Below are positions 1-64,000 of a DNA stretch of 64,000 bases, piece by piece. Both the position numbers and the translations under genes were made by a program. Within the stretch, counting starts at the first letter, position 1, and each line of letters begins with the position of its first letter. The notes under the pieces are model-generated. The model saw only the letters and a list, made by a program, of their open reading frames with translations. It was not told the DNA's origin and did not search any database. Source of the DNA: Knoellia sp. p5-6-4 (GTDB lineage Bacteria; Actinomycetota; Actinomycetes; Actinomycetales; Dermatophilaceae); the NCBI RefSeq assembly GCF_029222705.1, contig NZ_JARGZF010000001.1, forward strand, positions 616,437 to 680,436. The letters run 5' to 3'.

Positions 1-1470
1 ACCCCGCGCAAGGTCCTCGCGCTCGTCCTCGGCCTCTTCGACGTCGATGACGTGCGCATCGAGGATCCGCGAGCGGACCGACGCGAAGATCGCCGCGCCG
101 ACGACCCCGAGCACCCCCACCACGATCCAGACCGACCAGTCGAGGAAGCGGCGCTCGTAGACCGGTCGCGGCCAGGAGATGTTGAGGAACTCCAGCACCG
201 CCCAGAGGGTGGCGACGACGGTGACGGGCAGCGACATGGCGCCGAGTGAGAACGGGCCCGGGCGCCACCTCCCGCGGAGCTGTACGACCAGGGCACCGAC
301 CAGGGGGAAGAGGAAGGCGAGGTAGAAGCCGCCCGTCGTGAAGTTGACCATCAGTGTGTAGATGTTGCTGGCGACGTTGCTGAGCAGGAACAGCCCGGCC
401 CCGATCACCGTGGTGACCAGAATCGCCGCCGTCGGGATTCGCGCCCCGGTGCTGAGCCGGCCCAGGACGTGCGAGCCGGGGAGCGCGCCGTCGCGGGCGT
501 AGGACCAGATGACCCTTGACGCAGACGTCTGGAGGGCGAGGAAGCTGGCCAGGAAGCCGATGACGAACAGCAGCTCCACCGGCTTGGCGATCCCGGCGCC
601 CAGAGCGCTCGTGAGGGTCTCGTAGACCGGGTCGGCCACGTCGCCGGCCGCGACGGCGTCGAGGTCCGGGATGGCCAGGACGATGGCGAGGCTGGAGTAC
701 ATCACCACGATGGCGATGAAGGTCAGCGAGAAGATCACCGACTTCGGCAGGTTCCTGCGCGGCTCATGCACCTCCTCGGCGATGGCGCCGGCGCTCTCGA
801 AGCCGACGAACGACCACCCGATGAAGGCCACCGCGACCAGGAAGGGACCGGACAGGGACAGGTACCCCGTCGCGGCGTCTCCCCCACCCTGGGTCAGGAC
901 GCTGAGCGAGTTCTCGCGGTGGAAGAGCAGGAGCCAGGTGCCGAGGCCGAGGGAGCCGACCACCTCGGCGATGATGCTGGCGCTCATGAAGATCTTGAGG
1001 GCCTGACGGCCCACGAGGTTGACGGCCGTGCCCAGCAGCAGGATGACCAGGGCGATGGAGGCCCGCTGCGTGCCGCTGGGGGCCTCGACACCGGCGATGT
1101 TCGCGACGAAGCCGGCCGCTCCGAGCGCGACGGTTGCCATGGCGATGACGAGGGTCCACATGTAGGCCCAGCCGGCGAACCAGCCGTACCCCGTGCCGAT
1201 CAGCCTGCGGGACCACTGGTAGATGGAACCCTCGATCGGCCAGCGGGAGACCAGCATCGCGAACACGAAGGCCACGAGCAGCTGGCCCGCGAAGACCAGC
1301 AGGAAGCCCCACCAGAAGCTCGGCCCGGCGGCGGTCAGGGCCAGGCCGAAGATGCCGTAGAGCGCGACGATGGGCGAGATGAAGGCGAACGCGAAGGCGA
1401 ACGAGGACCACAAGGTGAACTCGCGCCGCAGGACGTGGCCCTCGGTGATGTGAACAGGTTCTTGGGACAT
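1..1470 (-). CDS. APC-superfamily amino acid/amine permease (3' end outside window)
   Basis: An integral membrane transporter of the amino acid-polyamine-organocation family. The visible 490 residues start MSQEP and hold about twelve hydrophobic segments, the first at about residues 20-42, with the helix-breaking SPIVAL typical of transmembrane helix 1. The reading frame is still open at base 1, so only the charged C-terminal tail end is missing. The ATG at 1470 is preceded by GGAG at a normal distance. It is divergent from a PucR-type regulator about 170 bases away, which suggests that regulator controls it. Substrate is not readable from sequence; GABA, putrescine or another amine would fit family and neighbours, but this is inference. 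Confidence 0.85.
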   Translation of the reverse strand, partial: MSQEPVHITEGHVLRREFTLWSSFAFAFAFISPIVALYGIFGLALTAAGPSFWWGFLLVFAGQLLVAFVFAMLVSRWPIEGSIYQWSRRLIGTGYGWFAGWAYMWTLVIAMATVALGAAGFVANIAGVEAPSGTQRASIALVILLLGTAVNLVGRQALKIFMSASIIAEVVGSLGLGTWLLLFHRENSLSVLTQGGGDAATGYLSLSGPFLVAVAFIGWSFVGFESAGAIAEEVHEPRRNLPKSVIFSLTFIAIVVMYSSLAIVLAIPDLDAVAAGDVADPVYETLTSALGAGIAKPVELLFVIGFLASFLALQTSASRVIWSYARDGALPGSHVLGRLSTGARIPTAAILVTTVIGAGLFLLSNVASNIYTLMVNFTTGGFYLAFLFPLVGALVVQLRGRWRPGPFSLGAMSLPVTVVATLWAVLEFLNISWPRPVYERRFLDWSVWIVVGVLGVVGAAIFASVRSRILDAHVIDVEEAEDEREDLARG

Positions 1471-1602
1471 CGTTGTCTCCTAGCTCACTCTTGTTGGCTC
1501 CACCATCCCCACGGCACGGGAGCCGCGCAAGGGCGTGGGCGAGAGTCGCTGGAGAGGCACTGTCGAGCGGGCTTGTCGTTGGAGGTTCCTACAAGTGCCA
1601 GC

Positions 1603-1618
1603 GGTCCGGGGCCGGACC
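1603..1618. promoter_or_regulatory. Inverted repeat in permease/PucR divergent region
   Basis: Arms GGTCCGG and CCGGACC are separated by GG. The repeat lies just upstream of the predicted -10 box of the PucR gene and between two divergent genes. It could be an operator for the PucR-type regulator or only a GC-rich hairpin; nothing else in the sequence decides this. Confidence 0.3.
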
Positions 1619-1625
1619 AGCGAAC

Positions 1626-1631
1626 TAGGCT
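1626..1631 (+). promoter_or_regulatory. Predicted -10 box TAGGCT of pucR transcript
   Basis: TAGGCT fits the actinobacterial TAnnnT -10 pattern. Six bases separate it from an ATG at 1638, the same spacing seen at several other starts in this window, so transcription would begin at or next to that ATG and give a leaderless message. Confidence 0.45.
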
Positions 1632-1637
1632 TGCGGC

Positions 1638-1679
1638 ATGGCGAGGAGCACGGTGCCGACGGGCAGCACCGATGACTGA
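1638..1679 (+). CDS. Possible 13-codon leader ORF overlapping pucR start
   Basis: An ATG six bases after a TAGGCT -10 box opens a frame for [13 protein letters not shown], whose TGA (1677-1679) lies in the overlap with the ATG (1672) of the PucR-type gene. If the message is leaderless at 1638, ribosomes would translate this peptide and could restart on pucR. The arrangement suggests translational coupling; there is no homology evidence because the peptide is too short. Confidence 0.35.
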   Translation: MARSTVPTGSTDD

Positions 1680-3120
1680 CGCGTCAGCGGTCGCTACCTC
1701 GGGCGACAGCGGGCCGACGCTGCGGGAGCTGTTGGCCGTCGACGCCCTGAGGCTGCGCATTCACACGTCGCCAGAGGCGGCGCTGGGCCGGGCGGTCAGG
1801 TGGGCGCACAGCACCGAGCTGCCCGACCCCTCCGCCTACCTGCGTGGCGGCGAGCTGGTCTGCACGGTCGGCACAACGCTCACCGGTGTCGAGAGTTGTG
1901 CCCGGTTCGTCGACTCCGTCGTGGCCGCTGGGGCAGTGGGCATCTGCTTCGGCACTGGCGACGTCCACGACGACGTACCCCAGGCTCTCGTCGAGGCGTG
2001 CCGCGCGGCGGGGCTGCCGCTGCTCGTGGCGCCCCGCGGGGCGCGGTTCAGTGCCATCGGCGAATACCTCACCAGCCGCAGGGTGGAGGCGGAGACAGCG
2101 CACCTGCGAGCCCGCGACGAGCTGGTGCCACGACTGCTGGCCGGCCTGCGTGCTCACGCGCCCGTCGTCGACCTCCTCGAGGAAGCGGCCCAGCTCGTGG
2201 GTGGGCGCCTCGAGCTGCGCCTCCACGGCCGGACGATGGCGGCCGCGGGCGCGGAGCCGACCGCGGGCGACCTGGCGACCGACGACCTGCCGACCGACGA
2301 CCTGTCGACCATGACGGCCAGTGTGGGCGGCGGCGAGCTCGTGTGGACCGGCCTGCGCGAGCGCCCTGACCCCACGCTGGTCGAGCAGCTGTCACGCGTC
2401 GTCGAGGTGGCCCTCAGCGAGCGCGATGTGGAGGCTGCCCTGGAGAGGGAGCGCATCGGCCAGCTCCTCCTCCTGGTGCAGCAGCGGCTGCTCAACCCGA
2501 CGGCTCTCGCGCCCTTCCTGGAGCGGGCTGGCCTGGGCTCCGCCGACATCGTCCTATCGTGCTGGCCGGGCGGGGCCGCCAGTCTGCTGACCCGGCGGCT
2601 GGCGCCCGCGCTGATCGGAGAGGCGCCCGGCGTCAGCCTGGTCGTGACGGGCGGGACCGAGCAGGTGACCGCCGCAGCGAGGGAGCTCGGCCTCGCCTGC
2701 GGATATGGCAGTCCCGTGGCGCTGGGCCACCTGTCGCAGGGCGTGTCACAGGCCAGGGCGGCGCTGGAGCTGGCGTCCAGCCAGGGCGGTGTCGTCGGCC
2801 CCTCCGGGCTGCTGAGCCTGGAGGGCCTGCTGGAACAACAGCCCGCTGCCCGCCTCGAGCCGTTCGTCGACCAGCTGGTGGCACCCCTGCTCGCGTCGGA
2901 CACCGACCGCGGGACCGAGCACATGTCCACCCTGCGCTCCTTCCTCGCCACCAACGGCTCCCTCCAGGCCACCGCCCGCGAGCAGTACCTCCACGTGAAC
3001 ACCGTCCGCCACCGCCTGGCGCGGATCAGGGACCTGACCGGTCGCGACCCGCTCGTGTTCGCCGACCGGGTGGCCCTGGCGATCGCGCTCTGGGCCTACG
3101 ACCGGCGCGACCCCGCATGA
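1672..3120 (+). CDS. PucR family transcriptional regulator
   Basis: A 482-residue DNA-binding regulator. The N-terminal PucR (purine-catabolism type) ligand-sensing domain covers about residues 15-145. A divergent middle region follows, and the C-terminal helix-turn-helix of the PucR/CdaR type lies at about residues 420-475 around [13 protein letters not shown], the most conserved part of the family. The ATG at 1672 starts the first conserved segment and overlaps a possible leader peptide. It is divergent from an amino acid permease, so it probably senses the permease substrate or a derivative. PucR-type regulators act on purine, amino acid or GABA use in other actinobacteria; which one applies here cannot be read. 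Confidence 0.85.
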
Positions 3121-3125
3121 CCCGA

Positions 3126-3155
3126 CCGCGGGGCGGGCACCGGCCCGCCCCGCGG
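3126..3155 (+). terminator. Perfect 13-bp hairpin after pucR
   Basis: Arms CCGCGGGGCGGGC (3126-3138) and GCCCGCCCCGCGG (3143-3155) are perfectly complementary around a 4-base loop, five bases after the pucR stop. No T-run follows, as is usual for actinobacterial terminators. The right arm runs directly into a CGGCATAC octamer and the -10 box of the next gene. Confidence 0.7.
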
Positions 3156-3157
3156 CA

Positions 3158-3163
3158 TACGGT
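3158..3163 (+). promoter_or_regulatory. Predicted -10 box TACGGT, leaderless start at 3171
   Basis: TACGGT is followed by seven bases and then the ATG at 3171; no Shine-Dalgarno sequence is present. Its first bases are part of the CGGCATAC octamer at 3153. The 12-mer GGCATACGGTGG here recurs at 5956. Confidence 0.5.
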
Positions 3164-3170
3164 GGAACGC

Positions 3171-5171
3171 ATGGCCAACCGTCTGGCGACGTCCACCTCC
3201 CCCTACCTGCTCCAGCACGCCGACAACCCGGTCGACTGGTGGGAGTGGTGCCCGGCGGCCTTCGAGGAGGCCCGGCGGCGCGACGTGCCCGTGCTGCTCT
3301 CGGTGGGGTATGCCGCGTGCCACTGGTGCCACGTCATGGCGCACCAGTCGTTCGAGGACGAGGGTGTCGCCGAGGTCCTCAACCGCGACTTCGTGTCGGT
3401 GAAGGTCGACCGCGAGGAGCGGCCCGACATCGACGCCGTCTACATGCAGGCCACCACGGCGCTCACCGGTCAGGGCGGCTGGCCGATGACCTGCTTCCTC
3501 ACCCCGGACGGCGAACCGTTCTACTGCGGCACCTACTTCCCCCGCGACCACTTCCTCCAGCTGCTCCAGGCGGTCCACGAGACGTGGCGAGGCCAGCGGG
3601 ACCGGGTGCTCGAGACCAGCGGCTCGATCGTGGCCCGCCTGCGCGAGATGGGCGGGCCACTGCCCGCCCGGCCGGTCGGCGAGGACGTGCTCGCGAGCGC
3701 CGTCGCGCGGCTGCTGGGGCAGTTCGACGACGAGCGTGGCGGTTTCGGTGGCGCCCCCAAGTTCCCGCCGTCGATGGTGCTGGAGTTCCTGCTGCGCCAC
3801 CACGGTCGCACCGGCTCGCGCGACGCCCTCTACATGGCCGAGCGGACCTGCGAGGCGATGGCGCGCGGCGGGATGTACGACCAGCTCGGCGGCGGCTTCG
3901 CGCGGTACGCGGTCGACGCCGACTGGGTCGTCCCCCACTTCGAGAAGATGCTCTACGACAACGCCCAGCTGCTGCGGGTCTACGCGCACCTGCACCGCAC
4001 GACCGGTTCGCCGCTCGCCCGGCGCGTGGCGCTCGAGACCGCCGAGTTCCTGTTGCGCGACCTGCGGACCGGGCACGGCGCGTTCGCCTCGGCGCTCGAT
4101 GCCGACACCGACGGCGTGGAGGGCCTGACCTACGCGTGGACGCCCGCGCAGCTCGTCGAGGTGCTCGGACCCGACGACGGGCGTCGCGCCGCCGAACTGC
4201 TGGGTGTCACCGACCGCGGCACCTTCGAGCACGGCACCTCGACCCTGCAGCTGCGGCGCGACCCGGACGACCCCGACTGGTGGCGGCACACCCGCGAGCG
4301 CCTGCTGAGGGTGCGCCAGGAGCGCCCGCAGCCGGCCCGCGACGACAAGGTGGTCACCGGGTGGAACGGGCTGGCCGTCGCCGGCCTCAGCGACGCCGGC
4401 GTGCTGCTCGACGAGCCCGCTCTCGTCGAGGCGGCCGGGGCGTGCGCCGACCACGTGGTGGGCACCCACCTGGTGGACGGCCGCCTGCGCAGGGCGTCGC
4501 GCGACGGGGCGGTCGGCGCTGCGGCCGGTGTGCTCGACGACTACGGCAACCTCGCCGAGGGGCTGCTCGCCCTCCACCAGGCCACGGCCGACCCGCGCTG
4601 GCTCGAGGTCGCCGGAAGCCTGCTCGACACCGCGCGGTCGCGGTTCGGCGACGGCAGCGGCGGCTTCCACGACACCGCCGACGACGCCGAGGCCCTGTTC
4701 ACCCGGCCGCGCGGCCAGGGAGACAACGCCGAGCCCTCGGGCCAGTCCGCGATGGCGGGCGCCCTGCTCTCCTACTCGGCCCTCAGTGGCAGCCCGGAGC
4801 ACCGAGCCGCCGCCGACGCCGCCTTGGCCGCGTCGGGGCTGGTCGCCTCACGCGACCCGCGGTTCGCCGGCTGGACGCTGGCGGCCGCCGAGGCCGCGGC
4901 GGCGGGTCCCCTGCAGGTCGCCGTCGCCCACTCCCGGGCCCAGACGGAGCAGGCGCAGCCGCTGGTCGAGCAGGTGCGGCGCTCCCTCTCCCCCGGGCTG
5001 GTCCTCGCCCACGGCGAGCCGGGCACCCCCGGCATACCGCTGCTCGAGGGGCGGCCGCTCGTCGACGGCCGCCCGACGGCCTACGTGTGCCGCGGCTTCG
5101 TGTGCGACGCCCCGGTCACCAGCGCGGAGGCACTGGAGGCGGCACTGGCGAGCGCCACGCAGGCGCCCTAG
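3171..5171 (+). CDS. Thioredoxin domain-containing DUF255 (YyaL/SPATA20-type) protein
   Basis: A 666-residue cytoplasmic protein. The N-terminal DUF255 thioredoxin fold (about residues 1-165) carries the family core with [14 protein letters not shown] near the start and the redox-type motif CHWCHVM at about residues 54-60. The rest is an alpha/alpha barrel resembling N-acylglucosamine 2-epimerase-like folds, with [10 protein letters not shown] and DADTDGVEG. Length matches the family (about 650-700). The molecular function of the family is unknown; a redox or glycan-related role is only suggested by the folds. It has its own predicted leaderless promoter and overlaps the 3' end of the convergent downstream gene by four bases. 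Confidence 0.9.
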
Positions 5172-5785
5172 GCGGCGACGAGGTCGACGACCTGCTCGCG
5201 TGTCCAGTGGGGCCAGACCCCGGGGCAGTCGAGCAGGTAGTCCACCAGCGCGTCGTCGGCGTGCTCGTGGGCCTCCCGCAGCCCCTTGGCCACCATCGTC
5301 AGGTAGGGCTCCGACGGCGGGTTGTGCGGCAGCTCCGCGCTCTCGGGATTGGTGAACGTCAGCACCGGGTGCCCCTCGAGCTCCCCCACCAGGTGCAGCG
5401 ACTCGTAGCGGCCGGGGCCCAGGCTGTGCTGGCGCTCCTCGAGCACCGTGCTGAGGTCGAGGTCCTGCCCCGGGTCACGGTGCATCTCCTGGGCAGCGAC
5501 GTCGGCGAACTGGCTCTCCGTGATGAGGTAGGCCCGCGCGAGTGCCTGGCTGGGCGAGCTGGCGTCGTAGAAGGCCACGCCACCGTCCCACGTCGGCGAG
5601 TGCCAGCCGAAGAAGACCTGGCCGGGCAGCTCGAGGGCGGTGTCCCCCAGGGGATGGGACCGGTCCCGGGCGCCAGGGTACGTCCGGGCCGCGCCCTCAG
5701 GACGACCGCCCCTCAGGTAGCAGAGGAAGCGGTCGCGGGAGAGGTTCGAGCCATAGCTGGCGTACCAGACGTGCACCCGCCCCAC
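5168..5785 (-). CDS. Gamma-glutamylcyclotransferase-like (GGCT/AIG2 fold) protein
   Basis: A 205-residue protein whose N-terminus has WYASYGSNL, the signature loop that binds substrate in gamma-glutamylcyclotransferase-like folds. The rest is less typical. I see GGVAFYD (about residue 68) but no securely assigned catalytic glutamate, so enzymatic activity is uncertain. The start is a GTG at 5785, chosen because the motif sits only a few residues in. Transcribed towards the DUF255 gene, with stop codons overlapping at CTAG. The divergent region upstream contains a perfect 16-base palindrome. Confidence 0.65.
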
Positions 5786-5850
5786 TGTGCCAAATGGGCA
5801 CCCCGTAGTTCCAGTGGGCCATCGACAGATGGTCCTCTCTGGCCAAGATT

Positions 5851-5866
5851 TCGTCCTATAGGACGA
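5851..5866. promoter_or_regulatory. Perfect 16-base palindrome (operator candidate)
   Basis: TCGTCCTATAGGACGA is its own reverse complement and is markedly AT-richer in its centre than the surroundings. It lies between the divergent GGCT-like and TPM-domain genes, where an operator for either would be expected. I do not recognise the regulator; dimeric TetR, GntR or MarR types use sites of this kind. Confidence 0.5.
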
Positions 5867-5992
5867 GGCAGCGGTATGCCGGGTCGGCCGCTTCCAGCGC
5901 GGCGCGCCCCTGCTCCGGGTCGTCCCGCCACTTTCGGGGCGCGGGCCCGCCGACCGGCATACGGTGGTCGCACGGCGACGCGGGGAGACGGT

Positions 5993-8062
5993 GTGGACGC
6001 CAGAAGGTCACGACAGCTGCGGGTGATGGCCGCCTGTGCGCTCGCGGCCGCCTGCCTCGGGGCCGCGCCGGCGCCGACGCAGGCCGTCTCGGACGTGGTG
6101 GTGTCGGTGCCGGCGGGCGCGGGGGCACACGGCTGGCACGCCGACGCGCCGTTCAACGTCACGGAGCAGATCACGGACCGCGCCGGCGTGCTGACCGGCG
6201 AGGTCGACGCGCTTCAGGTGGAGCTCGACGCCCTGCGCTCCGAGCACAACCTGCAGCTCTACGTCGTCTACGTGAAGAGCTTCGACGGCACGAGCCCGCA
6301 GACCTGGACCGAGCAGACCTTCGAGCGCTCCGGGCTGGGCGGCAACGACGTGCTGATGGCCGTCGCCGTGGACGACCGCCGCTACGCCACCTGGACCACG
6401 GAGGAGTCCGGACTGACGCCCGAGGAGGACAGCGCGGTCCGCTCCGACTACATCGAGCCCCGGCTGGCCGAGGACGACTGGGCCGGCGCCGTGCGTGCCG
6501 CCGCAGACGGCTACGGCAAGGCTGCCGCCGGCGAGCTGTCCGGGGACGGCGGTTCGGCCGGCGGGGGCTCAGGTGGTGGCCTGTCCCCATGGCTGCTGCT
6601 CCTTCCCGCTGGCGCGGTGGGGGCGTATGCCGTCGCGAGACGCCGCTCGCGTCGCCGGGGCCAGCCCGGGGCCTGGCCGCCGGGACAGGGGCCGCAGCAT
6701 CCGCCCGTGCCGACCGAGGAGCTGCGCCGGCGGGCCGCCGCGGCCCTGGTCGAGGTCGACGACGCGATCCGCTCCTCGGCCGACGAGCTGTCCTTCGCCG
6801 AGGCGCAGTTCGGCGTGCAGGCGACCCGCCCGTTCAAGGAGGCGCTGGAGAGTGCTCGGGCCAGTGCCGCCGAGGCGTTTCGGCTCCAGCGCGAGCTGCA
6901 GGACCAGGAGTCTGCCGGCCAGGTGGACGAGGTGACCGTTCGCTCCCGGCTCGAGCAGATCATCGAGCTGGCCGGCGGCGCGGACCAGCGGCTCGACGCC
7001 CAGGAGGCCGAGTTCACCCGCCTGCGGAACCTCCAGGCCACGATCCCCCAGTTCCTGGCCGAGCTGCGGGTTCGCCTGGGTGAGGTGCGGCGACGCGTAC
7101 CCGTGGCCGAGCAGGAGCTGGCCGGCCTGTCGGCACAGTACCTGCCCGAAGCGCTGCGGACGGTCGCGGGCAACGTCACCCAGGCCACGCAGCTGCTCGA
7201 CTCGGCCGAGGACTTCGTCGAGACCGGCGAGGAGAATCTGCGCGAGCGCGACGACCGTCCTGCCGCGGTGGCCGCGGGCCGCGCGGCGGAGGAGGCAGTC
7301 GGCCAGGCCGACCGGCTGCTGACGTCGGTCGGCAACGCTCGCCAAGAGCTCGCGACCGCTGCCACCCGGCTCGATGCCGCCCTGGCGTCCATCTCCTCCG
7401 ACGTCGCCGACGCCGAGCGGCTCGGCGCCGACGACCAGCTCACGCGCACGGCCCTGGCCGCGGCCCGCGAGGCCATCTCCCGGGGCACGGCAGCCCGGGA
7501 GGGCGGCGACCCGCTCGAGGCGCTTCGGGTGCTCGGCCGGGCCGAGAGGGACCTCGACAACGCCCTGTCCCGCTACCGGGAGGCCGAGCAGCAGCGTCAG
7601 CGCAGCCGTCAGCTCCTCGACCAGCGGATGGCTCAGGTGCGCGCCCGGATCGCCAGCATCGACGAGTGGATCCAGAGCCGTCGCGGCGCCGTGGGGAACC
7701 GTGCCCGGATGCACATCGCCAACGCCTTGCGCCTCTGTGACGAGGCCGCGGCCCGGGCCGACGACGACCCCCAGCAGGCCGGCGCGCTGCTGAACCAGGC
7801 CGAGGCCGAGGGCGAGGAAGCCCTGCGTTCGGCCCAGGACGACGTGGACTCGTGGGGCCCGCCCGGCGGCAACACGTGGGGCACCCCGACCGGTGGTGGA
7901 CGCCGGGGCCTGGACCCGACCTCTCTGATCCTCGGGGGCATCCTCAGCGGCGGTTTCGGCGGCGGCTGGGGCGGTGGCCGAGGAGGCGGCTGGGGCGGCT
8001 CGCAGGGCGGCTTCGGAGGGGGCGGCGGTGGCGGTGGCTTCGGCGGGGGTGGTGGCTTCTGA
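5993..8062 (+). CDS. TPM-domain membrane protein with coiled coil and glycine-rich tail
   Basis: A 689-residue envelope protein. GTG at 5993 follows GGGGAGA and opens a signal peptide (residues about 1-31, ending near QAVSD). A TPM domain (TLP18.3/Psb32/MOLO-1) spans about residues 55-180, with FNVTEQITDRAGVLT at its start and LQLYVVYVKSFDG. A Gly/Ser linker precedes a transmembrane helix near residues 198-215. A long Ala/Glu/Arg-rich alpha-helical region (about 240-620) probably forms coiled coils in the cytoplasm, and the last ~45 residues are Gly/Trp/Phe-rich. TPM proteins are implicated in photosystem repair or membrane stress. The PspA homologue 78 bases downstream suggests shared membrane-stress work. 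Confidence 0.88.
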   Translation: MDARRSRQLRVMAACALAAACLGAAPAPTQAVSDVVVSVPAGAGAHGWHADAPFNVTEQITDRAGVLTGEVDALQVELDALRSEHNLQLYVVYVKSFDGTSPQTWTEQTFERSGLGGNDVLMAVAVDDRRYATWTTEESGLTPEEDSAVRSDYIEPRLAEDDWAGAVRAAADGYGKAAAGELSGDGGSAGGGSGGGLSPWLLLLPAGAVGAYAVARRRSRRRGQPGAWPPGQGPQHPPVPTEELRRRAAAALVEVDDAIRSSADELSFAEAQFGVQATRPFKEALESARASAAEAFRLQRELQDQESAGQVDEVTVRSRLEQIIELAGGADQRLDAQEAEFTRLRNLQATIPQFLAELRVRLGEVRRRVPVAEQELAGLSAQYLPEALRTVAGNVTQATQLLDSAEDFVETGEENLRERDDRPAAVAAGRAAEEAVGQADRLLTSVGNARQELATAATRLDAALASISSDVADAERLGADDQLTRTALAAAREAISRGTAAREGGDPLEALRVLGRAERDLDNALSRYREAEQQRQRSRQLLDQRMAQVRARIASIDEWIQSRRGAVGNRARMHIANALRLCDEAAARADDDPQQAGALLNQAEAEGEEALRSAQDDVDSWGPPGGNTWGTPTGGGRRGLDPTSLILGGILSGGFGGGWGGGRGGGWGGSQGGFGGGGGGGGFGGGGGF

Positions 8063-8140
8063 GGACCGGACCACCCGAACGAAACGACCAGCTCACGATC
8101 AGCAGGACAGACACGGCGGAGACGCCGGGAGGAGAAGCAG

Positions 8141-8863
8141 ATGACCCAGAAGACCAGCATCCTCGGACGCATCAGCCAGCTGGCCAAGGCCAACATCAAC
8201 GCGTTGATCGACCGGGCCGAGGACCCAGAGAAGATGATCAACCAGCTCGTCACCGACTTCACCAACTCGATCGCCGAGGCGGAGGAGGCCGTTGCCCAGA
8301 CCATCGCCAACACCCGTATGGCCGAGCAGGACCTGCAGATCGACAAGGACGCCGCGCGCGAGTGGGGCCACAAGGCCGCTGCCGCTTCGGCGAAGGCCGA
8401 CGAGCTGCGCGCCGCGAGCGACACTGCCGGCGCCGACAAGTTCGACAACCTCGCCAAGGTGGCCCTGTCGCGACAGATCGGCTACGAGCGCGAGGTCAAG
8501 GAGGGCGAGCCGCGCATCGCCCAGATGAACGCGACGGTCGACCAGCTCAAGGCCGGCCTGACGACCATGCGCACCAAGCTCGAGGACCTGCAGAACCGGA
8601 GGTCCCAGCTCGTCGCCCGGGCCCGGGCTGCGGAGGCCCAGGCGCAGGTGCAGGAGTCGATGGGGGCCATCGACGTCATGGACCCGACGAGCGAGCTGTC
8701 GCGCTTCGAGGACAAGATCCGCACGCAGGAGGCGATGGTGCAGGGCCGCGCCGAGGCCCGCGCCACGACGCTCGAGGACCAGTTCGCCGAGCTCGAGGAC
8801 CACGGCGACGACGCCGAGGTCGAGGCCCGGCTCGCCGCCCTCAAGGGCGGGGCCGGCGGATGA
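8141..8863 (+). CDS. PspA/IM30 family membrane-stress protein
   Basis: A 240-residue, almost entirely alpha-helical coiled-coil protein of the PspA/IM30/Vipp1 family. The typical start (ILGRISQLAKANINALIDRAEDP) is an amphipathic helix that binds stressed membranes, followed by long heptad-rich helices. These proteins polymerise on the inner face of the membrane and limit leakage. ATG at 8141 is preceded by GGAGGAGAAG. It follows the TPM-domain gene in the same direction and is probably co-transcribed with it. Length is normal for actinobacterial members. Confidence 0.92.
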   Translation: MTQKTSILGRISQLAKANINALIDRAEDPEKMINQLVTDFTNSIAEAEEAVAQTIANTRMAEQDLQIDKDAAREWGHKAAAASAKADELRAASDTAGADKFDNLAKVALSRQIGYEREVKEGEPRIAQMNATVDQLKAGLTTMRTKLEDLQNRRSQLVARARAAEAQAQVQESMGAIDVMDPTSELSRFEDKIRTQEAMVQGRAEARATTLEDQFAELEDHGDDAEVEARLAALKGGAGG

Positions 8864-8882
8864 GTCACGAGCGCGGCAGCGC

Positions 8883-9542
8883 CTAGGCCGAAGGGAGGAT
8901 GCGGCCGTCGCGGAGCACCACGTCCGCGGCGGCCGCCCCAGCGGCGACGAGCACGGCGTTGGCCTCGTCGGAGCGGTGCACCCACTCCACGGCGTCGTCC
9001 GGCTCACGACCGGCTGCCACGTGGCGGGCGACCAGCCGGTCGCGCCGCACGTCGTCCGCCAGCGCGCAGAACCACACCTCGTCGAGCAGGGCCCGCACCG
9101 CACGCCACGGGCCGCCGTCGAGCAGCAGGTAGTTGCCCTCGGTCAGCACGACATCCGCGCCGGCCGGCACCGTGATCGAGTCGGGCACCGGCTCGCCCTC
9201 CGCGTGGTCGAAGCTCGGCGCGGTGACCACCGGGCGAGCAGGGTCGCGGACGGCGGCCAGCACCGCGGCATACGCGTGGGCGTCGAAGGTGTCGGGGGCG
9301 CCCTTGCGGTCACGCCTCCCGAGCCGGTCGAGCTCGGCGTTGGTCAGGTGGAAGCCGTCCATGGGCACGTGCGCCACGCGGCCGGCGAGGCCGGGCCGGT
9401 CCTCGGCGGCGGCGAGCAGGTCGAGGACGAGCGAGGTCTTACCGGCCCCCGGCGGCCCCGCGACCCCGACGACCACGCGGCGGCGGTGCTGTCCGCACAG
9501 GCGTTCGACGCGGTCGAGGAGGCGGTTGACGTCGGGGGTCAT
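8883..9542 (-). CDS. Nucleoside/nucleotide kinase family P-loop protein
   Basis: A 219-residue kinase of the uridine kinase/pantothenate kinase-like class. Walker A is GPPGAGKTS near residues 28-36. The substrate-side motif HVPMDGFHL (about 59-67) is the family hallmark, and VLTEGNYLLL (about 132-141) gives the second strand. RRDRLVARH resembles the lid region. Homologues are often annotated as fructose or uridine kinases without proof; the phosphate acceptor cannot be read here. It starts two bases after the stop of the TauE/SafE gene, so the pair is co-transcribed, and it runs convergently towards pspA. Confidence 0.82.
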   Translation of the reverse strand: MTPDVNRLLDRVERLCGQHRRRVVVGVAGPPGAGKTSLVLDLLAAAEDRPGLAGRVAHVPMDGFHLTNAELDRLGRRDRKGAPDTFDAHAYAAVLAAVRDPARPVVTAPSFDHAEGEPVPDSITVPAGADVVLTEGNYLLLDGGPWRAVRALLDEVWFCALADDVRRDRLVARHVAAGREPDDAVEWVHRSDEANAVLVAAGAAAADVVLRDGRILPSA

Positions 9543-9543
9543 G

Positions 9544-10326
9544 TCAGGACCAGACCCCGAGGACCGACCCGCCGATGCGGATGATGAACGCGACCAGCAC
9601 GATGATGAAGACGATGCGCACGAACGCGCTGCCCTTGGCCACCGCGGTCCGGGCGCCGGTGTAGCCCCCGGCCAGGTTCATCACCGCCATCACCGCACCA
9701 ACCTTCCACATGACGTGCCCGCCCGGGATGAAGACGACCAGCGCGCCGAGGTTGGTGGCGAAGTTGGCGATCTTGGCCTTGGCGCTGGCCTCGAGGAACG
9801 CGTAGCCCATGAGGCCCACCAGGGCGAAGACCATGAAGGAGCCGGTGCCGGGCCCGAGGGCGCCGTCGTAGACGCCGATGCAGAAGCCGGTCAGCATCGC
9901 GATGACCGTGTGCTTGTGGCCGTCGAACCGCAGCGCGGTCTCGTGGCCCATCTTCGGCCGGGCGACGGTGTAGGCACCGACCACGACGAGCATGACGAGG
10001 ATGATCGGGTTGAACGCGCTCTTGGGTATGTGCAGCCCGATGAGAGCACCGCCCACCGCTCCGAGGAAGGCCACGGCCGCCATGGGCAGGGCGGTCCGCA
10101 GGTCGGGCCGCACCCGGCGCACGTAGGTCAGCGAGCTGGTCGCGGTGCCGAAGATCGACCCGAACTTGTTTGTCGCGAGCAGCTGGGCCGGGGTGGCACC
10201 GGGGAAGCCGAGCAGCAGGGCGGGCAGCTGGATCAGCCCCCCGCCACCGACGACCGCATCGATCCAGCCGGCGCTGAAGGCGGCCACGGCCATCAGCGCC
10301 AAGGTGGTCAGGTCGGGATCCGGCAC
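9544..10326 (-). CDS. TSUP family (TauE/SafE) membrane transporter
   Basis: A 260-residue protein with about eight transmembrane helices, organised as two repeats, each opening with a glycine-rich loop: GWIDAVVGGGGL near residue 20 and GVYDGALGPGTGSF near residue 150. Such proteins export sulfite or other organosulfur or C2 anions. The substrate is not determinable from sequence. It lies four bases downstream of the HAD hydrolase gene, with the kinase gene after it, in a leftward operon beginning at proS. Confidence 0.9.
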   Translation of the reverse strand: MPDPDLTTLALMAVAAFSAGWIDAVVGGGGLIQLPALLLGFPGATPAQLLATNKFGSIFGTATSSLTYVRRVRPDLRTALPMAAVAFLGAVGGALIGLHIPKSAFNPIILVMLVVVGAYTVARPKMGHETALRFDGHKHTVIAMLTGFCIGVYDGALGPGTGSFMVFALVGLMGYAFLEASAKAKIANFATNLGALVVFIPGGHVMWKVGAVMAVMNLAGGYTGARTAVAKGSAFVRIVFIIVLVAFIIRIGGSVLGVWS

Positions 10327-10330
10327 GGGG

Positions 10331-11104
10331 CTACCGCGACAGCTCCGCCAGCCACCCGTCGACGATGTCGAGGATGTCGAGCAGCTCGTGGGCCTTGGCG
10401 TCGGGGGTGGCGTCGACCGACACCTGCTGGTCGAGCGGGATGTCGGAGTGCGGGATCCAGATGGCGCGCATGCCGACCTGCTGCGGCCCGTGGACGTCCT
10501 CGAACAGCCGGTCGCCGACGTAGACCGACCGCTCGGGAGCCACCCCGACGGAGGCGCACGCGGCCCGGAACGCGTCCGGGTGGGGCTTCACCACGTGGAT
10601 CTCGGAGGAGTACACGTCGCCGTCGAGCAGGTGCAACACGCCGTCGCGCTGGAACACCTCGCGGTGGAAGGCACGGGTCCAGATGGTGTTGGAGAGCACG
10701 CCCACGCGGATGCCGCGGTCGCGCAGCCCCTCCCACAACGGTCGCACCTGCGGGTCGGTGTGGGTGTGCGGCTCCCAGAAGCGCCGGTATGCCGCGAGCG
10801 CCAGGTGGTGCCGGTCGTGCCCCGGGTCGACGCCGGCCTCCTCGAGGATGGCGGCGATCGAGGCGCTCTCGTGCGTGGACCTGCCGCGCTTCCAGGCACG
10901 CTCCTCCGCCTCGTGGATGCGCAGGGCGAGGCTGTCCGCCTCCGCGAGGTCCTCGGCGGGCATCGCGGTGTCCTCGATGGCCAGGCCGTGCACCTCGCGG
11001 GCGAAGACGCGCCACTGCTGCGGCAGGTCGACCTCGTGCCAGGGCGTCAGCGTGCCGCCCCAGTCGAAGATGACCGCCTCGATGGCCGGGGTGCGCTCGC
11101 TCAC
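10331..11104 (-). CDS. HAD family hydrolase
   Basis: A 257-residue phosphatase-like protein. HAD motif I is [11 protein letters not shown] (residues about 10-20; nucleophile Asp, with Trp-Gly-Gly replacing the more common Leu-Asp-Gly). Motif II is VGVLSNT, motif III the Lys of HVVKPHPD, and motif [14 protein letters not shown] helical cap lies between motifs I and II. The substrate is unknown. The GTG start at 11104 overlaps the proS stop by four bases (GTGA), so translation is probably coupled to proS. Confidence 0.85.
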
Positions 11105-12873
11105 TCCCCCGCTCCGCGGACGGCTCCGGCCACCGTCGCCACGACGTCGTCGACGGCCACCTCGGTGCGCTCGCCGGTGCGGCGGTCCTTGATCTCGACC
11201 TTGCCCTCGGCGAGGCCGCGGCCGACGACGACGATGGTCGGCACGCCGATGAGCTCGGAGTCCTTGAACTTCACGCCCGGGCTGACGCCCTTGCGGTCGT
11301 CGTAGATGACCTCGAGCCCCTCGCCCTCGAGGGCCCGGGCGATCTCGGCGGCCCTGACGAAGACCTCGTCGTCCTTGCCGGTGGCCACGAGGTGGACGTC
11401 GGCGGGGCTGATCTCGCGGGGCCAGACCAGGCCGAGCTCGTCGTGGTTGCCCTCGGCGACGGCGGCCACCGCGCGCGAGACCCCGACCCCGTAGGAGCCC
11501 ATCGTCACGACGACGAGCCTGCCGTTCTGGTCGAGCACCTTCAGGTCGAGCGCCTCGGCGTACTTCCGGCCCAGCTGGAAGATGTGGCCCATCTCGATGC
11601 CGCGGGCGGTCTCGAGCACGTGCCCGCAGCTGGGGCACTCGTCGCCCGCGCGCACCTCGGCGGCCTCGATGGTGCCGTCAGCGGTGAAGTCGCGGCCGAC
11701 CACCAGGTCGAGGACGTGCTTGCCGGGCTCGTTGGCGCCGGTGACCCAGCGGGTGCCCTCGACGACGCGCGGGTCGAGGAGGTAGCGCACCTTGGCGGTG
11801 CCGGTCTCGCCGAGCGCACCGGGCCCGATGTAGCCCTTGACCAGCGCCGAGTTCTCGGCGAACGCCTTCTCATCGAAGGCCTCGACCTCGGCGGGGGCCA
11901 CCTGGGCCTCGAGTCGCTTCTCGTCGATCTCGCGGTCACCGGGCACGCCGATGGCCAGCGGCTCGCGGTGGCCGTCGGGGTAGGCGAGCGTGACGAGCAC
12001 GTTCTTGAGGGTGTCGGCCGCGGTCCAGGATCGGTCCGCGCGCGGGAAGCGCTCGTTGAGGTGGTCGACCAGCGTCTCGATCGTCGGGGTGTCCGGGGTG
12101 TCCTCGACGTGCGCCGCAGGCGCGTCGTCGTACGGCAGCGCGTCGGGCACCGGCACCCGCACGGCCTCGACGTTCGCGGCATACCCACAGCTGGTGCAGC
12201 GCACGTAGGTGTCCTCGCCGTGCTCGGCGGTGGCGAGGAACTCCTCGGACTTGCTGCCGCCCATGGCGCCCGCCATCGCCTCGACGATGACGTAGTGGAA
12301 GCCGAGGCGGTTGAAGATGCGGACGTAGGCCTCGCGGTGCAGCTGGTAGGCCTTCTCCAAGCCGGCCTCGTCGACGTCGAAGGAGTAGGAGTCCTTCATC
12401 ACGAACTCGCGGCCGCGCAGAAGGCCGGCGCGGGGGCGCGCCTCGTCGCGGTACTTCGTCTGGATCTGGTACAGCGACAGCGGCAGGTCCTTGTAGGACG
12501 AGAACAGGTCCTTGACCGTGAGGGTGAACATCTCCTCGTGGGTCGGTCCGAGCAGGTAGTCGGCGTCCTTGCGGTCCTTGAGGCGGAAGATGTTGTCGCC
12601 GTACTCCTCCCAGCGGCCGGTCGCCTCGAAGGGCTCCTTCGGCAGCAGGGCGGGGAAGAGCAGCTCCTGGGCGCCGATGGCGTCCATCTCCTCGCGGACG
12701 ATCTGCTCGACGTTGCGCAGGACCTTCAGGCCGAGGGGCAGCCAGGTGTAGATGCCGGGGCTGACGCGGCGGATGTAGCCCGCCCGGACCAGCAGCTTGT
12801 GGCTCGGCAGCTCGGCATCGGCCGGGTCCTCGCGAAGGGTTCGCAGGAACAGGGCGGACATGCGCAGAACCAC
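11101..12873 (-). CDS. proS: Prolyl-tRNA synthetase (bacterial type)
   Basis: Class II aminoacyl-tRNA synthetase that charges tRNA-Pro; 590 residues, the normal bacterial-type length with the editing (INS) domain between motifs 2 and 3. Seen are [11 protein letters not shown] (motif 1 region), [16 protein letters not shown] (motif 2) and [16 protein letters not shown] (motif 3), then an anticodon-binding domain with [11 protein letters not shown]. The start chosen is GTG 12873 ([15 protein letters not shown]), because GAGGAG lies seven bases upstream. An in-frame start further upstream would overlap the control region. A -10 box (12907-12912) lies within the decayed acetyltransferase gene. 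Confidence 0.97.
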
Positions 12874-12883
12874 TGGAGTCTCC

Positions 12884-13126
12884 TCAGGGGGTGTCGGAAC
12901 CACCCGAGGATATCGGTCGGGCTCGCACTCCCGGCACCGCGGCGTGCTCCGGCTCGGCGTAGCGGCCCGGCTGCCGTGGACGGTGAAGCCCAGCCTCTCG
13001 TAGAGCGCGCTGGCGCTGGGGTTGTCGACGTTGACGCGCTCCGTCCTCGCGGAGACACGCCTGGGTCAGGCGGCGCAGCCCGGGCAGGTCGGCCTCCGTG
13101 AGAGGCGCCCACGCGAGTCCGGGCAC
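12884..13126 (-). pseudogene. Remnant of a GNAT acetyltransferase with internal deletion and frameshift
   Basis: From GTG 13126 the frame reads a normal GNAT N-terminus ([20 protein letters not shown]). Just after LREDG the matching sequence moves to the next frame, giving [18 protein letters not shown], the conserved end of a GNAT domain. The central acetyl-CoA binding motif (about 100 residues) is missing. This looks like a deletion that joined the two ends out of frame. It abuts the DoxX stop with no gap, so it was once the last gene before proS, and its 3' end now carries the proS promoter. Confidence 0.75.
12907..12912 (-). promoter_or_regulatory. Predicted -10 box TATCCT of proS
   Basis: Read on the minus strand the box is TATCCT, 33 bases before the proS GTG, leaving room for a short leader with the GAGGAG ribosome binding site. 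No T-box or other leader structure is evident. Confidence 0.35.
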
Positions 13127-13555
13127 TCAGAACCTGCCGGCAGCGCGCAGGGCTGCGCGGATCAGGGGGACCTGCAGCGGCAGCCGGGCGAGGGTCGCCG
13201 CGAAGGTCGCCTTGGCGGTCGTGTCGTCGCGGCTCGCCGCTCGCCTCCCGTGGCTGACGCTCATCTGGACGTTGCCGGGAAACACCGCGAGCAGCAGTGC
13301 GGCGCTCGCCCAGCCCGCGGCGCGGCGCGTGCGGGGGTGGAGCAGACCGGCGGCGCAGACGAGCTCCGCGACGCCGGAGGCGTAGACAAGCCCGCGCCGG
13401 GTCGGCAGGGCTCGGGGCACGAGCGGCTCGAAGACGTCGGGCTTGACCAGATGCGTGACTCCCGAGACGAGGAACAGCCCCGCCAGGCCGGCGATGTCCC
13501 TCGTGAGGGCCGGGGGCTCCGTGGTCCGGACCAGGTCGGGGAGGTCAGCGCTCAT
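13127..13555 (-). CDS. DoxX-like small membrane protein
   Basis: A 142-residue protein with about four hydrophobic helices. GLFLVSGVTHLVKPDVFEPL near residue 27 matches the start of DoxX-like family members, as does ASGVAELVCAAGLL near residue 60. DoxX relatives include quinone-linked or thiol-stress membrane subunits, but this short form has no assigned role. It is followed immediately by a decayed acetyltransferase and then proS. Confidence 0.75.
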   Translation of the reverse strand: MSADLPDLVRTTEPPALTRDIAGLAGLFLVSGVTHLVKPDVFEPLVPRALPTRRGLVYASGVAELVCAAGLLHPRTRRAAGWASAALLLAVFPGNVQMSVSHGRRAASRDDTTAKATFAATLARLPLQVPLIRAALRAAGRF

Positions 13556-13601
13556 GCGGCCATCCTGTCAGACCCCCGGGGGCCGATCCGGTGCCTCGGT
13601 G

Positions 13602-14447
13602 TCAGAGCAGGACGGTGGTGAAGGAGCCGACGTCCTCGAAACCCACATGGGCGTAGGTGGCCCGGGCGCTGGTGTTGAAGTCGTTGACGTAGAGCGTGAC
13701 CCACGGCGCACGCGCGTCCATGACCTGCTCCACCACGGCTGCCATGGCCGGCACCGCGATCCCCTGGCCGCGCAGGCGAGGGGCCAGCCACACGCCCTGG
13801 ATCTGAGCGCAGCCCAGCGCCACGGAGCCGATGTCGGCCTTGAAGACGACCTCGCCGTCCTCGACGATCACGTAGGTGTGCTGCCGCTCGATGAGCGCGA
13901 GGAGCGACGTGCGGTAGGCGTGCCCGCTGCCGGTGTAGGGCGCGTAGCCGATCTCGGCGGTGAACATGTGGGCCGCGGCGGGCAGGACGAGGTCGACCTC
14001 GTCGGGGCTGGCCGGCCGCACCCTGGGGTCGAGCGGCACGCCGAGCTCGGAGGGTCGCTCCATGGTGCTCATCAGGGGCTGGTGCGGTCGCACGGCGCGG
14101 GCCGGGCCCCAGGACGGCGACAGCAGCCGCCACAGCTCGTTCACCTGCTCGGTGGGGCCGAGCAGGGAGGCGCAGTGGCGGCGCCAGCGGCGCACACGCT
14201 CGGCGAAGGCGGGGATGCTGTCGGCGTCGGCGGCGACGGGCACGAGGTTGGCGCTGGCCCAGCACAGCGACTGGAGCCGACCGTCCTCCCGGTAGCCGAG
14301 GAGCGTGCCGGGCTGGCTGCTGAGCACCCCTTCGAGGATGCGCGCCGCCACGAAGACGTTGGCGGCGAGGTCACGGCTGCAGAGCTCGAGCGCGTCGTCG
14401 CGGTCGGCTGTGGTCAGCGCCTGCACAGGCGACTTGGTGCGCAGCAC
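13602..14447 (-). CDS. GNAT family N-acetyltransferase with DUF4081-type N-terminal domain
   Basis: A 281-residue protein: an N-terminal DUF4081-type domain (about 10-125) and a C-terminal GNAT domain (about 140-281) with the acetyl-CoA loop LAPRLRGQGIAVPAM and the end motif VNDFNTSARATYAHVGF. This is the protein that directly neighbours ispG in mycobacteria (Rv2867c type); here about 5 kb of other genes intervene. Its substrate is unknown. The GTG start at 14447 is six bases from a TAGGCT -10 box, so it is probably leaderless. Confidence 0.88.
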   Translation of the reverse strand: MLRTKSPVQALTTADRDDALELCSRDLAANVFVAARILEGVLSSQPGTLLGYREDGRLQSLCWASANLVPVAADADSIPAFAERVRRWRRHCASLLGPTEQVNELWRLLSPSWGPARAVRPHQPLMSTMERPSELGVPLDPRVRPASPDEVDLVLPAAAHMFTAEIGYAPYTGSGHAYRTSLLALIERQHTYVIVEDGEVVFKADIGSVALGCAQIQGVWLAPRLRGQGIAVPAMAAVVEQVMDARAPWVTLYVNDFNTSARATYAHVGFEDVGSFTTVLL

Positions 14448-14453
14448 GGGGCC

Positions 14454-14459
14454 AGCCTA
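14454..14459 (-). promoter_or_regulatory. Predicted -10 box TAGGCT of the GNAT gene
   Basis: Minus-strand TAGGCT, six bases before the GTG at 14447, the same box and spacing as upstream of pucR. Confidence 0.45.
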
Positions 14460-14500
14460 TGTGCTGGCGTGCTCGGCGGGCGCGTCATTGAGCCCTTGAC

Positions 14501-14506
14501 TACGGT
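14501..14506 (+). promoter_or_regulatory. Predicted -10 box TACGGT of the 41-residue protein
   Basis: TACGGT, seven bases before the ATG at 14514, the same box and spacing as at 3158. No Shine-Dalgarno sequence is present. Confidence 0.45.
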
Positions 14507-14513
14507 CGGCACC

Positions 14514-14639
14514 ATGCGCATCGGCAGGAACCTCGAGGTCCGACCGCTCGGCGGCCTGCCCGGCTGCCTGGCCATGATCCTCTTCTCGATCGTGGCCTCG
14601 ATCCTGCTCACGGTGCTGCTGAACCTGTTTCTCCGCTGA
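14514..14639 (+). CDS. Small single-pass membrane protein (41 residues)
   Basis: The frame encodes a basic/polar N-terminus (MRIGRNLEVRPLGG) and one hydrophobic helix from about residue 20 to the end (MILFSIVASILLTVLLNLFL), with a final Arg. A predicted leaderless promoter, divergent from the GNAT gene, supports expression. I recognise no function; short proteins of this shape are common in actinobacteria. Confidence 0.65.
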   Translation: MRIGRNLEVRPLGGLPGCLAMILFSIVASILLTVLLNLFLR

Positions 14640-14825
14640 CGCTGTCGGCGCCGATCGCGGACGCTGTCCACACAAGGACCGCGCCGCCGCCACGTCGTCC
14701 ACAGACGGTGACGCTCGGGTTGCCTTTCAAGCATCGGTATGCAGTCGAATCCCCTTGTGCGCCACTGTTTTCCGCGCAGGTGTGGTCCATCTGGGTTGTC
14801 GGTGGTCGCCCCTACTGTGGTCGTC

Positions 14826-16137
14826 ATGGAGGGGAAGCAGCTGCGTCTGAGCCTGGCGGAGCGCCGGGCGGTGCTGGCTGCTGCGCGGGAGGCACTGGTC
14901 GGGTTCGACGCCGAGCTGTGGCAGGCACCGTCAGGTGGTGGGCCCGACTGCCTGGCCGGGCTGCTCGGTGAGGTCGACGCACTCGGTGTGGCCTGCGGCA
15001 CCGCGATGGTGGCGGTGGTCGGTGAGGCCATGGGCCGCGGTGAGACTGCCGGTGGGGCGGCGGCGATGTCGGTGACCCAGTGGGTGCGCCATCACGCGCC
15101 GTCGACCAGGGCCGGCGGCGCCGGGACCATCGTCAGCGTCGCGCTGGCGTTCCAGAAGCGGGTCAACGCCCCGGTGAAGGAGGCGGTGGACGCGGGCCGG
15201 TTGCCGGTGAGGTCGGCGGCGGCGGTGGTCTCGGAGGCGGACAAGCTGCGGCCGTTGCTGGCCGAGGGCGTCGAGCCCCCTGTGCTCGAGGGCCTGGTCA
15301 GCCTGGCCGAGCAGCACGGGCCGTCCGGGTGCCGGATGCTGCGTGACGCCCTGCTGGCCAGGTACGGACGCCAGGGGGTGCTGCAGGACCAGCAGAACCT
15401 GGGCAAGTCCTTCATCTCCCTCTCACAGCCGCAGGACACCGGCGCGGAGACGTTCGAGTACCGGCTGACCCTCGACGTCGAGGGCAAGGCAGTCCTGGAG
15501 GCCGCGCTGGGGCCGTTGTCGGCGCCGAAGCCGGTCGACGGGGAACGCGACCTGCGCTCCAGCGACCGCAGACGGGGCGACGCCCTGGTGACGTTGGTGC
15601 GGCGGGCGGTGGCGGCCGGGGACGAGGTGGGCAGGACGAACAAGACCACCCTGCTGCTGACCATGGACTTCGAGTCGCTCAAGGCCGGGCTCGGCGCGGC
15701 GACCACCCTGGGTAGTCTCGACGCCGGCACCCACCTCGCCCCGGAGACGGTGCGCCGGTTGTGCTGCGACGGCTCGGTCATCCCGATCGTCCTGGGCGGC
15801 CGGGGTGAGGTCGTGGACTGGGGGCTGGAGAAGCGGTACGAACGCAGTCGCCCAGACCAAGCGGCTCTGGCTCCGCGACGGCGGGTGCACCTACCCCGGC
15901 TGCGATGCCCCGCCGCAGTGGACCGACGCCCACCACCTGGTCCACTGGGCAGATGCCGGCCCCTCGAACCTGGGCAACGCTGCCCTGCTGTGCGAGCGGC
16001 ACCACACGGTCGTGCACAGCCGCCGCTACGCCGGCCGGGTCGTGCGCGACGCGCACGGCGAACGGGTCGAGTGGGACCTGGTCCGCGGCTCCTACGACGA
16101 GCTCCTGGCCCGTCGTGCCGCGCAGGAGCCAGCGTGA
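14826..16137 (+). pseudogene. DUF222/HNH endonuclease (13E12 repeat family), frameshifted
   Basis: ATG 14826 opens the DUF222 domain (MEGKQLRLSLAERRAV, then VGEAMGRGETAGGAAAMSVT) and runs about 340 residues to GEVVDWGLEKRY near 15840. The matching C-terminus, an HNH nuclease domain (GGCTYPGCDAPPQW, DAHHLVHWADAG, LLCERHH), lies in the next frame and ends at TGA 16137. One inserted base (or two lost) near 15840 separates the parts. Joined, the product would be about 437 residues, normal for the family. The family occurs as multicopy mobile-like repeats (REP13E12) in mycobacteria. The zinc and catalytic His/Cys residues are intact, so either the break is recent or it is a sequencing error. Confidence 0.85.
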
Positions 16138-16146
16138 CCCCGCCCC

Positions 16147-16172
16147 ACACCCCGCCAACCCCGGCGGGGTGT
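16147..16172. terminator. 10-bp hairpin between convergent HNH and CotH genes
   Basis: Arms ACACCCCGCC and GGCGGGGTGT are perfectly complementary around a 6-base loop and lie between the stops of two convergent genes, so the hairpin can serve both directions. Confidence 0.75.
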
Positions 16173-16187
16173 CACGCGTGGATGCGG

Positions 16188-19181
16188 TCAGCGCGTGAGC
16201 GAGACCTGGGCATCCAGGGTGAGGTCGCCGGGGCTGTTGCCGCGCTGGTGCACCTCGATGGCCAGCGAGTTGGTGCCCGTCACGACGGCACCGGAAGGCA
16301 GGCTGATCGTCACCGGCGTCGTCTCGTCGTCTCCGCCCACCGCCGTGGCCGCCTTGGTCGTGAAGGTGACCGCACCGGAGGGCATGTTCGACCGGGCGAC
16401 CTCGACGCCGTTCAGGTAGACCACCGCGCCGTCGTCCCGGAGCAGGTCGAGGGTCACGGCCGTGACGGGGTCGCCGGCCGGCACGGAGAACGAGGTGCGG
16501 AAGTAGTAGGTGTTGCGCCCGTTGGTCGCGGGGATGGTGGTGGCGTTGCGGTTGCGGAAGCCGAGGTCGCCCACACCGGTCGGCCAGGCGGAGTCGTCGT
16601 AGGTCGCGGCTCGCCACGCGGTGCCCAGGTCGCCGCCGGTGGCCAGGTAGCGCCACGTGGACCCGAAGGGCAGGACCGTCCCCCCGCCGCCACCGCCGCC
16701 GCCGCCGCCGCCGCCGAAGACGCTGTTGCGGGCCACAGGCGTGCCCCCCGTGGTGCTGGCGGCCCAGCTGGAGGAGTCGGCGTTGTCGAGCGCCGGGTCC
16801 TTGAGCTCCAGGGAGGAGCCAACGCCCACCGACGGCCACGGCGCCGCGGCCGAGTAGGCGACCTCGTCGACCAGCCTGCTCCCCTGCCGGAGGCGCACCG
16901 TGCCACCGGTGTCGCCGAGCGAGCCGGGGTACTCACCGCCCACCCACAGGGCAGGGCCGTGCACCGACCGGAACGTCGGGTCGTCCTTGACGAACACGGC
17001 ATACGCACCGGGAAGGAGCACGGTGCCGGGCGGGATGGCGTAGGTGCCGACACCCTCGAGGACCCAGTCGGACAGGTCCACGGACTCGGTGGTCGAGGGG
17101 TTGTGGAGCTCGACGTACTCGGCTGCGGGGTTCGCGGGCGCGTACTGGATCTCGTTGATGACCACCGCCGGTGCGCTGGTCTGCGAGATCGGGATCTCCC
17201 CCGGCCCGGTGTGGGCCGCGATCTGGTCGCGGCGCTCCTGCACCCCGTCGACGACCTTCTGCCGGCTGTTCGTCAACGAGGGCGTGCCCCACCGCTGCCG
17301 GTCCAGCGAGATGTCGCTCGCGCAGCAGGTGGTCCAGGAGTCGAAGGTGCCGAGCAGGCCGTTTCCGACGAGGAAGCGGTCGTGCAGGGTGCGGACCCTG
17401 CGGAAGTGCATGGCCTTGACCTCGGGGATCGCCAGGAGCGAGGCGTGCAGCTTGTTGAAACTGGTGGTCGGCGTGACGAGGTCGCCCTTGCCGTCGCGGC
17501 CCGCCGAGAAGATGCCGTCGAGGTCCCAGTGCAGCAGGCGCCAGCGACCGTCGCCCTCCACGTCCCGCACGATGTAGAAGTTCTTCCCGCCGACGTCCCA
17601 CTGCCGCATCGCGACGACCAGCGCCATGAAGTTGACCATCTGGCTGATGTCGACGTGCTCGTGGAGCCACGCCCGCTTGGCCGCCGAGTCGGGCTTGGCC
17701 AGCCACTGCGTCAGCTCCCAGGCATCGGTGTAGTCGCCCTCGCCGTTCTTCTTGTCGAGGTCCAGGGACGCCTCGAGCTCTGCCGGGGTGGCATAGGTGC
17801 GCAGCCCACCGGCATCGACCTTGTAGATGGCCCAGTCGTCGTAGCCGCGCTGGCCGCGCCACACGTTGTCGTACTTCTCGAGCAGCTCGACGACGCTGTA
17901 GAAGTCGCCGTTGCGGTGGGTGCGCACCATCGAGTATCTCAGCGGGGCGTTGCCCGCTTCCTCGACCATCTTCCACCCCAGCCCGGGGATGGGGGCGTTC
18001 TTGCTGTTGAGGGCGAACTCGTCCATCGGGTAGGCGTACGGCTCGCCGAGGTCGATGAGGTGCCCCTTGGGCAGGGTGACGTCCCACTTGACCTTGGCGT
18101 CGGTGCAGCTGCTCTGGCCGCGGATATGCATCAGCGCACCGTCGAACACCTTGCCCTGCCAGGCGATGACGGCGGGCGCGTCGACCCCGTCGCACCGGTG
18201 GTTGGTGAGCAGGTCGTTGTAGTCGGCGTCGGCCATGAACCACTCGAGCACCCGGTACCGGGCCGTGTCCTGCTCGGGGTCAGTGGCGACGACGCCCTCG
18301 TAGCGCCGCGAGTCCCCGGCCGGCGGGTGGGCCGCGGTCGAGGAGCCGGCCACGACGTCGACGCGGTAGCGCAGCAGCTGGCCGGCCGGGACGCCGGGGA
18401 CCGTCGCGGCATACACGCCGTCGCCCGCCCCTCCGGGGCTCGCCGCGTCGTCGAGCATCGGTCGGGTCGTGTCCGGCCCGAACATGGCCTTCGTGGTCAG
18501 GGTGACGGCCGCACCGAGGGTGGCGCGGGCGCTGACGGTGACGGCCTCGTTCGGCGCCGGGCGCTGTGGCGAGGCGGTGACCTGGCTGATGCCGGCCGGC
18601 GGGTTCAGCTCGACCGAGTTCACCGCCCGCGGCGTGCCGTAGGCGGCCTGGCTCGGTGCCCAGCTCGCCGCGTGGGCATTGTCGGCTGAGAGGCCGAGCA
18701 GCTCGAGGGAGGGGCCTGCCCCGTCGGGCGAGACCGGCCAGGGTGCCGCGTCGTCGTAGGTGACCTCGTCGACCACCGCCGAGGAGTCGTCGACGAGGGT
18801 CACCTGCTCCCCACCGTTGGAGAGGCTGGTGCCGGCGAAGGTGAAGTCCGGTGCGAAGCCGTAGCGCTGTTCGAAGACCGCCGCGTCGGGCGCACCCACG
18901 ACCCGCGAGCGGCCCGGGACCACCGTCCCGGCGGGGAACGGCGCCGCGAGCGTGATGCCCGCCCCGAAAGACCACCCCGAGATGTCGACCGGGTCGCTCC
19001 CGCGGTTGGCGAGCTCGATGAACTCCAAGGGGTCGGGGTCGACCGCGTGGTACATCAGCTCGGAGATCACGATGTCGGAGGGTGCCGCGCTGGCGCCCGT
19101 CGGCTGGGCCACGGCGAGCCCGCCGACGACCGTGGCGGCCGCGCAGAGCGCAGCCAGTCGCTGTGTGGTCCGAACGCCCAT
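16188..19181 (-). CDS. Secreted lamin-tail / CotH kinase-like multidomain protein
   Basis: A 997-residue exported protein. The ATG at 19181 starts a signal peptide (residues 1 to about 36, cut near ASA/APSD). Domain order: lamin-tail domain (about 38-160, SDIVISELMYHA), a linking beta domain, a CotH-like kinase domain (about 300-600, with MHIRGQSSC, FALNSKNAP and HWDLDGIFSAG), a second lamin-tail domain (about 640-770, VVINEIQYAPANPAAEYVEL), a 12-glycine linker, and a C-terminal beta-sandwich that ends in TLDAQVSLTR. CotH domains phosphorylate spore-coat proteins in Bacillus, while lamin-tail repeats occur in secreted proteins with sugar or nuclease partners. The target is unknown. Its position breaks the ancestral ispG-GNAT neighbourhood. 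Confidence 0.88.
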   Translation of the reverse strand: MGVRTTQRLAALCAAATVVGGLAVAQPTGASAAPSDIVISELMYHAVDPDPLEFIELANRGSDPVDISGWSFGAGITLAAPFPAGTVVPGRSRVVGAPDAAVFEQRYGFAPDFTFAGTSLSNGGEQVTLVDDSSAVVDEVTYDDAAPWPVSPDGAGPSLELLGLSADNAHAASWAPSQAAYGTPRAVNSVELNPPAGISQVTASPQRPAPNEAVTVSARATLGAAVTLTTKAMFGPDTTRPMLDDAASPGGAGDGVYAATVPGVPAGQLLRYRVDVVAGSSTAAHPPAGDSRRYEGVVATDPEQDTARYRVLEWFMADADYNDLLTNHRCDGVDAPAVIAWQGKVFDGALMHIRGQSSCTDAKVKWDVTLPKGHLIDLGEPYAYPMDEFALNSKNAPIPGLGWKMVEEAGNAPLRYSMVRTHRNGDFYSVVELLEKYDNVWRGQRGYDDWAIYKVDAGGLRTYATPAELEASLDLDKKNGEGDYTDAWELTQWLAKPDSAAKRAWLHEHVDISQMVNFMALVVAMRQWDVGGKNFYIVRDVEGDGRWRLLHWDLDGIFSAGRDGKGDLVTPTTSFNKLHASLLAIPEVKAMHFRRVRTLHDRFLVGNGLLGTFDSWTTCCASDISLDRQRWGTPSLTNSRQKVVDGVQERRDQIAAHTGPGEIPISQTSAPAVVINEIQYAPANPAAEYVELHNPSTTESVDLSDWVLEGVGTYAIPPGTVLLPGAYAVFVKDDPTFRSVHGPALWVGGEYPGSLGDTGGTVRLRQGSRLVDEVAYSAAAPWPSVGVGSSLELKDPALDNADSSSWAASTTGGTPVARNSVFGGGGGGGGGGGGTVLPFGSTWRYLATGGDLGTAWRAATYDDSAWPTGVGDLGFRNRNATTIPATNGRNTYYFRTSFSVPAGDPVTAVTLDLLRDDGAVVYLNGVEVARSNMPSGAVTFTTKAATAVGGDDETTPVTISLPSGAVVTGTNSLAIEVHQRGNSPGDLTLDAQVSLTR
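16683..16716. repeat. CCG trinucleotide tract encoding poly-glycine
   Basis: A near-perfect (CCG) tract, with one CCA interruption, encodes the 12-Gly linker of the CotH protein on the minus strand. Length changes by whole repeats would keep the frame and only change the linker. Confidence 0.8.
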
Positions 19182-19366
19182 GGCACACCCCTCGTGGTCG
19201 TGCCATGCAGTCTTCCTACGCACCCTCCCGGGCCACAGCGCAGTTCTCCGTAGGGCGCCTACGCAGATCGGTCGAGGCACCGCCCGGTTCGCACTACTCC
19301 GGCGCGAACACACACACGAGCGGTCCAGCCCCCTTCCCGAGGCTGGGGGGCGTGGGTGGCCGTGGG

Positions 19367-20527
19367 TCAGCCGACGGTGACGCTCGGTGCGCCCGCGCTC
19401 TCCTCGTCGATGGGCTCCCCCATCTCCTCGGCGATGCGCATGGCCTCCTCGATGAGCGTCTCGACGATCTGGGACTCGGGCACGGTCTTGATGACCTCGC
19501 CCTTGACGAAGATCTGGCCCTTGCCGTTGCCCGAGGCCACGCCGAGGTCGGCCTCGCGGGCCTCACCGGGGCCGTTGACGACACAGCCCATGACCGCCAC
19601 GCGCAGCGGCACGGTCATGCCCTCGAGGCCGGCGGTCACCTCGTCGGCGAGCTTGTAGACGTCGACCTGGGCCCGGCCGCACGAGGGGCAGGAGACGATC
19701 TCGAGCTTGCGCGGCTTGAGGTTGAGCGACTGGAGGATCTGGTTGCCCACCTTGACCTCCTCGACGGGAGGCGCGGACAGCGAGACGCGGATGGTGTCAC
19801 CGATGCCCTTCGACAGCAGCGCGCCGAAGGCGGTGGCCGACTTGATGGTGCCCTGGAACGCCGGGCCGGCCTCGGTCACGCCGAGGTGCAGCGGCCAGTC
19901 GCCCCGCTCGGAGAGCATCTCGTAGGCGCGGACCATGACGACCGGGTCGTTGTGCTTCACCGAGATCTTGAAGTCGTGGAAGTCGTGCTCCTCGAAGAGG
20001 CTGGCCTCCCACACCGCCGACTCCACGAGCGCCTCGGCCGTGGGCTTGCCGTACTTCTCGAGCAGCCGGCGGTCGAGCGAGCCCGCGTTGACACCGATGC
20101 GGATCGAGACGCCGGCGTCCTTGGCCGCCCGGGCGATCTCCTTGACCTGGTCGTCGAACTTGCGGATGTTGCCGGGGTTCACCCTCACCGCTGCGCAGCC
20201 GGCGTCGATCGCGGCGAAGACGTACTTCGGCTGGAAGTGGATGTCGGCGATCACCGGGATCTGCGACTTGCGGGCGATCGCCGGCAGCGCGTCGGCGTCG
20301 TCCTGGCTGGGGCAGGCAACCCGCACGATGTCGCAGCCGGATGCCGTGAGCTCGGCGATCTGCTGGAGGGTCGCGTTGATGTCCGTGGTCGGCGTGGTGC
20401 ACATGGACTGCACCGAGATGGGGGCGTCGCCCCCGACCTCGACCTTGCCCACCCGGATCTTGCGGGTCTTGCGGCGCGGGGCCAGCACGGGGGCGGGGGC
20501 GGAGGGCATGCCAAGCGAGACGGTCAT
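19367..20527 (-). CDS. ispG: 4-hydroxy-3-methylbut-2-enyl-diphosphate synthase (flavodoxin type)
   Basis: The [4Fe-4S] enzyme converting MEcPP to HMBPP in the non-mevalonate isoprenoid pathway; 386 residues. The TIM-barrel part has [14 protein letters not shown] and [12 protein letters not shown]. The cluster cysteines are in SCPSCGRAQ and [10 protein letters not shown], with the final Glu conserved. This is the short bacterial form without the plant insertion. It follows rseP and dxr leftwards, the conserved actinobacterial order; dxr supplies an earlier step of the same pathway. Confidence 0.97.
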
Positions 20528-20575
20528 GGAGGAAGTATCTCCCAGGTGTCGTGGAGGGCCGTGTCGTGAGGGCGG

Positions 20576-21922
20576 TCAGCCGCCGAGGCGGACCGGTTTG
20601 ACGATGTCGGCGTAGATCAGCAGCACGGACATGACGATGAGCACCGACGACACGGCATACGCCACGGGCAGCGCCTTGGCCACGTCGACGTAGCCGGGGT
20701 CCGGCCGTCCGAGCAGCCGCGCGGTGCGGCGCTTCAGTCCCTCCCACAGGGCGCCCGCCACGTGGCCCCCGTCGAGGGGCAGCAGCGGGATGAGGTTGAA
20801 GACGAACAGCGCGAGGTTCAGCGAGGCGATCAGGCCGACGAGCGTGACGAACTTGGCCATCGCGCCGCCGTCGATCTGCGAGGTGTCGGTGCTGGCGACC
20901 TCGCCGGCGACCCGGCCGACGCCCACCACGGAGATCGGGCCCTCGGGGTCGCGCTCGCCGGAGCCGAACGCGGCCTCGGCCACACCGACCATCTTCTCGG
21001 GGATCCGCAGCACGACCCCGGCCGTGCGGGCGACCTGCTCCCAGATCAGCCCCGGCACCGCCGCAACGGGCTGCTGGACGATCTCCGGGGTGCCGCTGGT
21101 GCCGAGGAACCCGGCCCGCTCGGTGATGACCTCGCCGGAGGCATCGGTCTCGGGACGGCCCTGCTCGTCGTAGACCGGCAGGTCGAGCACCAGCGGCTTG
21201 GCGGTGACGCTCTGCTGCTGGCCGTCGCGTTCGAACACGATGGTCATCGGCTTGTCGAGGTTGCCCCGGATGGCGGCGCGCACGTCGTCCCAGGTCGAGA
21301 CCTGCCGGCCGGCCACCGAGATGAGCTCGTCGCCCGGCTTGAGCCCGGCGGCGTTGGCCGGCGCGACCGGCATGTCAGGGGTGCACTCCTGCGAGGTGTT
21401 CTGCCCCGCCTTCTTGACGTCGACGCACTCGCTGACGCTGGACAGCTTCGGGGTGACCTCGGGCAGCCCGTAGAGGGTGAAGATGGCGCCGAACAGGACG
21501 GTGGCGATGAGCAGGTTCATCACCGGACCACCGAGCATGACGGTGAGCTTCCTGGGCACCGAGAGGCGGTAGAAGACGCGCCGCTCGTCGCCCGGCTGGA
21601 CCTCCTCGAGGCTGGCCTGCCGGGCCTCGTCCATGAGCTGGGAGAACCGCCCGGTGCTCGACACCCGCAGCGTGTCGGGGTCGTCGCCCGGCCGGGGCGG
21701 GAACATGCCGATCATGCGGATGTAACCGCCGAGCGGGATCGCCTTGACGCCGTACTCCGTCTCGCCGCGGTGCCGCGACCACACGGTGGGCCCGAACCCG
21801 ACCATGTACTGGGTGACCTTGACCCCGAACCTCTTGGCCGGCACGAGGTGGCCGATCTCGTGGAGGGCGATCGAGGCACCGATGCCGACGGCGACGAAGA
21901 GGACGCCGAGGAGGTACATCAC
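20576..21922 (-). CDS. rseP: Site-2 protease RseP/Rip1 (M50 family zinc metalloprotease)
   Basis: A 448-residue intramembrane protease that cuts anti-sigma factors within the membrane. The zinc site is HEIGH in the first helix (about residues 21-25) and the second metal ligand is in LLPLDGGHV near the C-terminus. A PDZ domain lies around residues 180-260 (AGLKPGDELISVAGR). Four transmembrane segments are seen. GTG 21922 is the first possible start, overlapping the dxr stop; ATG 21919 is equally plausible. Mycobacterial Rip1 controls several sigma factors; the substrates here are unknown. Confidence 0.95.
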   Translation of the reverse strand: MMYLLGVLFVAVGIGASIALHEIGHLVPAKRFGVKVTQYMVGFGPTVWSRHRGETEYGVKAIPLGGYIRMIGMFPPRPGDDPDTLRVSSTGRFSQLMDEARQASLEEVQPGDERRVFYRLSVPRKLTVMLGGPVMNLLIATVLFGAIFTLYGLPEVTPKLSSVSECVDVKKAGQNTSQECTPDMPVAPANAAGLKPGDELISVAGRQVSTWDDVRAAIRGNLDKPMTIVFERDGQQQSVTAKPLVLDLPVYDEQGRPETDASGEVITERAGFLGTSGTPEIVQQPVAAVPGLIWEQVARTAGVVLRIPEKMVGVAEAAFGSGERDPEGPISVVGVGRVAGEVASTDTSQIDGGAMAKFVTLVGLIASLNLALFVFNLIPLLPLDGGHVAGALWEGLKRRTARLLGRPDPGYVDVAKALPVAYAVSSVLIVMSVLLIYADIVKPVRLGG

Positions 21923-23169
21923 GTGGCGGCCCCTGCGATCTCGGTGGCTTCAGCGTCGATCTGCGGCAAACCCAACACCTTCCGTGCGCGTGCGCGGGCC
22001 CAGGCGTCGGCCCGCAACACCTCCTCAACGCTCAGGGCGTCCGATTCACTCCCCGCCGCGTCACCGTGCCCGTCGACACTGTGCTCGTCGACGACCCGCG
22101 ACACGGTGTCGACGATGTCGAGGAACCCGATGCGGCCCTCGTGGAACGCGTCGACGCCCACCTCGTTGGCCGCGTTGTAGACCGCTGGGTAGGTCCCGCC
22201 GGCCGTGCCGACCTGCCGGGCCAGCCGGACCGCGGGAAACGCGTCGTCGTCGAGCGGGAAGAAGTCCCACGACTGCGCCTGCGTCCAGTCGCACGGCACG
22301 TCGACGTCGGCCAGCCGCTCGGGCCACGAGAGCCCGAGGGCGATCGGCACGAGCATCCGCGGCGGCCCCATCTGCGCGATGGTCGAGCCGTCGTGGAACT
22401 CCACCATCGAGTGGATCCACTGCTGGGGGTGCACGACGACGTCGATCCGCTCGAACGGGATGTCGAAGAGCAGGTGGGCCTCGATCACCTCGAGGCCCTT
22501 GTTGACCAGCGTGGCGGAGTTCGTGGTGACGACGCGGCCCATGGCGTAGTTGGGGTGGGCCAGCGCCTCGGCGGGGGTCACGTGGCGCAGCTGCTCGCGG
22601 GTCCGCCCGCGGAACGGCCCGCCGCTGGCGGTGACGACCAGCCGCCGCACCTCGTCCGACCGTCCGCCGCGCAGGCTCTGGGCGATGGCCGAGTGCTCGG
22701 AGTCGACGGGCACGATCTGGTCGGGTCGGGCCAGCGCCTTGACGAGGGGGCCGCCGACGATGAGCGACTCCTTGTTGGCCAGCGCGAGCACGGAGCCGGC
22801 CTCGAGTGCCGCGAGCGTGGGCCGCAGCCCGATGGAGCCGGTGATCCCGTTGAGCACCACGTTCGCGCCGCAGCCGGCGGCGAGCACGCTCGCCTCCTCG
22901 CCCACCACCACCTCGGGCCGGTATGCCGTGCGGCCGGCCCGGGCGGCATACGCACCGATCGCGTCGGTGACCTGCTCGCGGGTGGCGCCCGCCACGGCCA
23001 CGAACGGGGCCCGGGTCGCCACGGCCTGCTGCGCGACGAGGTCGACGTTGCCGCCGGCGCTGAGCGCGGCGACGGTGAACCGGTCGGGGTTGCGGGCGAT
23101 GACGTCGAGGGCCTGGGTGCCGATCGAGCCGGTCGACCCGAGCACGGCGACGGAGCGGGAGGAGGTCAC
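21919..23169 (-). CDS. dxr: 1-deoxy-D-xylulose 5-phosphate reductoisomerase
   Basis: NADPH-dependent enzyme forming MEP from DXP, the first committed step of the non-mevalonate pathway; 416 residues from GTG 23169. The Rossmann motif VLGSTGSIGTQALDV is at the N-terminus. The metal/substrate region has PVDSEHSAI, TASGGPF and TNSATLVNKGLE, followed by HPQQWIHSMVEF. GTG 23169 is preferred because GGGGGAGAA lies about seven bases upstream; an ATG at 23187 adds six residues but lacks a binding site. Two inverted GTATGCCG octamers lie inside it, and the stop overlaps the rseP start. Confidence 0.97.
   Translation of the reverse strand: MTSSRSVAVLGSTGSIGTQALDVIARNPDRFTVAALSAGGNVDLVAQQAVATRAPFVAVAGATREQVTDAIGAYAARAGRTAYRPEVVVGEEASVLAAGCGANVVLNGITGSIGLRPTLAALEAGSVLALANKESLIVGGPLVKALARPDQIVPVDSEHSAIAQSLRGGRSDEVRRLVVTASGGPFRGRTREQLRHVTPAEALAHPNYAMGRVVTTNSATLVNKGLEVIEAHLLFDIPFERIDVVVHPQQWIHSMVEFHDGSTIAQMGPPRMLVPIALGLSWPERLADVDVPCDWTQAQSWDFFPLDDDAFPAVRLARQVGTAGGTYPAVYNAANEVGVDAFHEGRIGFLDIVDTVSRVVDEHSVDGHGDAAGSESDALSVEEVLRADAWARARARKVLGLPQIDAEATEIAGAAT
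22921..22951. repeat. Inverted pair of GTATGCCG octamers inside dxr
   Basis: GTATGCCG at 22921-22928 and CGGCATAC at 22944-22951 are separated by 15 bases. They encode Ala-Tyr and Tyr-Ala pairs using TAT and GCA, codons seldom used nearby. Confidence 0.8.
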
Positions 23170-23236
23170 TGCCCCATTCTCCCCCATGGGACCCGTGCGA
23201 CCGGACGGGCGGGCGTGGGCCCGGTCCGGAGCAGGG

Positions 23237-24313
23237 TCAGTCGACGAAGATCCGCTCCTCGATGAGCTGCTCCTGCACGATGCGGCCCTCGCGCTCGAAC
23301 CGGCCCTGCTCGAACCGCTTCATGAACTCGAGCTCGACCTTGTCGATGCCGCCCCGGTTCTTCTCGATGGTCAGCACCACCCACTGGCGGAACCGCTCGG
23401 CGTTGTCGAGGTGGTACATCAGGTGGTGCCGGGCGACGATGTCGTACTTGTCGTTCAGGATGAAGACGACGTCGGCCTCGTAGGCGAGCGCGGAGGAGCC
23501 CCGCAGGTCGTGCACGCGCATCCTTTTGCCGGCGACCAGGCTGGCCTTGTCGGCGGCGACGACGGCGAGCACGGGGGCCTCCATCGTCAGCGCGATGTCC
23601 TTGAGCTGCTCCACGACGTGGGTGATGCGGTCCTCGTCGTTCAGTCCCGAGCCTCGCACCGGCACCTTCTGCAGGTAGTCGACGAGGACGAACGGCGGCT
23701 GGCCATGCTCCTCGGCGACCGCCTCCACGGCCGCCCGGATCTCGTCGATGCCGGTGTGCATGCCGCTTGAGCTGTGGATGTGCAGGCGGTCGGCGTAGCG
23801 CTCGAGGGCTCGCACCGCGTGGGCCCCACCCTTGGTGCTCCCGAACTGCTCCTCGAGGGAGGTCGCCCGGGTGTGGCGGGACTCGAAGACCTGGCGGATC
23901 GTGTTGAGGGTCAGCGCTTCCGTGCCGCCGAGGTCGGCAGCCTCGATCGCGATGAGGCGCTCGAGCACCGCGTGGGCGTCGTGCTCGTAGGAGAAGAAGA
24001 TCGCCGGGCGCGTGCCGGTGACGACTGCACGGCGGAGCATCTGCAGCGCCATGGTGGTCTTGCCGAGGCCCTGGGGCCCGCCCATGAGGATCAGCTCACC
24101 CGAACGCAACCCGCCGGCGAGGGCGGTGTCGAGCGCGTCGAACCCCGTGGGCCACACCCGTGCTCCCGCCGAACGTCCCTGCTGGATCTTGTGGGTGGTG
24201 TCCGCGAGGACGCTGGTGAGGGACTTCAGGCGCGGGTCGGCGGGCGCAGTGGTGGACGCCCCGTCCTCCTCGAGGAGGCCGGCCTGGTCTGCGGCGGAGA
24301 CCGTGGCTGTCAT
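23237..24313 (-). CDS. DnaB-like helicase C-terminal-domain ATPase
   Basis: A 358-residue RecA-fold ATPase resembling the C-terminal domain of replicative helicase DnaB, without the DnaB N-terminal primase-interaction domain. After a ~35-residue lead, Walker A is GGPQGLGKTTMALQM (about 75-89), Walker B is FVLVDYLQKVPV, and DLRGSSALAYEADVV followed by LTIEKNRGG matches the DnaB/KaiC-type core. It cannot be the cell's main DnaB because the N-terminal domain is lacking. It stands alone, with a potassium channel gene upstream and dxr downstream. A role in DNA or nucleotide signalling is only a guess. Confidence 0.8.
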   Translation of the reverse strand: MTATVSAADQAGLLEEDGASTTAPADPRLKSLTSVLADTTHKIQQGRSAGARVWPTGFDALDTALAGGLRSGELILMGGPQGLGKTTMALQMLRRAVVTGTRPAIFFSYEHDAHAVLERLIAIEAADLGGTEALTLNTIRQVFESRHTRATSLEEQFGSTKGGAHAVRALERYADRLHIHSSSGMHTGIDEIRAAVEAVAEEHGQPPFVLVDYLQKVPVRGSGLNDEDRITHVVEQLKDIALTMEAPVLAVVAADKASLVAGKRMRVHDLRGSSALAYEADVVFILNDKYDIVARHHLMYHLDNAERFRQWVVLTIEKNRGGIDKVELEFMKRFEQGRFEREGRIVQEQLIEERIFVD

Positions 24314-24423
24314 GGCGCAATTCGACCCGCGCATCGGCAGGGCCCGAAAGGCCGTTGCGCGAAATGTGCCCGAACGGCCCATCCGCAAACCGGGCGAAGA
24401 GGGACGAAACCCTCCCGTGCCGG

Positions 24424-24945
24424 TCAGCCCCGTTCGGATCGCGGGAAGGAGATGCCCGAGCTGAGGATGCGCAGGGCCGTGCCGATGTAGATGAGGTTGA
24501 AGAGCATCTGCACCGTGACCATCAACCGGGCCACCGTCTCTGCCGCGTGGATGTCGCCGAAGCCGACGGTCGCCGTGGTCGTCACGGAGAAGTACAGCGC
24601 GTCGGAGCGGTTCTCCAGGCCGGAGAACTGCTCGGGGGCGGCGGCCGAGGTGATGGCGTAGAGCAGCGCGAAGCCGAGGACGAGCAGGTAAAGGGATGTG
24701 AGCAACTGCTGGACCCGGTGGTACTCGGGCGGCTGCCGGTCGTGGCTGCGCCGGGCCGCCGTCCGCAGGAAGAACAGCAGCACACCCCAGGCGACGACGG
24801 AGCCCGCGAGCCTGCCCGCCGCGGTCGCGTCGCCCCAGGGTGACCGGAGCGGCAGCAGGTAGTAGCCGATGGTCAGGAGCACCAGGACGACGGTGGTGTG
24901 CCACAGCAGACCCACCAACGGTTCCTGCCTGCCCCGGAGCGGCAT
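24424..24945 (-). CDS. Two-transmembrane potassium channel family protein
   Basis: A 173-residue channel subunit. Four hydrophobic segments are visible; the last two flank the pore loop SVTTTATVGFGDI (about 122-134), whose TVGFG is the potassium selectivity filter. No RCK or nucleotide-binding domain follows, so gating is not indicated. ATG 24945 lies inside a CGGCATAC octamer (24940-24947). The next gene leftwards is the DnaB-like ATPase and upstream is gabD, in the same direction but separated. Confidence 0.88.
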   Translation of the reverse strand: MPLRGRQEPLVGLLWHTTVVLVLLTIGYYLLPLRSPWGDATAAGRLAGSVVAWGVLLFFLRTAARRSHDRQPPEYHRVQQLLTSLYLLVLGFALLYAITSAAAPEQFSGLENRSDALYFSVTTTATVGFGDIHAAETVARLMVTVQMLFNLIYIGTALRILSSGISFPRSERG

Positions 24946-24978
24946 ACCCGGTCCCGCCTCTCCCCTGCTCGCCCCCGG

Positions 24979-26439
24979 TCAGGGGGCGATGCCGACGTAC
25001 TTGGTCTCGAGGTACTCCTCGATGCCCTCGAACCCTCCCTCGCGGCCGAACCCGGAGGCCTTGACACCTCCGAAGGGGGCCGCGGGGTTGGAGACGATCC
25101 CCTGGTTGAACCCGATCATGCCGAACTCCAGCGCCTCGCTCACCCGGATCATCCGAGACAGGTCCCGGGTGAAGACGTAGGCGACCAGCCCGTACTCGGT
25201 GCCGTTGGCCATCTCCAGCACCTCCTCCTCGGAGGTGAACGCCGCGATGGGGGCGACCGGGCCGAAGATCTCCTCCGTCATCACGCGGGCGTCCTTCGGC
25301 ACACCGGTGACGACGGTCGGCTCGAAGAAGTAGCCCTTGCCCTCGGAGGGGCTGCCACCGAGCACCACGTTGGCGCCCTTGTCGCGGGCGTCGCGCACCA
25401 GCTCGGCGACCCCGTCGCGAGCCTTGGCGTCGATGAGCGGGCCGACGTCGACACCTTCCTCGGTGCCGCGGCCGACCGTGAGGGCGCCCATCCGCTCGGC
25501 GAAGCGGCGGCCGAACTCGTCCATGAGGCTGTCGTGGACGTAGAACCGGTTCGCCGCCGTGCAGGCCTCTCCGATGTTGCGCATCTTCGCGAGCATGGCG
25601 CCATCGACCGCACGGTCGAGGTCGGCGTCCTCGAAGACGATGAACGGCGCGTTGCCGCCGAGCTCCATCGAGACGCGCAGCAGCTGCTCCGCCGACTGCT
25701 CGACGAGCTTGCGACCGACGGGCGTGGAGCCGGTGAAGGTGAGCTTGCGCAGCCGCGGGTCTCGGATGATCGGCTCCATGACCTCGCCGGTGCGCGTCGT
25801 GGTGACGACGTTGAGCACCCCGTCGGGCAGGCCGCACTCCCGCAGCACCTCGGCCAGGGCCAGCATGCTGAGCGGGGTCTGGCCGGCTGGCTTGACGACC
25901 ATGGTGCAGCCGGCGGCGATCGCCGGACCGATCTTGCGGGTGCCCATGGCGAGCGGGAAGTTCCACGGCGTGATCATCAGCGTCGGGCCCACCGGCGCCT
26001 TCATGGTCATCAGCCGGGTGGCGCCGTTGGGCGAGGTGGACCAGCGGCCGTGGATGCGCACGGCCTCCTCGGAGAACCAGCGGAAGAACTCGGCCCCGTA
26101 GGTGACCTCGCCCTTGGACTCGGCGAGCGTCTTGCCCATCTCGAGGGTCATGAGCATCGCGAAGTCGTCGGCACGCGCGGTGATCGTCTCGAAGGCCGCC
26201 CGCAGGATCTCCCCCCGGTCGCGCGGCGGCGTCGCGGCCCAGTCCTTCTGGGCGGCGGCCGCCGCGTCGAGCGCAGCCAGGCCGTCCTCGACGGTGGCGT
26301 CTGCGACCTCGGTCAGGACCTCGCCGGTGGAGGGGTCCTCGACCTTGATGGTGGCGCCGTCGGCGCTGTCCCGCCACGAGCCCCCGATGAGGAGCTGCGT
26401 CGGAACGGAGTCGATCAGGTCCTTCTGCGACATGGCCAT
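24979..26439 (-). CDS. gabD: NAD(P)-dependent succinate-semialdehyde dehydrogenase
   Basis: Aldehyde dehydrogenase of 486 residues, last gene of the polyamine operon, oxidising succinate semialdehyde to succinate. Seen are the NAD-site ITPWNFPLAMGTRKIGPAI, MVVKPAGQTPLS, the general base in MELGGNAPFIV, and the catalytic Cys in NIGEACTAANRF; the C-terminus has FGGVKASGFGREGG. ATG 26439 overlaps the stop of the ureohydrolase gene by one base (TGATG); ATG 26433 is a second in-frame option. The specific aldehyde is inferred from family resemblance and context. Confidence 0.9.
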   Translation of the reverse strand: MAMSQKDLIDSVPTQLLIGGSWRDSADGATIKVEDPSTGEVLTEVADATVEDGLAALDAAAAAQKDWAATPPRDRGEILRAAFETITARADDFAMLMTLEMGKTLAESKGEVTYGAEFFRWFSEEAVRIHGRWSTSPNGATRLMTMKAPVGPTLMITPWNFPLAMGTRKIGPAIAAGCTMVVKPAGQTPLSMLALAEVLRECGLPDGVLNVVTTTRTGEVMEPIIRDPRLRKLTFTGSTPVGRKLVEQSAEQLLRVSMELGGNAPFIVFEDADLDRAVDGAMLAKMRNIGEACTAANRFYVHDSLMDEFGRRFAERMGALTVGRGTEEGVDVGPLIDAKARDGVAELVRDARDKGANVVLGGSPSEGKGYFFEPTVVTGVPKDARVMTEEIFGPVAPIAAFTSEEEVLEMANGTEYGLVAYVFTRDLSRMIRVSEALEFGMIGFNQGIVSNPAAPFGGVKASGFGREGGFEGIEEYLETKYVGIAP

Positions 26440-27626
26440 CAGGTGCTCTCCTCGGTCTCGTCTGGGGTCTCGTGGGCGGTCGGCGTGCCATGGGGGTATG
26501 CCGGGTGGCCGCCCTTGGGCGGCCAGGTCTCGTTGTGGTCGTGCGACAGGCCGGTGCTGTGGTGCTGGCCGTGCGCGTGCGGCGTGCCGCCGAACGGCTG
26601 CGTGGGCTCGGGCACCCGCCCGGCGAGGAGCGGCTGTGCGGGGTCCCAGCGGGTGCCGTCGCGCTCGTCCCTGCGCTTGCGGGCGATGGCCGAGAGCGCT
26701 TCCAGCACAACGCGGTTCGCGAGGGCCGCCGTGATGTCGGCGTGGTCGTAGGGCGGGCTGACCTCGACGACGTCGATGCCGACGACCGGCAGCTCGAGGC
26801 AGATCCGCCGCACCGAGTCGAGCAGCTCGCGGGCGGACAGGCCGCCGGGCTCCGGTGTGCCGGTGCCCGGGGCGTGTCCCGGGTCGCACACGTCGATGTC
26901 GACCGAGAGGAAGACGCCGTCGCACTCGTCGGTCGCGATGGTGAACGCCTCGGTGAGGCAGTCCTGCAGGCCGCGGTGCACGATCTCCGTCATCTCGAAC
27001 GAGCGCATCCGCTGGCCGGCCATCCAGTCGAGGGTCTCCGGCGGTGGCCAGTAGCCGCGCAGCCCGACCTGGAGGAAGCGGTCGCCGCGCAGGGCCCCCG
27101 ACTCGATGAGCCGTCGCATGGGCTGCCCGTGCCCCCACAGCGAGCCGAACTCGATGTCGCCGGTGTCGGCGTGCGCGTCGAAGTGGATCATCGAGACCCG
27201 CCCGTGCCCGAGGACGTTGGCCACGCCCTTGGCGTCGGGGAAGGCGATCGAGTGGTCGCCGCCGAGGACGACGGGGATGGCTCCGGCCCGGGCGACCTTC
27301 TCCACCGCGGCCTCGAGCGCCGGGAGCGCCACCTCGATGTCCCCGGAGTACATCTCGACGTCGCCGGCGTCGACGACCTTGAGGTCGACGAGGCCGTCGG
27401 TGCGCAGCGCCAGCGACGGGCGCGAGCCGTCGTGCGGCAGGTAGTCGGTCATCCGGATGGCCTGCGGGCCGAACCGGGTACCGGGGCGGTGGGAGGTGCC
27501 GCCGTCGAACGGTGCGCCGAGCACCACGACGTCGGCGCCGGCATACGTCTCCGGCTCGTCGAGGTCGCAGGCGGGAACACCGAGGAACGTGATGTCGGGC
27601 CCGAACTGGGCGCCGTAGCGGGTCAT
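26439..27626 (-). CDS. speB: Agmatinase-like ureohydrolase with histidine-rich C-terminal tail
   Basis: A 395-residue manganese-type ureohydrolase (arginase/agmatinase family), likely agmatine to putrescine plus urea. Metal ligands are in GGDHSIAF, HFDAHADTGD and SVDIDVCDPG. The catalytic domain ends near residue 320. The last ~60 residues are not part of the family: they carry eleven histidines, as in HAHGQHHSTGLSHDH and KGGHPAYPHGTPTAH. This tail could hold or deliver metal. Substrate alternatives within the family include guanidinobutyrate. A TAGGGT box six bases before the ATG suggests an internal leaderless promoter within the operon. Confidence 0.88.
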   Translation of the reverse strand: MTRYGAQFGPDITFLGVPACDLDEPETYAGADVVVLGAPFDGGTSHRPGTRFGPQAIRMTDYLPHDGSRPSLALRTDGLVDLKVVDAGDVEMYSGDIEVALPALEAAVEKVARAGAIPVVLGGDHSIAFPDAKGVANVLGHGRVSMIHFDAHADTGDIEFGSLWGHGQPMRRLIESGALRGDRFLQVGLRGYWPPPETLDWMAGQRMRSFEMTEIVHRGLQDCLTEAFTIATDECDGVFLSVDIDVCDPGHAPGTGTPEPGGLSARELLDSVRRICLELPVVGIDVVEVSPPYDHADITAALANRVVLEALSAIARKRRDERDGTRWDPAQPLLAGRVPEPTQPFGGTPHAHGQHHSTGLSHDHNETWPPKGGHPAYPHGTPTAHETPDETEEST

Positions 27627-27632
27627 GGCTCG

Positions 27633-27638
27633 ACCCTA
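27633..27638 (-). promoter_or_regulatory. Possible internal -10 box TAGGGT before the ureohydrolase
   Basis: Minus-strand TAGGGT includes the TAG stop of the upstream gene and is six bases from the ATG at 27626. Box and spacing match other predicted leaderless starts here. Confidence 0.35.
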
Positions 27639-28907
27639 GTCCGCCGACGTGGCGGCCGTCGGGCGGTCCTCCATGCCCCACGGGGAGCCGTAGCCCTCCG
27701 GCTTCGGCGCCTTCAGCAGGTCGAGGAAGGGCACGGCGTCGAACGCCTCGGGGCCCAGCACACCGGCGCCCGACCACGCGCCGGTCGCGAGGAGCTCGAG
27801 GGCCACGACGGGGTTGACCGCGGTCTGCCACACCACGCACTGGGCGCCGTAGTCGCGCATCGTCTGCTCGTTGTCGGCGACGTGGTAGAGGTACGTCGCG
27901 CGCGGCCTGCTGTCCTTGCCCCTGCCCGTCACCCACAGGCCCGCACAGGTCTTGCCGGTCATCCGTGGCCCGATGGTCGCGGGGTCCGGCAGGCACGCGG
28001 CCACGACGTCGCGCGGCGAGACCTCCACTCCCCCGACCCGGACCTTCTCGGTGCGGTCGAGGCCCAGGGTGTTGAGGGTCTTCAGGACGCCGATGAACTC
28101 GTCACCGAGGCCGTACTTGAACGTCACCCGCCTGGCGTCGACCCAGCGCGGCATGAGGAGCACCTCCTCGTGCTCGACGTTGACGCACTCGACCGGCCCG
28201 ATGCCCTCGGGGAAGTCGAACACCTCCGGCTCCGAGAAGGGCGCCGTGGTGTACCAGCCGCGCTCCTTCTCCCAGACGACCGGCGGGTTCAGGCACTCCT
28301 CGATGGTGGTCCAGATCGAGAAGCTCGGCGCGAAGACCTCGTTGCCATCCTCGTCGTGCACCGCGAGGTTGGCGCCGTCGCGGGTGCCCAGCTCGTCGAT
28401 CTCCGAGAACAGGTGGTCGGCGGCATACCGGGCGAACACGTCGGACAGGCCGGGCTCGACGCCGATGCCCACCAGGGCCAGGCGTCCGGCCGACTCCCAG
28501 TCCCCCACCATCGCGAACTGCTCATCCCCGAGCTTGACCCCGGTCTGCGCGTAGGGCTGCTCGGGGTGCCGCTGCGACAGGCTCATGGCCATGTCGAGGT
28601 AGTCGGCGCCCGCGGCCAGCGCACCACGGAAGATCGGCATGACGAAGCGCGGGTCGACGGCGTTGAGGACGTGCGTGATGCCGTGCTCGCGCGCCAGCGC
28701 CTCGACCTCCTCGGCGCTGGAGGCGTCGACGCGTGCGGCCACGAGCCGGCCCTCACCGGGCCGGCGGGCCGTCGCCGCCTCGACGGTGGCCTTGGCTCTC
28801 GCCTCGTCGTAGTCGGCGACGACCAGAAGGTCGAAGAAGTCTCGCTCGACGGCGATCCGGGCTGCGGCGTCACCGACGCCGCCGGAGCCGACCAGAAGGA
28901 TGCGCAC
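27636..28907 (-). CDS. Saccharopine dehydrogenase family protein in polyamine operon
   Basis: A 423-residue oxidoreductase. The N-terminal Rossmann motif is LLVGSGGVGDAAARI (residues 4-18), followed by ADYDEARA and HVLNAVDP, and the C-terminal catalytic-type domain runs from about residue 130 (VGIGVEPGLSDVFARY). The family includes saccharopine dehydrogenase, lysine 6-dehydrogenase and carboxynorspermidine synthase, all acting on amine-aldehyde adducts. Between potC and the ureohydrolase gene, it most likely acts on a polyamine or aminobutanal-derived imine; that is inference. GTG 28907 begins five bases after the potC stop. Confidence 0.85.
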   Translation of the reverse strand: MRILLVGSGGVGDAAARIAVERDFFDLLVVADYDEARAKATVEAATARRPGEGRLVAARVDASSAEEVEALAREHGITHVLNAVDPRFVMPIFRGALAAGADYLDMAMSLSQRHPEQPYAQTGVKLGDEQFAMVGDWESAGRLALVGIGVEPGLSDVFARYAADHLFSEIDELGTRDGANLAVHDEDGNEVFAPSFSIWTTIEECLNPPVVWEKERGWYTTAPFSEPEVFDFPEGIGPVECVNVEHEEVLLMPRWVDARRVTFKYGLGDEFIGVLKTLNTLGLDRTEKVRVGGVEVSPRDVVAACLPDPATIGPRMTGKTCAGLWVTGRGKDSRPRATYLYHVADNEQTMRDYGAQCVVWQTAVNPVVALELLATGAWSGAGVLGPEAFDAVPFLDLLKAPKPEGYGSPWGMEDRPTAATSAD

Positions 28908-28912
28908 GGGAG

Positions 28913-29704
28913 TCAGGCTGCTTTCTCTCGGCGGCTGGCGAGGACCTGGCCGGTGATCACGGCGAGCAGCGCCAGCAGGAACATGATCGTGCCGATGACG
29001 TTGACCTGCACCGGCGCTCCGCGCTGGGCGGCGCCCCACACGTACATCGGGAAGGTGATCGAGCTGGGGCTCGCGTTGAAGTTGGTGATGATGTAGTCGT
29101 CGAAGCTCAGCGAGAACGCCAGGAGCGCACCGGCCGCGATGCCCGGTGCTGCCAGGGGCAGCGTGATGCGCACGAACGTGTGGAACGCGTTGGCGCCGAG
29201 GTCGGCGGCCGCCTCCTCCAGGCGGGGGTCGAGGGTGGCCACCCTGGCCTTGACGGCGACGACGACGAACGAGATGCAGAACATGATGTGCGCGATGGTG
29301 ATCGCGAGCCCACCCGCGGGCAGGCCCATCATGAGGAACAGCGTCAGCAGGCTCGACCCCATGACGACCTCGGGGGTCGCCATGGGCATGAAGATGAGCA
29401 GGTTGGTCGACGAGCGCCCGCGGAAGCGGTGCCGGCCCAGGGCGAAGGCGATCATCGTGCCGAGGGCGGTGGCGACCAGCGCGGCGACGAACCCGATCCG
29501 GAGGCTGAGCCCCACGGACTCGCAGATGCCCTGCGCCCCACAGGGGTTGGCCCACGCCTCGGTGGAGAACTTGGTCCACGTGTAGTTGTAGCGACCGACG
29601 GGGTCGTTGAAGGAGAAGACCGCGACGATGATGTTGGGCACCAGCATGTACGCGAGCACGGCCAACGCGGCGAAGGCCAGCAGGTGGCGGCGGATCCACG
29701 CCAT
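28913..29704 (-). CDS. potC: Spermidine/putrescine ABC transporter permease PotC
   Basis: Inner-membrane permease, 263 residues with six transmembrane helices. The cytoplasmic EAA loop that contacts PotA is EEAAADLGANAFHTF (about 170-184). SLSFDDYIITNF is characteristic of the PotC side of the transporter. It starts two bases before the end of the intergenic gap from potB, in the leftward potD-potA-potB-potC run. A periplasm-facing N-terminal loop contains CGAQGIC with two cysteines that may pair. Confidence 0.95.
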   Translation of the reverse strand: MAWIRRHLLAFAALAVLAYMLVPNIIVAVFSFNDPVGRYNYTWTKFSTEAWANPCGAQGICESVGLSLRIGFVAALVATALGTMIAFALGRHRFRGRSSTNLLIFMPMATPEVVMGSSLLTLFLMMGLPAGGLAITIAHIMFCISFVVVAVKARVATLDPRLEEAAADLGANAFHTFVRITLPLAAPGIAAGALLAFSLSFDDYIITNFNASPSSITFPMYVWGAAQRGAPVQVNVIGTIMFLLALLAVITGQVLASRREKAA

Positions 29705-29706
29705 GG

Positions 29707-30621
29707 CTACACCAGCTCCTCGGTGCCGGCCCGGCGCACGTAGAGGGCGACGAGGGTGACGATCAGGATGAGCAGGATGAAGGAGAGGGCCGCGGCCATC
29801 GGGTAGTCGAGGACGCGCAGGAACTGGCTGTCGATGACCTGCCCGACCATCACGGTCTGGGTGTTGCCGAGGAGCCGGGAGTTGATGAAGTCACCGGCGG
29901 CGGGGATGAAGGTGAGCAGCGTGCCGGCCACGACGCCCGGCAGCGAGAGCGGCCAGGTGACGTGCCGGAAGGCCCGCCACGGCGTCGCGTACAGGTCACC
30001 GGCCGCCTCGACCAGACGGGGGTCGAGGCGCTCGAGGCTGGCGTAGAGCGGCAGGATCATGAACGGGAGGAAGTTGTAGGTCAGGCCCGCGATCACGGCG
30101 AACTTGCTGGCGAGCAGCGTCTCGTTGTTGGTCAGGCCGACGGCCTGCAGCAACGTGGTGAAACCGGTCGCCTGTGCGAGCTCCGTCACGGGGCCGGTGT
30201 CGGAGAGGATCGTGCGCCACGCCAGGGTGCGGATGAGGAAGCTGGTGAAGAACGGTGCGATGACCAGCACCAGCAGGACGTTCTTCCACCGCCCCGCCTT
30301 CTGCGCCATGAAGTAGGCCAGGGGGTAGCCCAGCAGGAGCGCGACCAGGGTCGCGGTCGCGGCATACCCCACGGACCGCAGCAGGTGCGGCCAGTAGCGC
30401 GAGAGGGCGTCGGCGTAGATCGCCACGTTGCCGGTGAAGGTGTAGCCCTCGTCGACGCTGCCCTCCTGCAGCGACTGCGAGCCCAGGGTGATCATCGGCG
30501 CGACGAAGAAGACCACCAGCCACAGCAGGCCCGGCGCGAGGAGCGCATAGGGAACCCAGTTCCGGCGTGCCCGGGAGGGGTGGTCGCTGATCCCGGTCGA
30601 CAGCGCCGGCGCCTCAGCCAC
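29707..30621 (-). CDS. potB: Spermidine/putrescine ABC transporter permease PotB
   Basis: Second inner-membrane subunit, 304 residues with six helices. The N-terminus is about 25 residues of polar sequence before the first helix (VPYALLAPGLLWLVVFF). The EAA loop is LVEAAGDLYATPWRAF and FINSRLLGN follows, as in PotB. The GTG start at 30621 overlaps the end of potA by eight bases, so translation is coupled. It pairs with PotC to make the channel. Confidence 0.95.
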   Translation of the reverse strand: MAEAPALSTGISDHPSRARRNWVPYALLAPGLLWLVVFFVAPMITLGSQSLQEGSVDEGYTFTGNVAIYADALSRYWPHLLRSVGYAATATLVALLLGYPLAYFMAQKAGRWKNVLLVLVIAPFFTSFLIRTLAWRTILSDTGPVTELAQATGFTTLLQAVGLTNNETLLASKFAVIAGLTYNFLPFMILPLYASLERLDPRLVEAAGDLYATPWRAFRHVTWPLSLPGVVAGTLLTFIPAAGDFINSRLLGNTQTVMVGQVIDSQFLRVLDYPMAAALSFILLILIVTLVALYVRRAGTEELV

Positions 30622-31747
30622 GGTCGTCTTCCAGCTCGGCCCCTGCCTCGGCGTCCTCCCTGGCGTCGAGCGCGAACCCGTGCTCTGCCGCCCAGGAGAT
30701 CGTCACGTTCTCCCCCACGGTGGCCCGCGCGGAGCCGTCGTTCTGTTGCACGACGACGAGCTCGCGGCCCCACGGCATGCGCACGAGGTACTGCGTGGCG
30801 ACGCCGGAGAAGGAGACGTCGGTGACCGTGCCCTTGAGCTGGTTCGGGCCACCGGTGGTGCCGAGCCGCAGCTTCTCCGGGCGCACGCCGAGGAAGATGT
30901 CGCGGATGCCGTCGGGCAGGTGCTCGCGGGAGACCTCGAGGTCGGCGTCGTGGGTGCGCACGATGACCGTGCCCTCCGAGCCGGGCTCGCCGGTGACGGT
31001 CGCCTTGAGCAGGTTGGACTGCCCGAGGAAGTTGGCCACGAAGGTCGACCGCGGCTGCTCGTAGAGCGTCGCCGGGTCGCCGAGCTGCTCGAGCCTGCCG
31101 GCGTTCATCACCGCGATGGTGTCGGCCATGGTCATGGCCTCTTCCTGGTCGTGGGTGACGTGGATGAACGTCAGGCCGACCTCGGACTGGATCCGCTTGA
31201 GCTCGATCTGCATCTGCCGCCGGAGCTTGAGGTCGAGGGCCCCGAGCGGCTCGTCGAGCAGCAGCACGTCGGGCCGGTTGACCACGGCGCGCGCCAGCGC
31301 GACCCGCTGCTGCATGCCGCCGGAGAGCTGGGACGGCTTCTTCGTGGCGACCTGGCCGAGCTGGACCAGCTCGAGGGCCTCCTGCGCCTTCTTCCGGGCG
31401 TCCTTGTCGCCGCGCCGCTTGAGGCCGAAGGACACGTTGTCGAGCACGGTCATGTGTGGGAAGAGGGCGTAGGACTGGAACACCGTGTTGACGTTGCGCT
31501 GGTACGCCTTGGTCCTGGTGATGTCCTTGTCCCCGATGAGGATCTGCCCCGCAGTGGGGTCCTCCAGGCCCGCGATCATCCGCAGGGTGGTGGTCTTGCC
31601 GCAGCCGGAGGGGCCGAGCAGGGCGAAGAACGAGCCCTGCTCGATCGTCAGGTCGAGCGGGTGGACGGCGGTGAACTGCTCGAAGGACTTCGTCAGCCCG
31701 ACGAGGCGCAGCGAGCCTGCGCCGTGCTCTGGGACCTGCGCCGCCAT
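30614..31747 (-). CDS. potA: Spermidine/putrescine ABC transporter ATP-binding protein PotA
   Basis: ATPase subunit of 377 residues. Walker A GPSGCGKTT (about 42-50), Q-loop in NTVFQSYALFPH, signature LSGGMQQRVALARA, Walker B LLLDEPLGALD, and switch His in HVTHDQEEA are all present. A C-terminal TOBE domain (about 280-360) is the regulatory part of this transporter class. The ATG at 31747 overlaps the potD stop by one base (TGATG). Confidence 0.95.
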   Translation of the reverse strand: MAAQVPEHGAGSLRLVGLTKSFEQFTAVHPLDLTIEQGSFFALLGPSGCGKTTTLRMIAGLEDPTAGQILIGDKDITRTKAYQRNVNTVFQSYALFPHMTVLDNVSFGLKRRGDKDARKKAQEALELVQLGQVATKKPSQLSGGMQQRVALARAVVNRPDVLLLDEPLGALDLKLRRQMQIELKRIQSEVGLTFIHVTHDQEEAMTMADTIAVMNAGRLEQLGDPATLYEQPRSTFVANFLGQSNLLKATVTGEPGSEGTVIVRTHDADLEVSREHLPDGIRDIFLGVRPEKLRLGTTGGPNQLKGTVTDVSFSGVATQYLVRMPWGRELVVVQQNDGSARATVGENVTISWAAEHGFALDAREDAEAGAELEDDRG

Positions 31748-32961
31748 CAGCCCGTGGTCAGCTCGGAGAACATGGCGTTGTACTTGGTCTCCTCCTCCGG
31801 GGAGAGGCCGCGGAAGACGCGGGCCCGCGACAGCACCTCCTCGCTGGGGAAGATCAGCGGGTTCTCGGCAGTCTCCGGGTCGTCCTTGGTCAGGGCCTCC
31901 TTGGTGCCCTTCACCGGCGGGATGTAGTTCACCCAGGCCTCGACCTGCGCCATGACGGCGGGGTCGTAGTAGTAGTTGATGAGGGTCTCGGCGTTCTTCT
32001 TGTGCTTGGCCATCGCGGGGATGACGAAGTTGTCCGACCAGAGCGTGAAGCCCTTCTCCGGCAGGGTGTAACCGACCTTCGGGTTCTCGAACTGCAGCTG
32101 CACGACGTCACCGGTCCAGGCGACGCACGCGGCGATGTCACCCTTGGTGAGCCCGTCGGTGTAGTCGTTGCCGGTGAACCCCTTGATCTGGCCGGCGTCC
32201 TTGGCCTTCTGGATCATGGCGATGGCGGCCTCGTAGTCGGCGTCGGTGAAGTCGGCCGGGTTCTTGCCCTGCTCCATCAGCACGAGGCCCACGGTGTCGC
32301 GCATCTCCGACAGGAGGGTGACCTTGCCCTTCAGGGACGGGTCGGTGAGGAGCTGCTCCATCGTCTCGATCTTCTTGCCCCCCGTGGCGTCGAGGTTGTA
32401 GGCGATGCCGGCGAACCCGCTCTGCCAGGGCAGCGAGTAGGCGCGGCCCGGGTCGAACTCGACGTTCCTCAGCGACTCCTCGAGGTTCTTGGCGTTGGGG
32501 ATGTTCGCCATGTCGAGCTTCTGCACGTAGCCCTGGCGGATCAGGCGCGCCACCATCCAGTCGGTGCTGCACCAGACGTCACGGCCGGTGTCGTTCCCCG
32601 CAGCGAGCAGCGGGCGGACCTTGGCGTAGAACTCGTCGTTGTCGTTGTAGTCCTCGGTGTAGTTCACCTTGATGCCGGTCTGCTTGGTGAAGGCATCCAG
32701 CGTCGGACGGCTCTTCTCGTCCTCGGACACGTCGATGTACTGCGTCCAGTTGGACCAGTTGACGATCTTCTCGGTGTCGGACAGGTCCTCTGCCGCCTTG
32801 GCGGTGGCGCTCGTGCCGCTCGCCGCCGGGCTGCGACCCTCGGAACCACACGCGGCCAGTGCCGTGACGCCGAGGCCTGCGGCGCCCAGCATCAGCGTCC
32901 GGCGGGACAGGAGCCCTCGCGCCAGGGCGGCGCTGAGGGTGGGGGGGATCTGGTCGTTCAT
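31747..32961 (-). CDS. potD: Spermidine/putrescine substrate-binding lipoprotein PotD
   Basis: Extracytoplasmic solute-binding protein of 404 residues. The N-terminus carries SRRTLMLGAAGLG (twin-arginine type) and a lipobox LAAC at about residues 35-38, so it is likely exported folded and anchored by lipid at that Cys. The mature part has NWSNWTQYID, DVWCSTDWMVARL and LPWQSGFAGIAYN, typical of PotD/PotF proteins. It is the first transporter gene, 62 bases downstream of the aldehyde dehydrogenase gene in the same direction. Confidence 0.93.
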   Translation of the reverse strand: MNDQIPPTLSAALARGLLSRRTLMLGAAGLGVTALAACGSEGRSPAASGTSATAKAAEDLSDTEKIVNWSNWTQYIDVSEDEKSRPTLDAFTKQTGIKVNYTEDYNDNDEFYAKVRPLLAAGNDTGRDVWCSTDWMVARLIRQGYVQKLDMANIPNAKNLEESLRNVEFDPGRAYSLPWQSGFAGIAYNLDATGGKKIETMEQLLTDPSLKGKVTLLSEMRDTVGLVLMEQGKNPADFTDADYEAAIAMIQKAKDAGQIKGFTGNDYTDGLTKGDIAACVAWTGDVVQLQFENPKVGYTLPEKGFTLWSDNFVIPAMAKHKKNAETLINYYYDPAVMAQVEAWVNYIPPVKGTKEALTKDDPETAENPLIFPSEEVLSRARVFRGLSPEEETKYNAMFSELTTG

Positions 32962-33023
32962 GCGTGCTCTCCTGGTGCCGGCGCCGCGGGGGCGAGGTTG
33001 GTGCTGGTGCGTGGTCGGGGGGA

Positions 33024-34472
33024 TCAGCTCTCGATGTTGGCCATGACGTGCTTGATGCGGGTGTAGTCCTCGAACCCGTACATGGACAGGTCCTTGCCGT
33101 AGCCGCTCTTCTTGAATCCACCGTGCGGCATCTCGGCAACGATCGGGATGTGCGTGTTGATCCAGACCGCGCCGAAGTCGAGCCGCTTGGACATGCGCAT
33201 CGCCCTGCCGAAGTCCCTGGTCCACACGCTGGAGGCCAGGCCGTACTCCACGCCGTTGGCCCAGCGCACCGCCTCGTCCTCGTCGGAGAACTGCTGGACG
33301 GTGATGACCGGCCCGAAGATCTCGTTCTGGATGGCCTCGTCGTCCTGGCGCAGCCCGGACAGCACGGTGGGCTCGAGGAAGAAGCCGTCGCCGAGCGAGG
33401 AGACCCGGTGTCCGCCGGCGGCGACACTGGCGTGGTCGGGCAGGCGCTCGAGGAAGCCCTGGACCCGCTGCAGCTGGTTGGCGTTGTTCACGGGCCCGAA
33501 GGCGGCTTCCTCGTCCTCGGGCATGCCGACCTTCGTCGAGCTCCTGGCGTACTCGGCGAGGGCATCGACAAAGTCGTTGTGGATGCGCGGGGCCGCGAGC
33601 ACGCGCGTGGCCGCGGTGCAGTCCTGTCCGGCGTTGAAGTAGCCGGCGCCGGCGATGCCCTCGACGGCGGCCTCGATGTCGGCGTCGTCGAAGACCACCA
33701 CGGGCGCCTTTCCGCCGAGCTCGAGGTGCACCCGCTTGACGTCGTGGGCCGCGCTCTCGGCGACCTGCATGCCGGCGCGCACCGAGCCGGTGATGGCCAC
33801 GAGGGCGGGCGTCTTGTGGGACACGACGGCACGGCCGGTGTTGTGGTCACCCGTGACGACGTTGAAGGTGCCCGGCGGGAGGAACTCGGCCGCGATCTCG
33901 GCCATCAGCAGCGTGGTCTCGGGCGTGGTGTCGGACGGCTTGAGGACGATCGTGTTGCCGGCGGCGAGCGCGGGCCCGATCTTCCAGACCGCCATCATCA
34001 TCGGGTAGTTCCACGGCGTCACCTGGCCAACGACACCGATCGGCTCGCGCCGGATCCACGAGGTGTGGCCCTTCATGTACTCACCGGCCGACCTGCCCTC
34101 GAGGACGCGCGCCGCGCCGGCGAAGAACCTCAGCTGGTCGACCATCGGCGGCACCTCCTCGCTGGCGGTCAGGGCGTGCGGCTTGCCGGTGTTCTCCGCC
34201 TCGAGGCGCACGAACTCGTCGGCCCGCCGCTCGATCGCGTCGGCGAAGTCGAGCAGCGCCTTCTGCCGCTCGCTCGGGGTGGCCTGGCCCCACTCGGCGA
34301 AGGCGGCGTCAGCGGCGGCATACGCCTTGTCGACGTCGGCCTGCGTCGACACCGGCGCCTTGGCCACGACCTGCGCCGTGGCGGGGTTGACGATGTCGGT
34401 CGTCGCGTCGGTCTCCGGGTCGACGTACTCACCGTTGACGAAGTTGCGCAGGACACGAGGGGTGGCAGTCAC
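33024..34472 (-). CDS. Gamma-aminobutyraldehyde dehydrogenase
   Basis: Aldehyde dehydrogenase of 482 residues, likely oxidising 4-aminobutanal to GABA. NAD-site [22 protein letters not shown]-equivalent AITGSVRAG, general base in [13 protein letters not shown], catalytic Cys in [11 protein letters not shown]. It differs clearly from the gabD-like paralogue at the other end of the operon, fitting two successive oxidation steps. GTG 34472 follows a GGGAGAG. It heads the leftward polyamine operon, divergent from the Lrp-type regulator. Substrate is inferred from similarity to the PuuC/Prr group and context. Confidence 0.88.
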
Positions 34473-34558
34473 GAGGGCTCTCCCGGGGGGATCGGTACGG
34501 ATTCCGGTGTCTCGAACTGTAGCCACCGTCGCAGCGATTTCAATAGGTTCGGCGCATC

Positions 34559-34573
34559 TGATTGCGGAAATCA
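34559..34573. promoter_or_regulatory. Lrp-type operator candidate (inverted repeat TGATT-N5-AATCA)
   Basis: TGATT and AATCA arms flank GCGGA, giving a 15-base palindrome, the size usual for Lrp/AsnC sites. It sits in an unusually AT-rich control region between the divergent aldehyde dehydrogenase and Lrp genes. Further half-sites of the CGATTT/AAATC type lie at about 34535 and 34579. Confidence 0.55.
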
Positions 34574-34591
34574 ACATCGATTTGACAATTC

Positions 34592-34610
34592 GACGACGGA
34601 TTCCGTCGTC
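34592..34610. promoter_or_regulatory. Perfect 9-bp inverted repeat downstream of a TTGACA box
   Basis: GACGACGGA and TCCGTCGTC surround a single T. A TTGACA -35 element on the plus strand lies at 34582-34587, so the repeat falls in the spacer/-10 region of the promoter for the Lrp-aminotransferase-oxidoreductase transcript. A protein bound here would block that promoter. It differs in sequence from the neighbouring TGATT palindrome, so two regulators may act. Confidence 0.5.
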
Positions 34611-34644
34611 TGGGTACTTGCGCGCCTGTGCCGAAGAGGACACC

Positions 34645-35127
34645 ATGGCGGGCGTGACCCGCTCCCCGAACCACCACGAGGCGCGCCTCGACGACGTCTC
34701 CAAGGCGATCATCGAGCACCTCCAGGAGGACGGACGGCAGTCGTACGCGACGATCGCCAAGCAGGTGGGCCTGTCGGAGGCGGCGGTGCGCCAGCGCGTG
34801 CAGCGCCTGCTCGACTCGGGAGTCATGCAGATCGTCGCGGTGACCGATCCGCTGCAGGTGGGCTTCCGCCGGCAGGCCATGATCGGCATCCGCGTGGACG
34901 GCGACCTGACCTCCGTGGCCGAGGCGCTGAGCGCGATGCCCGAGGTCGACTACGTCGTCACCACGGCCGGCAGCTTCGACCTGCTCGCCGAGGTCGTGTG
35001 CGAGGACGACGACCAGCTGCTCGAGCTGCTCACGAAGCGGGTGCGGACCCTGGGAGGGGTCCTGACCACCGAGACCTTCGTCTATCTGAAACTCAACAAA
35101 CAGCACTACAACTGGGGTACACGATGA
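34645..35127 (+). CDS. Lrp/AsnC family transcriptional regulator of the polyamine cluster
   Basis: A 160-residue feast/famine regulator: N-terminal helix-turn-helix (about 17-65, [20 protein letters not shown] and [15 protein letters not shown]) and a C-terminal RAM effector-binding domain (about 75-155, with [17 protein letters not shown]). ATG 34645 follows GAAGAGGA. The stop overlaps the aminotransferase start (ATGA). By position it probably represses both divergent transcripts until an amine or amino acid inducer binds. Confidence 0.92.
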
Positions 35128-36563
35128 CCACCGAGCCTTCCGCCATCTTCGAGCCGTCGAGCGACACCCGCACGCCGATGGGCACCCTCCACAGCGAGGC
35201 CGCCCGCGACCACCTGTGGATGCACTTCACCCGGCACTCGGTCTTCGAGGACCGCAGCGAGGGAGGCCAGGGCCACTCGGTGCCCATCATCACCCGCGGC
35301 GAGGGGCACAAGATCTGGGATGACCGGGGCAACGAGTACATCGACGGCCTCGCCGGGCTGTTCGTGGTCCAGGTCGGCCACGGCCGCGAGGAGATCGCCG
35401 AGGCGGCGGCCAAGCAGGCGAAGGAGCTCGCCTTCTTCCCGTTGTGGTCCTACGCCCACCCGCGGGCCATCGAGCTCGCCGAGCGCCTGGCCGCCAGCGC
35501 CCCCGGCGACCTCAACCGCGTCTTCTTCACCACCGGCGGCGGCGAGGCCGTCGAGACCGCCTGGAAGCTGGCCAAGCAGTACTACAAGCTGATGGGCAAG
35601 CCGACCAAGCACAAGGTCATCAGCCGCAACGTGGCCTACCACGGCACCCCGCAGGGCGCCCTCTCCATCACCGGCATCCCGGCCGCGAAGGAGATGTTCG
35701 AGCCGCTGGTGCCCGGCGCTTTCAAGGTGCCCAACACCAACCACTACCGGGCGCCGGAGCACCTGCGCGACGACGAGAAGGCCTTCGGCCGCTGGGCGGC
35801 CGACCGCATCGGCGAGGCCATCGAGTTCGAGGGCCCCGACACCGTGGCCGCCGTCTTCCTCGAGCCGGTGCAGAACTCCGGCGGCTGCTTCCCGCCGCCG
35901 CCCGGCTACTTCGAGCGCGTGCGCGAGATCTGCGACGAGTACGACGTGCTGCTCGTCTCCGACGAGGTCATCTGCTCGTTCGGCCGCATCGGGTCGATGT
36001 TCGCCTGCGACGACTTCAACTACGTGCCGGACATCATCACCTGCGCCAAGGGCATGACCTCGGGCTACTCCCCCATCGGAGCCATGATCGCCAGCGACCG
36101 GCTGTTCGAGCCGTTCAAGCAGGGCACGACGTTCTTCCCCCACGGCTACACCTTCGGCGGCCACCCCGTCAGCGCCGCCGTGGCGATGGCCAACCTCGAC
36201 ATCTTCGAGCGCGAGGGCCTGAACCAGCACGTGATGGACAACGCCCCGAAGTTCCGCGACGCGCTCGAGGGCCTGCTCGACCTGCCGATCGTCGGCGACG
36301 TCCGCGGCGCCGGGTACTTCTACGGCATCGAGCTCGTCAAGGACAAGGAGACCCGCGAGACCTTCAACGACGACGAGTCCGAGCGGCTGCTGCGCGGCTA
36401 CCTCTCCAAGGCGCTGTTCGACGCCGGCCTCTACTGCCGCGCCGACGACCGGGGCGACCCCGTCATCCAGCTCGCGCCGCCGCTCATCATCGGCCAGGCC
36501 GAGTTCGACGACATCGCCTCGCGCCTGCGCTCGGTGCTCAAGGACGCCGAGAAGCACCTCTAG
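35124..36563 (+). CDS. Class III PLP-dependent diamine/omega-amino acid aminotransferase
   Basis: A 479-residue fold-type I transaminase. The cofactor site is FFTTGGGEAVETAWKLA, with Asp in LLVSDEVICSFGRIG and the Schiff-base Lys in ITCAKGMTSGYSPIG. These resemble putrescine-pyruvate and beta-alanine/GABA-pyruvate transaminases. In this cluster it could convert putrescine to 4-aminobutanal or GABA to succinate semialdehyde, and possibly both; sequence alone does not separate these. It overlaps the lrp stop by four bases, and 26 bases separate it from the flavoenzyme gene. Confidence 0.9.
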   Translation: MTTEPSAIFEPSSDTRTPMGTLHSEAARDHLWMHFTRHSVFEDRSEGGQGHSVPIITRGEGHKIWDDRGNEYIDGLAGLFVVQVGHGREEIAEAAAKQAKELAFFPLWSYAHPRAIELAERLAASAPGDLNRVFFTTGGGEAVETAWKLAKQYYKLMGKPTKHKVISRNVAYHGTPQGALSITGIPAAKEMFEPLVPGAFKVPNTNHYRAPEHLRDDEKAFGRWAADRIGEAIEFEGPDTVAAVFLEPVQNSGGCFPPPPGYFERVREICDEYDVLLVSDEVICSFGRIGSMFACDDFNYVPDIITCAKGMTSGYSPIGAMIASDRLFEPFKQGTTFFPHGYTFGGHPVSAAVAMANLDIFEREGLNQHVMDNAPKFRDALEGLLDLPIVGDVRGAGYFYGIELVKDKETRETFNDDESERLLRGYLSKALFDAGLYCRADDRGDPVIQLAPPLIIGQAEFDDIASRLRSVLKDAEKHL

Positions 36564-36589
36564 GCCCTGGCCCGCAAGGGTTTCCGGCC

Positions 36590-37957
36590 GTGACCACACC
36601 CGTGCGCCCCCTGTGGTGGGAGGGCGCCAGGGTGGCTGCCGACTCCGCCTCCAGCCTGACCGACGACACCGCCGCCGACGTCGTCATCGTCGGCGGCGGC
36701 TACACCGGGCTCTGGACGGCCTACTACCTCCTGCGCGACGAGCCGTCGCTCGACGTGCTCGTGCTCGAGGCGGAGCACGTCGGCTTCGGGGCAAGCGGGC
36801 GCAACGGGGGCTGGGTCTCCGCCCTCTGGCCGGTGGGGCCCGAGTCCATCGCCCGGGAGAGCGGCCCGGACGCCGCGCGCGCGATGGTGCGAGCCCTGCA
36901 GGAGACGGTCACCGAGGTGGGTGAGGTCGCCCGCGCCGAGGACGTCGACTGCGGCTTCCACAGGGGCGGCACGGTGGTGCTCGCCCGCAACCGGGCCCAG
37001 GCCGTCCGGGCCCGCGCCGACGTCGAGTCCGGGCAGCACTGGGGCGACGGGACGCAGTGGCTCGACGCCGAGGAGGCCCGCGAGCGCCTGGCCGCCAGTG
37101 ACGTCCACGGCGGCACGTGGAACCCGCACTGCGCCCGGGTGCACCCACGGCGCCTCGTCGACGGGCTGGCAGCCGCGGTGCGGCGGCGCGGCGGGGGGAT
37201 CGCCGAGGGCACCCGGGTGGTCTCGCTCGGCCCGGGTGCGGTGCACACCGCCGGGGGCCACCGCGTCACCGCCCGCGTCATCATCCGCGCCACCGAGGCC
37301 TGGACGCCCTCGCTCCCCGGGCGGCGCCGCTCCCTCGCACCGGTCTACTCACTGATGGTGGCGACCGAGCCGCTGTCCCGCGCCCAGTGGGACGAGATCG
37401 GGCTCGTCCACCGAGAGGTGTTCGCCGACCACCGGCACGTGGTCACCTACGGCCAGCGCACCGTCGACGACCGCATTGCCTTCGGCGGACGAGGCGCCCC
37501 CTACCACTGGGGCTCACGGGTGCGCCCGGGCTTCGACCACGAGGAGAGTGTCTTCGACGACCTGCGGGCGACGCTGCGGCAGATGCTGCCGCAGCTCGAC
37601 GGTGTGGCGTTCACCCACGCGTGGGGCGGCCCCCTCGGCATCGCCCGCGACTGGCACCCGGCGGTCGGCTACGACGCCGCGACGGGGCTCGGCTGGGCCG
37701 GCGGCTACGTCGGCGACGGCGTCGCGGCCAGCAACCTCGCCGGTCGCACCCTGGCAGACCTGGTGCGCGGTCGGCGGACGCCGCTCACCACGCTGCCGTG
37801 GGTGGGGCACCGCTCACGGAAGTGGGAGCCCGAACCACTGCGCTGGCTCGGCGTCAACGCCGGGCTGCGGCTGGCCCACGCGGCGGACTTCGAGGAGGAG
37901 CGCACCGGGCGCCCCGCCGTGCAGGCCAGGCTGCTCAGCGCGCTCACGGGCCACTGA
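36590..37957 (+). CDS. FAD-dependent amine oxidoreductase (PuuB-like)
   Basis: A 455-residue D-amino-acid-oxidase-type flavoprotein. The dinucleotide motif VVIVGGGYTGLWTAYYL is at about residues 31-47, then ASGRNGGWVS and, near the C-terminus, GYVGDGVAASNLAGR. Closest in general form to gamma-glutamylputrescine oxidase PuuB. No gamma-glutamylputrescine synthetase is visible in the window, so its substrate may be a free or acylated amine instead. GTG 36590 was chosen from the typical N-terminal length. Last gene of the rightward polyamine transcript. Confidence 0.87.
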   Translation: MTTPVRPLWWEGARVAADSASSLTDDTAADVVIVGGGYTGLWTAYYLLRDEPSLDVLVLEAEHVGFGASGRNGGWVSALWPVGPESIARESGPDAARAMVRALQETVTEVGEVARAEDVDCGFHRGGTVVLARNRAQAVRARADVESGQHWGDGTQWLDAEEARERLAASDVHGGTWNPHCARVHPRRLVDGLAAAVRRRGGGIAEGTRVVSLGPGAVHTAGGHRVTARVIIRATEAWTPSLPGRRRSLAPVYSLMVATEPLSRAQWDEIGLVHREVFADHRHVVTYGQRTVDDRIAFGGRGAPYHWGSRVRPGFDHEESVFDDLRATLRQMLPQLDGVAFTHAWGGPLGIARDWHPAVGYDAATGLGWAGGYVGDGVAASNLAGRTLADLVRGRRTPLTTLPWVGHRSRKWEPEPLRWLGVNAGLRLAHAADFEEERTGRPAVQARLLSALTGH

Positions 37958-38014
37958 GCGGAGCGGCACCTGGCCCCCTCCCCTGGTGGGCGGGGGCGCC
38001 TGCGTGGGGCCGTC

Positions 38015-38020
38015 TAGGGT
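38015..38020 (+). promoter_or_regulatory. Predicted -10 box TAGGGT, leaderless start at 38027
   Basis: TAGGGT is six bases before the ATG at 38027, with no Shine-Dalgarno sequence between them. Confidence 0.45.
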
Positions 38021-38026
38021 CGGGAC

Positions 38027-39163
38027 ATGTCCGACCCGCACCCGGTCACCGCGCGCCGCCACCCCGCCGACAACGAGATCGAGAGCCTGCACGCCCTCGA
38101 GGACGCCCTCGCCCGGCGAATCCCCTTGTGCGGCCTGCGACTCCAGGACCTCGACCTCACCGGGCACGAGGAGGAGCTGCTCGCGCGCACCGACGTCGAG
38201 GGCATGGTGGTGCTCGGAGGGCGGCTGCCACCGGCGCTCGAGGTGCACCTGCGGGAGCACGGGGCCCTCATCTTCCCCACCGACCCGCACGCGCCGGTCA
38301 ACCCCTACCGCGCCACGCCCTACCAGCCGCACGAGCTCTACGCCGGGCTCGCCGAACAGGGTTACGACAAGACGCCGGACGCGCTGGCCTACACCTGGTC
38401 GCGAGACGCCCGGCTGCACCACGACGCGTTCGTCACGCTGCTGCGGGCCATCCACGACGACTCGATGACCGATGCCCTGACCGAGTTCATCGGTCACCGC
38501 CCGGTCGTGGGCGTCATGGGCGGGCACGCGCTCGCGCGCGGCACCGACGGGTATGCCGAGGCCGCCAGGCTCGGCCACATCCTCGCCGCGGAGGGGCTCG
38601 TCGTGGCGACCGGTGGTGGTCCCGGGGCCATGGAGGCCGCCAACCTCGGCGCCTTCTGCGCCGACACGAATCGGCTCGAGGACGCCCTCGGCCGGCTGGC
38701 GGCAGTGCCGTCGTTCTCCCCGGACATCGCACCCTGGGCGCGGGTCGCCCTGCAGCTGCACGACGAGCTGATGGAGTCAGGCCGGCCGCGGGCCGTGAGC
38801 AGCGTCGGCATCCCGACGTGGTTCTACGGCCACGAGCCCCCGAACGTCTTCTGCGACGGCATCGGCAAGTACTTCTCCAACGCCATCCGCGAGGACGGCC
38901 TGCTGGCCCGGTGCACGGCAGGACTGGTGGTGCTGCCCGGTGCCGCGGGCACCGCGCAGGAGGTCTTCCAGGCCGCCACCCGCCTGTACTACGCGCCTGC
39001 CGGCTCCGTGCTGCCGCCGATGGTGCTGGTCGGCGTCAGGCACTGGACCGAGACCGTGCCGGTCTGGGCGGGCCTGACGGCGCTGGCGGCGGGACGGGAC
39101 ATGGAGCAGGCGCTCCACCTCGTGGACGACATCGACGAGGTGCCGAGGCTGCTGCACGGGTGA
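38027..39163 (+). CDS. Rossmann-fold nucleotide-binding protein (LOG-like)
   Basis: A 378-residue protein. The C-terminal two thirds form a LOG/lysine-decarboxylase-like Rossmann domain with GVMGGHALARGTDGY, VATGGGPGAMEAAN and VVLPGAAGTAQEVF. These match the GGGxGxM and PGGxGTxxE motifs of cytokinin-riboside phosphoribohydrolases, but the second is altered: PGAAGTAQE instead of PGGxGT. The N-terminal ~130 residues are a separate domain. The function of this longer subtype is unknown. Predicted leaderless promoter; convergent with purU. Confidence 0.78.
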   Translation: MSDPHPVTARRHPADNEIESLHALEDALARRIPLCGLRLQDLDLTGHEEELLARTDVEGMVVLGGRLPPALEVHLREHGALIFPTDPHAPVNPYRATPYQPHELYAGLAEQGYDKTPDALAYTWSRDARLHHDAFVTLLRAIHDDSMTDALTEFIGHRPVVGVMGGHALARGTDGYAEAARLGHILAAEGLVVATGGGPGAMEAANLGAFCADTNRLEDALGRLAAVPSFSPDIAPWARVALQLHDELMESGRPRAVSSVGIPTWFYGHEPPNVFCDGIGKYFSNAIREDGLLARCTAGLVVLPGAAGTAQEVFQAATRLYYAPAGSVLPPMVLVGVRHWTETVPVWAGLTALAAGRDMEQALHLVDDIDEVPRLLHG

Positions 39164-39180
39164 CTGGGCGCACCTGAGCT

Positions 39181-40065
39181 TCAGTCGAAGACGATGGTGC
39201 GCCGACCACGCAGGATCACCCGGTGCTCGACGTGCCAGCGCACCGCGCGGGCGAGCGCCATCGCCTCGAGCTCCTGGCCGACCCCGGCGAGCTCGGCGGG
39301 GCTCATCCGGTGGTCGACGCGCCGGAAGTCCTGCTCGATGATCGGCCCCTCGTCGAGGTCGGCCGTCACGTAGTGCGCGGTGGCCCCGATGACCTTCACG
39401 CCACGGTCGTGCGCCTGGGTGTAGGGCTTGGCGCCCTTGAAGCTCGGCAGCAGCGAGTGGTGGATGTTGATGATCCGCCCGGGGAAGTCGGCGCACAGCT
39501 CGGCCGAGAGGATCTGCATGTAGCGGGCGAGCACGATGGTGTCGGCCTGGTGCTCGACCACGAGTCGGCGCAGCTCGGCCTCGGCCTGCGCCTTGGTGTC
39601 CCGGGTGACGGGCACGTGGTGGAAGGGGATGTCGTGCCACTGCGCGAGCCCGCGGAAGTCGTCGTGGTTGGAGACGATGGCCGGGATCTCCACGGGCAGC
39701 GAACCGGTCTCCGCGCGGTACAGCAGGTCGTTGAGGCAGTGCCCCTGCCGGCTGACCATGACGAGCACCCGGTGGCGCACCGACTGGTCGTGCAGGGCCC
39801 AGGCCATCGAGAACTCCGCGGCGGTGCGCTCCATCGCCGCGCGCAGGTCGGCGACGTCGATGGGCGGGCCCTCTCGCACGAGGTGCATCCGCAGGTGGAA
39901 CTCCCCTGACGACGGGTCGCCGAACTGCTGGGCGTCGGCGATGGTGAGGCTCTGCTCGAGCGCCACGCCGGTGACGGCGTGCACGATGCCCCGCCGGTCG
40001 GGGCACGACACGGTCAGCACGAACTCGCGACCGGCCTCCAGGGTCGGGGTGGGCTCGCCGTGCAC
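39181..40065 (-). CDS. purU: Formyltetrahydrofolate deformylase
   Basis: Hydrolyses 10-formyl-THF to formate and THF, supplying formate and balancing one-carbon units; 294 residues. An N-terminal ACT domain (about 15-90, FVLTVSCPDRRGIVHAVTG) precedes the formyltransferase-like domain with the catalytic set IPAIVSNHDD, IINIHHSLLPSFKGA and GATAHYVTADLDEGPII (Asn, His and Asp catalytic residues). GTG 40065 follows GAGGAG at a good distance. Convergent with the LOG-like gene; rlmN lies upstream on the same strand with its own gap. Confidence 0.95.
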   Translation of the reverse strand: MHGEPTPTLEAGREFVLTVSCPDRRGIVHAVTGVALEQSLTIADAQQFGDPSSGEFHLRMHLVREGPPIDVADLRAAMERTAAEFSMAWALHDQSVRHRVLVMVSRQGHCLNDLLYRAETGSLPVEIPAIVSNHDDFRGLAQWHDIPFHHVPVTRDTKAQAEAELRRLVVEHQADTIVLARYMQILSAELCADFPGRIINIHHSLLPSFKGAKPYTQAHDRGVKVIGATAHYVTADLDEGPIIEQDFRRVDHRMSPAELAGVGQELEAMALARAVRWHVEHRVILRGRRTIVFD

Positions 40066-40208
40066 GCTCGCTCCTCGCTGTCGGGCTGTTCCACTCGGGA
40101 GGGCCGTCACCCTACCGATCCGCCGTCGGACCGGTCGCGGATGACCACTCCCAGGGACGGTGCCAGCCCCGGGACGGGTGGCGCCACCGCCGTCGGGCCG
40201 CAGGTCGG

Positions 40209-41429
40209 CTATGCCGTCGAGGCGGCCAGCTGCCCGCAGGCGCCGTCGATGTCCTGCCCCCGGGTGTCGCGGACCGTCGTCGGGACACCGTGCGCGCGCA
40301 GCCGCTCCACGAACTGCTGCTCCACACCTGGCCGGGAGGCTGTCCACTTCGAGCCGGGGGTGGGGTTGAGCGGGATGGGGTTGACGTGCACCCAGCCGCG
40401 GCCCCGGGCGTTCAACTTCTCCCCCAGCAGGTCGGCCCGCCACGCCTGGTCGTTGATGTCCTTGATGAGGGCGTACTCGATGCTCACCCGGCGGCCCGTG
40501 GCCTCGAAGTAGCGGCGAGCCGCGTCGAGGGCCTCGTCGACGCTCCAGCGGGTGTTGATCGGCACGAGCTCGTTGCGCAGCTCGTCGTCCGGGGCGTGCA
40601 GCGACAGGGCGAGGGTCACCGGGATGCCCTCGGCGGCCAGCTTGTCGATCGCGGGCACGAGGCCGACGGTCGACATGGTGATCCCGCGCGCCGACATGCC
40701 GAGGCCGTCGGGAGCCGGGTCCGTCAGCCGGCGGATGGCGCCGATGGCCGCCTTGTAGTTGGCCAGCGCCTCCCCCATGCCCATGAAGACGACGTTGGAG
40801 ATGCGCGTCGGCCCGGTCACCTCCGGGGGGCCGTCCTCGTCACCGAGCTCGGCGCCCGTCACCGCCGCCACGCTGGGAGCGAGCTCGCCGCGGCGCAGCT
40901 GCCGCGCGGCATACACGACCTGCTCGACGATCTCGGCGGCCGACATGTTGCGGGTCAAACCGGCCTGGCCGGTGGCGCAGAAGGGGCAGTTCATGCCGCA
41001 GCCGGCCTGGCTCGAGATACAGATGGTCACCCGGTTGGGGTAGCGCATGAGCACCGACTCGACGATCGCGCCGTCGTGCAGCCGCCAGGCCGACTTGATG
41101 GTGGCGCCGTCGTCGGCAGTGCGCTGCACGTGCGGGGTCAGCAGCGGCGGCAGCAGGTCTCGCACGAGGTCGTCGCGGATCGACTTGGGCAGGTCGGTCA
41201 TCTCGTCGGGCGACTCGACGAGCCGCTCGAAGTAGTGCGTCGAGAGCTGCTTGGCCCGGAAGCCCTTGTGGCCCAGTGACTCCACCGCCTCCTTGCGCTC
41301 GGTCGGCGTGAGGTCGGCGAGGTGTCGCGGCGGCTTGCCCCGCCGCGGGGCGGTGAACGTGAGCTGGCCCGGCCTCGGCTTCTCGGTGCTCGGCTCGGGC
41401 AGGGCCACGGGGGTGGGGTTCTCGGACAT
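40209..41429 (-). CDS. rlmN: 23S rRNA (A2503)-C2 methyltransferase / tRNA (A37) methyltransferase
   Basis: Radical SAM methyltransferase of 406 residues. The cluster motif is CGMNCPFC (CxxxCxxC), preceded by [20 protein letters not shown] and [17 protein letters not shown] are family motifs, and the C-terminal catalytic Cys is in [14 protein letters not shown] 41429 is used; a GTG at 41435 adds two residues. It belongs to the core run next to cdsA-frr-pyrH found across actinobacteria. Confidence 0.96.
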
Positions 41430-41499
41430 CCCCACCAGTGTCTCAGCCGAGGCGCCCCAGCGGAAAACGCCGGTGCGCCGGGCGCGCGGCGTCCCGACG

Positions 41500-42432
41500 T
41501 CAGTGGAGCGGGACGAAGACCAGCAGCAGCGCCCAGCTCAGCGGCGCGGTGACGAGCAGGGAGTCGAGCCGGTCCATGATGCCGCCGTGGCCGGGCAGGA
41601 CGTGGCTCATGTCCTTGATGCCGAGGTCACGCTTGATGGTCGACTCGGTCAGGTCACCGACGGTGGCCCCGACGGCGACTGCCGCGCCCATGATGAGACC
41701 CGCCCACCACGGCCCGCCGAGGGCCAGCGAGATGCTGACGGAGGCGCCGACCATGCAGGCCAGGACCGAGCCGGCGAAGCCCTCCCAGGACTTCTTGGGG
41801 CTCACGGCAGGGGCCATCGGGTGCCGTCCCCACAGCACACCGAAGACGTAGCCGCCGATGTCGCTGAGCACGGTGACCAGGACGAAGACGACGACCCGGG
41901 CCACCCCGTCCGGGGCCGCGAGCAGCAGCGCGGCGAAGCCGGCGAGGAACGACGGGTAGAGGGCCACGAACATGCCGCCGGCGATGTCGCGCACCGCGTC
42001 TCGAACGCCGTCGGCCACGCGCCAGAGCAGCACGCCGACGCAGGTGAGCCCCAGGGTGACCGAGAGGGCCTGGGCCCCTCCCCAGTAGGCCGACCCCAGC
42101 ATGCTGACCATGCCCACGAGCGACGGGACGAGCGGCACGTGGATGCCGACCTGGGCCAGGGCCTTGCGCAGCTCCCACACCCCGACGGCCACCGCCATCG
42201 CCACGATGCCCAGGAACAGCTCCTTGGCGAGGACCAGCGAGACGATGATCAGGGCGCCGAGGGTGACGCCCACGGCGATCGCGGCGGGGAGGTTCCTGCC
42301 TGCGCGGGAGGTCTTCGGCGCGGCGGCGGCCCGGCGTGCGGTGCCGCCGCCCGAGGAGTCGTCGGCAACCGCGGTCGAGCCGGCAGCCCGGCTGTCCCGC
42401 AGCGAGCGGCGGGTGGGGTACGACGAGGTCAT
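41500..42432 (-). CDS. cdsA: Phosphatidate cytidylyltransferase
   Basis: Integral membrane enzyme making CDP-diacylglycerol from phosphatidate and CTP; 310 residues with about eight helices after a ~45-residue polar N-terminus. The C-terminal signature runs from [12 protein letters not shown] to [15 protein letters not shown] and [16 protein letters not shown], with the metal-binding Asp residues. It follows frr leftwards (29-base gap), the usual order. Confidence 0.95.
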
Positions 42433-42461
42433 GGCGGGTGGTGCGGGAGCTGTCGGGTCGC

Positions 42462-43019
42462 TCAGACCTCGAGCAGCTCGGCCTCCTTGTGCCGCATCAG
42501 CTCGTCGACTGAGTCGACGTACTTCTTCGTCGTCGCGTCGAGGTCCTTCTCCGCGCGCTTGCCCTCGTCCTCACCGACCTCGCCGTCCTTGACGAACCGG
42601 TCGAGCTGGTCCTTGGCGTGGCGGCGGATGTTGCGGATGGAGACCTTGGCGTCCTCGCCCTTGTGGCGGGCGAGCTTGATGTAGTCCCTGCGGCGCTCCT
42701 CGGTGAGGGCTGGCAGCACGCAACGGATGACGTTGCCGTCGTTGCTCGGGTTCACGCCGAGGTCGGAGTCGCGCAGCGTCTTCTCGATGGCAGCCATGGC
42801 GGACTTGTCGAACGGCGAGATGAGGATGGTGCGTGCCTCGGGCGTCTGGAAGGACGCCAGCTGCTGCAGCGGCGTGGGAGCGCCGTAGTAGTCGACGACC
42901 AGCTTGTTGAACATGCCCGGGGTCGCCCGGCCGGTGCGGATGCCGGCGAAGTCCTCCTTGGCCACCTCGACGGCCTTCTCCATCTTCTCCTCGGCCTCGA
43001 GCAGGGTCTCGTCAATCAT
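42462..43019 (-). CDS. frr: Ribosome recycling factor
   Basis: A 185-residue, tRNA-shaped protein that splits post-termination ribosomes together with EF-G. The whole length matches: [14 protein letters not shown] near the start, [15 protein letters not shown] in the hinge region and [23 protein letters not shown] (helix 2; motif LTEERR). Usual length. It lies between pyrH and cdsA. Confidence 0.98.
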
Positions 43020-43115
43020 GTCGGCTCCTTCGGGGCCGTGGGTGCCGGCCTCTCGGTCGTTGTTCTCGTGCGGGGTGTGCTCGCTGCTGGTGGTGCGCGT
43101 CGTGCCGTGGTGCGG

Positions 43116-43859
43116 TCAGTCCGCCGTCACCAGCGTCCCGATCCTCTCACCGCGGATGGCCCGGACGACGTTGCCCTCGCCCTCCATGCCGAAGACCACC
43201 ATGGGGAGCTTGTTGTCCATGCAGAGGCTGAACGCGGCGGCGTCGACGACGCGCAGGCCCTGCTGGATGGCCTCGCTGTAGGTGATCTCGTCGAGCTTCT
43301 TCGCGTCGGGGTTGGTGCGCGGGTCGGAGTCGTAGACGCCGTCGACGCCGCTCTTGCTCATGAGCACCGCGTCGCACTTGATCTCGAGGGCGCGCTGCGC
43401 CGAGACGGTGTCGGTGGAGAAGAACGGCATGCCGGCGCCGGCACCGAAGATCACCACGCGCCCCTTCTCGAGGTGGCGGATGGCCCGGCGGGGGATGTAG
43501 GGCTCGGCGACCTGGCCCATCGCGATGGCGGTCTGCACCCGGGTCTCGACGCCCTCCTTCTCGAGGAAGTCCTGCAGCGCGAGGCAGTTCATGACCGTGC
43601 CCAGCATGCCCATGTAGTCGGCGCGGGTGCGGTCCATGCCCTGCTGCTGCAGCTCGGCGCCGCGGAAGAAGTTGCCCCCGCCCACGACGACGGCGACCTC
43701 GCTGCCCTCGCGCACGGCACGCGCGATCTGCTGGGCGATGCCGCGGACGACATCCGGGGCCAGGCCGATCCGGCCGCCTCCGAAGACCTCTCCCGACAGC
43801 TTCAGCAGCACGCGTCGGTATGAGCGGCTCTCGGTGACGTCGGCTCCGTCAGTGGTCAC
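43116..43859 (-). CDS. pyrH: UMP kinase
   Basis: Phosphorylates UMP to UDP; 247 residues of the amino acid kinase fold. [11 protein letters not shown] (about 18-28) holds the ATP phosphate-binding Lys and Gly, [14 protein letters not shown] binds UMP, and [15 protein letters not shown] is the nucleotide loop. GTG 43859 follows GGAGGAAG. First gene of a pyrH-frr-cdsA run. Confidence 0.97.
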
Positions 43860-43968
43860 AGGCTTCCTCCATCAGGGCTCGGCGGCGGTCGCTCGATCTT
43901 TCCACACCGGGGGCCCCCGGTTCGACCCGGGCGGGACTGGCCGCGTGATCTGGGACAATCATCCGGCC

Positions 43969-44574
43969 ATGCCTGAGACACCCGCCGCCCCCGACAGCAC
44001 CGCCCGCCACCCGGTCACCGTCGCGATCACCCGCAGGGTGCGCCCCGAGGACGAGCTGCTCATGCAGGCGTGGGTGCACGCCGGCACCTCCATGGCCGAG
44101 CGCTTCCCCGGCTTCCTGGGCACCGGATGGGTGCGGCCGGCTGCGGACTCCTCCGACTGGCACATGCTCTACCGCTTCGACTCCCCCGAGACCCTGCAGG
44201 GCTGGGAGAGCTCGCCCGAGCGGACCCGCTGGCTGCGCTCGGCGCAGGACCTCGTGGAGCACACCCGGGTCGAGCACCGCACGGGAATCGAGGGCTGGTT
44301 CGACGAGCCCCGCGAGCGCTCGGTGAGCGACCTCCCGCCCCCTGCTCCCCCGCGGTGGAAGCAGGCGGTGGTCATCTGGGTGGCGTTCTTCCCGACCAAC
44401 CTGCTCTTCACGTGGCTGCTGACGCCCCTGCTGGGGCACTGGCCGCTGGTGCTGCGGGTCCTCGTCTCCACGCTGCTGCTGACCCCGCTGATGACCTACC
44501 TCGTGCTGCCGCAGGTGACCCGCCTGCTGCAGCCCTGGCTGAGCGGCCGCCGGGCTAGAACCCGGCGTTCCTGA
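43969..44574 (+). CDS. Antibiotic biosynthesis monooxygenase-like domain protein with two membrane helices
   Basis: A 201-residue protein: an N-terminal ABM-like dimeric alpha/beta barrel domain (about 15-105, FPGFLGTGWVRP and LYRFDSPETLQGW) and two C-terminal transmembrane helices (about 128-150 and 158-180). Proteins of this layout are widespread and uncharacterised. A GACAAT -10-like box lies nine bases before the ATG. Divergent from pyrH; its last 20 bases overlap the convergent small gene. Confidence 0.75.
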   Translation: MPETPAAPDSTARHPVTVAITRRVRPEDELLMQAWVHAGTSMAERFPGFLGTGWVRPAADSSDWHMLYRFDSPETLQGWESSPERTRWLRSAQDLVEHTRVEHRTGIEGWFDEPRERSVSDLPPPAPPRWKQAVVIWVAFFPTNLLFTWLLTPLLGHWPLVLRVLVSTLLLTPLMTYLVLPQVTRLLQPWLSGRRARTRRS

Positions 44575-44752
44575 GCACGAACTCGGTCTCGGTGTCGCGC
44601 CCGCCCCGGGGGTCGGGCGCGGGCTCGACCTCCTGGGTCGTCACCATGTCCTCCGGCCGCACCCGCTCGGGAAGCTCGCTGAAGTCGGGCAGCGGGCGGT
44701 GCACCTTCCGGTGCCCGTCGCGGCGCTCGTGCCGCCCTCTGCGTCTCCCCAT
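44555..44752 (-). CDS. Short conserved-type hypothetical protein (65 residues)
   Basis: A small basic-then-acidic protein, MGRRRGRHERRDGHRK at the start and ETEFVLRNAGF at the end, with no predicted helix through the membrane. The tidy ending and codon pattern suggest a real gene; no function recognised. It overlaps the 3' end of the ABM gene by 20 bases, and its upstream region holds an inverted pair of GTATGCCG octamers. Confidence 0.5.
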   Translation of the reverse strand: MGRRRGRHERRDGHRKVHRPLPDFSELPERVRPEDMVTTQEVEPAPDPRGGRDTETEFVLRNAGF

Positions 44753-44759
44753 GCCTGCA

Positions 44760-44794
44760 GTATGCCGCGTGCCCGCGATGAGCGGGCGGCATAC
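44760..44794. repeat. Intergenic inverted pair of GTATGCCG octamers
   Basis: GTATGCCG (44760-44767) and CGGCATAC (44787-44794) face each other; a CGTGCCCGC/GCGGGC extension of the stem gives a hairpin with a small bulge and a GATGA loop. It lies downstream of tsf and upstream of the 65-residue gene and may act as a second terminator for tsf. Confidence 0.75.
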
Positions 44795-44828
44795 CGGGGT
44801 GACGCCGAAGCGGCGCCCACAACGGCAC

Positions 44829-44858
44829 GAGGCCCGCCCCCCGAAGGGGACGGGCCTC
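44829..44858 (-). terminator. Terminator hairpin after rpsB-tsf
   Basis: Arms GAGGCCCG (44829-44836) and CGGGCCTC (44851-44858) pair perfectly, and CCCC/GGGG extends the stem inside. It begins 17 bases after the tsf stop on the minus strand. Confidence 0.8.
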
Positions 44859-44874
44859 GCCGCTCGATGTCGCG

Positions 44875-45705
44875 TCAGGAACCGACGCGGAAGCGGGCGA
44901 AGGCCTGGGCCTTGGCGCCGGCCTCCTCGAGGACCTTGGCGACGGTCTTCTTGGCGTCCTTGGCGAACGGCTGCTCGAGCAGGACGTTCTCCTTGAAGTA
45001 GCCGTTGACACGACCCTCGACGATCTTCGGCAGGGCAGCCTCGGGCTTGCCCTCCTCCTTCGCGGTGGCCTCGGCGACACGGCGCTCGTTCTCGACCGTC
45101 TCGGAGTCGACCTCCTCGCGGGTCAGCACCGACGGGCTGAACGCGGCGATGTGCATCGCGACGTCGCGGCCGACCTGCTCGTCGCCACCCTCGGTGGCGA
45201 ACAGCACACCGATCTGCGCGGGCAGGTCGGGGCTGGTCTTGTGCAGGTAGGACACGACGGTGCCGCCCTCGAGGCGGGCGACCCGCTTGACCTCGATCTT
45301 CTCGCCGATGGTGGCGTTGGCCTCGTCGAGCAGCTGCTGGACGGTCCTGCCGTCGGCCAGGGTGCTCCCCAGCAGGGAGTCGGCGTCGGCCGCGCCGGAG
45401 GCGACGGCCTGGTCGAGCACCTGCTGGGACAGCTCGCCGAACTTCTCGCCCTTGGCGACGAAGTCGGTCTCGCAGAGGACCTCGACGAGGGTGCCCACGC
45501 CGTCCTCGACCCTGGCGGCCACCAGGCCGTTGGAGGTGGTGCGGCCCTCGCGCTTGGTGACGCCCTTCAGGCCCTTGACGCGCAGGATCTCGGTGGCCTT
45601 GGCGCGGTCGCCGTCAGCCTCCTCGAGAGCCTTCTTGACGTCGAGCATGCCGGCGCCGGTCTGCTCGCGCAGCGCCTTGATGTCAGCGGCGGTGTAGTTC
45701 GCCAT
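44875..45705 (-). CDS. tsf: Elongation factor Ts
   Basis: Guanine nucleotide exchange factor for EF-Tu; 276 residues. The N-terminal UBA-like domain is ADIKALREQTGAGMLDVKKAL, and the EF-Tu contact motif CETDFVAKGE is at about residues 79-88. Follows rpsB by 57 bases, as in most bacteria, and ends before a strong hairpin. Confidence 0.98.
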   Translation of the reverse strand: MANYTAADIKALREQTGAGMLDVKKALEEADGDRAKATEILRVKGLKGVTKREGRTTSNGLVAARVEDGVGTLVEVLCETDFVAKGEKFGELSQQVLDQAVASGAADADSLLGSTLADGRTVQQLLDEANATIGEKIEVKRVARLEGGTVVSYLHKTSPDLPAQIGVLFATEGGDEQVGRDVAMHIAAFSPSVLTREEVDSETVENERRVAEATAKEEGKPEAALPKIVEGRVNGYFKENVLLEQPFAKDAKKTVAKVLEEAGAKAQAFARFRVGS

Positions 45706-45762
45706 AGATGTTGTCTCGCTTCTCGTCGTGTGTCGTCGATGCGGTGGGGTGCGGGAGGCGCC

Positions 45763-46659
45763 TCAGGCCTTGGCGTCGGCGTCGGCGTCGGTCGCGGCCT
45801 CGGGGGCAGCGGCCTCGGCGGCAGCCGGAGCGTCGGCGGCAGCGGTCTCGCCGGCCTCGGGGGCGGCCTGCTCGGCAGCCTGGGCGGCGTCGCCACCGAG
45901 GAGCTCGCGCTCCCACTCGGCCAGCGGCTCGTCACCGGCGACACCGGTGTCCTCGCCGGTCTTGGCACCGGAGCGGGCGATGAGGCCCTCGGCCACGGCG
46001 TCGGCGATCACGCGGGTCAGCAGGGTGACGGAGCGGATGGCGTCGTCGTTGCCCGGGATCTTGTAGTCGACCTCGTCGGGGTCGCAGTTGGTGTCGAGGA
46101 TCGCGATGACCGGCAGGCCGAGCTTGCGGGCCTCGTCGACCGCGAGGTGCTCCTTCTTGGTGTCCACGATCCACACGGCCGAGGGGACCTTGGCCATGTC
46201 GCGGATGCCGCCGAGGGTCTTCTCGAGCTTGTCCTTCTCGCGGTTGAGGATCAGGAGCTCCTTCTTCGTGCGGCCCGAGCCGGCCACGTCGTCGAAGTTG
46301 ATCTCCTCGAGCTCCTTGAGGCGCGTGAGGCGCTTGGAGATCGTCTGGAAGTTGGTGAGCATGCCACCGAGCCAGCGCTGGTTGACGTACGGCATGCCGA
46401 CCCGGGTCGCCTGCTCGGCGATGGGCTCCTGGGCCTGCTTCTTGGTGCCGACGAAGAGAATGGTGCCGCCGTGGGCGACGGTCTCCTTGACGAACTCGTA
46501 GGCGTTGTTGATGTACGTCAGCGACTGCTGCAGGTCGATGATGTAGATGCCGTTGCGCTCGGTCATGATGAAGCGCTTCATCTTCGGGTTCCAGCGACGG
46601 GTCTGGTGCCCGAAGTGGACGCCGCTCTCGAGGAGCTGGCGCATGGTGACGACGGCCAT
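45763..46659 (-). CDS. rpsB: 30S ribosomal protein S2
   Basis: Small-subunit protein uS2, 298 residues. [19 protein letters not shown] at the start and [20 protein letters not shown] near residue 190 are family signatures. The C-terminal ~60 residues are an Ala/Glu-rich low-complexity tail, longer than in E. coli and common in actinobacteria. First gene of rpsB-tsf. Confidence 0.98.
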
Positions 46660-46918
46660 GCCGTGTTCTCCCTTGTGTCGTTGTCAGTTGCGTCGGTGTG
46701 CCGGGTGTCCCGGCCACCTGCCTGGCGTCTGCACGCACCCCGCCGCACGACGCGCGGCACGGGATCGGACCCGGCCGCACGGCATACGGACTGCCGTGGT
46801 GCGCCCCAGTTCGGAGGTTGACCTCGTCACTGGTGGGAAGACGCGCGAATTCGGCCGCGTGCACCTGGGCACACGTGACCGCCGCCCATCGTACGGCGTG
46901 CCGGCCGGGGTTGGGAAA
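46660..46918. other. Intergenic region between rpsB and treT
   Basis: 259 bases with no convincing gene. It must hold the rpsB promoter and leader, read leftwards; I could not pick a clear -10/-35 pair. It contains one CGGCATAC octamer (46780-46787). No S2 leader structure could be recognised by eye. Confidence 0.5.
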
Positions 46919-48394
46919 TCAGCGGCCGCTGCCGAGCCCGCGATCCGCCTCGGGGGCCGCACGCCGCTGGTAGAGCTGCTCGAACAGGTCGACGTACTGC
47001 GTGAGGTGGCGGTCGCCCAGGTAGAGGTCGAGCACCCGCGAACGGGCGCCGGTGCCGAGCATCCGGGCGTACTCCTCGTCGGTCAGCACGTCCTGCAGCA
47101 GCTTGGCGAAGGTGTCGAGGTCCTGCGGGTCGTTGAGGAGCAGGCCGCTCTGGCCGTGCACGATCTGGTCCTGGATGCCCCCGATCGCCGAGGCCACCAC
47201 GGGCTTGCTCTTCCACATCGGCTCGGTGACGGTGAGGCCGAAGCCCTCGACGAGGCTCTTCTGCACCACGATGGCTGCCCTGCGCTGCAGCGCGTTGACG
47301 AGGTGGGCGTTCTCGTCGATGTCGTCCATGGGCAGGCACACCAGGTGCACGCGGCTGCGCCGCTCCGCCGGCAGCGTCGCCCACAGCCCCTCGCACTCGG
47401 CCAGCACCTCGGCGCCCTCCGGGTCGTCGCTCACGCCGGTGACGTCCGGCCCGACCAGCATCAGGTGCACGTCGGGCGGGAACTGGTCGAGGTGGTCGGA
47501 GAAGCCGGTGAGCACCCCACCCATGTCCTTGAGCCGGTCCCAGCGGCTGACCTGCAGGACGAGGCGGGCGCCCCTCGCCACCGGGGAGCCGTCGAGCACG
47601 AGCCGGCGGTGCCCGCGGACCGTGCCGGTCGAGCCGTTGCGACGCGTGAACTGCAGGCTGCCGTGGTCGCGGTCGGCGTCGACCAGCGAGGCCTCCCGCA
47701 GCGCCGCGTCGACGTCGGCCGGCGACAGCTCGGCATTCTTCGCGCTGAACGGGTCGAGGGAGGGCGGGATGACCCAGAGCCGGTCCCCCGGCACCCACGC
47801 CGGGGCGTAGGCGCGCCGCGAGAAGATGAAGGCGTCGGCGGCCTCGATGTGCGGCCGCAGGAAGCCCCAGCCGATGTCGGTCAGGGGAGTCGGGGTGTCG
47901 CGCCCGATGTGGCAGCGCCAGACGATGTGGGCGCCGGCCTCGCTGAGCATGCCGGCCAGGCCCGCGGTCTGCGGGTCGTGGAGCAGCACGATGTCGCCGG
48001 GCCGCACCATCGGCCGGAGCACCTCGAAGTTCTGGGCCAGCACGTCGTGGTAGTGCCGCTGCTCCGCCAGCCCGAGCGGTCCGCCGTCGCCGGCCATCCC
48101 GTGCAGCACGTTGTGCAGCCGCTTGGTGATCGTGAAGAACTCGGCGTCGCCACGCAGCACGAGCCACCGGGTCTGCACGCCGGCACCCTTGGTGTAGGCC
48201 AGCAGCGCCTGGAGCATCTCGGCCACACCGCCGCCCTGGGCGGTCGCGTTGACGTTCCAGATGGTGCGGCCCGCGAGGATCTCCCGGGCGCGGTCCGCGT
48301 AGCGGGCGAGGCGAGCCGCCCGCTCGGGGGCCAGCAGGCTCACCAGGCGGTCCAGGGGGATGGCGTCGATCTCGACTTCCCTCATGGCGTTCAT
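46919..48394 (-). CDS. treT: GT4 family trehalose synthase (NDP-glucose + glucose)
   Basis: A 491-residue glycosyltransferase of family GT4 resembling TreT. The acceptor-side N-domain has WNVNATAQGGGVAEMLQ (about 45-61), WRCHIGRDTPTP follows, and the donor domain has VLQVSRWDRLKDM and VQKSLVEGFGLTVTEPMWK with the GT4 Glu. TreT transfers glucose from a nucleotide sugar to glucose to form trehalose, a stress protectant. Alternative roles such as glycogen-type glycosyl transfer cannot be excluded. Divergent from an aminotransferase gene. Confidence 0.85.
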   Translation of the reverse strand: MNAMREVEIDAIPLDRLVSLLAPERAARLARYADRAREILAGRTIWNVNATAQGGGVAEMLQALLAYTKGAGVQTRWLVLRGDAEFFTITKRLHNVLHGMAGDGGPLGLAEQRHYHDVLAQNFEVLRPMVRPGDIVLLHDPQTAGLAGMLSEAGAHIVWRCHIGRDTPTPLTDIGWGFLRPHIEAADAFIFSRRAYAPAWVPGDRLWVIPPSLDPFSAKNAELSPADVDAALREASLVDADRDHGSLQFTRRNGSTGTVRGHRRLVLDGSPVARGARLVLQVSRWDRLKDMGGVLTGFSDHLDQFPPDVHLMLVGPDVTGVSDDPEGAEVLAECEGLWATLPAERRSRVHLVCLPMDDIDENAHLVNALQRRAAIVVQKSLVEGFGLTVTEPMWKSKPVVASAIGGIQDQIVHGQSGLLLNDPQDLDTFAKLLQDVLTDEEYARMLGTGARSRVLDLYLGDRHLTQYVDLFEQLYQRRAAPEADRGLGSGR

Positions 48395-48443
48395 GCTGTC
48401 ACGCCGGGCACGGCGGGACCTGTCTTTGCCCCGTTTGCCCCGC

Positions 48444-48449
48444 TAGCCT
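48444..48449 (+). promoter_or_regulatory. Predicted -10 box TAGCCT, leaderless start at 48456
   Basis: TAGCCT is six bases before the ATG at 48456, with no Shine-Dalgarno sequence. Confidence 0.45.
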
Positions 48450-48455
48450 CCCCGC

Positions 48456-49622
48456 ATGGGCACTCCCCTGGTGGCACGGATGCGCGGCTTCGGCACGACC
48501 ATCTTCGCGGAGATGTCGGCGCTGGCCGCCGACACCGGCGCCATCAACCTCGGCCAGGGCTTCCCCGACACCGACGGGCCTGCTCAGATGCTCGAGGCTG
48601 CCCGGGCGGCGATCGCCTCCGGCCGCAACCAGTACCCGCCCGGCCCCGGCGTCCCTGAGCTCCTCGAGGCCGTCGCAGCGCACCAGTGGCGCTTCTACGG
48701 CATCCACCTCGACCCGGCGTCGGAGGTGCTGGTGACGGTCGGGGCCACCGAGGCGATCGCCGCCACCGTGCTCGCCCTCTGCGAGCCCGGCGACGAGGTG
48801 GTCACCTTCGAGCCCTACTACGACTCGTATGCCGCCACGATCGCCCTCGCCGGCGCCGTGCGCCGCACATCGGTGCTCCGGTTCCCCGACTTCGCCGTGG
48901 ACGAGGCCTCGCTGCGGGCGGCGTTCTCCGACCGGACCCGCCTGGTGCTGCTCAACACGCCGCACAACCCCACCGGCAAGGTGTTCACCCGGGACGAGCT
49001 GGAGCTGGTCTGTGCGCTGGCGCGCGAGCACGACGCCTGGGTCGTCACCGACGAGGTCTACGAGCACCTGGTCTTCGACGGCCTGGAGCACGTCCCCGTG
49101 GCGACCCTGCCCGGCATGGCCGAGCGCACCCTGACGATCTCCTCGGCGGGCAAGACGTTCTCCGCCACGGGCTGGAAGGTCGGCTGGGTCACCGGCCCGG
49201 CGGAGGCGGTGGCCGCGGTCCGCACCGTCAAGCAGTTCCTCACCTACGTCGGCTCGGGTCCGTTCCAGCCGGCGGTCGCGCTGGCCCTCGGGCTGGGCGA
49301 GGAGGTGTATGCCGGGCTGGCCACGGCGCTGCAGGCCAAGCGCGACCTGCTCGTGCAGGGCCTCCGCTCGGCGGGGCTGGAGGTGGCGGTGCCGTCGGGC
49401 ACCTACTTCGTGGTGGCCGACGCCGCGCCCCTCGGGGCTGCCAGCGGGTTGGAGCTCTGCCGCCGGCTGCCGTCGCTGGCCGGGGTGGTCGGGGTGCCGG
49501 TGTCGGTGTTCCACGACGACCCCGACGCTGCTGCGACCCTGGTCCGGTTCGCCTTCTGCAAGCGGGACGAGGTCCTCACCGAGGCGGTGGCCCGGCTGTC
49601 GCGGGCCGGGACCAGCGCCTGA
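48456..49622 (+). CDS. Class I/II PLP-dependent aminotransferase (DapC/methionine aminotransferase type)
   Basis: A 388-residue fold-type I transaminase. INLGQGFPDTDGP at the start, NTPHNPTGKVF, VVTDEVYEHLVFDG, and the cofactor Lys in SAGKTFSATGWKVGW are present. This group includes N-succinyldiaminopimelate aminotransferase (mycobacterial DapC), kynurenine and methionine aminotransferases. Which reaction applies is not decided by sequence or by neighbours. Predicted leaderless promoter. Confidence 0.88.
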   Translation: MGTPLVARMRGFGTTIFAEMSALAADTGAINLGQGFPDTDGPAQMLEAARAAIASGRNQYPPGPGVPELLEAVAAHQWRFYGIHLDPASEVLVTVGATEAIAATVLALCEPGDEVVTFEPYYDSYAATIALAGAVRRTSVLRFPDFAVDEASLRAAFSDRTRLVLLNTPHNPTGKVFTRDELELVCALAREHDAWVVTDEVYEHLVFDGLEHVPVATLPGMAERTLTISSAGKTFSATGWKVGWVTGPAEAVAAVRTVKQFLTYVGSGPFQPAVALALGLGEEVYAGLATALQAKRDLLVQGLRSAGLEVAVPSGTYFVVADAAPLGAASGLELCRRLPSLAGVVGVPVSVFHDDPDAAATLVRFAFCKRDEVLTEAVARLSRAGTSA

Positions 49623-49642
49623 GACTGCGGCGGGAGCGCGCC

Positions 49643-49840
49643 TCAGGCCACGTGGGCGGAGCTGCGCGCGCCGTGCTCGGGGGGCGTCACCACGACGTCC
49701 CAGAGCAGGACAGCGGCGTCGCAGACGGTGCAGCAGTACTCCCCCGTGTCGTCGGCGGGCATGAGGATCTGCTCGACCGCACAGTCGCCGCAGCGGGCCA
49801 GCACCCCGGTCACGAGCATCAGATCGGCTGTCGTCTCCAT
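49643..49840 (-). CDS. Small zinc-ribbon-like protein (65 residues)
   Basis: METTADLMLVTG is followed by CGDC (about residues 18-21) and, fifteen or so residues later, CCTVC (about 37-41), a pair of CxxC knuckles that would hold one zinc. GAGGG lies before the ATG. The rest is acidic and short. No function recognised; it may be a small RNA- or protein-binding ribbon. Confidence 0.6.
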   Translation of the reverse strand: METTADLMLVTGVLARCGDCAVEQILMPADDTGEYCCTVCDAAVLLWDVVVTPPEHGARSSAHVA

Positions 49841-50011
49841 GGCCCTCACGGTGCCACGAAGCGCCGACAGCGCCGGCGTGCCACGCCGGGGCCGGCGACC
49901 GCGGGGGCTGGCGACGACCGGCGCCTCCACAGCACCCCGTTCGCGGTCCCGCGGTCCACAGGGCGACGAACGCAGCTCGCCGGCAGCGCGCCACGGGCCC
50001 ACGCTCGACCC

Positions 50012-50620
50012 ATGGTGACCCTCGCCCCGGCCCTGCTGTCCGCCGCCACCCTGGCCCTCGGCGCGGTCACGCTCGCGCCGCCCGCGACCACTGAACCGGC
50101 TCGGTCGGTTGCACCTGCACCGCCGCCGGCAGCCGTGCTGACCGCGGCACGGCCCCACCCGCCGGATGCAACCGATGTCGGGCTCGGTTCGCCCGGCCTG
50201 GCACCACGAGGCGGGTGGCGCTGGCCGCTCGAGCCGCAACCTGCCGTGACCAGGGCGTTCCGGGCCCCTCTGAGCACGTGGGGTCGGGGTCATCGTGGCG
50301 TCGACCTGCGGGCGGGTGCAGGGCAACTGGTGCTGGCGGCCGCCGCCGGACGGGTCACCCACGTGGGAGTCGTCGCGGGCCGCGGCACCGTGACCCTGCT
50401 GCACGCAGGGGGTGTCCGCACGACCTACGAACCCGTGGAGGCCGGCGTGCGGACCGGCGACGCGGTCTCGTCAGGCCAGGTCATCGGGGTGCTGCAGCCG
50501 GGCGGCTCGCACTGCCGAGGGTGCCTGCACCTCGGGGCGGTCCGAGGAGGGGTGTACCTCGACCCGCTCAGGCTCCTGCGGCCGAGCCGGGTCGTCCTGC
50601 TGCCGCTGACCGACCCCTGA
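50012..50620 (+). CDS. M23 family (LytM-type) metallopeptidase, exported
   Basis: A 202-residue protein with an N-terminal signal sequence (residues 1-30) and a Pro/Ala-rich linker, then an M23 domain (about 70-190). Zinc ligands are His and Asp of GHRGVDLRAGAG and the His of CLHLGAV; a typical second HxH His is replaced (HLG), so full activity is doubtful. It probably cuts or binds peptidoglycan cross-links. An M23 gene at this position beside rpsB is conserved in actinobacteria. Confidence 0.85.
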   Translation: MVTLAPALLSAATLALGAVTLAPPATTEPARSVAPAPPPAAVLTAARPHPPDATDVGLGSPGLAPRGGWRWPLEPQPAVTRAFRAPLSTWGRGHRGVDLRAGAGQLVLAAAAGRVTHVGVVAGRGTVTLLHAGGVRTTYEPVEAGVRTGDAVSSGQVIGVLQPGGSHCRGCLHLGAVRGGVYLDPLRLLRPSRVVLLPLTDP

Positions 50621-50635
50621 GCGTGCCCGCGGCGC

Positions 50636-51484
50636 TCAGGCGCCCACGGGGTACGGCCAAGGTTTGCATCCCTGCAGGCCGAGCGTCTGCTGGACCATGA
50701 TGGGGGCCCGCTCGCCCTGGCCGGGGCAGGACTGGTGCTGGTGCCCCAGTCCGTGGCCGACCTCGTGGTTCACCTGGTAGATCCGGTAGCGCTCCACGTC
50801 CTCGCCGTAGCTGTCATCCCCCAGCATCCAGCGGCGCAGGTTCAGCACCGAGCGCCCGTTGTTCCAGCAGGAGACCTTCGAGAGCGTCCGCAGCGGTGCA
50901 CAGAGGCGGTCGGTGAGGCCGGGGCTCGCCAGGGTGACCCGGATGTCGACGTGGGAGCCCGCCCGTTCCTCGGAGGGGCTGACGTTGACGAAGCGGATGC
51001 CGTCCTCCTGCTGCCAGCCCCGCTTGTCGAGCAGCACGGTGCGCACGGTCCTGGCCACCTCGGCCTCGTCGATGCCGAGGCCCTGCTCGATCTCGACGGT
51101 GTAGCGCACCTCGCGGCCCTGCGCCGTCGACTGCGGCCCGGGGACGCTGACGACCCTGATCTTCCCCGTGCCGTCCTGGGGGACGGCTATCTCCGTGCGA
51201 CGCGGAGCCTCGGTGGTGGTCGAGCCGTCCTGGCTGTCCGGGGGCGGCGTCTGCGACGGCGTCGACGCCTGGGGCGCTGGGGGTGCGGGCGCGGTGGCCG
51301 TCGCCTGCACGCCGGGAAGCCGGTCGGCCGCGGCCGCAGCCACCTCGGTGGCGTCCTCGCGCGAGACCAGCCGCACGGTGGTCACCGCGACGAGAGCGAG
51401 GACCACGACGCCGAGCACGGTGCGACGCAGCCGGATGGTGCGGCTGACCGACCGGTGCCGTGGTCGACGATGTGGCTGGCTCAC
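50636..51484 (-). CDS. DUF3152 membrane-anchored zinc metalloprotease-like protein
   Basis: A 282-residue protein: a basic N-terminus, one membrane helix (about 22-40, VLGVVVLALVAVTTV), a Pro/Thr-rich spacer (about 60-100) and an extracytoplasmic DUF3152 domain. The last part contains NHEVGHGLGHQHQ, the extended zinc motif HExxHxxGxxH of metzincin-like peptidases, with the Met-turn-like IMVQQT after it. Substrate unknown. GTG 51484 follows GAGGGAA. Confidence 0.85.
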   Translation of the reverse strand: MSQPHRRPRHRSVSRTIRLRRTVLGVVVLALVAVTTVRLVSREDATEVAAAAADRLPGVQATATAPAPPAPQASTPSQTPPPDSQDGSTTTEAPRRTEIAVPQDGTGKIRVVSVPGPQSTAQGREVRYTVEIEQGLGIDEAEVARTVRTVLLDKRGWQQEDGIRFVNVSPSEERAGSHVDIRVTLASPGLTDRLCAPLRTLSKVSCWNNGRSVLNLRRWMLGDDSYGEDVERYRIYQVNHEVGHGLGHQHQSCPGQGERAPIMVQQTLGLQGCKPWPYPVGA

Positions 51485-51647
51485 GGGTTCCCTCGGGCTG
51501 GTTCGCGGGGTGCCGTGCCGGCGCCCTCGTGCACCATCTTTCCCTGAAACAACGGGCTGTCGCGAGCCGCCTCGCCCGCACGGCCGAAAACCACGGGCCC
51601 GCTGTTGCCCGAGTCGCCAAACCTCGGTGGAAGCAGGTCGACCGTGG

Positions 51648-52562
51648 TCAGGCTCGTGGGTGGGCTTGGCGGTAGGACTGCTTGAGCCGGTCGACGGAGA
51701 CGTGCGTGTAGATCTGCGTCGTGGCGAGCGAGGCGTGGCCCAGCATCTCCTGGACCAGGCGCAGGTCGGCGCCTCCCTCGAGCAGGTGGGTTGCCGTGCT
51801 GTGGCGCAGCCCGTGGGGGCCGACGTCCGGGGCGTCCGGCACGTGGGCGAGCAGCCGGTGCACCGCGGTGCGCACCTGCCGGGGGTCGACCCTGCGCCCC
51901 CGCCGGCCGAGGAAGACGGCCGGCCCGCTCTGCCCGGTGACCACCTGGGGACGGCCGTGGCGCAGCCACCGGTCGAGGGCGTCCCTGGCGGGTCCGCCGA
52001 ACGGCACCGTGCGCTCCTTGGCGCCCTTGCCCATGACGCGCACGACACCCCCGGCGAGGTCGAGGTCGTCGACGTCGAGCGCGGCGAGCTCGCCGACGCG
52101 GATGCCGCTGGCGTAGAGCAGCTCCAGGACGGCCCGGTCGCGCAGGTGCATGGGGTCCTCGTCGTCGGCGGCGACGGCCGCCACGTCGAGCAGCGCACTC
52201 GCCTCTGCCTGCTTGAGGACGCCGGGCAGGTGGCGCTGACGCTTGGGAGCTGCGAGGCGCACCGACGGGTCGCTGGGGATGCGCCCCGTGCGGGTGGCCC
52301 AGCCGAGGAAGGTGCGCGCAGCCGCGGAGCGCCGGGCGATGGTGGCGCGGGCCGCACCGGAGTCGGCGAGGTGCGCCAGCCAGGAGCGCAGGTCGCGGAG
52401 CGTGACGTCGGCCAGCTCGTTCACCCCGCACTGCTCTTCCAGGAAGCCGAGCAGGCTGCGCACGTCGCCGAGGTAGGCCCTCGTGGTGTGCTCGGAGCGC
52501 CCGCGCTCGGAGCGCAGGTGCCGGGCGAACCCCTCCACCGCCTCGGTCGTCGCGTCGCTCAC
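51648..52562 (-). CDS. xerC: Tyrosine recombinase XerC
   Basis: Site-specific recombinase that resolves chromosome dimers at dif with XerD; 304 residues. N-terminal SAM-like DNA-binding domain (about 5-90), catalytic domain with Arg in [13 protein letters not shown], Lys in [12 protein letters not shown], His-x-x-Arg in [15 protein letters not shown], and the nucleophile Tyr in [12 protein letters not shown] 52562 chosen; a TTG at 52598 would add 12 residues. Chromosomal gene in conserved order next to dprA, not a phage integrase. Confidence 0.93.
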
Positions 52563-52661
52563 GATGGGCACCGTCGCAAACCCGCCGGCCGCCTTCAAGG
52601 CGCCTCGCCGCTCAGGGCTTCGACCGCGCCGGCTGCGCGGGAACCGCCACCCGAGGCCTGG

Positions 52662-53777
52662 TCATCCCGACGGCTGGCGCGCAGGACGCCGCCACGCGTC
52701 GCCGTCCCGGCGGGCCAGGCCCAGCAGCTCGAGCCGCCCCAGGCAGGCCAGGACATCCCGCTCGGCCAGGGCCGTGCGCACCGCGAGCGCCGCCACCTTT
52801 GCGGCAGCGCGAACGGGCAGGGCTGACCACACGACCGACTCCACCGCCCCCAGGACGTCCTCGGGCCGCTCCTGACCCCGCTTGACCGGGGCCAGGTCGG
52901 TGCCGAGGTCGCCGAGCAGCTCGGCCACCTCTGCCGCGTCGGTCACGAGCGCCGCCTCGCCGCTGCGGATGAGCTCGTGGCAGCCGGCGGACACCGCGGA
53001 AGTCACCGGTCCCGGAACTGCCGCCACGACCCGAGCCAGCTTGGTCGCCTCGCCCGCGGTGCTGCGCGAGCCGGACCGCAGTCCTGCCTCCACGACCACC
53101 GTGCCTCGGGTCATGGCGGCGATGAGCCGGTTCCGTCGGAGGAACCGCCACCGCGTCGGCGCACAGCCGGGCGGCACCTCGCTGACGACGGCACCGGTCG
53201 CGACGATCTTCTCGAGCAGCCCGCGGTGGGCGTCCGGATAGGCCCGCTCGACGCCTCCGGCGAGCACGGCCACGGTCACGCCCTGCACCGCCAGCGCTCC
53301 CCGGTGGGCGGCGCCGTCGATGCCGAACGCGGCACCCGAGACCACCGAGAAGGCACGCTCGCAGAGCCCTGCGGCGATGTCGTTGGCCGTGGTCTCGCCG
53401 TAGTGCGTCGCGCTTCGTGCCCCCACGATCGCGGCGCTGCGCTCGCAGGCCCCGCCCAGGTGCTCCGACCCACGCACCCAGAGGCAGTGTGGTGGCACCT
53501 CGAGGTCGTCGAGTCCGGCGGGCCACTCGTCGTCGCCCGGGACGACCACCCGGGCCTGCACCTTCGCGGCCACGCGCAGGTCGTGGTCGATGTCGAGGGT
53601 CTCGAGCCGAGGCATGAACCGGGCCCCGTCACGGGCGGTGCCGCCGAGCACCGCGGCCAGGGCACCCTCGGCGCCGGCCTCACGGACGAGCTCGAGTGCC
53701 CTGGGGTCGGCCGGTTCGGAGATCCGGCTCCACGCCATGCGCGCCTCGCGCTCGCCGGCCGGCATCCGCCCCCTCAC
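52662..53777 (-). CDS. dprA: DNA processing protein DprA
   Basis: Single-strand DNA binding protein that loads RecA on incoming DNA during natural transformation; 371 residues. The Rossmann core has AIVGARSATHYGE, SGAAFGIDGAAHRGAL, VLAGGVERAYPDAHRGL, EVPPGCAPTRWRFLRRNRLI and VEAGLRSGSRSTAGEA, all family signatures. A C-terminal winged-helix-like domain follows. GTG 53777 overlaps the comM stop by four bases. Found in most bacteria, so it does not prove competence by itself. Confidence 0.96.
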   Translation of the reverse strand: MRGRMPAGEREARMAWSRISEPADPRALELVREAGAEGALAAVLGGTARDGARFMPRLETLDIDHDLRVAAKVQARVVVPGDDEWPAGLDDLEVPPHCLWVRGSEHLGGACERSAAIVGARSATHYGETTANDIAAGLCERAFSVVSGAAFGIDGAAHRGALAVQGVTVAVLAGGVERAYPDAHRGLLEKIVATGAVVSEVPPGCAPTRWRFLRRNRLIAAMTRGTVVVEAGLRSGSRSTAGEATKLARVVAAVPGPVTSAVSAGCHELIRSGEAALVTDAAEVAELLGDLGTDLAPVKRGQERPEDVLGAVESVVWSALPVRAAAKVAALAVRTALAERDVLACLGRLELLGLARRDGDAWRRPARQPSG

Positions 53778-55315
53778 GCCGCCACCGGGCCCTGGTTGCG
53801 CAGGGTCAGGGCGAGGCCGAGGTCGTCGCGGGTGGGCGCGGCATGGCCGGCGAGGTCAGCCACGGTCCAGCCCAGCCGCAGCACCCGGTCGTATCCGCGC
53901 AGGGTGATCAGCCCGCGGTCGAGCGCCCGGTCGAGGTCGGCGGTGACGGCCCGCGAGAGCCGGTAGGGAGCGCGTCGGAGCGCACTGCCGGCAGCCTGCC
54001 CGTTGAGCGACCAGGACGCCCCCTCCCATCGAGCGGCCTGCAGCGCACGGGCCTGCTCCACCCGTGCCCCGACGACCGAGCTGGTCTCGCCCACCCCCTC
54101 CCCGAGGGCGGCCAGGTTGATGGCGGGCATCGCGACCTGGAGGTCGACCCGGTCCAGCAGTGGCCCGCCCAGCTTGGCCGCGTACGCCCGCTTCGCCTGC
54201 GGCCGGCAGGAGCACTCGGCCCCCTTGCCGAACCCCAGGCCGCACGGGCACGGGTTGGCTGCCATCACGAGCTGGAACCGGGCGGGGAACCGCACGGACG
54301 AACGGGCCCGGGAGACCCACACCTCGCCGGACTCCAGCGGCTGGCGCAGGGCCTGCAGGGTGGTCACCTTGAACTCGGGCGCTTCGTCGAGGAACAGCAC
54401 GCCGTGGTGTGCCTGCGACACGGCGCCCGGCCGGATGGCACCGCTGCCGCCGCCGACGATGGCTGCCGTGGACGCGCTGTGGTGGGGTGCCACGAAGGGC
54501 GGCGTGCCCACGACCGCCAGGGCGTCGGGCACCGGCCCGAGCAACGAGCGGACGGCGAGCACCTCCAGGGACTGCTGCGGCTCCAGCCGGGGCAGCACCG
54601 AGGCGAGACGCTCGGCCAGCATCGTCTTGCCTGCTCCGGGGGGTCCCATGAGGAAGAGGTGGTGGCCCCCTGCGGCGGCCAGCTCGAGGGCCATCCTGGC
54701 CTCCGGCTGCCCGACGACGTCGGCGAGGTCCTTCACGGCCGCGGGCGATGTCTGCCCGGCCTCGGCCTCGCCCAGCGGCACGACGGGCAGCCGTCCGCCG
54801 AGGGCCCGGGCGTACCGCTCGCGCAACGTGGCCAGGTCGGGCACGGCGTGCACCCGCACACCGGGGACCAGCGACGCCTCGGAGGCGTTCGCCAGCGGCA
54901 CCACCACGTCCTGCACGCCGTGCGCGGCGGCGGCCAGCACGCTCGGCAGGACGCCGCGCACCGCCCGGATCGACCCGTCGAGCCCCACCTCGCCGAGGTG
55001 CACCACCTCCTCGGCGGCATCGGCGGGCAGCACCTGCGCGGCCACGAGTGCCGCCACCGCGATCGCCAGGTCGAAGGCGGTGCCGGCCTTGGGGATCGAG
55101 GCCGGCGAGAGGTTGACCGTGATGCGGCGCTGTGGCAGCGGCAGGCCGCTGTTGGCGGTGCCTGCCTTGATGCGGTCGGTGGACTGCAGGCACGCGGTGT
55201 CGGGCAGCCCGCTCACCGCGAAGTGCGGCAGCCCCTGCGCGATGTCGGCCTCGACCTGCACCAGGGCGCCGTCGAGTCCCGTGAGCGCCACCGACCGTGT
55301 GCGGCCCAGGCCCAT
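53774..55315 (-). CDS. comM: YifB/ComM-type Mg-chelatase-like AAA+ ATPase
   Basis: A 513-residue hexameric AAA+ protein. The N-terminal Lon-like domain begins VALTGLDGALVQVEADIA; Walker A is GPPGAGKTMLAER (about 220-232); Walker B is GVLFLDEAPEF; four Cys in NPCPCGLGFGKGAECSC form the zinc insert. ComM is a branch-migration helicase that aids integration of DNA taken up in transformation. ATG 55315 overlaps the yraN stop by one base, and the gene end overlaps dprA. Confidence 0.94.
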   Translation of the reverse strand: MGLGRTRSVALTGLDGALVQVEADIAQGLPHFAVSGLPDTACLQSTDRIKAGTANSGLPLPQRRITVNLSPASIPKAGTAFDLAIAVAALVAAQVLPADAAEEVVHLGEVGLDGSIRAVRGVLPSVLAAAAHGVQDVVVPLANASEASLVPGVRVHAVPDLATLRERYARALGGRLPVVPLGEAEAGQTSPAAVKDLADVVGQPEARMALELAAAGGHHLFLMGPPGAGKTMLAERLASVLPRLEPQQSLEVLAVRSLLGPVPDALAVVGTPPFVAPHHSASTAAIVGGGSGAIRPGAVSQAHHGVLFLDEAPEFKVTTLQALRQPLESGEVWVSRARSSVRFPARFQLVMAANPCPCGLGFGKGAECSCRPQAKRAYAAKLGGPLLDRVDLQVAMPAINLAALGEGVGETSSVVGARVEQARALQAARWEGASWSLNGQAAGSALRRAPYRLSRAVTADLDRALDRGLITLRGYDRVLRLGWTVADLAGHAAPTRDDLGLALTLRNQGPVAA

Positions 55316-55689
55316 CAGCCCACTCCTCGCACGTGGCGCAGGGCGGCAGGACCGGAGCGGGGGCGCAGCACGCCCACCACGTCGATCCTCAGCGCGGCCG
55401 GTCGCAGCTCGTGGTGTGCCAGCCAGGCGGAGGCCAGCCGGCGCAGCCGAGCCGCCTTGCGCCACGTCACCGCCTCCACGGGCTCACCGAAGGCGGTGCT
55501 CCGGCGCGTCTTGACCTCGCACACCACGAGGCAGTCGCCGTCGAGGGCGACCAGGTCGATCTCGCCGTGCTCGCACCGCCAGTTGCGGTCGAGCACCTCC
55601 ATGCCGCGCTCGGCGAGGTATCGCGCCGCGAGGTCCTCGCCGTAGCGCCCGAGAGCGAGGGTCGCCGCGGGTGCTGCCTTCTCGTCCAT
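55315..55689 (-). CDS. yraN: UPF0102 YraN family endonuclease-like protein
   Basis: A 124-residue protein with a restriction-endonuclease-like fold: GRYGEDLAARYLAERG, then GEIDLVALDGDCLVVCEVKTR, which holds the catalytic-type D...ExK residues. YraN proteins are linked to DNA processing. It is the first gene of a tightly overlapping yraN-comM-dprA run. Confidence 0.93.
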   Translation of the reverse strand: MDEKAAPAATLALGRYGEDLAARYLAERGMEVLDRNWRCEHGEIDLVALDGDCLVVCEVKTRRSTAFGEPVEAVTWRKAARLRRLASAWLAHHELRPAALRIDVVGVLRPRSGPAALRHVRGVG

Positions 55690-55803
55690 GCCCCGACGGT
55701 GCCGCAGCGGGCGGGGGCGGTCCGCAGACCGGTGCCGGGCTGTGGACGACGTGACGCCGACCGGGCCGGCTGTGGACGCAGGGGGGCTGGAAGCCGGGGG
55801 TTG

Positions 55804-56121
55804 CTAGAAGCCGGGGCCCTTCGGCATCTCGAGCTCGGACTTGGCGAGCTCCTCGACGTTGACGTCCTTGAACGTCACGACGCGCACGTTCTTGGCGAAC
55901 CGGGCCGGCCGGTAGATGTCCCAGACCCAGGCGTCCTGCATGGTGACGTCGAAGTAGACCTCGCCGCCCTCGCTGCGGACCTTTACGTCGACCGAGTTGC
56001 ACAGGTAGAAGCGGCGCTCGGTCTCGACGACGTGCGTGAAGAGACCAACGACGTCCCGGTACTCGCGGTAGAGCGCGAGCTCCATCTCGCTCTCGTACTT
56101 CTCGAGGTCCTCCGAGCTCAT
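55804..56121 (-). CDS. DUF2469 family protein
   Basis: A 105-residue actinobacterial core protein (Rv2901c type), starting [19 protein letters not shown] and containing [15 protein letters not shown] and [13 protein letters not shown]. Function unknown. ATG 56121 is chosen because homologues start there; it overlaps the rnhB stop by four bases. Confidence 0.9.
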
Positions 56122-56879
56122 GCCCATCCCGCGTCTCTCTCGTCCAGTACGCCGTGGTCGTCCGGGGTCGGCCCGGCTGCCTCCCCGACCTCATCTTCCA
56201 CCATCGTCCCGGGCAGGCGCCACGAGCGGCGGTGCAGCGCGCACGGCCCCTCGGACTCGAGGGCCGCGATGTGCTCGGGCGCGGCATACCCCTTGTTCTC
56301 GGCCCAGCGGTATGCCGGGTGCTCCAGCGCCGCCTGCGTCATCAGGGAGTCCCTGGCGACCTTCGCGAGCACGCTCGCAGCGGCGACCGACGAGCACTTC
56401 AGGTCCGCCTTGACCATCGTGGTGACCGGCGGGGTGGTGGGGCCGTCGCCGGCGATGGCGAGCAGACCCACCTCCCCGGGCTCGGTGAGCCAGTCGTGGT
56501 TGCCGTCGAGGATCACCAGGTCGGGCGCCGTGCCCACGGCCTCGAGTGCACGCAGGCCGGCCAGCCTCAGGGCGGCGATGATCCCGATCCGGTCGATCTC
56601 CTCCGCGGACGCGTGCCCCACGGCATGGCCCAGGCACCACCGCTGGATCCTGGGCACCATGGCCGCGCGGGCTGCGGGGGTCAGCAGCTTGGAGTCGCGC
56701 ACGCCGGCCGGCGCGCTGCGGCAGGTCTCGTCGATGAGCACCACGCCCACCGTCACCGGCCCCGCGAGCGCCCCGCGGCCGACCTCGTCCATCCCGGCCA
56801 GCACGCGGTGACCGTCACGCTGCAGCGCTCGCTCCACCCGCAGGCTGGGCTTGCGGGTGCGCGGTGGTGCGGTGGGCAT
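56118..56879 (-). CDS. rnhB: Ribonuclease HII
   Basis: Removes ribonucleotides and RNA from RNA-DNA hybrids; 253 residues. [14 protein letters not shown] (about 29-42) contains the first catalytic Asp-Glu, DSKLLTP and ILDGNHDW contain further site residues, and [21 protein letters not shown] holds the final Asp. A ~40-residue acidic C-terminal tail is extra. It contains an inverted pair of octamers at 56282-56317. Confidence 0.96.
56282..56317. repeat. Inverted pair of CGGCATAC octamers inside rnhB
   Basis: CGGCATAC (56282-56289) and GTATGCCG (56310-56317), each extended by one matching base (CGGCATACC/GGTATGCCG), are separated by 20 bases. Confidence 0.8.
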
Positions 56880-56882
56880 GGG

Positions 56883-57932
56883 TCAGCCGCCACCCGTGGT
56901 CGTCGTCGGAGCCGGGGTCGGTGCGGGAGTGGTCCCCCTGCCGGCAGCGGGCACCTTCGCGAAGGTGGCCTTGGGGTTCGACAGCCACGTGAGGTGGTCG
57001 AGCGGCCACACCAGGGCGACGGCCCGCCCGACGACCAGGCTCTGGGGCACGGACCCGTCCGCACCGTTGCCGGCCGGGTCGTGGAAGCGCGAGTCGGAGG
57101 AGTCCGAGCGGTGGTCCCCCATGACCCACACCGACCCCTCGGGCACGGTGATGTCGAAGTCCGTGCTGCTCGGCGCGTCGCCCGGCTTGATGTAGGACTC
57201 CACGAGCGGGACGCCGTTGACGGTGAGCCGCTCGCCCTCGTCGCAGCAGACCACCCGGTCCCCGGGCAGGCCGATCACGCGCTTGATGAGGTGGTCCTCG
57301 GCGTCGTTGGGCAGCAGCCCCACGAACATCAGGCCCTGCCGGATGGCCGTCACCGCCGGGCCGTGCTCGGCCTTCGGCAGCGGGTCGACCCAGTCGCCAG
57401 GGTCCGAGAACACCACGATGTCGCCGCGCTTGAGGTCGAAGGCGCCGGGCGTCAGCTTGCTCACGATCACCCGGTCGTTGAGGACCAGCGTGTCCTCCAT
57501 GGAGCCCGACGGGATGTAGAAGGCCTGGAGCAGCCAGGTCTTGACGACGAACGAGAGCACGAGCGCCATGCCGATGACGATGACGAACTCCTTCGTCGCC
57601 GCCCTGACCATGCTCCCGGCCCCGCTCCCGCCCGCGTGCCGACGCCGCTCGGTGCGGCCTTCGTCGACGTGGCGCTCCTCGGCACGGCGCTCCTCGGCAC
57701 GGCTCTCCGAGGCGTGGCCCTCCGCGGCATGCGGCTCGTCGACCACCCTGCGTGCAGGTTCGTCGACCGGAACCCCTTGGTGGCTCCCGTCGTGGCGCAG
57801 CCAGCCGTCGTCCGGGGTGGCGTCGTCCGGCGCGGCGTCGCCCGGGGCGGCCCCGTCGAAGTCGTGACGCAGCCAGGCCGGGTCCGCCTCGTGGCCGGCG
57901 CCGGTGCGGCCGCGACCCTGGTCCTCGCTCAT
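56883..57932 (-). CDS. lepB: Signal peptidase I (long N-terminal extension)
   Basis: Membrane serine protease that cleaves exported preproteins; 349 residues. The first ~105 residues are a charged, Arg/Glu/Asp-rich cytoplasmic extension. One transmembrane helix (about 112-135) is followed by the catalytic Ser in FYIPSGSMEDTL and Lys in IKRVIGLPGD, and by GDHRSDSSDSR. A Pro/Thr tail ends the protein. Second of two tandem signal peptidases; its start overlaps the upstream one by four bases. Confidence 0.93.
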   Translation of the reverse strand: MSEDQGRGRTGAGHEADPAWLRHDFDGAAPGDAAPDDATPDDGWLRHDGSHQGVPVDEPARRVVDEPHAAEGHASESRAEERRAEERHVDEGRTERRRHAGGSGAGSMVRAATKEFVIVIGMALVLSFVVKTWLLQAFYIPSGSMEDTLVLNDRVIVSKLTPGAFDLKRGDIVVFSDPGDWVDPLPKAEHGPAVTAIRQGLMFVGLLPNDAEDHLIKRVIGLPGDRVVCCDEGERLTVNGVPLVESYIKPGDAPSSTDFDITVPEGSVWVMGDHRSDSSDSRFHDPAGNGADGSVPQSLVVGRAVALVWPLDHLTWLSNPKATFAKVPAAGRGTTPAPTPAPTTTTGGG

Positions 57933-58675
57933 CGTGCCCCTTCTGCCGCCGGGATGGACCGGAGTGCCGGCGACGTGGCCAGACCCCCGAGCCGGTCCAG
58001 CGGCCAGTAGATCGCCGTGGCCCTGCCCACGACGTCGTCGGTCCGCACCATGCCGCCCCCCGGGTCACCGAGGTGCGCCCTGGAGTCGGCGGAGTTGCTG
58101 CGATTGTCTCCCATCAGCCAGAGCCGCCCGGCGGGGACTGTCACGTCGAACGTCGTCTCGCTCGGCTTGGTTCCCTCGGGCAGGTAGTCCTCCTCGACGG
58201 CCCGGCCGTTGACCGTGAGCCGACCCTGCGCGTCGCAGCAGAGCACCCGGTCCCCCGGCAGGCCGACGATCCGCTTGACGTAGTCCTGCTCCGCGAGGTC
58301 CACACCGAAGAGCGAGGCCGCGCCACCGAGCACCCGCCCGACGAGGCCGTCGGCCTGCTGCGGGCTGCGGTCGGCCACCGCGAACGAGCGGGTGCCGTCG
58401 AAGACGACGACGTCACCGCGCCGCAGGTCGTCGGCGCCGGCCGTCTTGTCGACGAGGATGCGGTCACCGGGGGTGATGGCGGGCTCCATCGAGGCAGAGG
58501 GGACGTAGAAGGACTGCACGAGGAACGCCCGGACCAGCATCATCACGAGCAGCGCGATGCCGGCCAGGAGCAGCCACGAGGGGCGGCGCGGGGGCGCAGA
58601 CGACGCGGCCGCCGCGTCTGCCGGGGCAGGCGCGGCGGCCGGTGTCGACTGCGGGGAGTCAGGTCCGGAGTTCAT
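57929..58675 (-). CDS. lepB: Signal peptidase I (short form)
   Basis: A 248-residue signal peptidase. Proline/alanine-rich N-terminus, one helix (about 33-55), catalytic Ser in FYVPSASMEPAI (SxS M pattern), Lys in VKRIVGLPGDRV, and GDNRSNSADSR. It is clearly a paralogue of the next gene; both have the complete active site, so both are probably active with different preferences. A TAGGCT -10 box lies just before its ATG, suggesting both genes are transcribed from here. Confidence 0.93.
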   Translation of the reverse strand: MNSGPDSPQSTPAAAPAPADAAAASSAPPRRPSWLLLAGIALLVMMLVRAFLVQSFYVPSASMEPAITPGDRILVDKTAGADDLRRGDVVVFDGTRSFAVADRSPQQADGLVGRVLGGAASLFGVDLAEQDYVKRIVGLPGDRVLCCDAQGRLTVNGRAVEEDYLPEGTKPSETTFDVTVPAGRLWLMGDNRSNSADSRAHLGDPGGGMVRTDDVVGRATAIYWPLDRLGGLATSPALRSIPAAEGAR

Positions 58676-58684
58676 CGTGACCGG

Positions 58685-58690
58685 AGCCTA
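58685..58690 (-). promoter_or_regulatory. Predicted -10 box TAGGCT of the lepB pair
   Basis: Minus-strand TAGGCT, nine bases before the ATG at 58675; a very short leader would result. Confidence 0.4.
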
Positions 58691-58747
58691 GCTCTCGTGC
58701 CGGAGCTGCGAGCGCACCAGGGCGCCTCGCGGTGGGAGTCGACCCGC

Positions 58748-59107
58748 TCAGCTGGCGGGGGTCGTCTCGCGCTTCTCCTTGATCTTGGCGGCCTTGCCGC
58801 GCAGCTCGCGCAGGTAGTACAGCTTCGCGCGACGGACGTCACCGCGGGTGACGACCTCGACCTTGTCGATGATCGGGGTGTGCACCGGGAAGGTGCGCTC
58901 CACACCGACGCCGAAGGAGACCTTGCGGACGGTGAAGGTCTCGCCAACGCCGCCGCCGTGGCGGCGGATCACGACGCCCTTGAACACCTGGACGCGGGAG
59001 CGGTTGCCCTCGACGACCTTGACGTGCACGTTGACGGTGTCGCCCGCGCGGAAGTCGGGGATGTCGTCGCGCAGGGAGGCCTTGTCGAGCTCGTCGAAAC
59101 GCTGCAT
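58748..59107 (-). CDS. rplS: 50S ribosomal protein L19
   Basis: Ribosomal protein bL19, 119 residues at the usual length. [35 protein letters not shown] and the C-terminal [19 protein letters not shown] are family hallmarks. It has a separate ~280-base upstream region that shares an 11-base element with rpsP. Confidence 0.98.
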
Positions 59108-59256
59108 GGCTGGTTCGCTTTCTCGCAGGTGCCACAGGCCACCCACGTGTCCGGTACGTCTTCGTGATGGGGTGCGCTGTCCCTGGGGCCGCGTGACCTG
59201 GCTCTGCAGGGTCACTCCCCCTGTGGCAGGGGCCGGTGTCCAGTGGGCGCGAAGAG

Positions 59257-59267
59257 CCATTCTGCCA
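59257..59267 (-). promoter_or_regulatory. TGGCAGAATGG element upstream of rplS
   Basis: Minus-strand 11-mer identical to one upstream of rpsP (61676-61686). It contains CAGAAT, which could serve as a -10 box; the start of rplS is 149 bases further on, so the message would have a long leader. Confidence 0.45.
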
Positions 59268-59350
59268 CGGCGTCCCGCCCGGACCGAAATCCGTGAGGAG
59301 CGCCCCACCGCGGCGGACCGACGTCCGTATGCCGTGCCGCGCCGTGCGTG

Positions 59351-59380
59351 GTGGTCCCCACCCTCCGGGGCGGCGACCAC
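59351..59380 (-). terminator. Hairpin after the rpsP-trmD operon
   Basis: Arms GTGGTC (59351-59356) and GACCAC (59375-59380) pair, with an inner CCCC/GGGG, just downstream of the trmD stop on the minus strand. The stem has an asymmetric bulge, so strength is uncertain. Confidence 0.5.
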
Positions 59381-59393
59381 CCCTCCGGCGGCC

Positions 59394-60194
59394 TCAGCGC
59401 TGCGGGTGGGGTGCCTCCGCGGCTGGCTGCCCGGGCGTCGCCGGAGGCGGCAGCTCCTCGAGCACCTCGCGGTCGCGGGCGTCGAGGTCCTGCTCGTCGA
59501 GGGCCGCGACCATGTCGGGGCGGCGGCGCAAGGTGCGCCGGAGCCGCTCGTCGCGCCGCCAGCGCGCGATGGCCGCGTGGTGGCCCGACAGGAGCACGTC
59601 GGGCACGGCTCGCCCGCGCCACACCGCGGGTTTGGTGTAGACGGGGTACTCGAGCAGCCCGTCCTCGTGGGACTCCTCGACCAGCGACTCCGCGTTGCCG
59701 ATGACGCCGGGCACCAGCCGCGCGATCGCCTCGACCATCGCTAGCACCGCGACCTCGCCGCCGTTGAGCACGTAGTCGCCGAGCGAGACCACGGAGACCG
59801 GCATGTGCTCCCGGGCCTCCTCGTAGACCCGCTCGTCGATGCCCTCGTAGCGGCCGCAGGCGAAGGCCAGCCACGGCTGCCGGGCCAGGTCGCGCGCCAT
59901 GGCCTGGGTGAAGGGCAGCCCGCCGGGCCCTGGCACGATGAGGTGGGGTGGCGCGTCGGCCGCCCCCTGCGCGAGCACGTGGTCGAGCGCCTCGCCCCAC
60001 GGCTCGGGTCGCATCACCATGCCAGCGCCGCCACCGTATGGCGTGTCGTCGACCGTGCGGTGGCGGTCGTGCGTGAAGTCCCGCAGGTCGTGCACGTGCA
60101 GGTCGATCAGACCTCTGCGGCGGGCAGTGCCGATGAGCGACAGGTCCAGCGGCGCCAGGTAGTCGGGGAAGATCGAGACGACGTCGAGGCGCAT
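59394..60194 (-). CDS. trmD: tRNA (guanine37-N1)-methyltransferase
   Basis: SPOUT-fold methyltransferase of 266 residues acting on G37 of tRNAs. [26 protein letters not shown] and [12 protein letters not shown] form the knotted AdoMet site; [12 protein letters not shown] is the C-terminal catalytic region. ATG 60194 is chosen because GAAGGG lies upstream; GTG 60200 overlaps the rimM stop. Order rpsP-KH-rimM-trmD is conserved. Confidence 0.96.
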
Positions 60195-60196
60195 GC

Positions 60197-60739
60197 TCAC
60201 CCTTCGCCGGGCTCGGCGTTGAGCTCGAGCAGGCCGGGCGGCGGGGCGATGACGACGCGGCCCGCCTCGACGTCGACCTCGGGCACGATCTCCGCGACGA
60301 ACGGCACGTAGGCCGTGCCGCCGCCGGGCAGGGTGAGCACCAGGAGGTCCTGCGCCGGCCCGACCTCGAGCCCGCTGACGGTTCCGAGCTCGGCCCCCGC
60401 GGGGTCGACGGCCCTCAGGCCCACGAGCTCGTCCTCGTACCAGGCGTCCTCCTCGGCCTCGTCCTCGACGGTCTCGGTGTCGACGAACAGCCGCGTCCCG
60501 CGCAGCCCCTCGGCGCCGGTGCGGTCGGGGATGCCCTCGAAGGCGAGCAGCCAGATGCCGTTGTGGACCCGCACGCTGCGCAGCACGAGCTCGCGTGGCA
60601 CCCCCGAGCCGTCTGCGGCCTCGGTGGCGAACTGCGCCCCGGGCACGAAGCGGGTCTCGGGGTCGTCGGTGTGCACCTGCACGGTCACCTCACCGCGCAG
60701 GCTGTGTGCTTTCCCGATCCGGGCTACGAGCAGGTGCAT
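60197..60739 (-). CDS. rimM: 16S rRNA processing protein RimM
   Basis: Maturation factor for the 30S head; 180 residues. N-terminal beta barrel starting [20 protein letters not shown] and C-terminal PRC barrel with [16 protein letters not shown] and [14 protein letters not shown]. It starts after a 17-bp perfect hairpin that separates it from the KH-protein gene. Confidence 0.95.
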
Positions 60740-60765
60740 CTGGGGGCCTCCTTGAGGGCAGAACT

Positions 60766-60804
60766 ACGGGGTATGCCGGGAGGTGGACTCCCGGCATACC
60801 CCGT
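60766..60804. terminator. Perfect 17-bp stem-loop built on two GTATGCCG octamers (KH-rimM gap)
   Basis: Arms ACGGGGTATGCCGGGAG (60766-60782) and CTCCCGGCATACCCCGT (60788-60804) are perfectly complementary around the loop GTGGA. It lies inside an operon, 24 bases after the KH-protein stop and 26 bases before the rimM start on the minus strand. It may be a partial terminator, an RNA processing site or an mRNA stabiliser. The octamers make up the stem centre. Confidence 0.85.
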
Positions 60805-60828
60805 GGTTGGCGTGGTGTGGACGCTCGG

Positions 60829-61071
60829 TCAGCGGACCCGATCCGTGTCGACGATGTCGATCCGGACGGCGTGGCCGCCGGCGAGGGCGCCCATCACGGT
60901 GCGCAGCGCGCTGGCGGTGCGGCCCGAGCGGCCGATGACCCGCCCGAGGTCGTCCGGGTGCACCCGGACCTCGAGGACCTCACCGCGGCGCAGGTCCCTG
61001 CGTCGCACGGCGACGTCGTCCTTGTGGTCGACGATGCCCTTGACGAGGTGCTCGAGCGCCTCCTCCAGCAC
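60829..61071 (-). CDS. khpA: KH-domain RNA-binding protein (KhpA type)
   Basis: An 80-residue single KH domain protein with the RNA-binding loop in GRVIGRSGRTASALR (GxxG = GRSG). KhpA-type proteins bind many transcripts together with KhpB. GTG 61071 is two bases after the rpsP stop, so it is translated as part of the operon. Confidence 0.92.
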   Translation of the reverse strand: MLEEALEHLVKGIVDHKDDVAVRRRDLRRGEVLEVRVHPDDLGRVIGRSGRTASALRTVMGALAGGHAVRIDIVDTDRVR

Positions 61072-61073
61072 GG

Positions 61074-61547
61074 TCAGGCCTCGCTCTTCTCAGCCTCGGC
61101 CTCGGTGGCCTCGGCAGCCGGGGCCTCCTCGACCTTGGGCTCCGCGGCCTTCTTCTCGGCCTTCTTCTTCGGGGTCGTCGCAGTGTCCTTGACGTCCTCG
61201 GCCTTGCCCGCGGCGGCGACGGCAGCCTCGTACAGGTCCTTCTTGGACGGCTTGGGCTCCTTGACCTTCAGGGTGCCCTCGGCGCCCGGAAGGCCCTTGA
61301 ACTTCTGCCAGTCACCGGTCACCTTGAGCAGGGCCTCGACGGCCTCGGTCGGCTGCGCGCCCTGGCCCAGCCAGTACTGCGCACGCTCGGTGTCGATGTC
61401 GATGACCGAGGGCTCCTCGGTCGGGTGGTACTTGCCGATCTCCTCGATGGCACGGCCATCGCGCTTGGTGCGCGAGTCCATGACGACAACGCGGTAGAAG
61501 GGGCTGCGGATCTTGCCCATCCGCTTCAGGCGAATCTTGACGGCCAC
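61074..61547 (-). CDS. rpsP: 30S ribosomal protein S16
   Basis: Ribosomal protein bS16; 157 residues from GTG 61547 ([21 protein letters not shown]). The conserved domain ends near residue 85; the remaining ~70 residues are an Ala/Lys/Glu-rich tail typical of actinobacteria. First gene of rpsP-khpA-rimM-trmD. An upstream element is shared with rplS. Confidence 0.97.
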
Positions 61548-61675
61548 GGGTGTGGTCACTCCTGTTTCTGTGTTGTGAGCGCGGCGAGACCGGGTGGGGA
61601 ACACGCGGGGTACCGGGGGCTCGGTGTAGGCGTCCGGTCCTGCCGAGAGGGTGCTGGCCGGACGGGTACAGCCGA

Positions 61676-61686
61676 CCATTCTGCCA
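61676..61686 (-). promoter_or_regulatory. TGGCAGAATGG element upstream of rpsP
   Basis: Minus-strand 11-mer identical to that upstream of rplS, 128 bases before the rpsP start. CAGAAT within it could be the -10 box of the ribosomal operon. Confidence 0.45.
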
Positions 61687-61734
61687 GACGCCGGCCGGTG
61701 CCCTGACCACGCGGCAGGGCGCCCGGTCGCGGCC

Positions 61735-62208
61735 TCAGCGGTTCCGCCAGGCGTCCGGCGCCTCGGCCAGCGCCCGCACCGAGGCGGGGAGCTCACCGGA
61801 GAGGGCCTGGCTCAGGCTGGTCTCGTCGAGCACCTGGCGCAGGCTCGCCCGCACCGCCACCCACACCGTCGGCAGGTGCTGCGCGACCCCCTCGTAGCGG
61901 GTCTCGTGCGGCCGCAGGCCACGCACCTCCGCCAGCGGGCCGTCGACGGCGCGGAAGACGTCTCCCAGGCTGATCTGCCCCGGCTCGCGGCTCAGGGAGT
62001 AGCCGCCGCGGGCCCCCCTCGTGCTCACCACCAGCCCCGCCCGACGCAGGTCCGAGACGATCGCCTCGAGGAACTTGCGGGGCAGGTCCTGGCGGGTCGC
62101 GAGGCTCTCGACGCTCACCGGGCCCGCCCGGGTCAGCGACGCCTCGGCGAGGGTCAGCATCGCCCTGATCGCATATTCGGTGCGCGCCGAGATGTCCACG
62201 GCACGCAT
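61735..62208 (-). CDS. Rrf2 family transcriptional regulator without Fe-S cysteines
   Basis: A 157-residue winged-helix regulator. [20 protein letters not shown] at the start and [20 protein letters not shown]-type wing sequence (here [14 protein letters not shown]) are typical. The three cysteines that hold a cluster in IscR, NsrR and RirA are absent; the protein has no cysteine at all. That points to the CymR-like class that senses the cysteine-synthesis state by protein partner. It follows cysA by 37 bases in the same direction, so it is probably co-expressed with and controls the sulfate transporter. ATG 62208; GTG 62199 is an alternative. Confidence 0.88.
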
Positions 62209-62245
62209 TGTGGCGTACGAGGGCGCGGGACGTCGCCGCACCGGC

Positions 62246-63256
62246 CTACACAGCCAGCGTGCGACCCAGTTGCCTGCCTCGCTCGTCCTCGGCGGGCACA
62301 CTGGCGTGCACGGTCTCCCCGGGTCGCAGGCCGAGGGCGTCACTCATGACCCGGGTGATCTGGGCGGCGAATCGCTCACCGTTGGCGTCGTCGACGAGGT
62401 CGACCCGCACCTCGAAGCCCAACCGCACGATGCGCTCGACCGTGGCCCGCACCCGCGTCGGTGCCTGCTCCCCCGGCGAGAGCGCTGTCACGGTGGCCTC
62501 ACGCTCGAGCCGGATGTCGTGCGGGCGCACCATGGTGCCGCCCAGGTTGGCGACCGATCCGAGGAACGACATGACGAAGTCGTTTGCGGGCTGCTCGTAC
62601 AGCTCGTCGGGGGTGCCCACCTGCTCGATGCGGCCCGCGTTCAGGACCGCGATGCGGTCCGACACGTCGAGCGCCTCCTCCTGGTCGTGGGTGACGAGCA
62701 CCGTCGTCACGTGGACCTCGTCGTGCAGCCGACGCAGCCACCGACGCAGGTCGGCTCGCACCTTCGCGTCGAGCGCGCCGAACGGCTCGTCGAGCAGGAG
62801 CACGCCGGGATCGACCGCAAGGGCCCGGGCCAGCGCCATCCGCTGGCGCTGCCCGCCGGACAGCTGGGCCGGGTAGCGGTGCTGGAACCCGGCGAGGCCG
62901 ACGATCTCGAGCAGCTCGTCGACCTTCCTGTCGATCTCCTTCTTCGGCCGCTTGCGAATGGTCAGCCCGAAGGCGACGTTGTCGCGAACGGACATGTGCT
63001 TGAAGGCCGCGTAGTGCTGGAAGACGAAGCCGATCCCCCGCTTCTGCGGCGGGACGAGGGTGACGTCCTGCCCGTCGATCACGACCTGGCCCGAGTCGAG
63101 GGCCTCCAGGCCGGCGATCGAACGCAACAGCGTCGACTTGCCCGACCCGCTCGGGCCCAGAAGGGCGGTCAGCGAGCCCGCGGGGATGTCGAGGCTCACG
63201 TCGTCGAGGGCGGCGAAGCTGCCGTAGTTCTTCCGGGCGCCGGTGACAGTGATCAT
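62246..63256 (-). CDS. cysA: Sulfate/thiosulfate ABC transporter ATP-binding protein
   Basis: ATPase subunit, 336 residues. Walker [14 protein letters not shown] (about 35-47), Q-loop [13 protein letters not shown], signature [15 protein letters not shown], Walker [13 protein letters not shown] and H-loop VTHDQEEAL. The sequence [11 protein letters not shown] and a C-terminal TOBE-like region are typical of CysA. ATG 63256 overlaps the permease stop by four bases. Confidence 0.92.
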
Positions 63257-64000
63257 GAGGTGCTCCTCTTCCGGTCGAGCAGGGTCATTCCGAGCAGGGT
63301 CACCAGCGCAAGGCCCATGAGCACGGTTGCGGCGGCGTAGGCCCCGAAGGTGTTGTGGTCGTCGATGTAGCGCGAGTGCACGAGCAGGGTCAGCGTCTGC
63401 GAGACGCCGGGGAAGCCGGAGGACACCATGATCACGGCGCCGAACTCCCCCAGCGCCCGCGCGATGGTGAGGACCACCCCGTAGGTGAGGCCCCATCGGA
63501 TGGCCGGCAGCGTGATCCGCCAGAAGGTCTGCCGGGCGGAGGCGCCGAGCGTTGCGGCGGCCTGCTCCTGGTCGGTGCCGATCTCGTGCAGCACCGGCTC
63601 GACCTCCCGCACGACGAAGGGAAGCGTCACGAAGATGGTCGCGATCACCATGCCGGGGATGCCGAAGATGACCCGGAGACCGGTGGACTCCAGGCCCCCG
63701 AACCACCCGTGGACCCCCCACAGCATGATCAGCGAGACGCCGACCACGATGGGCGAGACGGCGAACGGCAGGTCCACCACGGCCTGTATCAGGCCCCGGC
63801 CGGGAAACCGCCAGCGCACGAGCGCGATGGCGGTGACGACGCCGAACACGACATTGAGCGGGACGACGATGGCCACGATGAGCAGCGACAGGTTCAGCGC
63901 CGAGATGGCCGCAGGGGTGCGCACCGACTCGAGGAACGGCATCAGCCCGTCGCCGAAGGCGCGCCAGAGGATCACCGCGATGGGCACGGCGACCAGGCCG
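63253..64000 (-). CDS. cysW: Sulfate ABC transporter permease CysW (5' end outside window)
   Basis: Permease of the sulfate/thiosulfate transporter. About 248 residues are visible and the frame is still open at base 64000, so a short N-terminus is missing. At least five helices; [19 protein letters not shown] and the EAA loop [22 protein letters not shown] are characteristic, and [15 protein letters not shown] marks the CysW/CysT type. Upstream genes (CysT and the binding protein) would be expected to the right. Confidence 0.92.

Follow-up and report, generated by a model that had tools for sequence, protein, structure and literature searches.

To our knowledge, self-specific DNA uptake has been documented only in the Neisseriaceae and the Pasteurellaceae, and why uptake words evolve is an old dispute. 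Uptake sequences were described as lacking a general orientation bias while one orientation was commoner in reading frames, and their intergenic inverted repeats were proposed as terminators, a role that was called contentious (PMC2346458). Inverted pairs of uptake sequences were elsewhere stated to act as rho-independent terminators (PMC2397512), and such pairs were reported to be numerous in all dialect genomes, the dialects being congruent with phylogeny (PMC3630211).

The octamer CGGCATAC (reverse complement GTATGCCG) was found to form the core of a hairpin in the window, which is the whole stretch of 64,000 nucleotides analysed here. It shares with the neisserial DUS (10-12 bp) the presence of hundreds to thousands of copies, the restriction to one family (for the octamer, among the genomes sampled) and the absence of a general orientation bias (PMC2397512, PMC3630211, PMC2346458), and likewise one orientation that is commoner in reading frames and closely spaced inverted pairs, which for DUS lie in terminators. 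It differs from DUS in its length of 8 bp, in its sequence, in belonging to Gram-positive bacteria, of a family that probably lacks type IVa pili, and in being known from sequence only. A sharp core word, no general orientation bias and intergenic inverted forms were found in common with the pasteurellacean USS (9-10 bp) as described in PMC2346458, whereas the sequence, the lineage and the machinery differ, and the downstream T-rich segments of USS have no proven counterpart here. HIP1 (GCGATCGC) of cyanobacteria, according to PMC4390886, is also a highly iterated 8-mer that is overabundant in many members of one lineage; however, HIP1 is a palindrome linked to methyltransferases, whereas CGGCATAC is not its own reverse complement, and a HIP1 reading was rejected on that ground. 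Chi shares the octamer length and the overabundance, but the present word showed no polarity (in one chromosome) and no tie to RecBCD (followed via RecC). With an intrinsic terminator the window hairpin shares a strong GC-rich stem after a stop codon and differs by the absent U-run.

No report of CGGCATAC as an uptake word or of uptake sequences in Actinobacteria surfaced in the open-access literature, nor did any paper on an uptake experiment in this bacterial family; the sole literature match for the word itself was a Ralstonia typing paper. Transformation of Micrococcus luteus was described as dependent on Flp pili (tad genes) and as requiring ComEC (PMC4322843, PMC6370729), so that in Actinobacteria DNA can be taken up by another route than type IVa pili; uptake-sequence terms were absent from another Micrococcus luteus paper (PMC8467076).

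The khpA-rimM junction

The genes rplS, trmD, rimM, khpA and rpsP were found to occupy 58.7-61.5 kb of the window on the minus strand (Table 1). RpsP, a KhpA-type RNA-binding protein, RimM and TrmD, followed by RplS, were all matched above the NCBIfam cut-offs, which bears out the gene names rpsP-khpA-rimM-trmD given in the first-pass annotation. The spacing was found to be tight between rpsP and khpA as well as between rimM and trmD. Two adjoining signal peptidase I genes (56883-58675) were found downstream of rplS.

Table 1. Features of the window at and around the khpA-rimM spacer, with the other inverted octamer pairs
Feature	Position	Strand	Remarks
Perfect stem-loop	60766..60804	-	arms 60766-60782 and 60788-60804, 17 bp; loop 60783-60787, 5 nt; khpA-rimM spacer; terminator-like 3' stem (putative)
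Octamer CGGCATAC, one arm of inverted pair	60771..60778	-	reads GTATGCCG on +
Octamer CGGCATAC, other arm of inverted pair	60792..60799	+	
khpA (KH-domain RNA-binding protein), upstream gene	60829..61071	-	NCBIfam NF002761, 127 bits
rimM, downstream gene	60197..60739	-	TIGR02273, 116 bits
rpsP (ribosomal protein S16), first gene of cluster	61074..61547	-	NF011093, 233 bits
trmD, next after rimM	59394..60200	-	NF000648, 305 bits (scan range 59394-60194)
Intergenic inverted octamer pair, second in window	44760..44794		equal-length counterpart in congener, L160:9594-9628
Inverted octamer pair inside called gene	22921..22951		equal-length counterpart in congener, L159:5871-5901

The two arms of the stem-loop were exact reverse complements over all 17 bp, and the perfect hairpin with a 5-base loop that had been described from the letters was thus confirmed. 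It was the longest perfect stem of the window (loop 3-12), followed by a runner-up of 13 bp, and the rarity claimed for such a stem was upheld by 25 simulated 64-kb windows (third-order Markov), in which the longest stems reached 10-13 bp. The stem core was also found to be a repeated octamer as claimed, with the correction that the repeated word is CGGCATAC/GTATGCCG, of which the window contains 32 copies where 1.3 would be expected. The khpA-rimM spacer, folded as gene-strand RNA, gave -47.1 kcal/mol (z = -6.4 against dinucleotide shuffles). The hairpin lies 24 nt past the khpA stop codon and 26 nt ahead of the rimM start codon; measured from the octamer edges the distances are 29 nt and 31 nt, respectively, which puts it among the closest calls for the stop-side placement of pairs. 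It was found to have the GC-rich stem-loop shortly after a stop codon that is expected of an intrinsic terminator, whereas no U-run was found after the stem, the 3' flank being AGUUCUG. The hairpin was not among the calls of a simple terminator scan of the window, and an Rfam search returned one chance match only.

Among 66 sequences considered for the same spacer, 30 were without a recognisable khpA end, 3 contained spacers under 25 nt and 33 were folded. Strong folding (z < -2) was found in 28 of the 33 spacers including the window (27 of 32 without it) and z < -3 in 23 of the 33, these folds being compared with shuffles only, with some spacers near-duplicates and the rimM starts approximate. 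The five weakly folding spacers (L018, L037, L044, L053 and L076), together with the very short ones of L041, L047 and L056, count against a universal stem. The stems at this site were found to be unrelated between relatives: the spacer of L015 contained a perfect 19-bp stem, and the Sinomonas and Arthrobacter loci (L024, L033, L036 and L038) contained a T-run. The comparison with related genomes that the first-pass annotation had proposed went against conservation of the hairpin sequence, as the exact hairpin was absent from the 20 loci compared (of 65 fetched via RimM) and from the folded spacers inspected, L013 coming nearest to it, with the octamer intact in one arm and a single mismatch in the second. 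An alpha/beta-hydrolase gene (Pfam; L050:9112-9963) was found to separate khpA from rimM in Pedococcus cremeus, and an amidohydrolase gene immediately preceded rimM in Flexivirga caeni.

From these comparisons the khpA-rimM junction looks like a transcript boundary. Because most spacers fold strongly with unrelated stems and other genes stand at the junction in two relatives, the terminator-like stem seems to be old, with a sequence that is turning over and that has here been replaced by octamers. The hairpin might instead be a non-terminating one, which protects the 3' end of rpsP-khpA or marks an RNase site within a continuous rpsP-trmD mRNA and so leads to unequal gene levels; this reading, the cleavage variant of the first-pass annotation, concerns the hairpin only, is compatible with an uptake function of the octamer, and is regarded as possible though rather doubtful. 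The very stable stem without a U-run, 26 nt before rimM, and the otherwise tight spacing of rpsP-khpA and of rimM-trmD fit it, whereas the T-run at the same spot in the four Sinomonas and Arthrobacter loci and the gene inserted between khpA and rimM in a relative favour a boundary.

Abundance, placement and retention of the octamer

The heptamer GGCATAC was found to be preceded by C at all 32 of its 32 occurrences in the window. The whole genome (3.81 Mb) contained 924 + 898 = 1822 copies of CGGCATAC, against 118 copies of the reversed-word control. A pool of 948,572 bases of octamer-rich sequence contained 634 copies against 30 expected; the pool consists of 45 sequences and is partly selected, containing 9 RimM loci chosen for at least 10 octamers, stretches of known rich genomes and three stretches of the own genome (L100-L102) placed on known hairpins, and omitting the relatives' loci L019 (7 octamers) and L022 (4). 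In 42 non-overlapping stretches of rich genomes, which were not picked for octamers or hairpins, 567 copies were found in 830,000 bases.

The 24 one-base variants were present in the pool at 0.1-1.8 times expectation, and the word is therefore sharp and 8 bp long; its flanks contained at most 0.24 bits at any of the 15 positions checked on each side. Real uptake sequences often show more near-miss enrichment than was seen for the octamer. The lowest neighbours were CAGCATAC (0.11 of expectation), TGGCATAC (0.35) and CCGCATAC (0.36), and these low counts probably arise because the octamer itself raises the expectation. The conversion of a one-base neighbour into the octamer by a biased process, in the style of very-short-patch repair, was rejected: no plausible donor was depleted in step, and CGGCGTAC and CGGCCTAC were slightly above expectation. 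A REP/MITE-type dispersed repeat was also rejected, the flanks and inner stems differing between pairs with no likeness beyond the core word. A weak rise of T at +12 to +22 of the octamer was found to recur at every third position and may reflect codon phase.

The two strands were balanced, with none of 110 rich genomes showing |z| > 3. In G079, a single dnaA-first contig, 123 leading-oriented and 141 lagging-oriented copies were found in 400 kb over both arms, the terminus being assumed near mid-contig in this one chromosome; a KOPS-like (FtsK-orienting) word was rejected for the lack of polarity towards the terminus there. One stretch of the same genome, L082 (G079:C1:800001-820000), contained only 3 octamers in 20 kb. 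Among 10 of its 14 called proteins that were scanned, sugar transport, BtpA and aldehyde dehydrogenase families were found and no phage or integrase family; the stretch is accessory-looking, which is suggestive only.

Outside the called genes 175 of the 634 pooled copies were found, though such sequence makes up 11% of the bases, and the density was 1.2-1.8 copies per kb between genes against 0.55 inside. This split depends on a purpose-made gene caller, which reproduced the known genes here and missed some elsewhere. Among the 459 copies within called genes, 270 were antisense and 189 sense (p = 1.8e-4); the antisense copies were found to encode X-Tyr-Ala in 232 of 270 cases and the sense copies (Ala/Thr/Pro)-Ala-Tyr in 139 of 189.

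In the congener G149, 26 of the 32 window copies were alignable and 22 of the 26 were kept, whereas 8-mers matched in GC were kept in 43.5% of cases (p = 2e-5); the two octamers of the hairpin itself were among the six copies without an alignment. Four one-base-variant octamers were kept at 16 of 30 sites (p = 0.02 against the 22 of 26), a comparison that uses 4 of the 24 variants and controls without codon-position matching. Since short tyrosine-codon words were kept about as well (GAGTAC at 16 of 19 sites, GACTAC at 19 of 26) and the controls were unmatched for codon position, coding constraint explains part of the retention.

The arrangement GTATGCCG-N(0-30)-CGGCATAC was found 48 times in this genome, 7-fold over the 6.7 expected for an even spread, an expectation that takes no account of octamers being clustered between genes; the reversed pattern was found 0 times. 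The excess of inverted pairs was 1.9-10-fold in the six genomes computed, G049 containing 209 against 20.6 and G100, the weakest, 77 against 41. Within 40 nt the pool contained 20 hairpin-type pairs, 11 of the opposite type and 2 direct, followed by 11, 7 and 1, respectively, in the stretches not picked for octamers, so that both inverted arrangements are favoured over the direct one. A pair of the opposite type, CGGCATAC..GTATGCCG, 20 nt apart, was found inside the RNase HII gene (Pfam) of the window (56282-56317), and similar pairs were found at L013:18202 and L020:17333, apparently at the same coding spot.

Gene context was available for 24 distinct hairpin-type pairs, of which 17 were tandem, 4 convergent, 1 divergent and 2 within a gene; eight of the loci in this set were added because they carry pairs, two of the 24 pairs are counterparts of others in a congener, the two in-gene pairs are counterparts in congeners, and the pair of L100 was scored as genic in the density count and as convergent here, where the edges are looser. 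Among the tandem pairs, 16 of 17 were nearer to the preceding stop codon (median 25 nt) than to the next start codon (median 97), and the 18 nt on their 3' side contained 2.8 T against 1.3. Inverted pairs close to a stop codon thus appear, from their placement, to occupy terminator positions. The claim that the octamer is used in RNA-level structures would fit these pairs just after stop codons, which are only some of the copies. As 459 of the 634 pooled copies lie in called genes, where both strands carry them and most have no partner, the main role of the octamer is more likely at the DNA level.

Octamer-rich genomes, defined by a count of 300 or more that is also no less than 2.5 times the reversed control, made up 110 (in 31 genera) of the 186 family genomes; 66 (in 22 genera) were poor, with under 150 copies, and 10 lay between; the maximum was 4724 copies. 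The rich mark was reached by none of 362 sampled genomes from other families of the order and by none of 260 sampled genomes from other orders of the class, the highest count outside the family being 386 (control 176). The family tally is a hand-entered table of counts, and the marks outside the family were judged by eye. At least 7 copies in about 20 kb were found in Knoellia koreensis, Pedococcus cremeus, Serinicoccus, Ornithinimicrobium tianjinense, Flexivirga caeni and Arsenicicoccus cauae, all of which we take to be members of the GTDB family Dermatophilaceae. The genera g4, g33 and g42 were found to contain both rich and poor members, which suggests recent loss of the octamer there; G008, G084 and G114 are single octamer-poor genomes in otherwise rich genera.

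Uptake genes and readings of the octamer

ComEC was found in 180 of the 186 family genomes, ComEA in 179 (97 of them over the curated cut-off) and the DUF4244 family, which we take to be the actinobacterial Flp pilin, in 172, all three being present in this genome. PilT was found over the cut-off in 2 of the 186, G086 and G180, both octamer-rich, and in pieces in G182; it was not found over the cut-off in this genome. With PilT absent from this genome and almost every relative, these bacteria probably have no type IVa pili. ComEC was missing from 6 genomes, all octamer-rich and two of them over 90% complete; ComEA was missing from 7 (6 rich and 1 poor) and DUF4244 from 14 (8 rich and 6 poor). 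Several of the genomes with missing genes were under 90% complete, whereas G129 and G168, without matches to ComEC and ComEA, were 93 and 95% complete. RecC was found in 48 of the 110 rich and 37 of the 66 poor genomes and was absent from this one. In phyletic profiling across the 186 genomes, none of ComEC, ComEA, DUF4244, PilT and RecC was found to track the octamer. In genus g4, the poor member G008 was found to contain RecC and its four rich sisters were found without it.

Gross overabundance of one sharp non-palindromic word, the absence of strand bias and (in one chromosome) of replication bias, enrichment in intergenic sequence and in inverted pairs at the ends of genes, and one orientation that is commoner in genes were all found, as in DUS and USS; clear dialects (in three octamer-poor genomes) and the type IVa pilus machinery of the known users were not, and for want of that machinery the octamer is called DUS-like and not a member. 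The octamer, apparently a Gram-positive family's genome-wide word of DUS-like type, is the real finding. It explains the regularity of the hairpin and why the stem core is the repeated octamer.

We consider the chances evenly balanced that the hairpin is a 3'-end stem of rpsP-khpA at an old terminator-like position, its arms made of two inverted CGGCATAC, and that the octamer is a family-specific DNA-level signal which behaves like the uptake sequences of the Neisseriaceae and Pasteurellaceae. An uptake function appears to be the best-fitting reading of the octamer. The competence machinery would have a surface receptor (ComEA or parts of the Flp pilus, type IVa pili being probably missing) that prefers octamer-bearing DNA; the imported DNA of relatives would recombine into the chromosome, octamers would build up at tolerant sites, most of all in intergenic sequence, and inverted pairs would settle in terminator stems, where they come at no cost. 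We infer the uptake preference, the receptor, and the termination or 3'-end protection by the window stem. The stronger proposal, that CGGCATAC is an actinobacterial DNA uptake sequence read by a machine of the Flp-pilus/ComEA type, and a third independent origin of self-specific uptake, uptake words having once more entered terminator stems like that at khpA-rimM, is put forward tentatively, at a little under even chances. We know of no uptake sequence in Gram-positive bacteria, and CGGCATAC would be the first. If the proposal is true, the outcome would be the same as in Neisseria, the word moving into terminator stems. The uptake reading is weakened because PilT, part of the known uptake engines, was found in only 2 of the 186 genomes, because ComEC, ComEA and DUF4244 occur with or without the octamer, and because near-miss octamers are barely enriched; for the hairpin, the missing U-run and the unconserved stem sequence count against a terminator. 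The family, sampled in 53 genera, includes close sister genomes of which some abound in the word and others hardly have it, and would so allow the evolution of such words to be tested by comparison, under another type of pilus.

The main rival to the uptake reading is a DNA-binding mark of some other type, although we think it unlikely that the octamer is a chromosome-wide binding or methylation site of a nucleoid, segregation or self-recognition protein, as HIP1 may be. The dense strand-symmetric spread and the retention in the congener would fit any double-strand binding protein, and the poor single members of three rich genera (G008, G084 and G114) would fit the loss of one gene; on the other side, the octamer is no palindrome, unlike HIP1, and overabundance through binding alone needs selection at some 1800 sites.

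It is very unlikely that the octamer is a Chi-like signal which stops or switches a RecBCD-type nuclease, the hairpin being an accidental inverted pair. The octamer length and the genome-wide abundance fit such a signal, Chi being counted among such words in PMC4390886, but the strands were balanced, no replichore polarity was found (in one chromosome), RecC was absent here and in 62 of the 110 rich genomes and present in 37 of the 66 poor ones, and inverted pairs after stop codons are not predicted. That the octamer is purely a terminator word, a preferred building block of intrinsic terminators with the genic copies as by-products, is hardly credible: the inverted pairs after stop codons with T-richer tails and the position-conserved stem at khpA-rimM fit it, but 459 of the 634 pooled copies lie in called genes, the 48 pairs take at most 96 of the genome's 1822 copies, relatives have other stems at khpA-rimM, and the 22 of 26 alignable window copies that were kept are mostly single.

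Words and repeats in octamer-poor genomes

A search for dialects was made in three octamer-poor genomes, with about 160-180 kb of each. Nothing convincing was found in G160. In G084 (genus g33; L115, L134 and L152-L157), CGCCGTAC was found 107 times in 159 kb against 22.6 expected and may be a dialect or codon bias. G053 (genus g27; L116, L145, L147 and L149-L151) was found to contain its own dispersed repeat, nearly absent from two sampled congeners (L132 and L133), which is built on the arm CGCAACTGCC with 50 copies in 160 kb; this arm often faces a variant arm, and the perfect 22-bp palindrome was found only twice.
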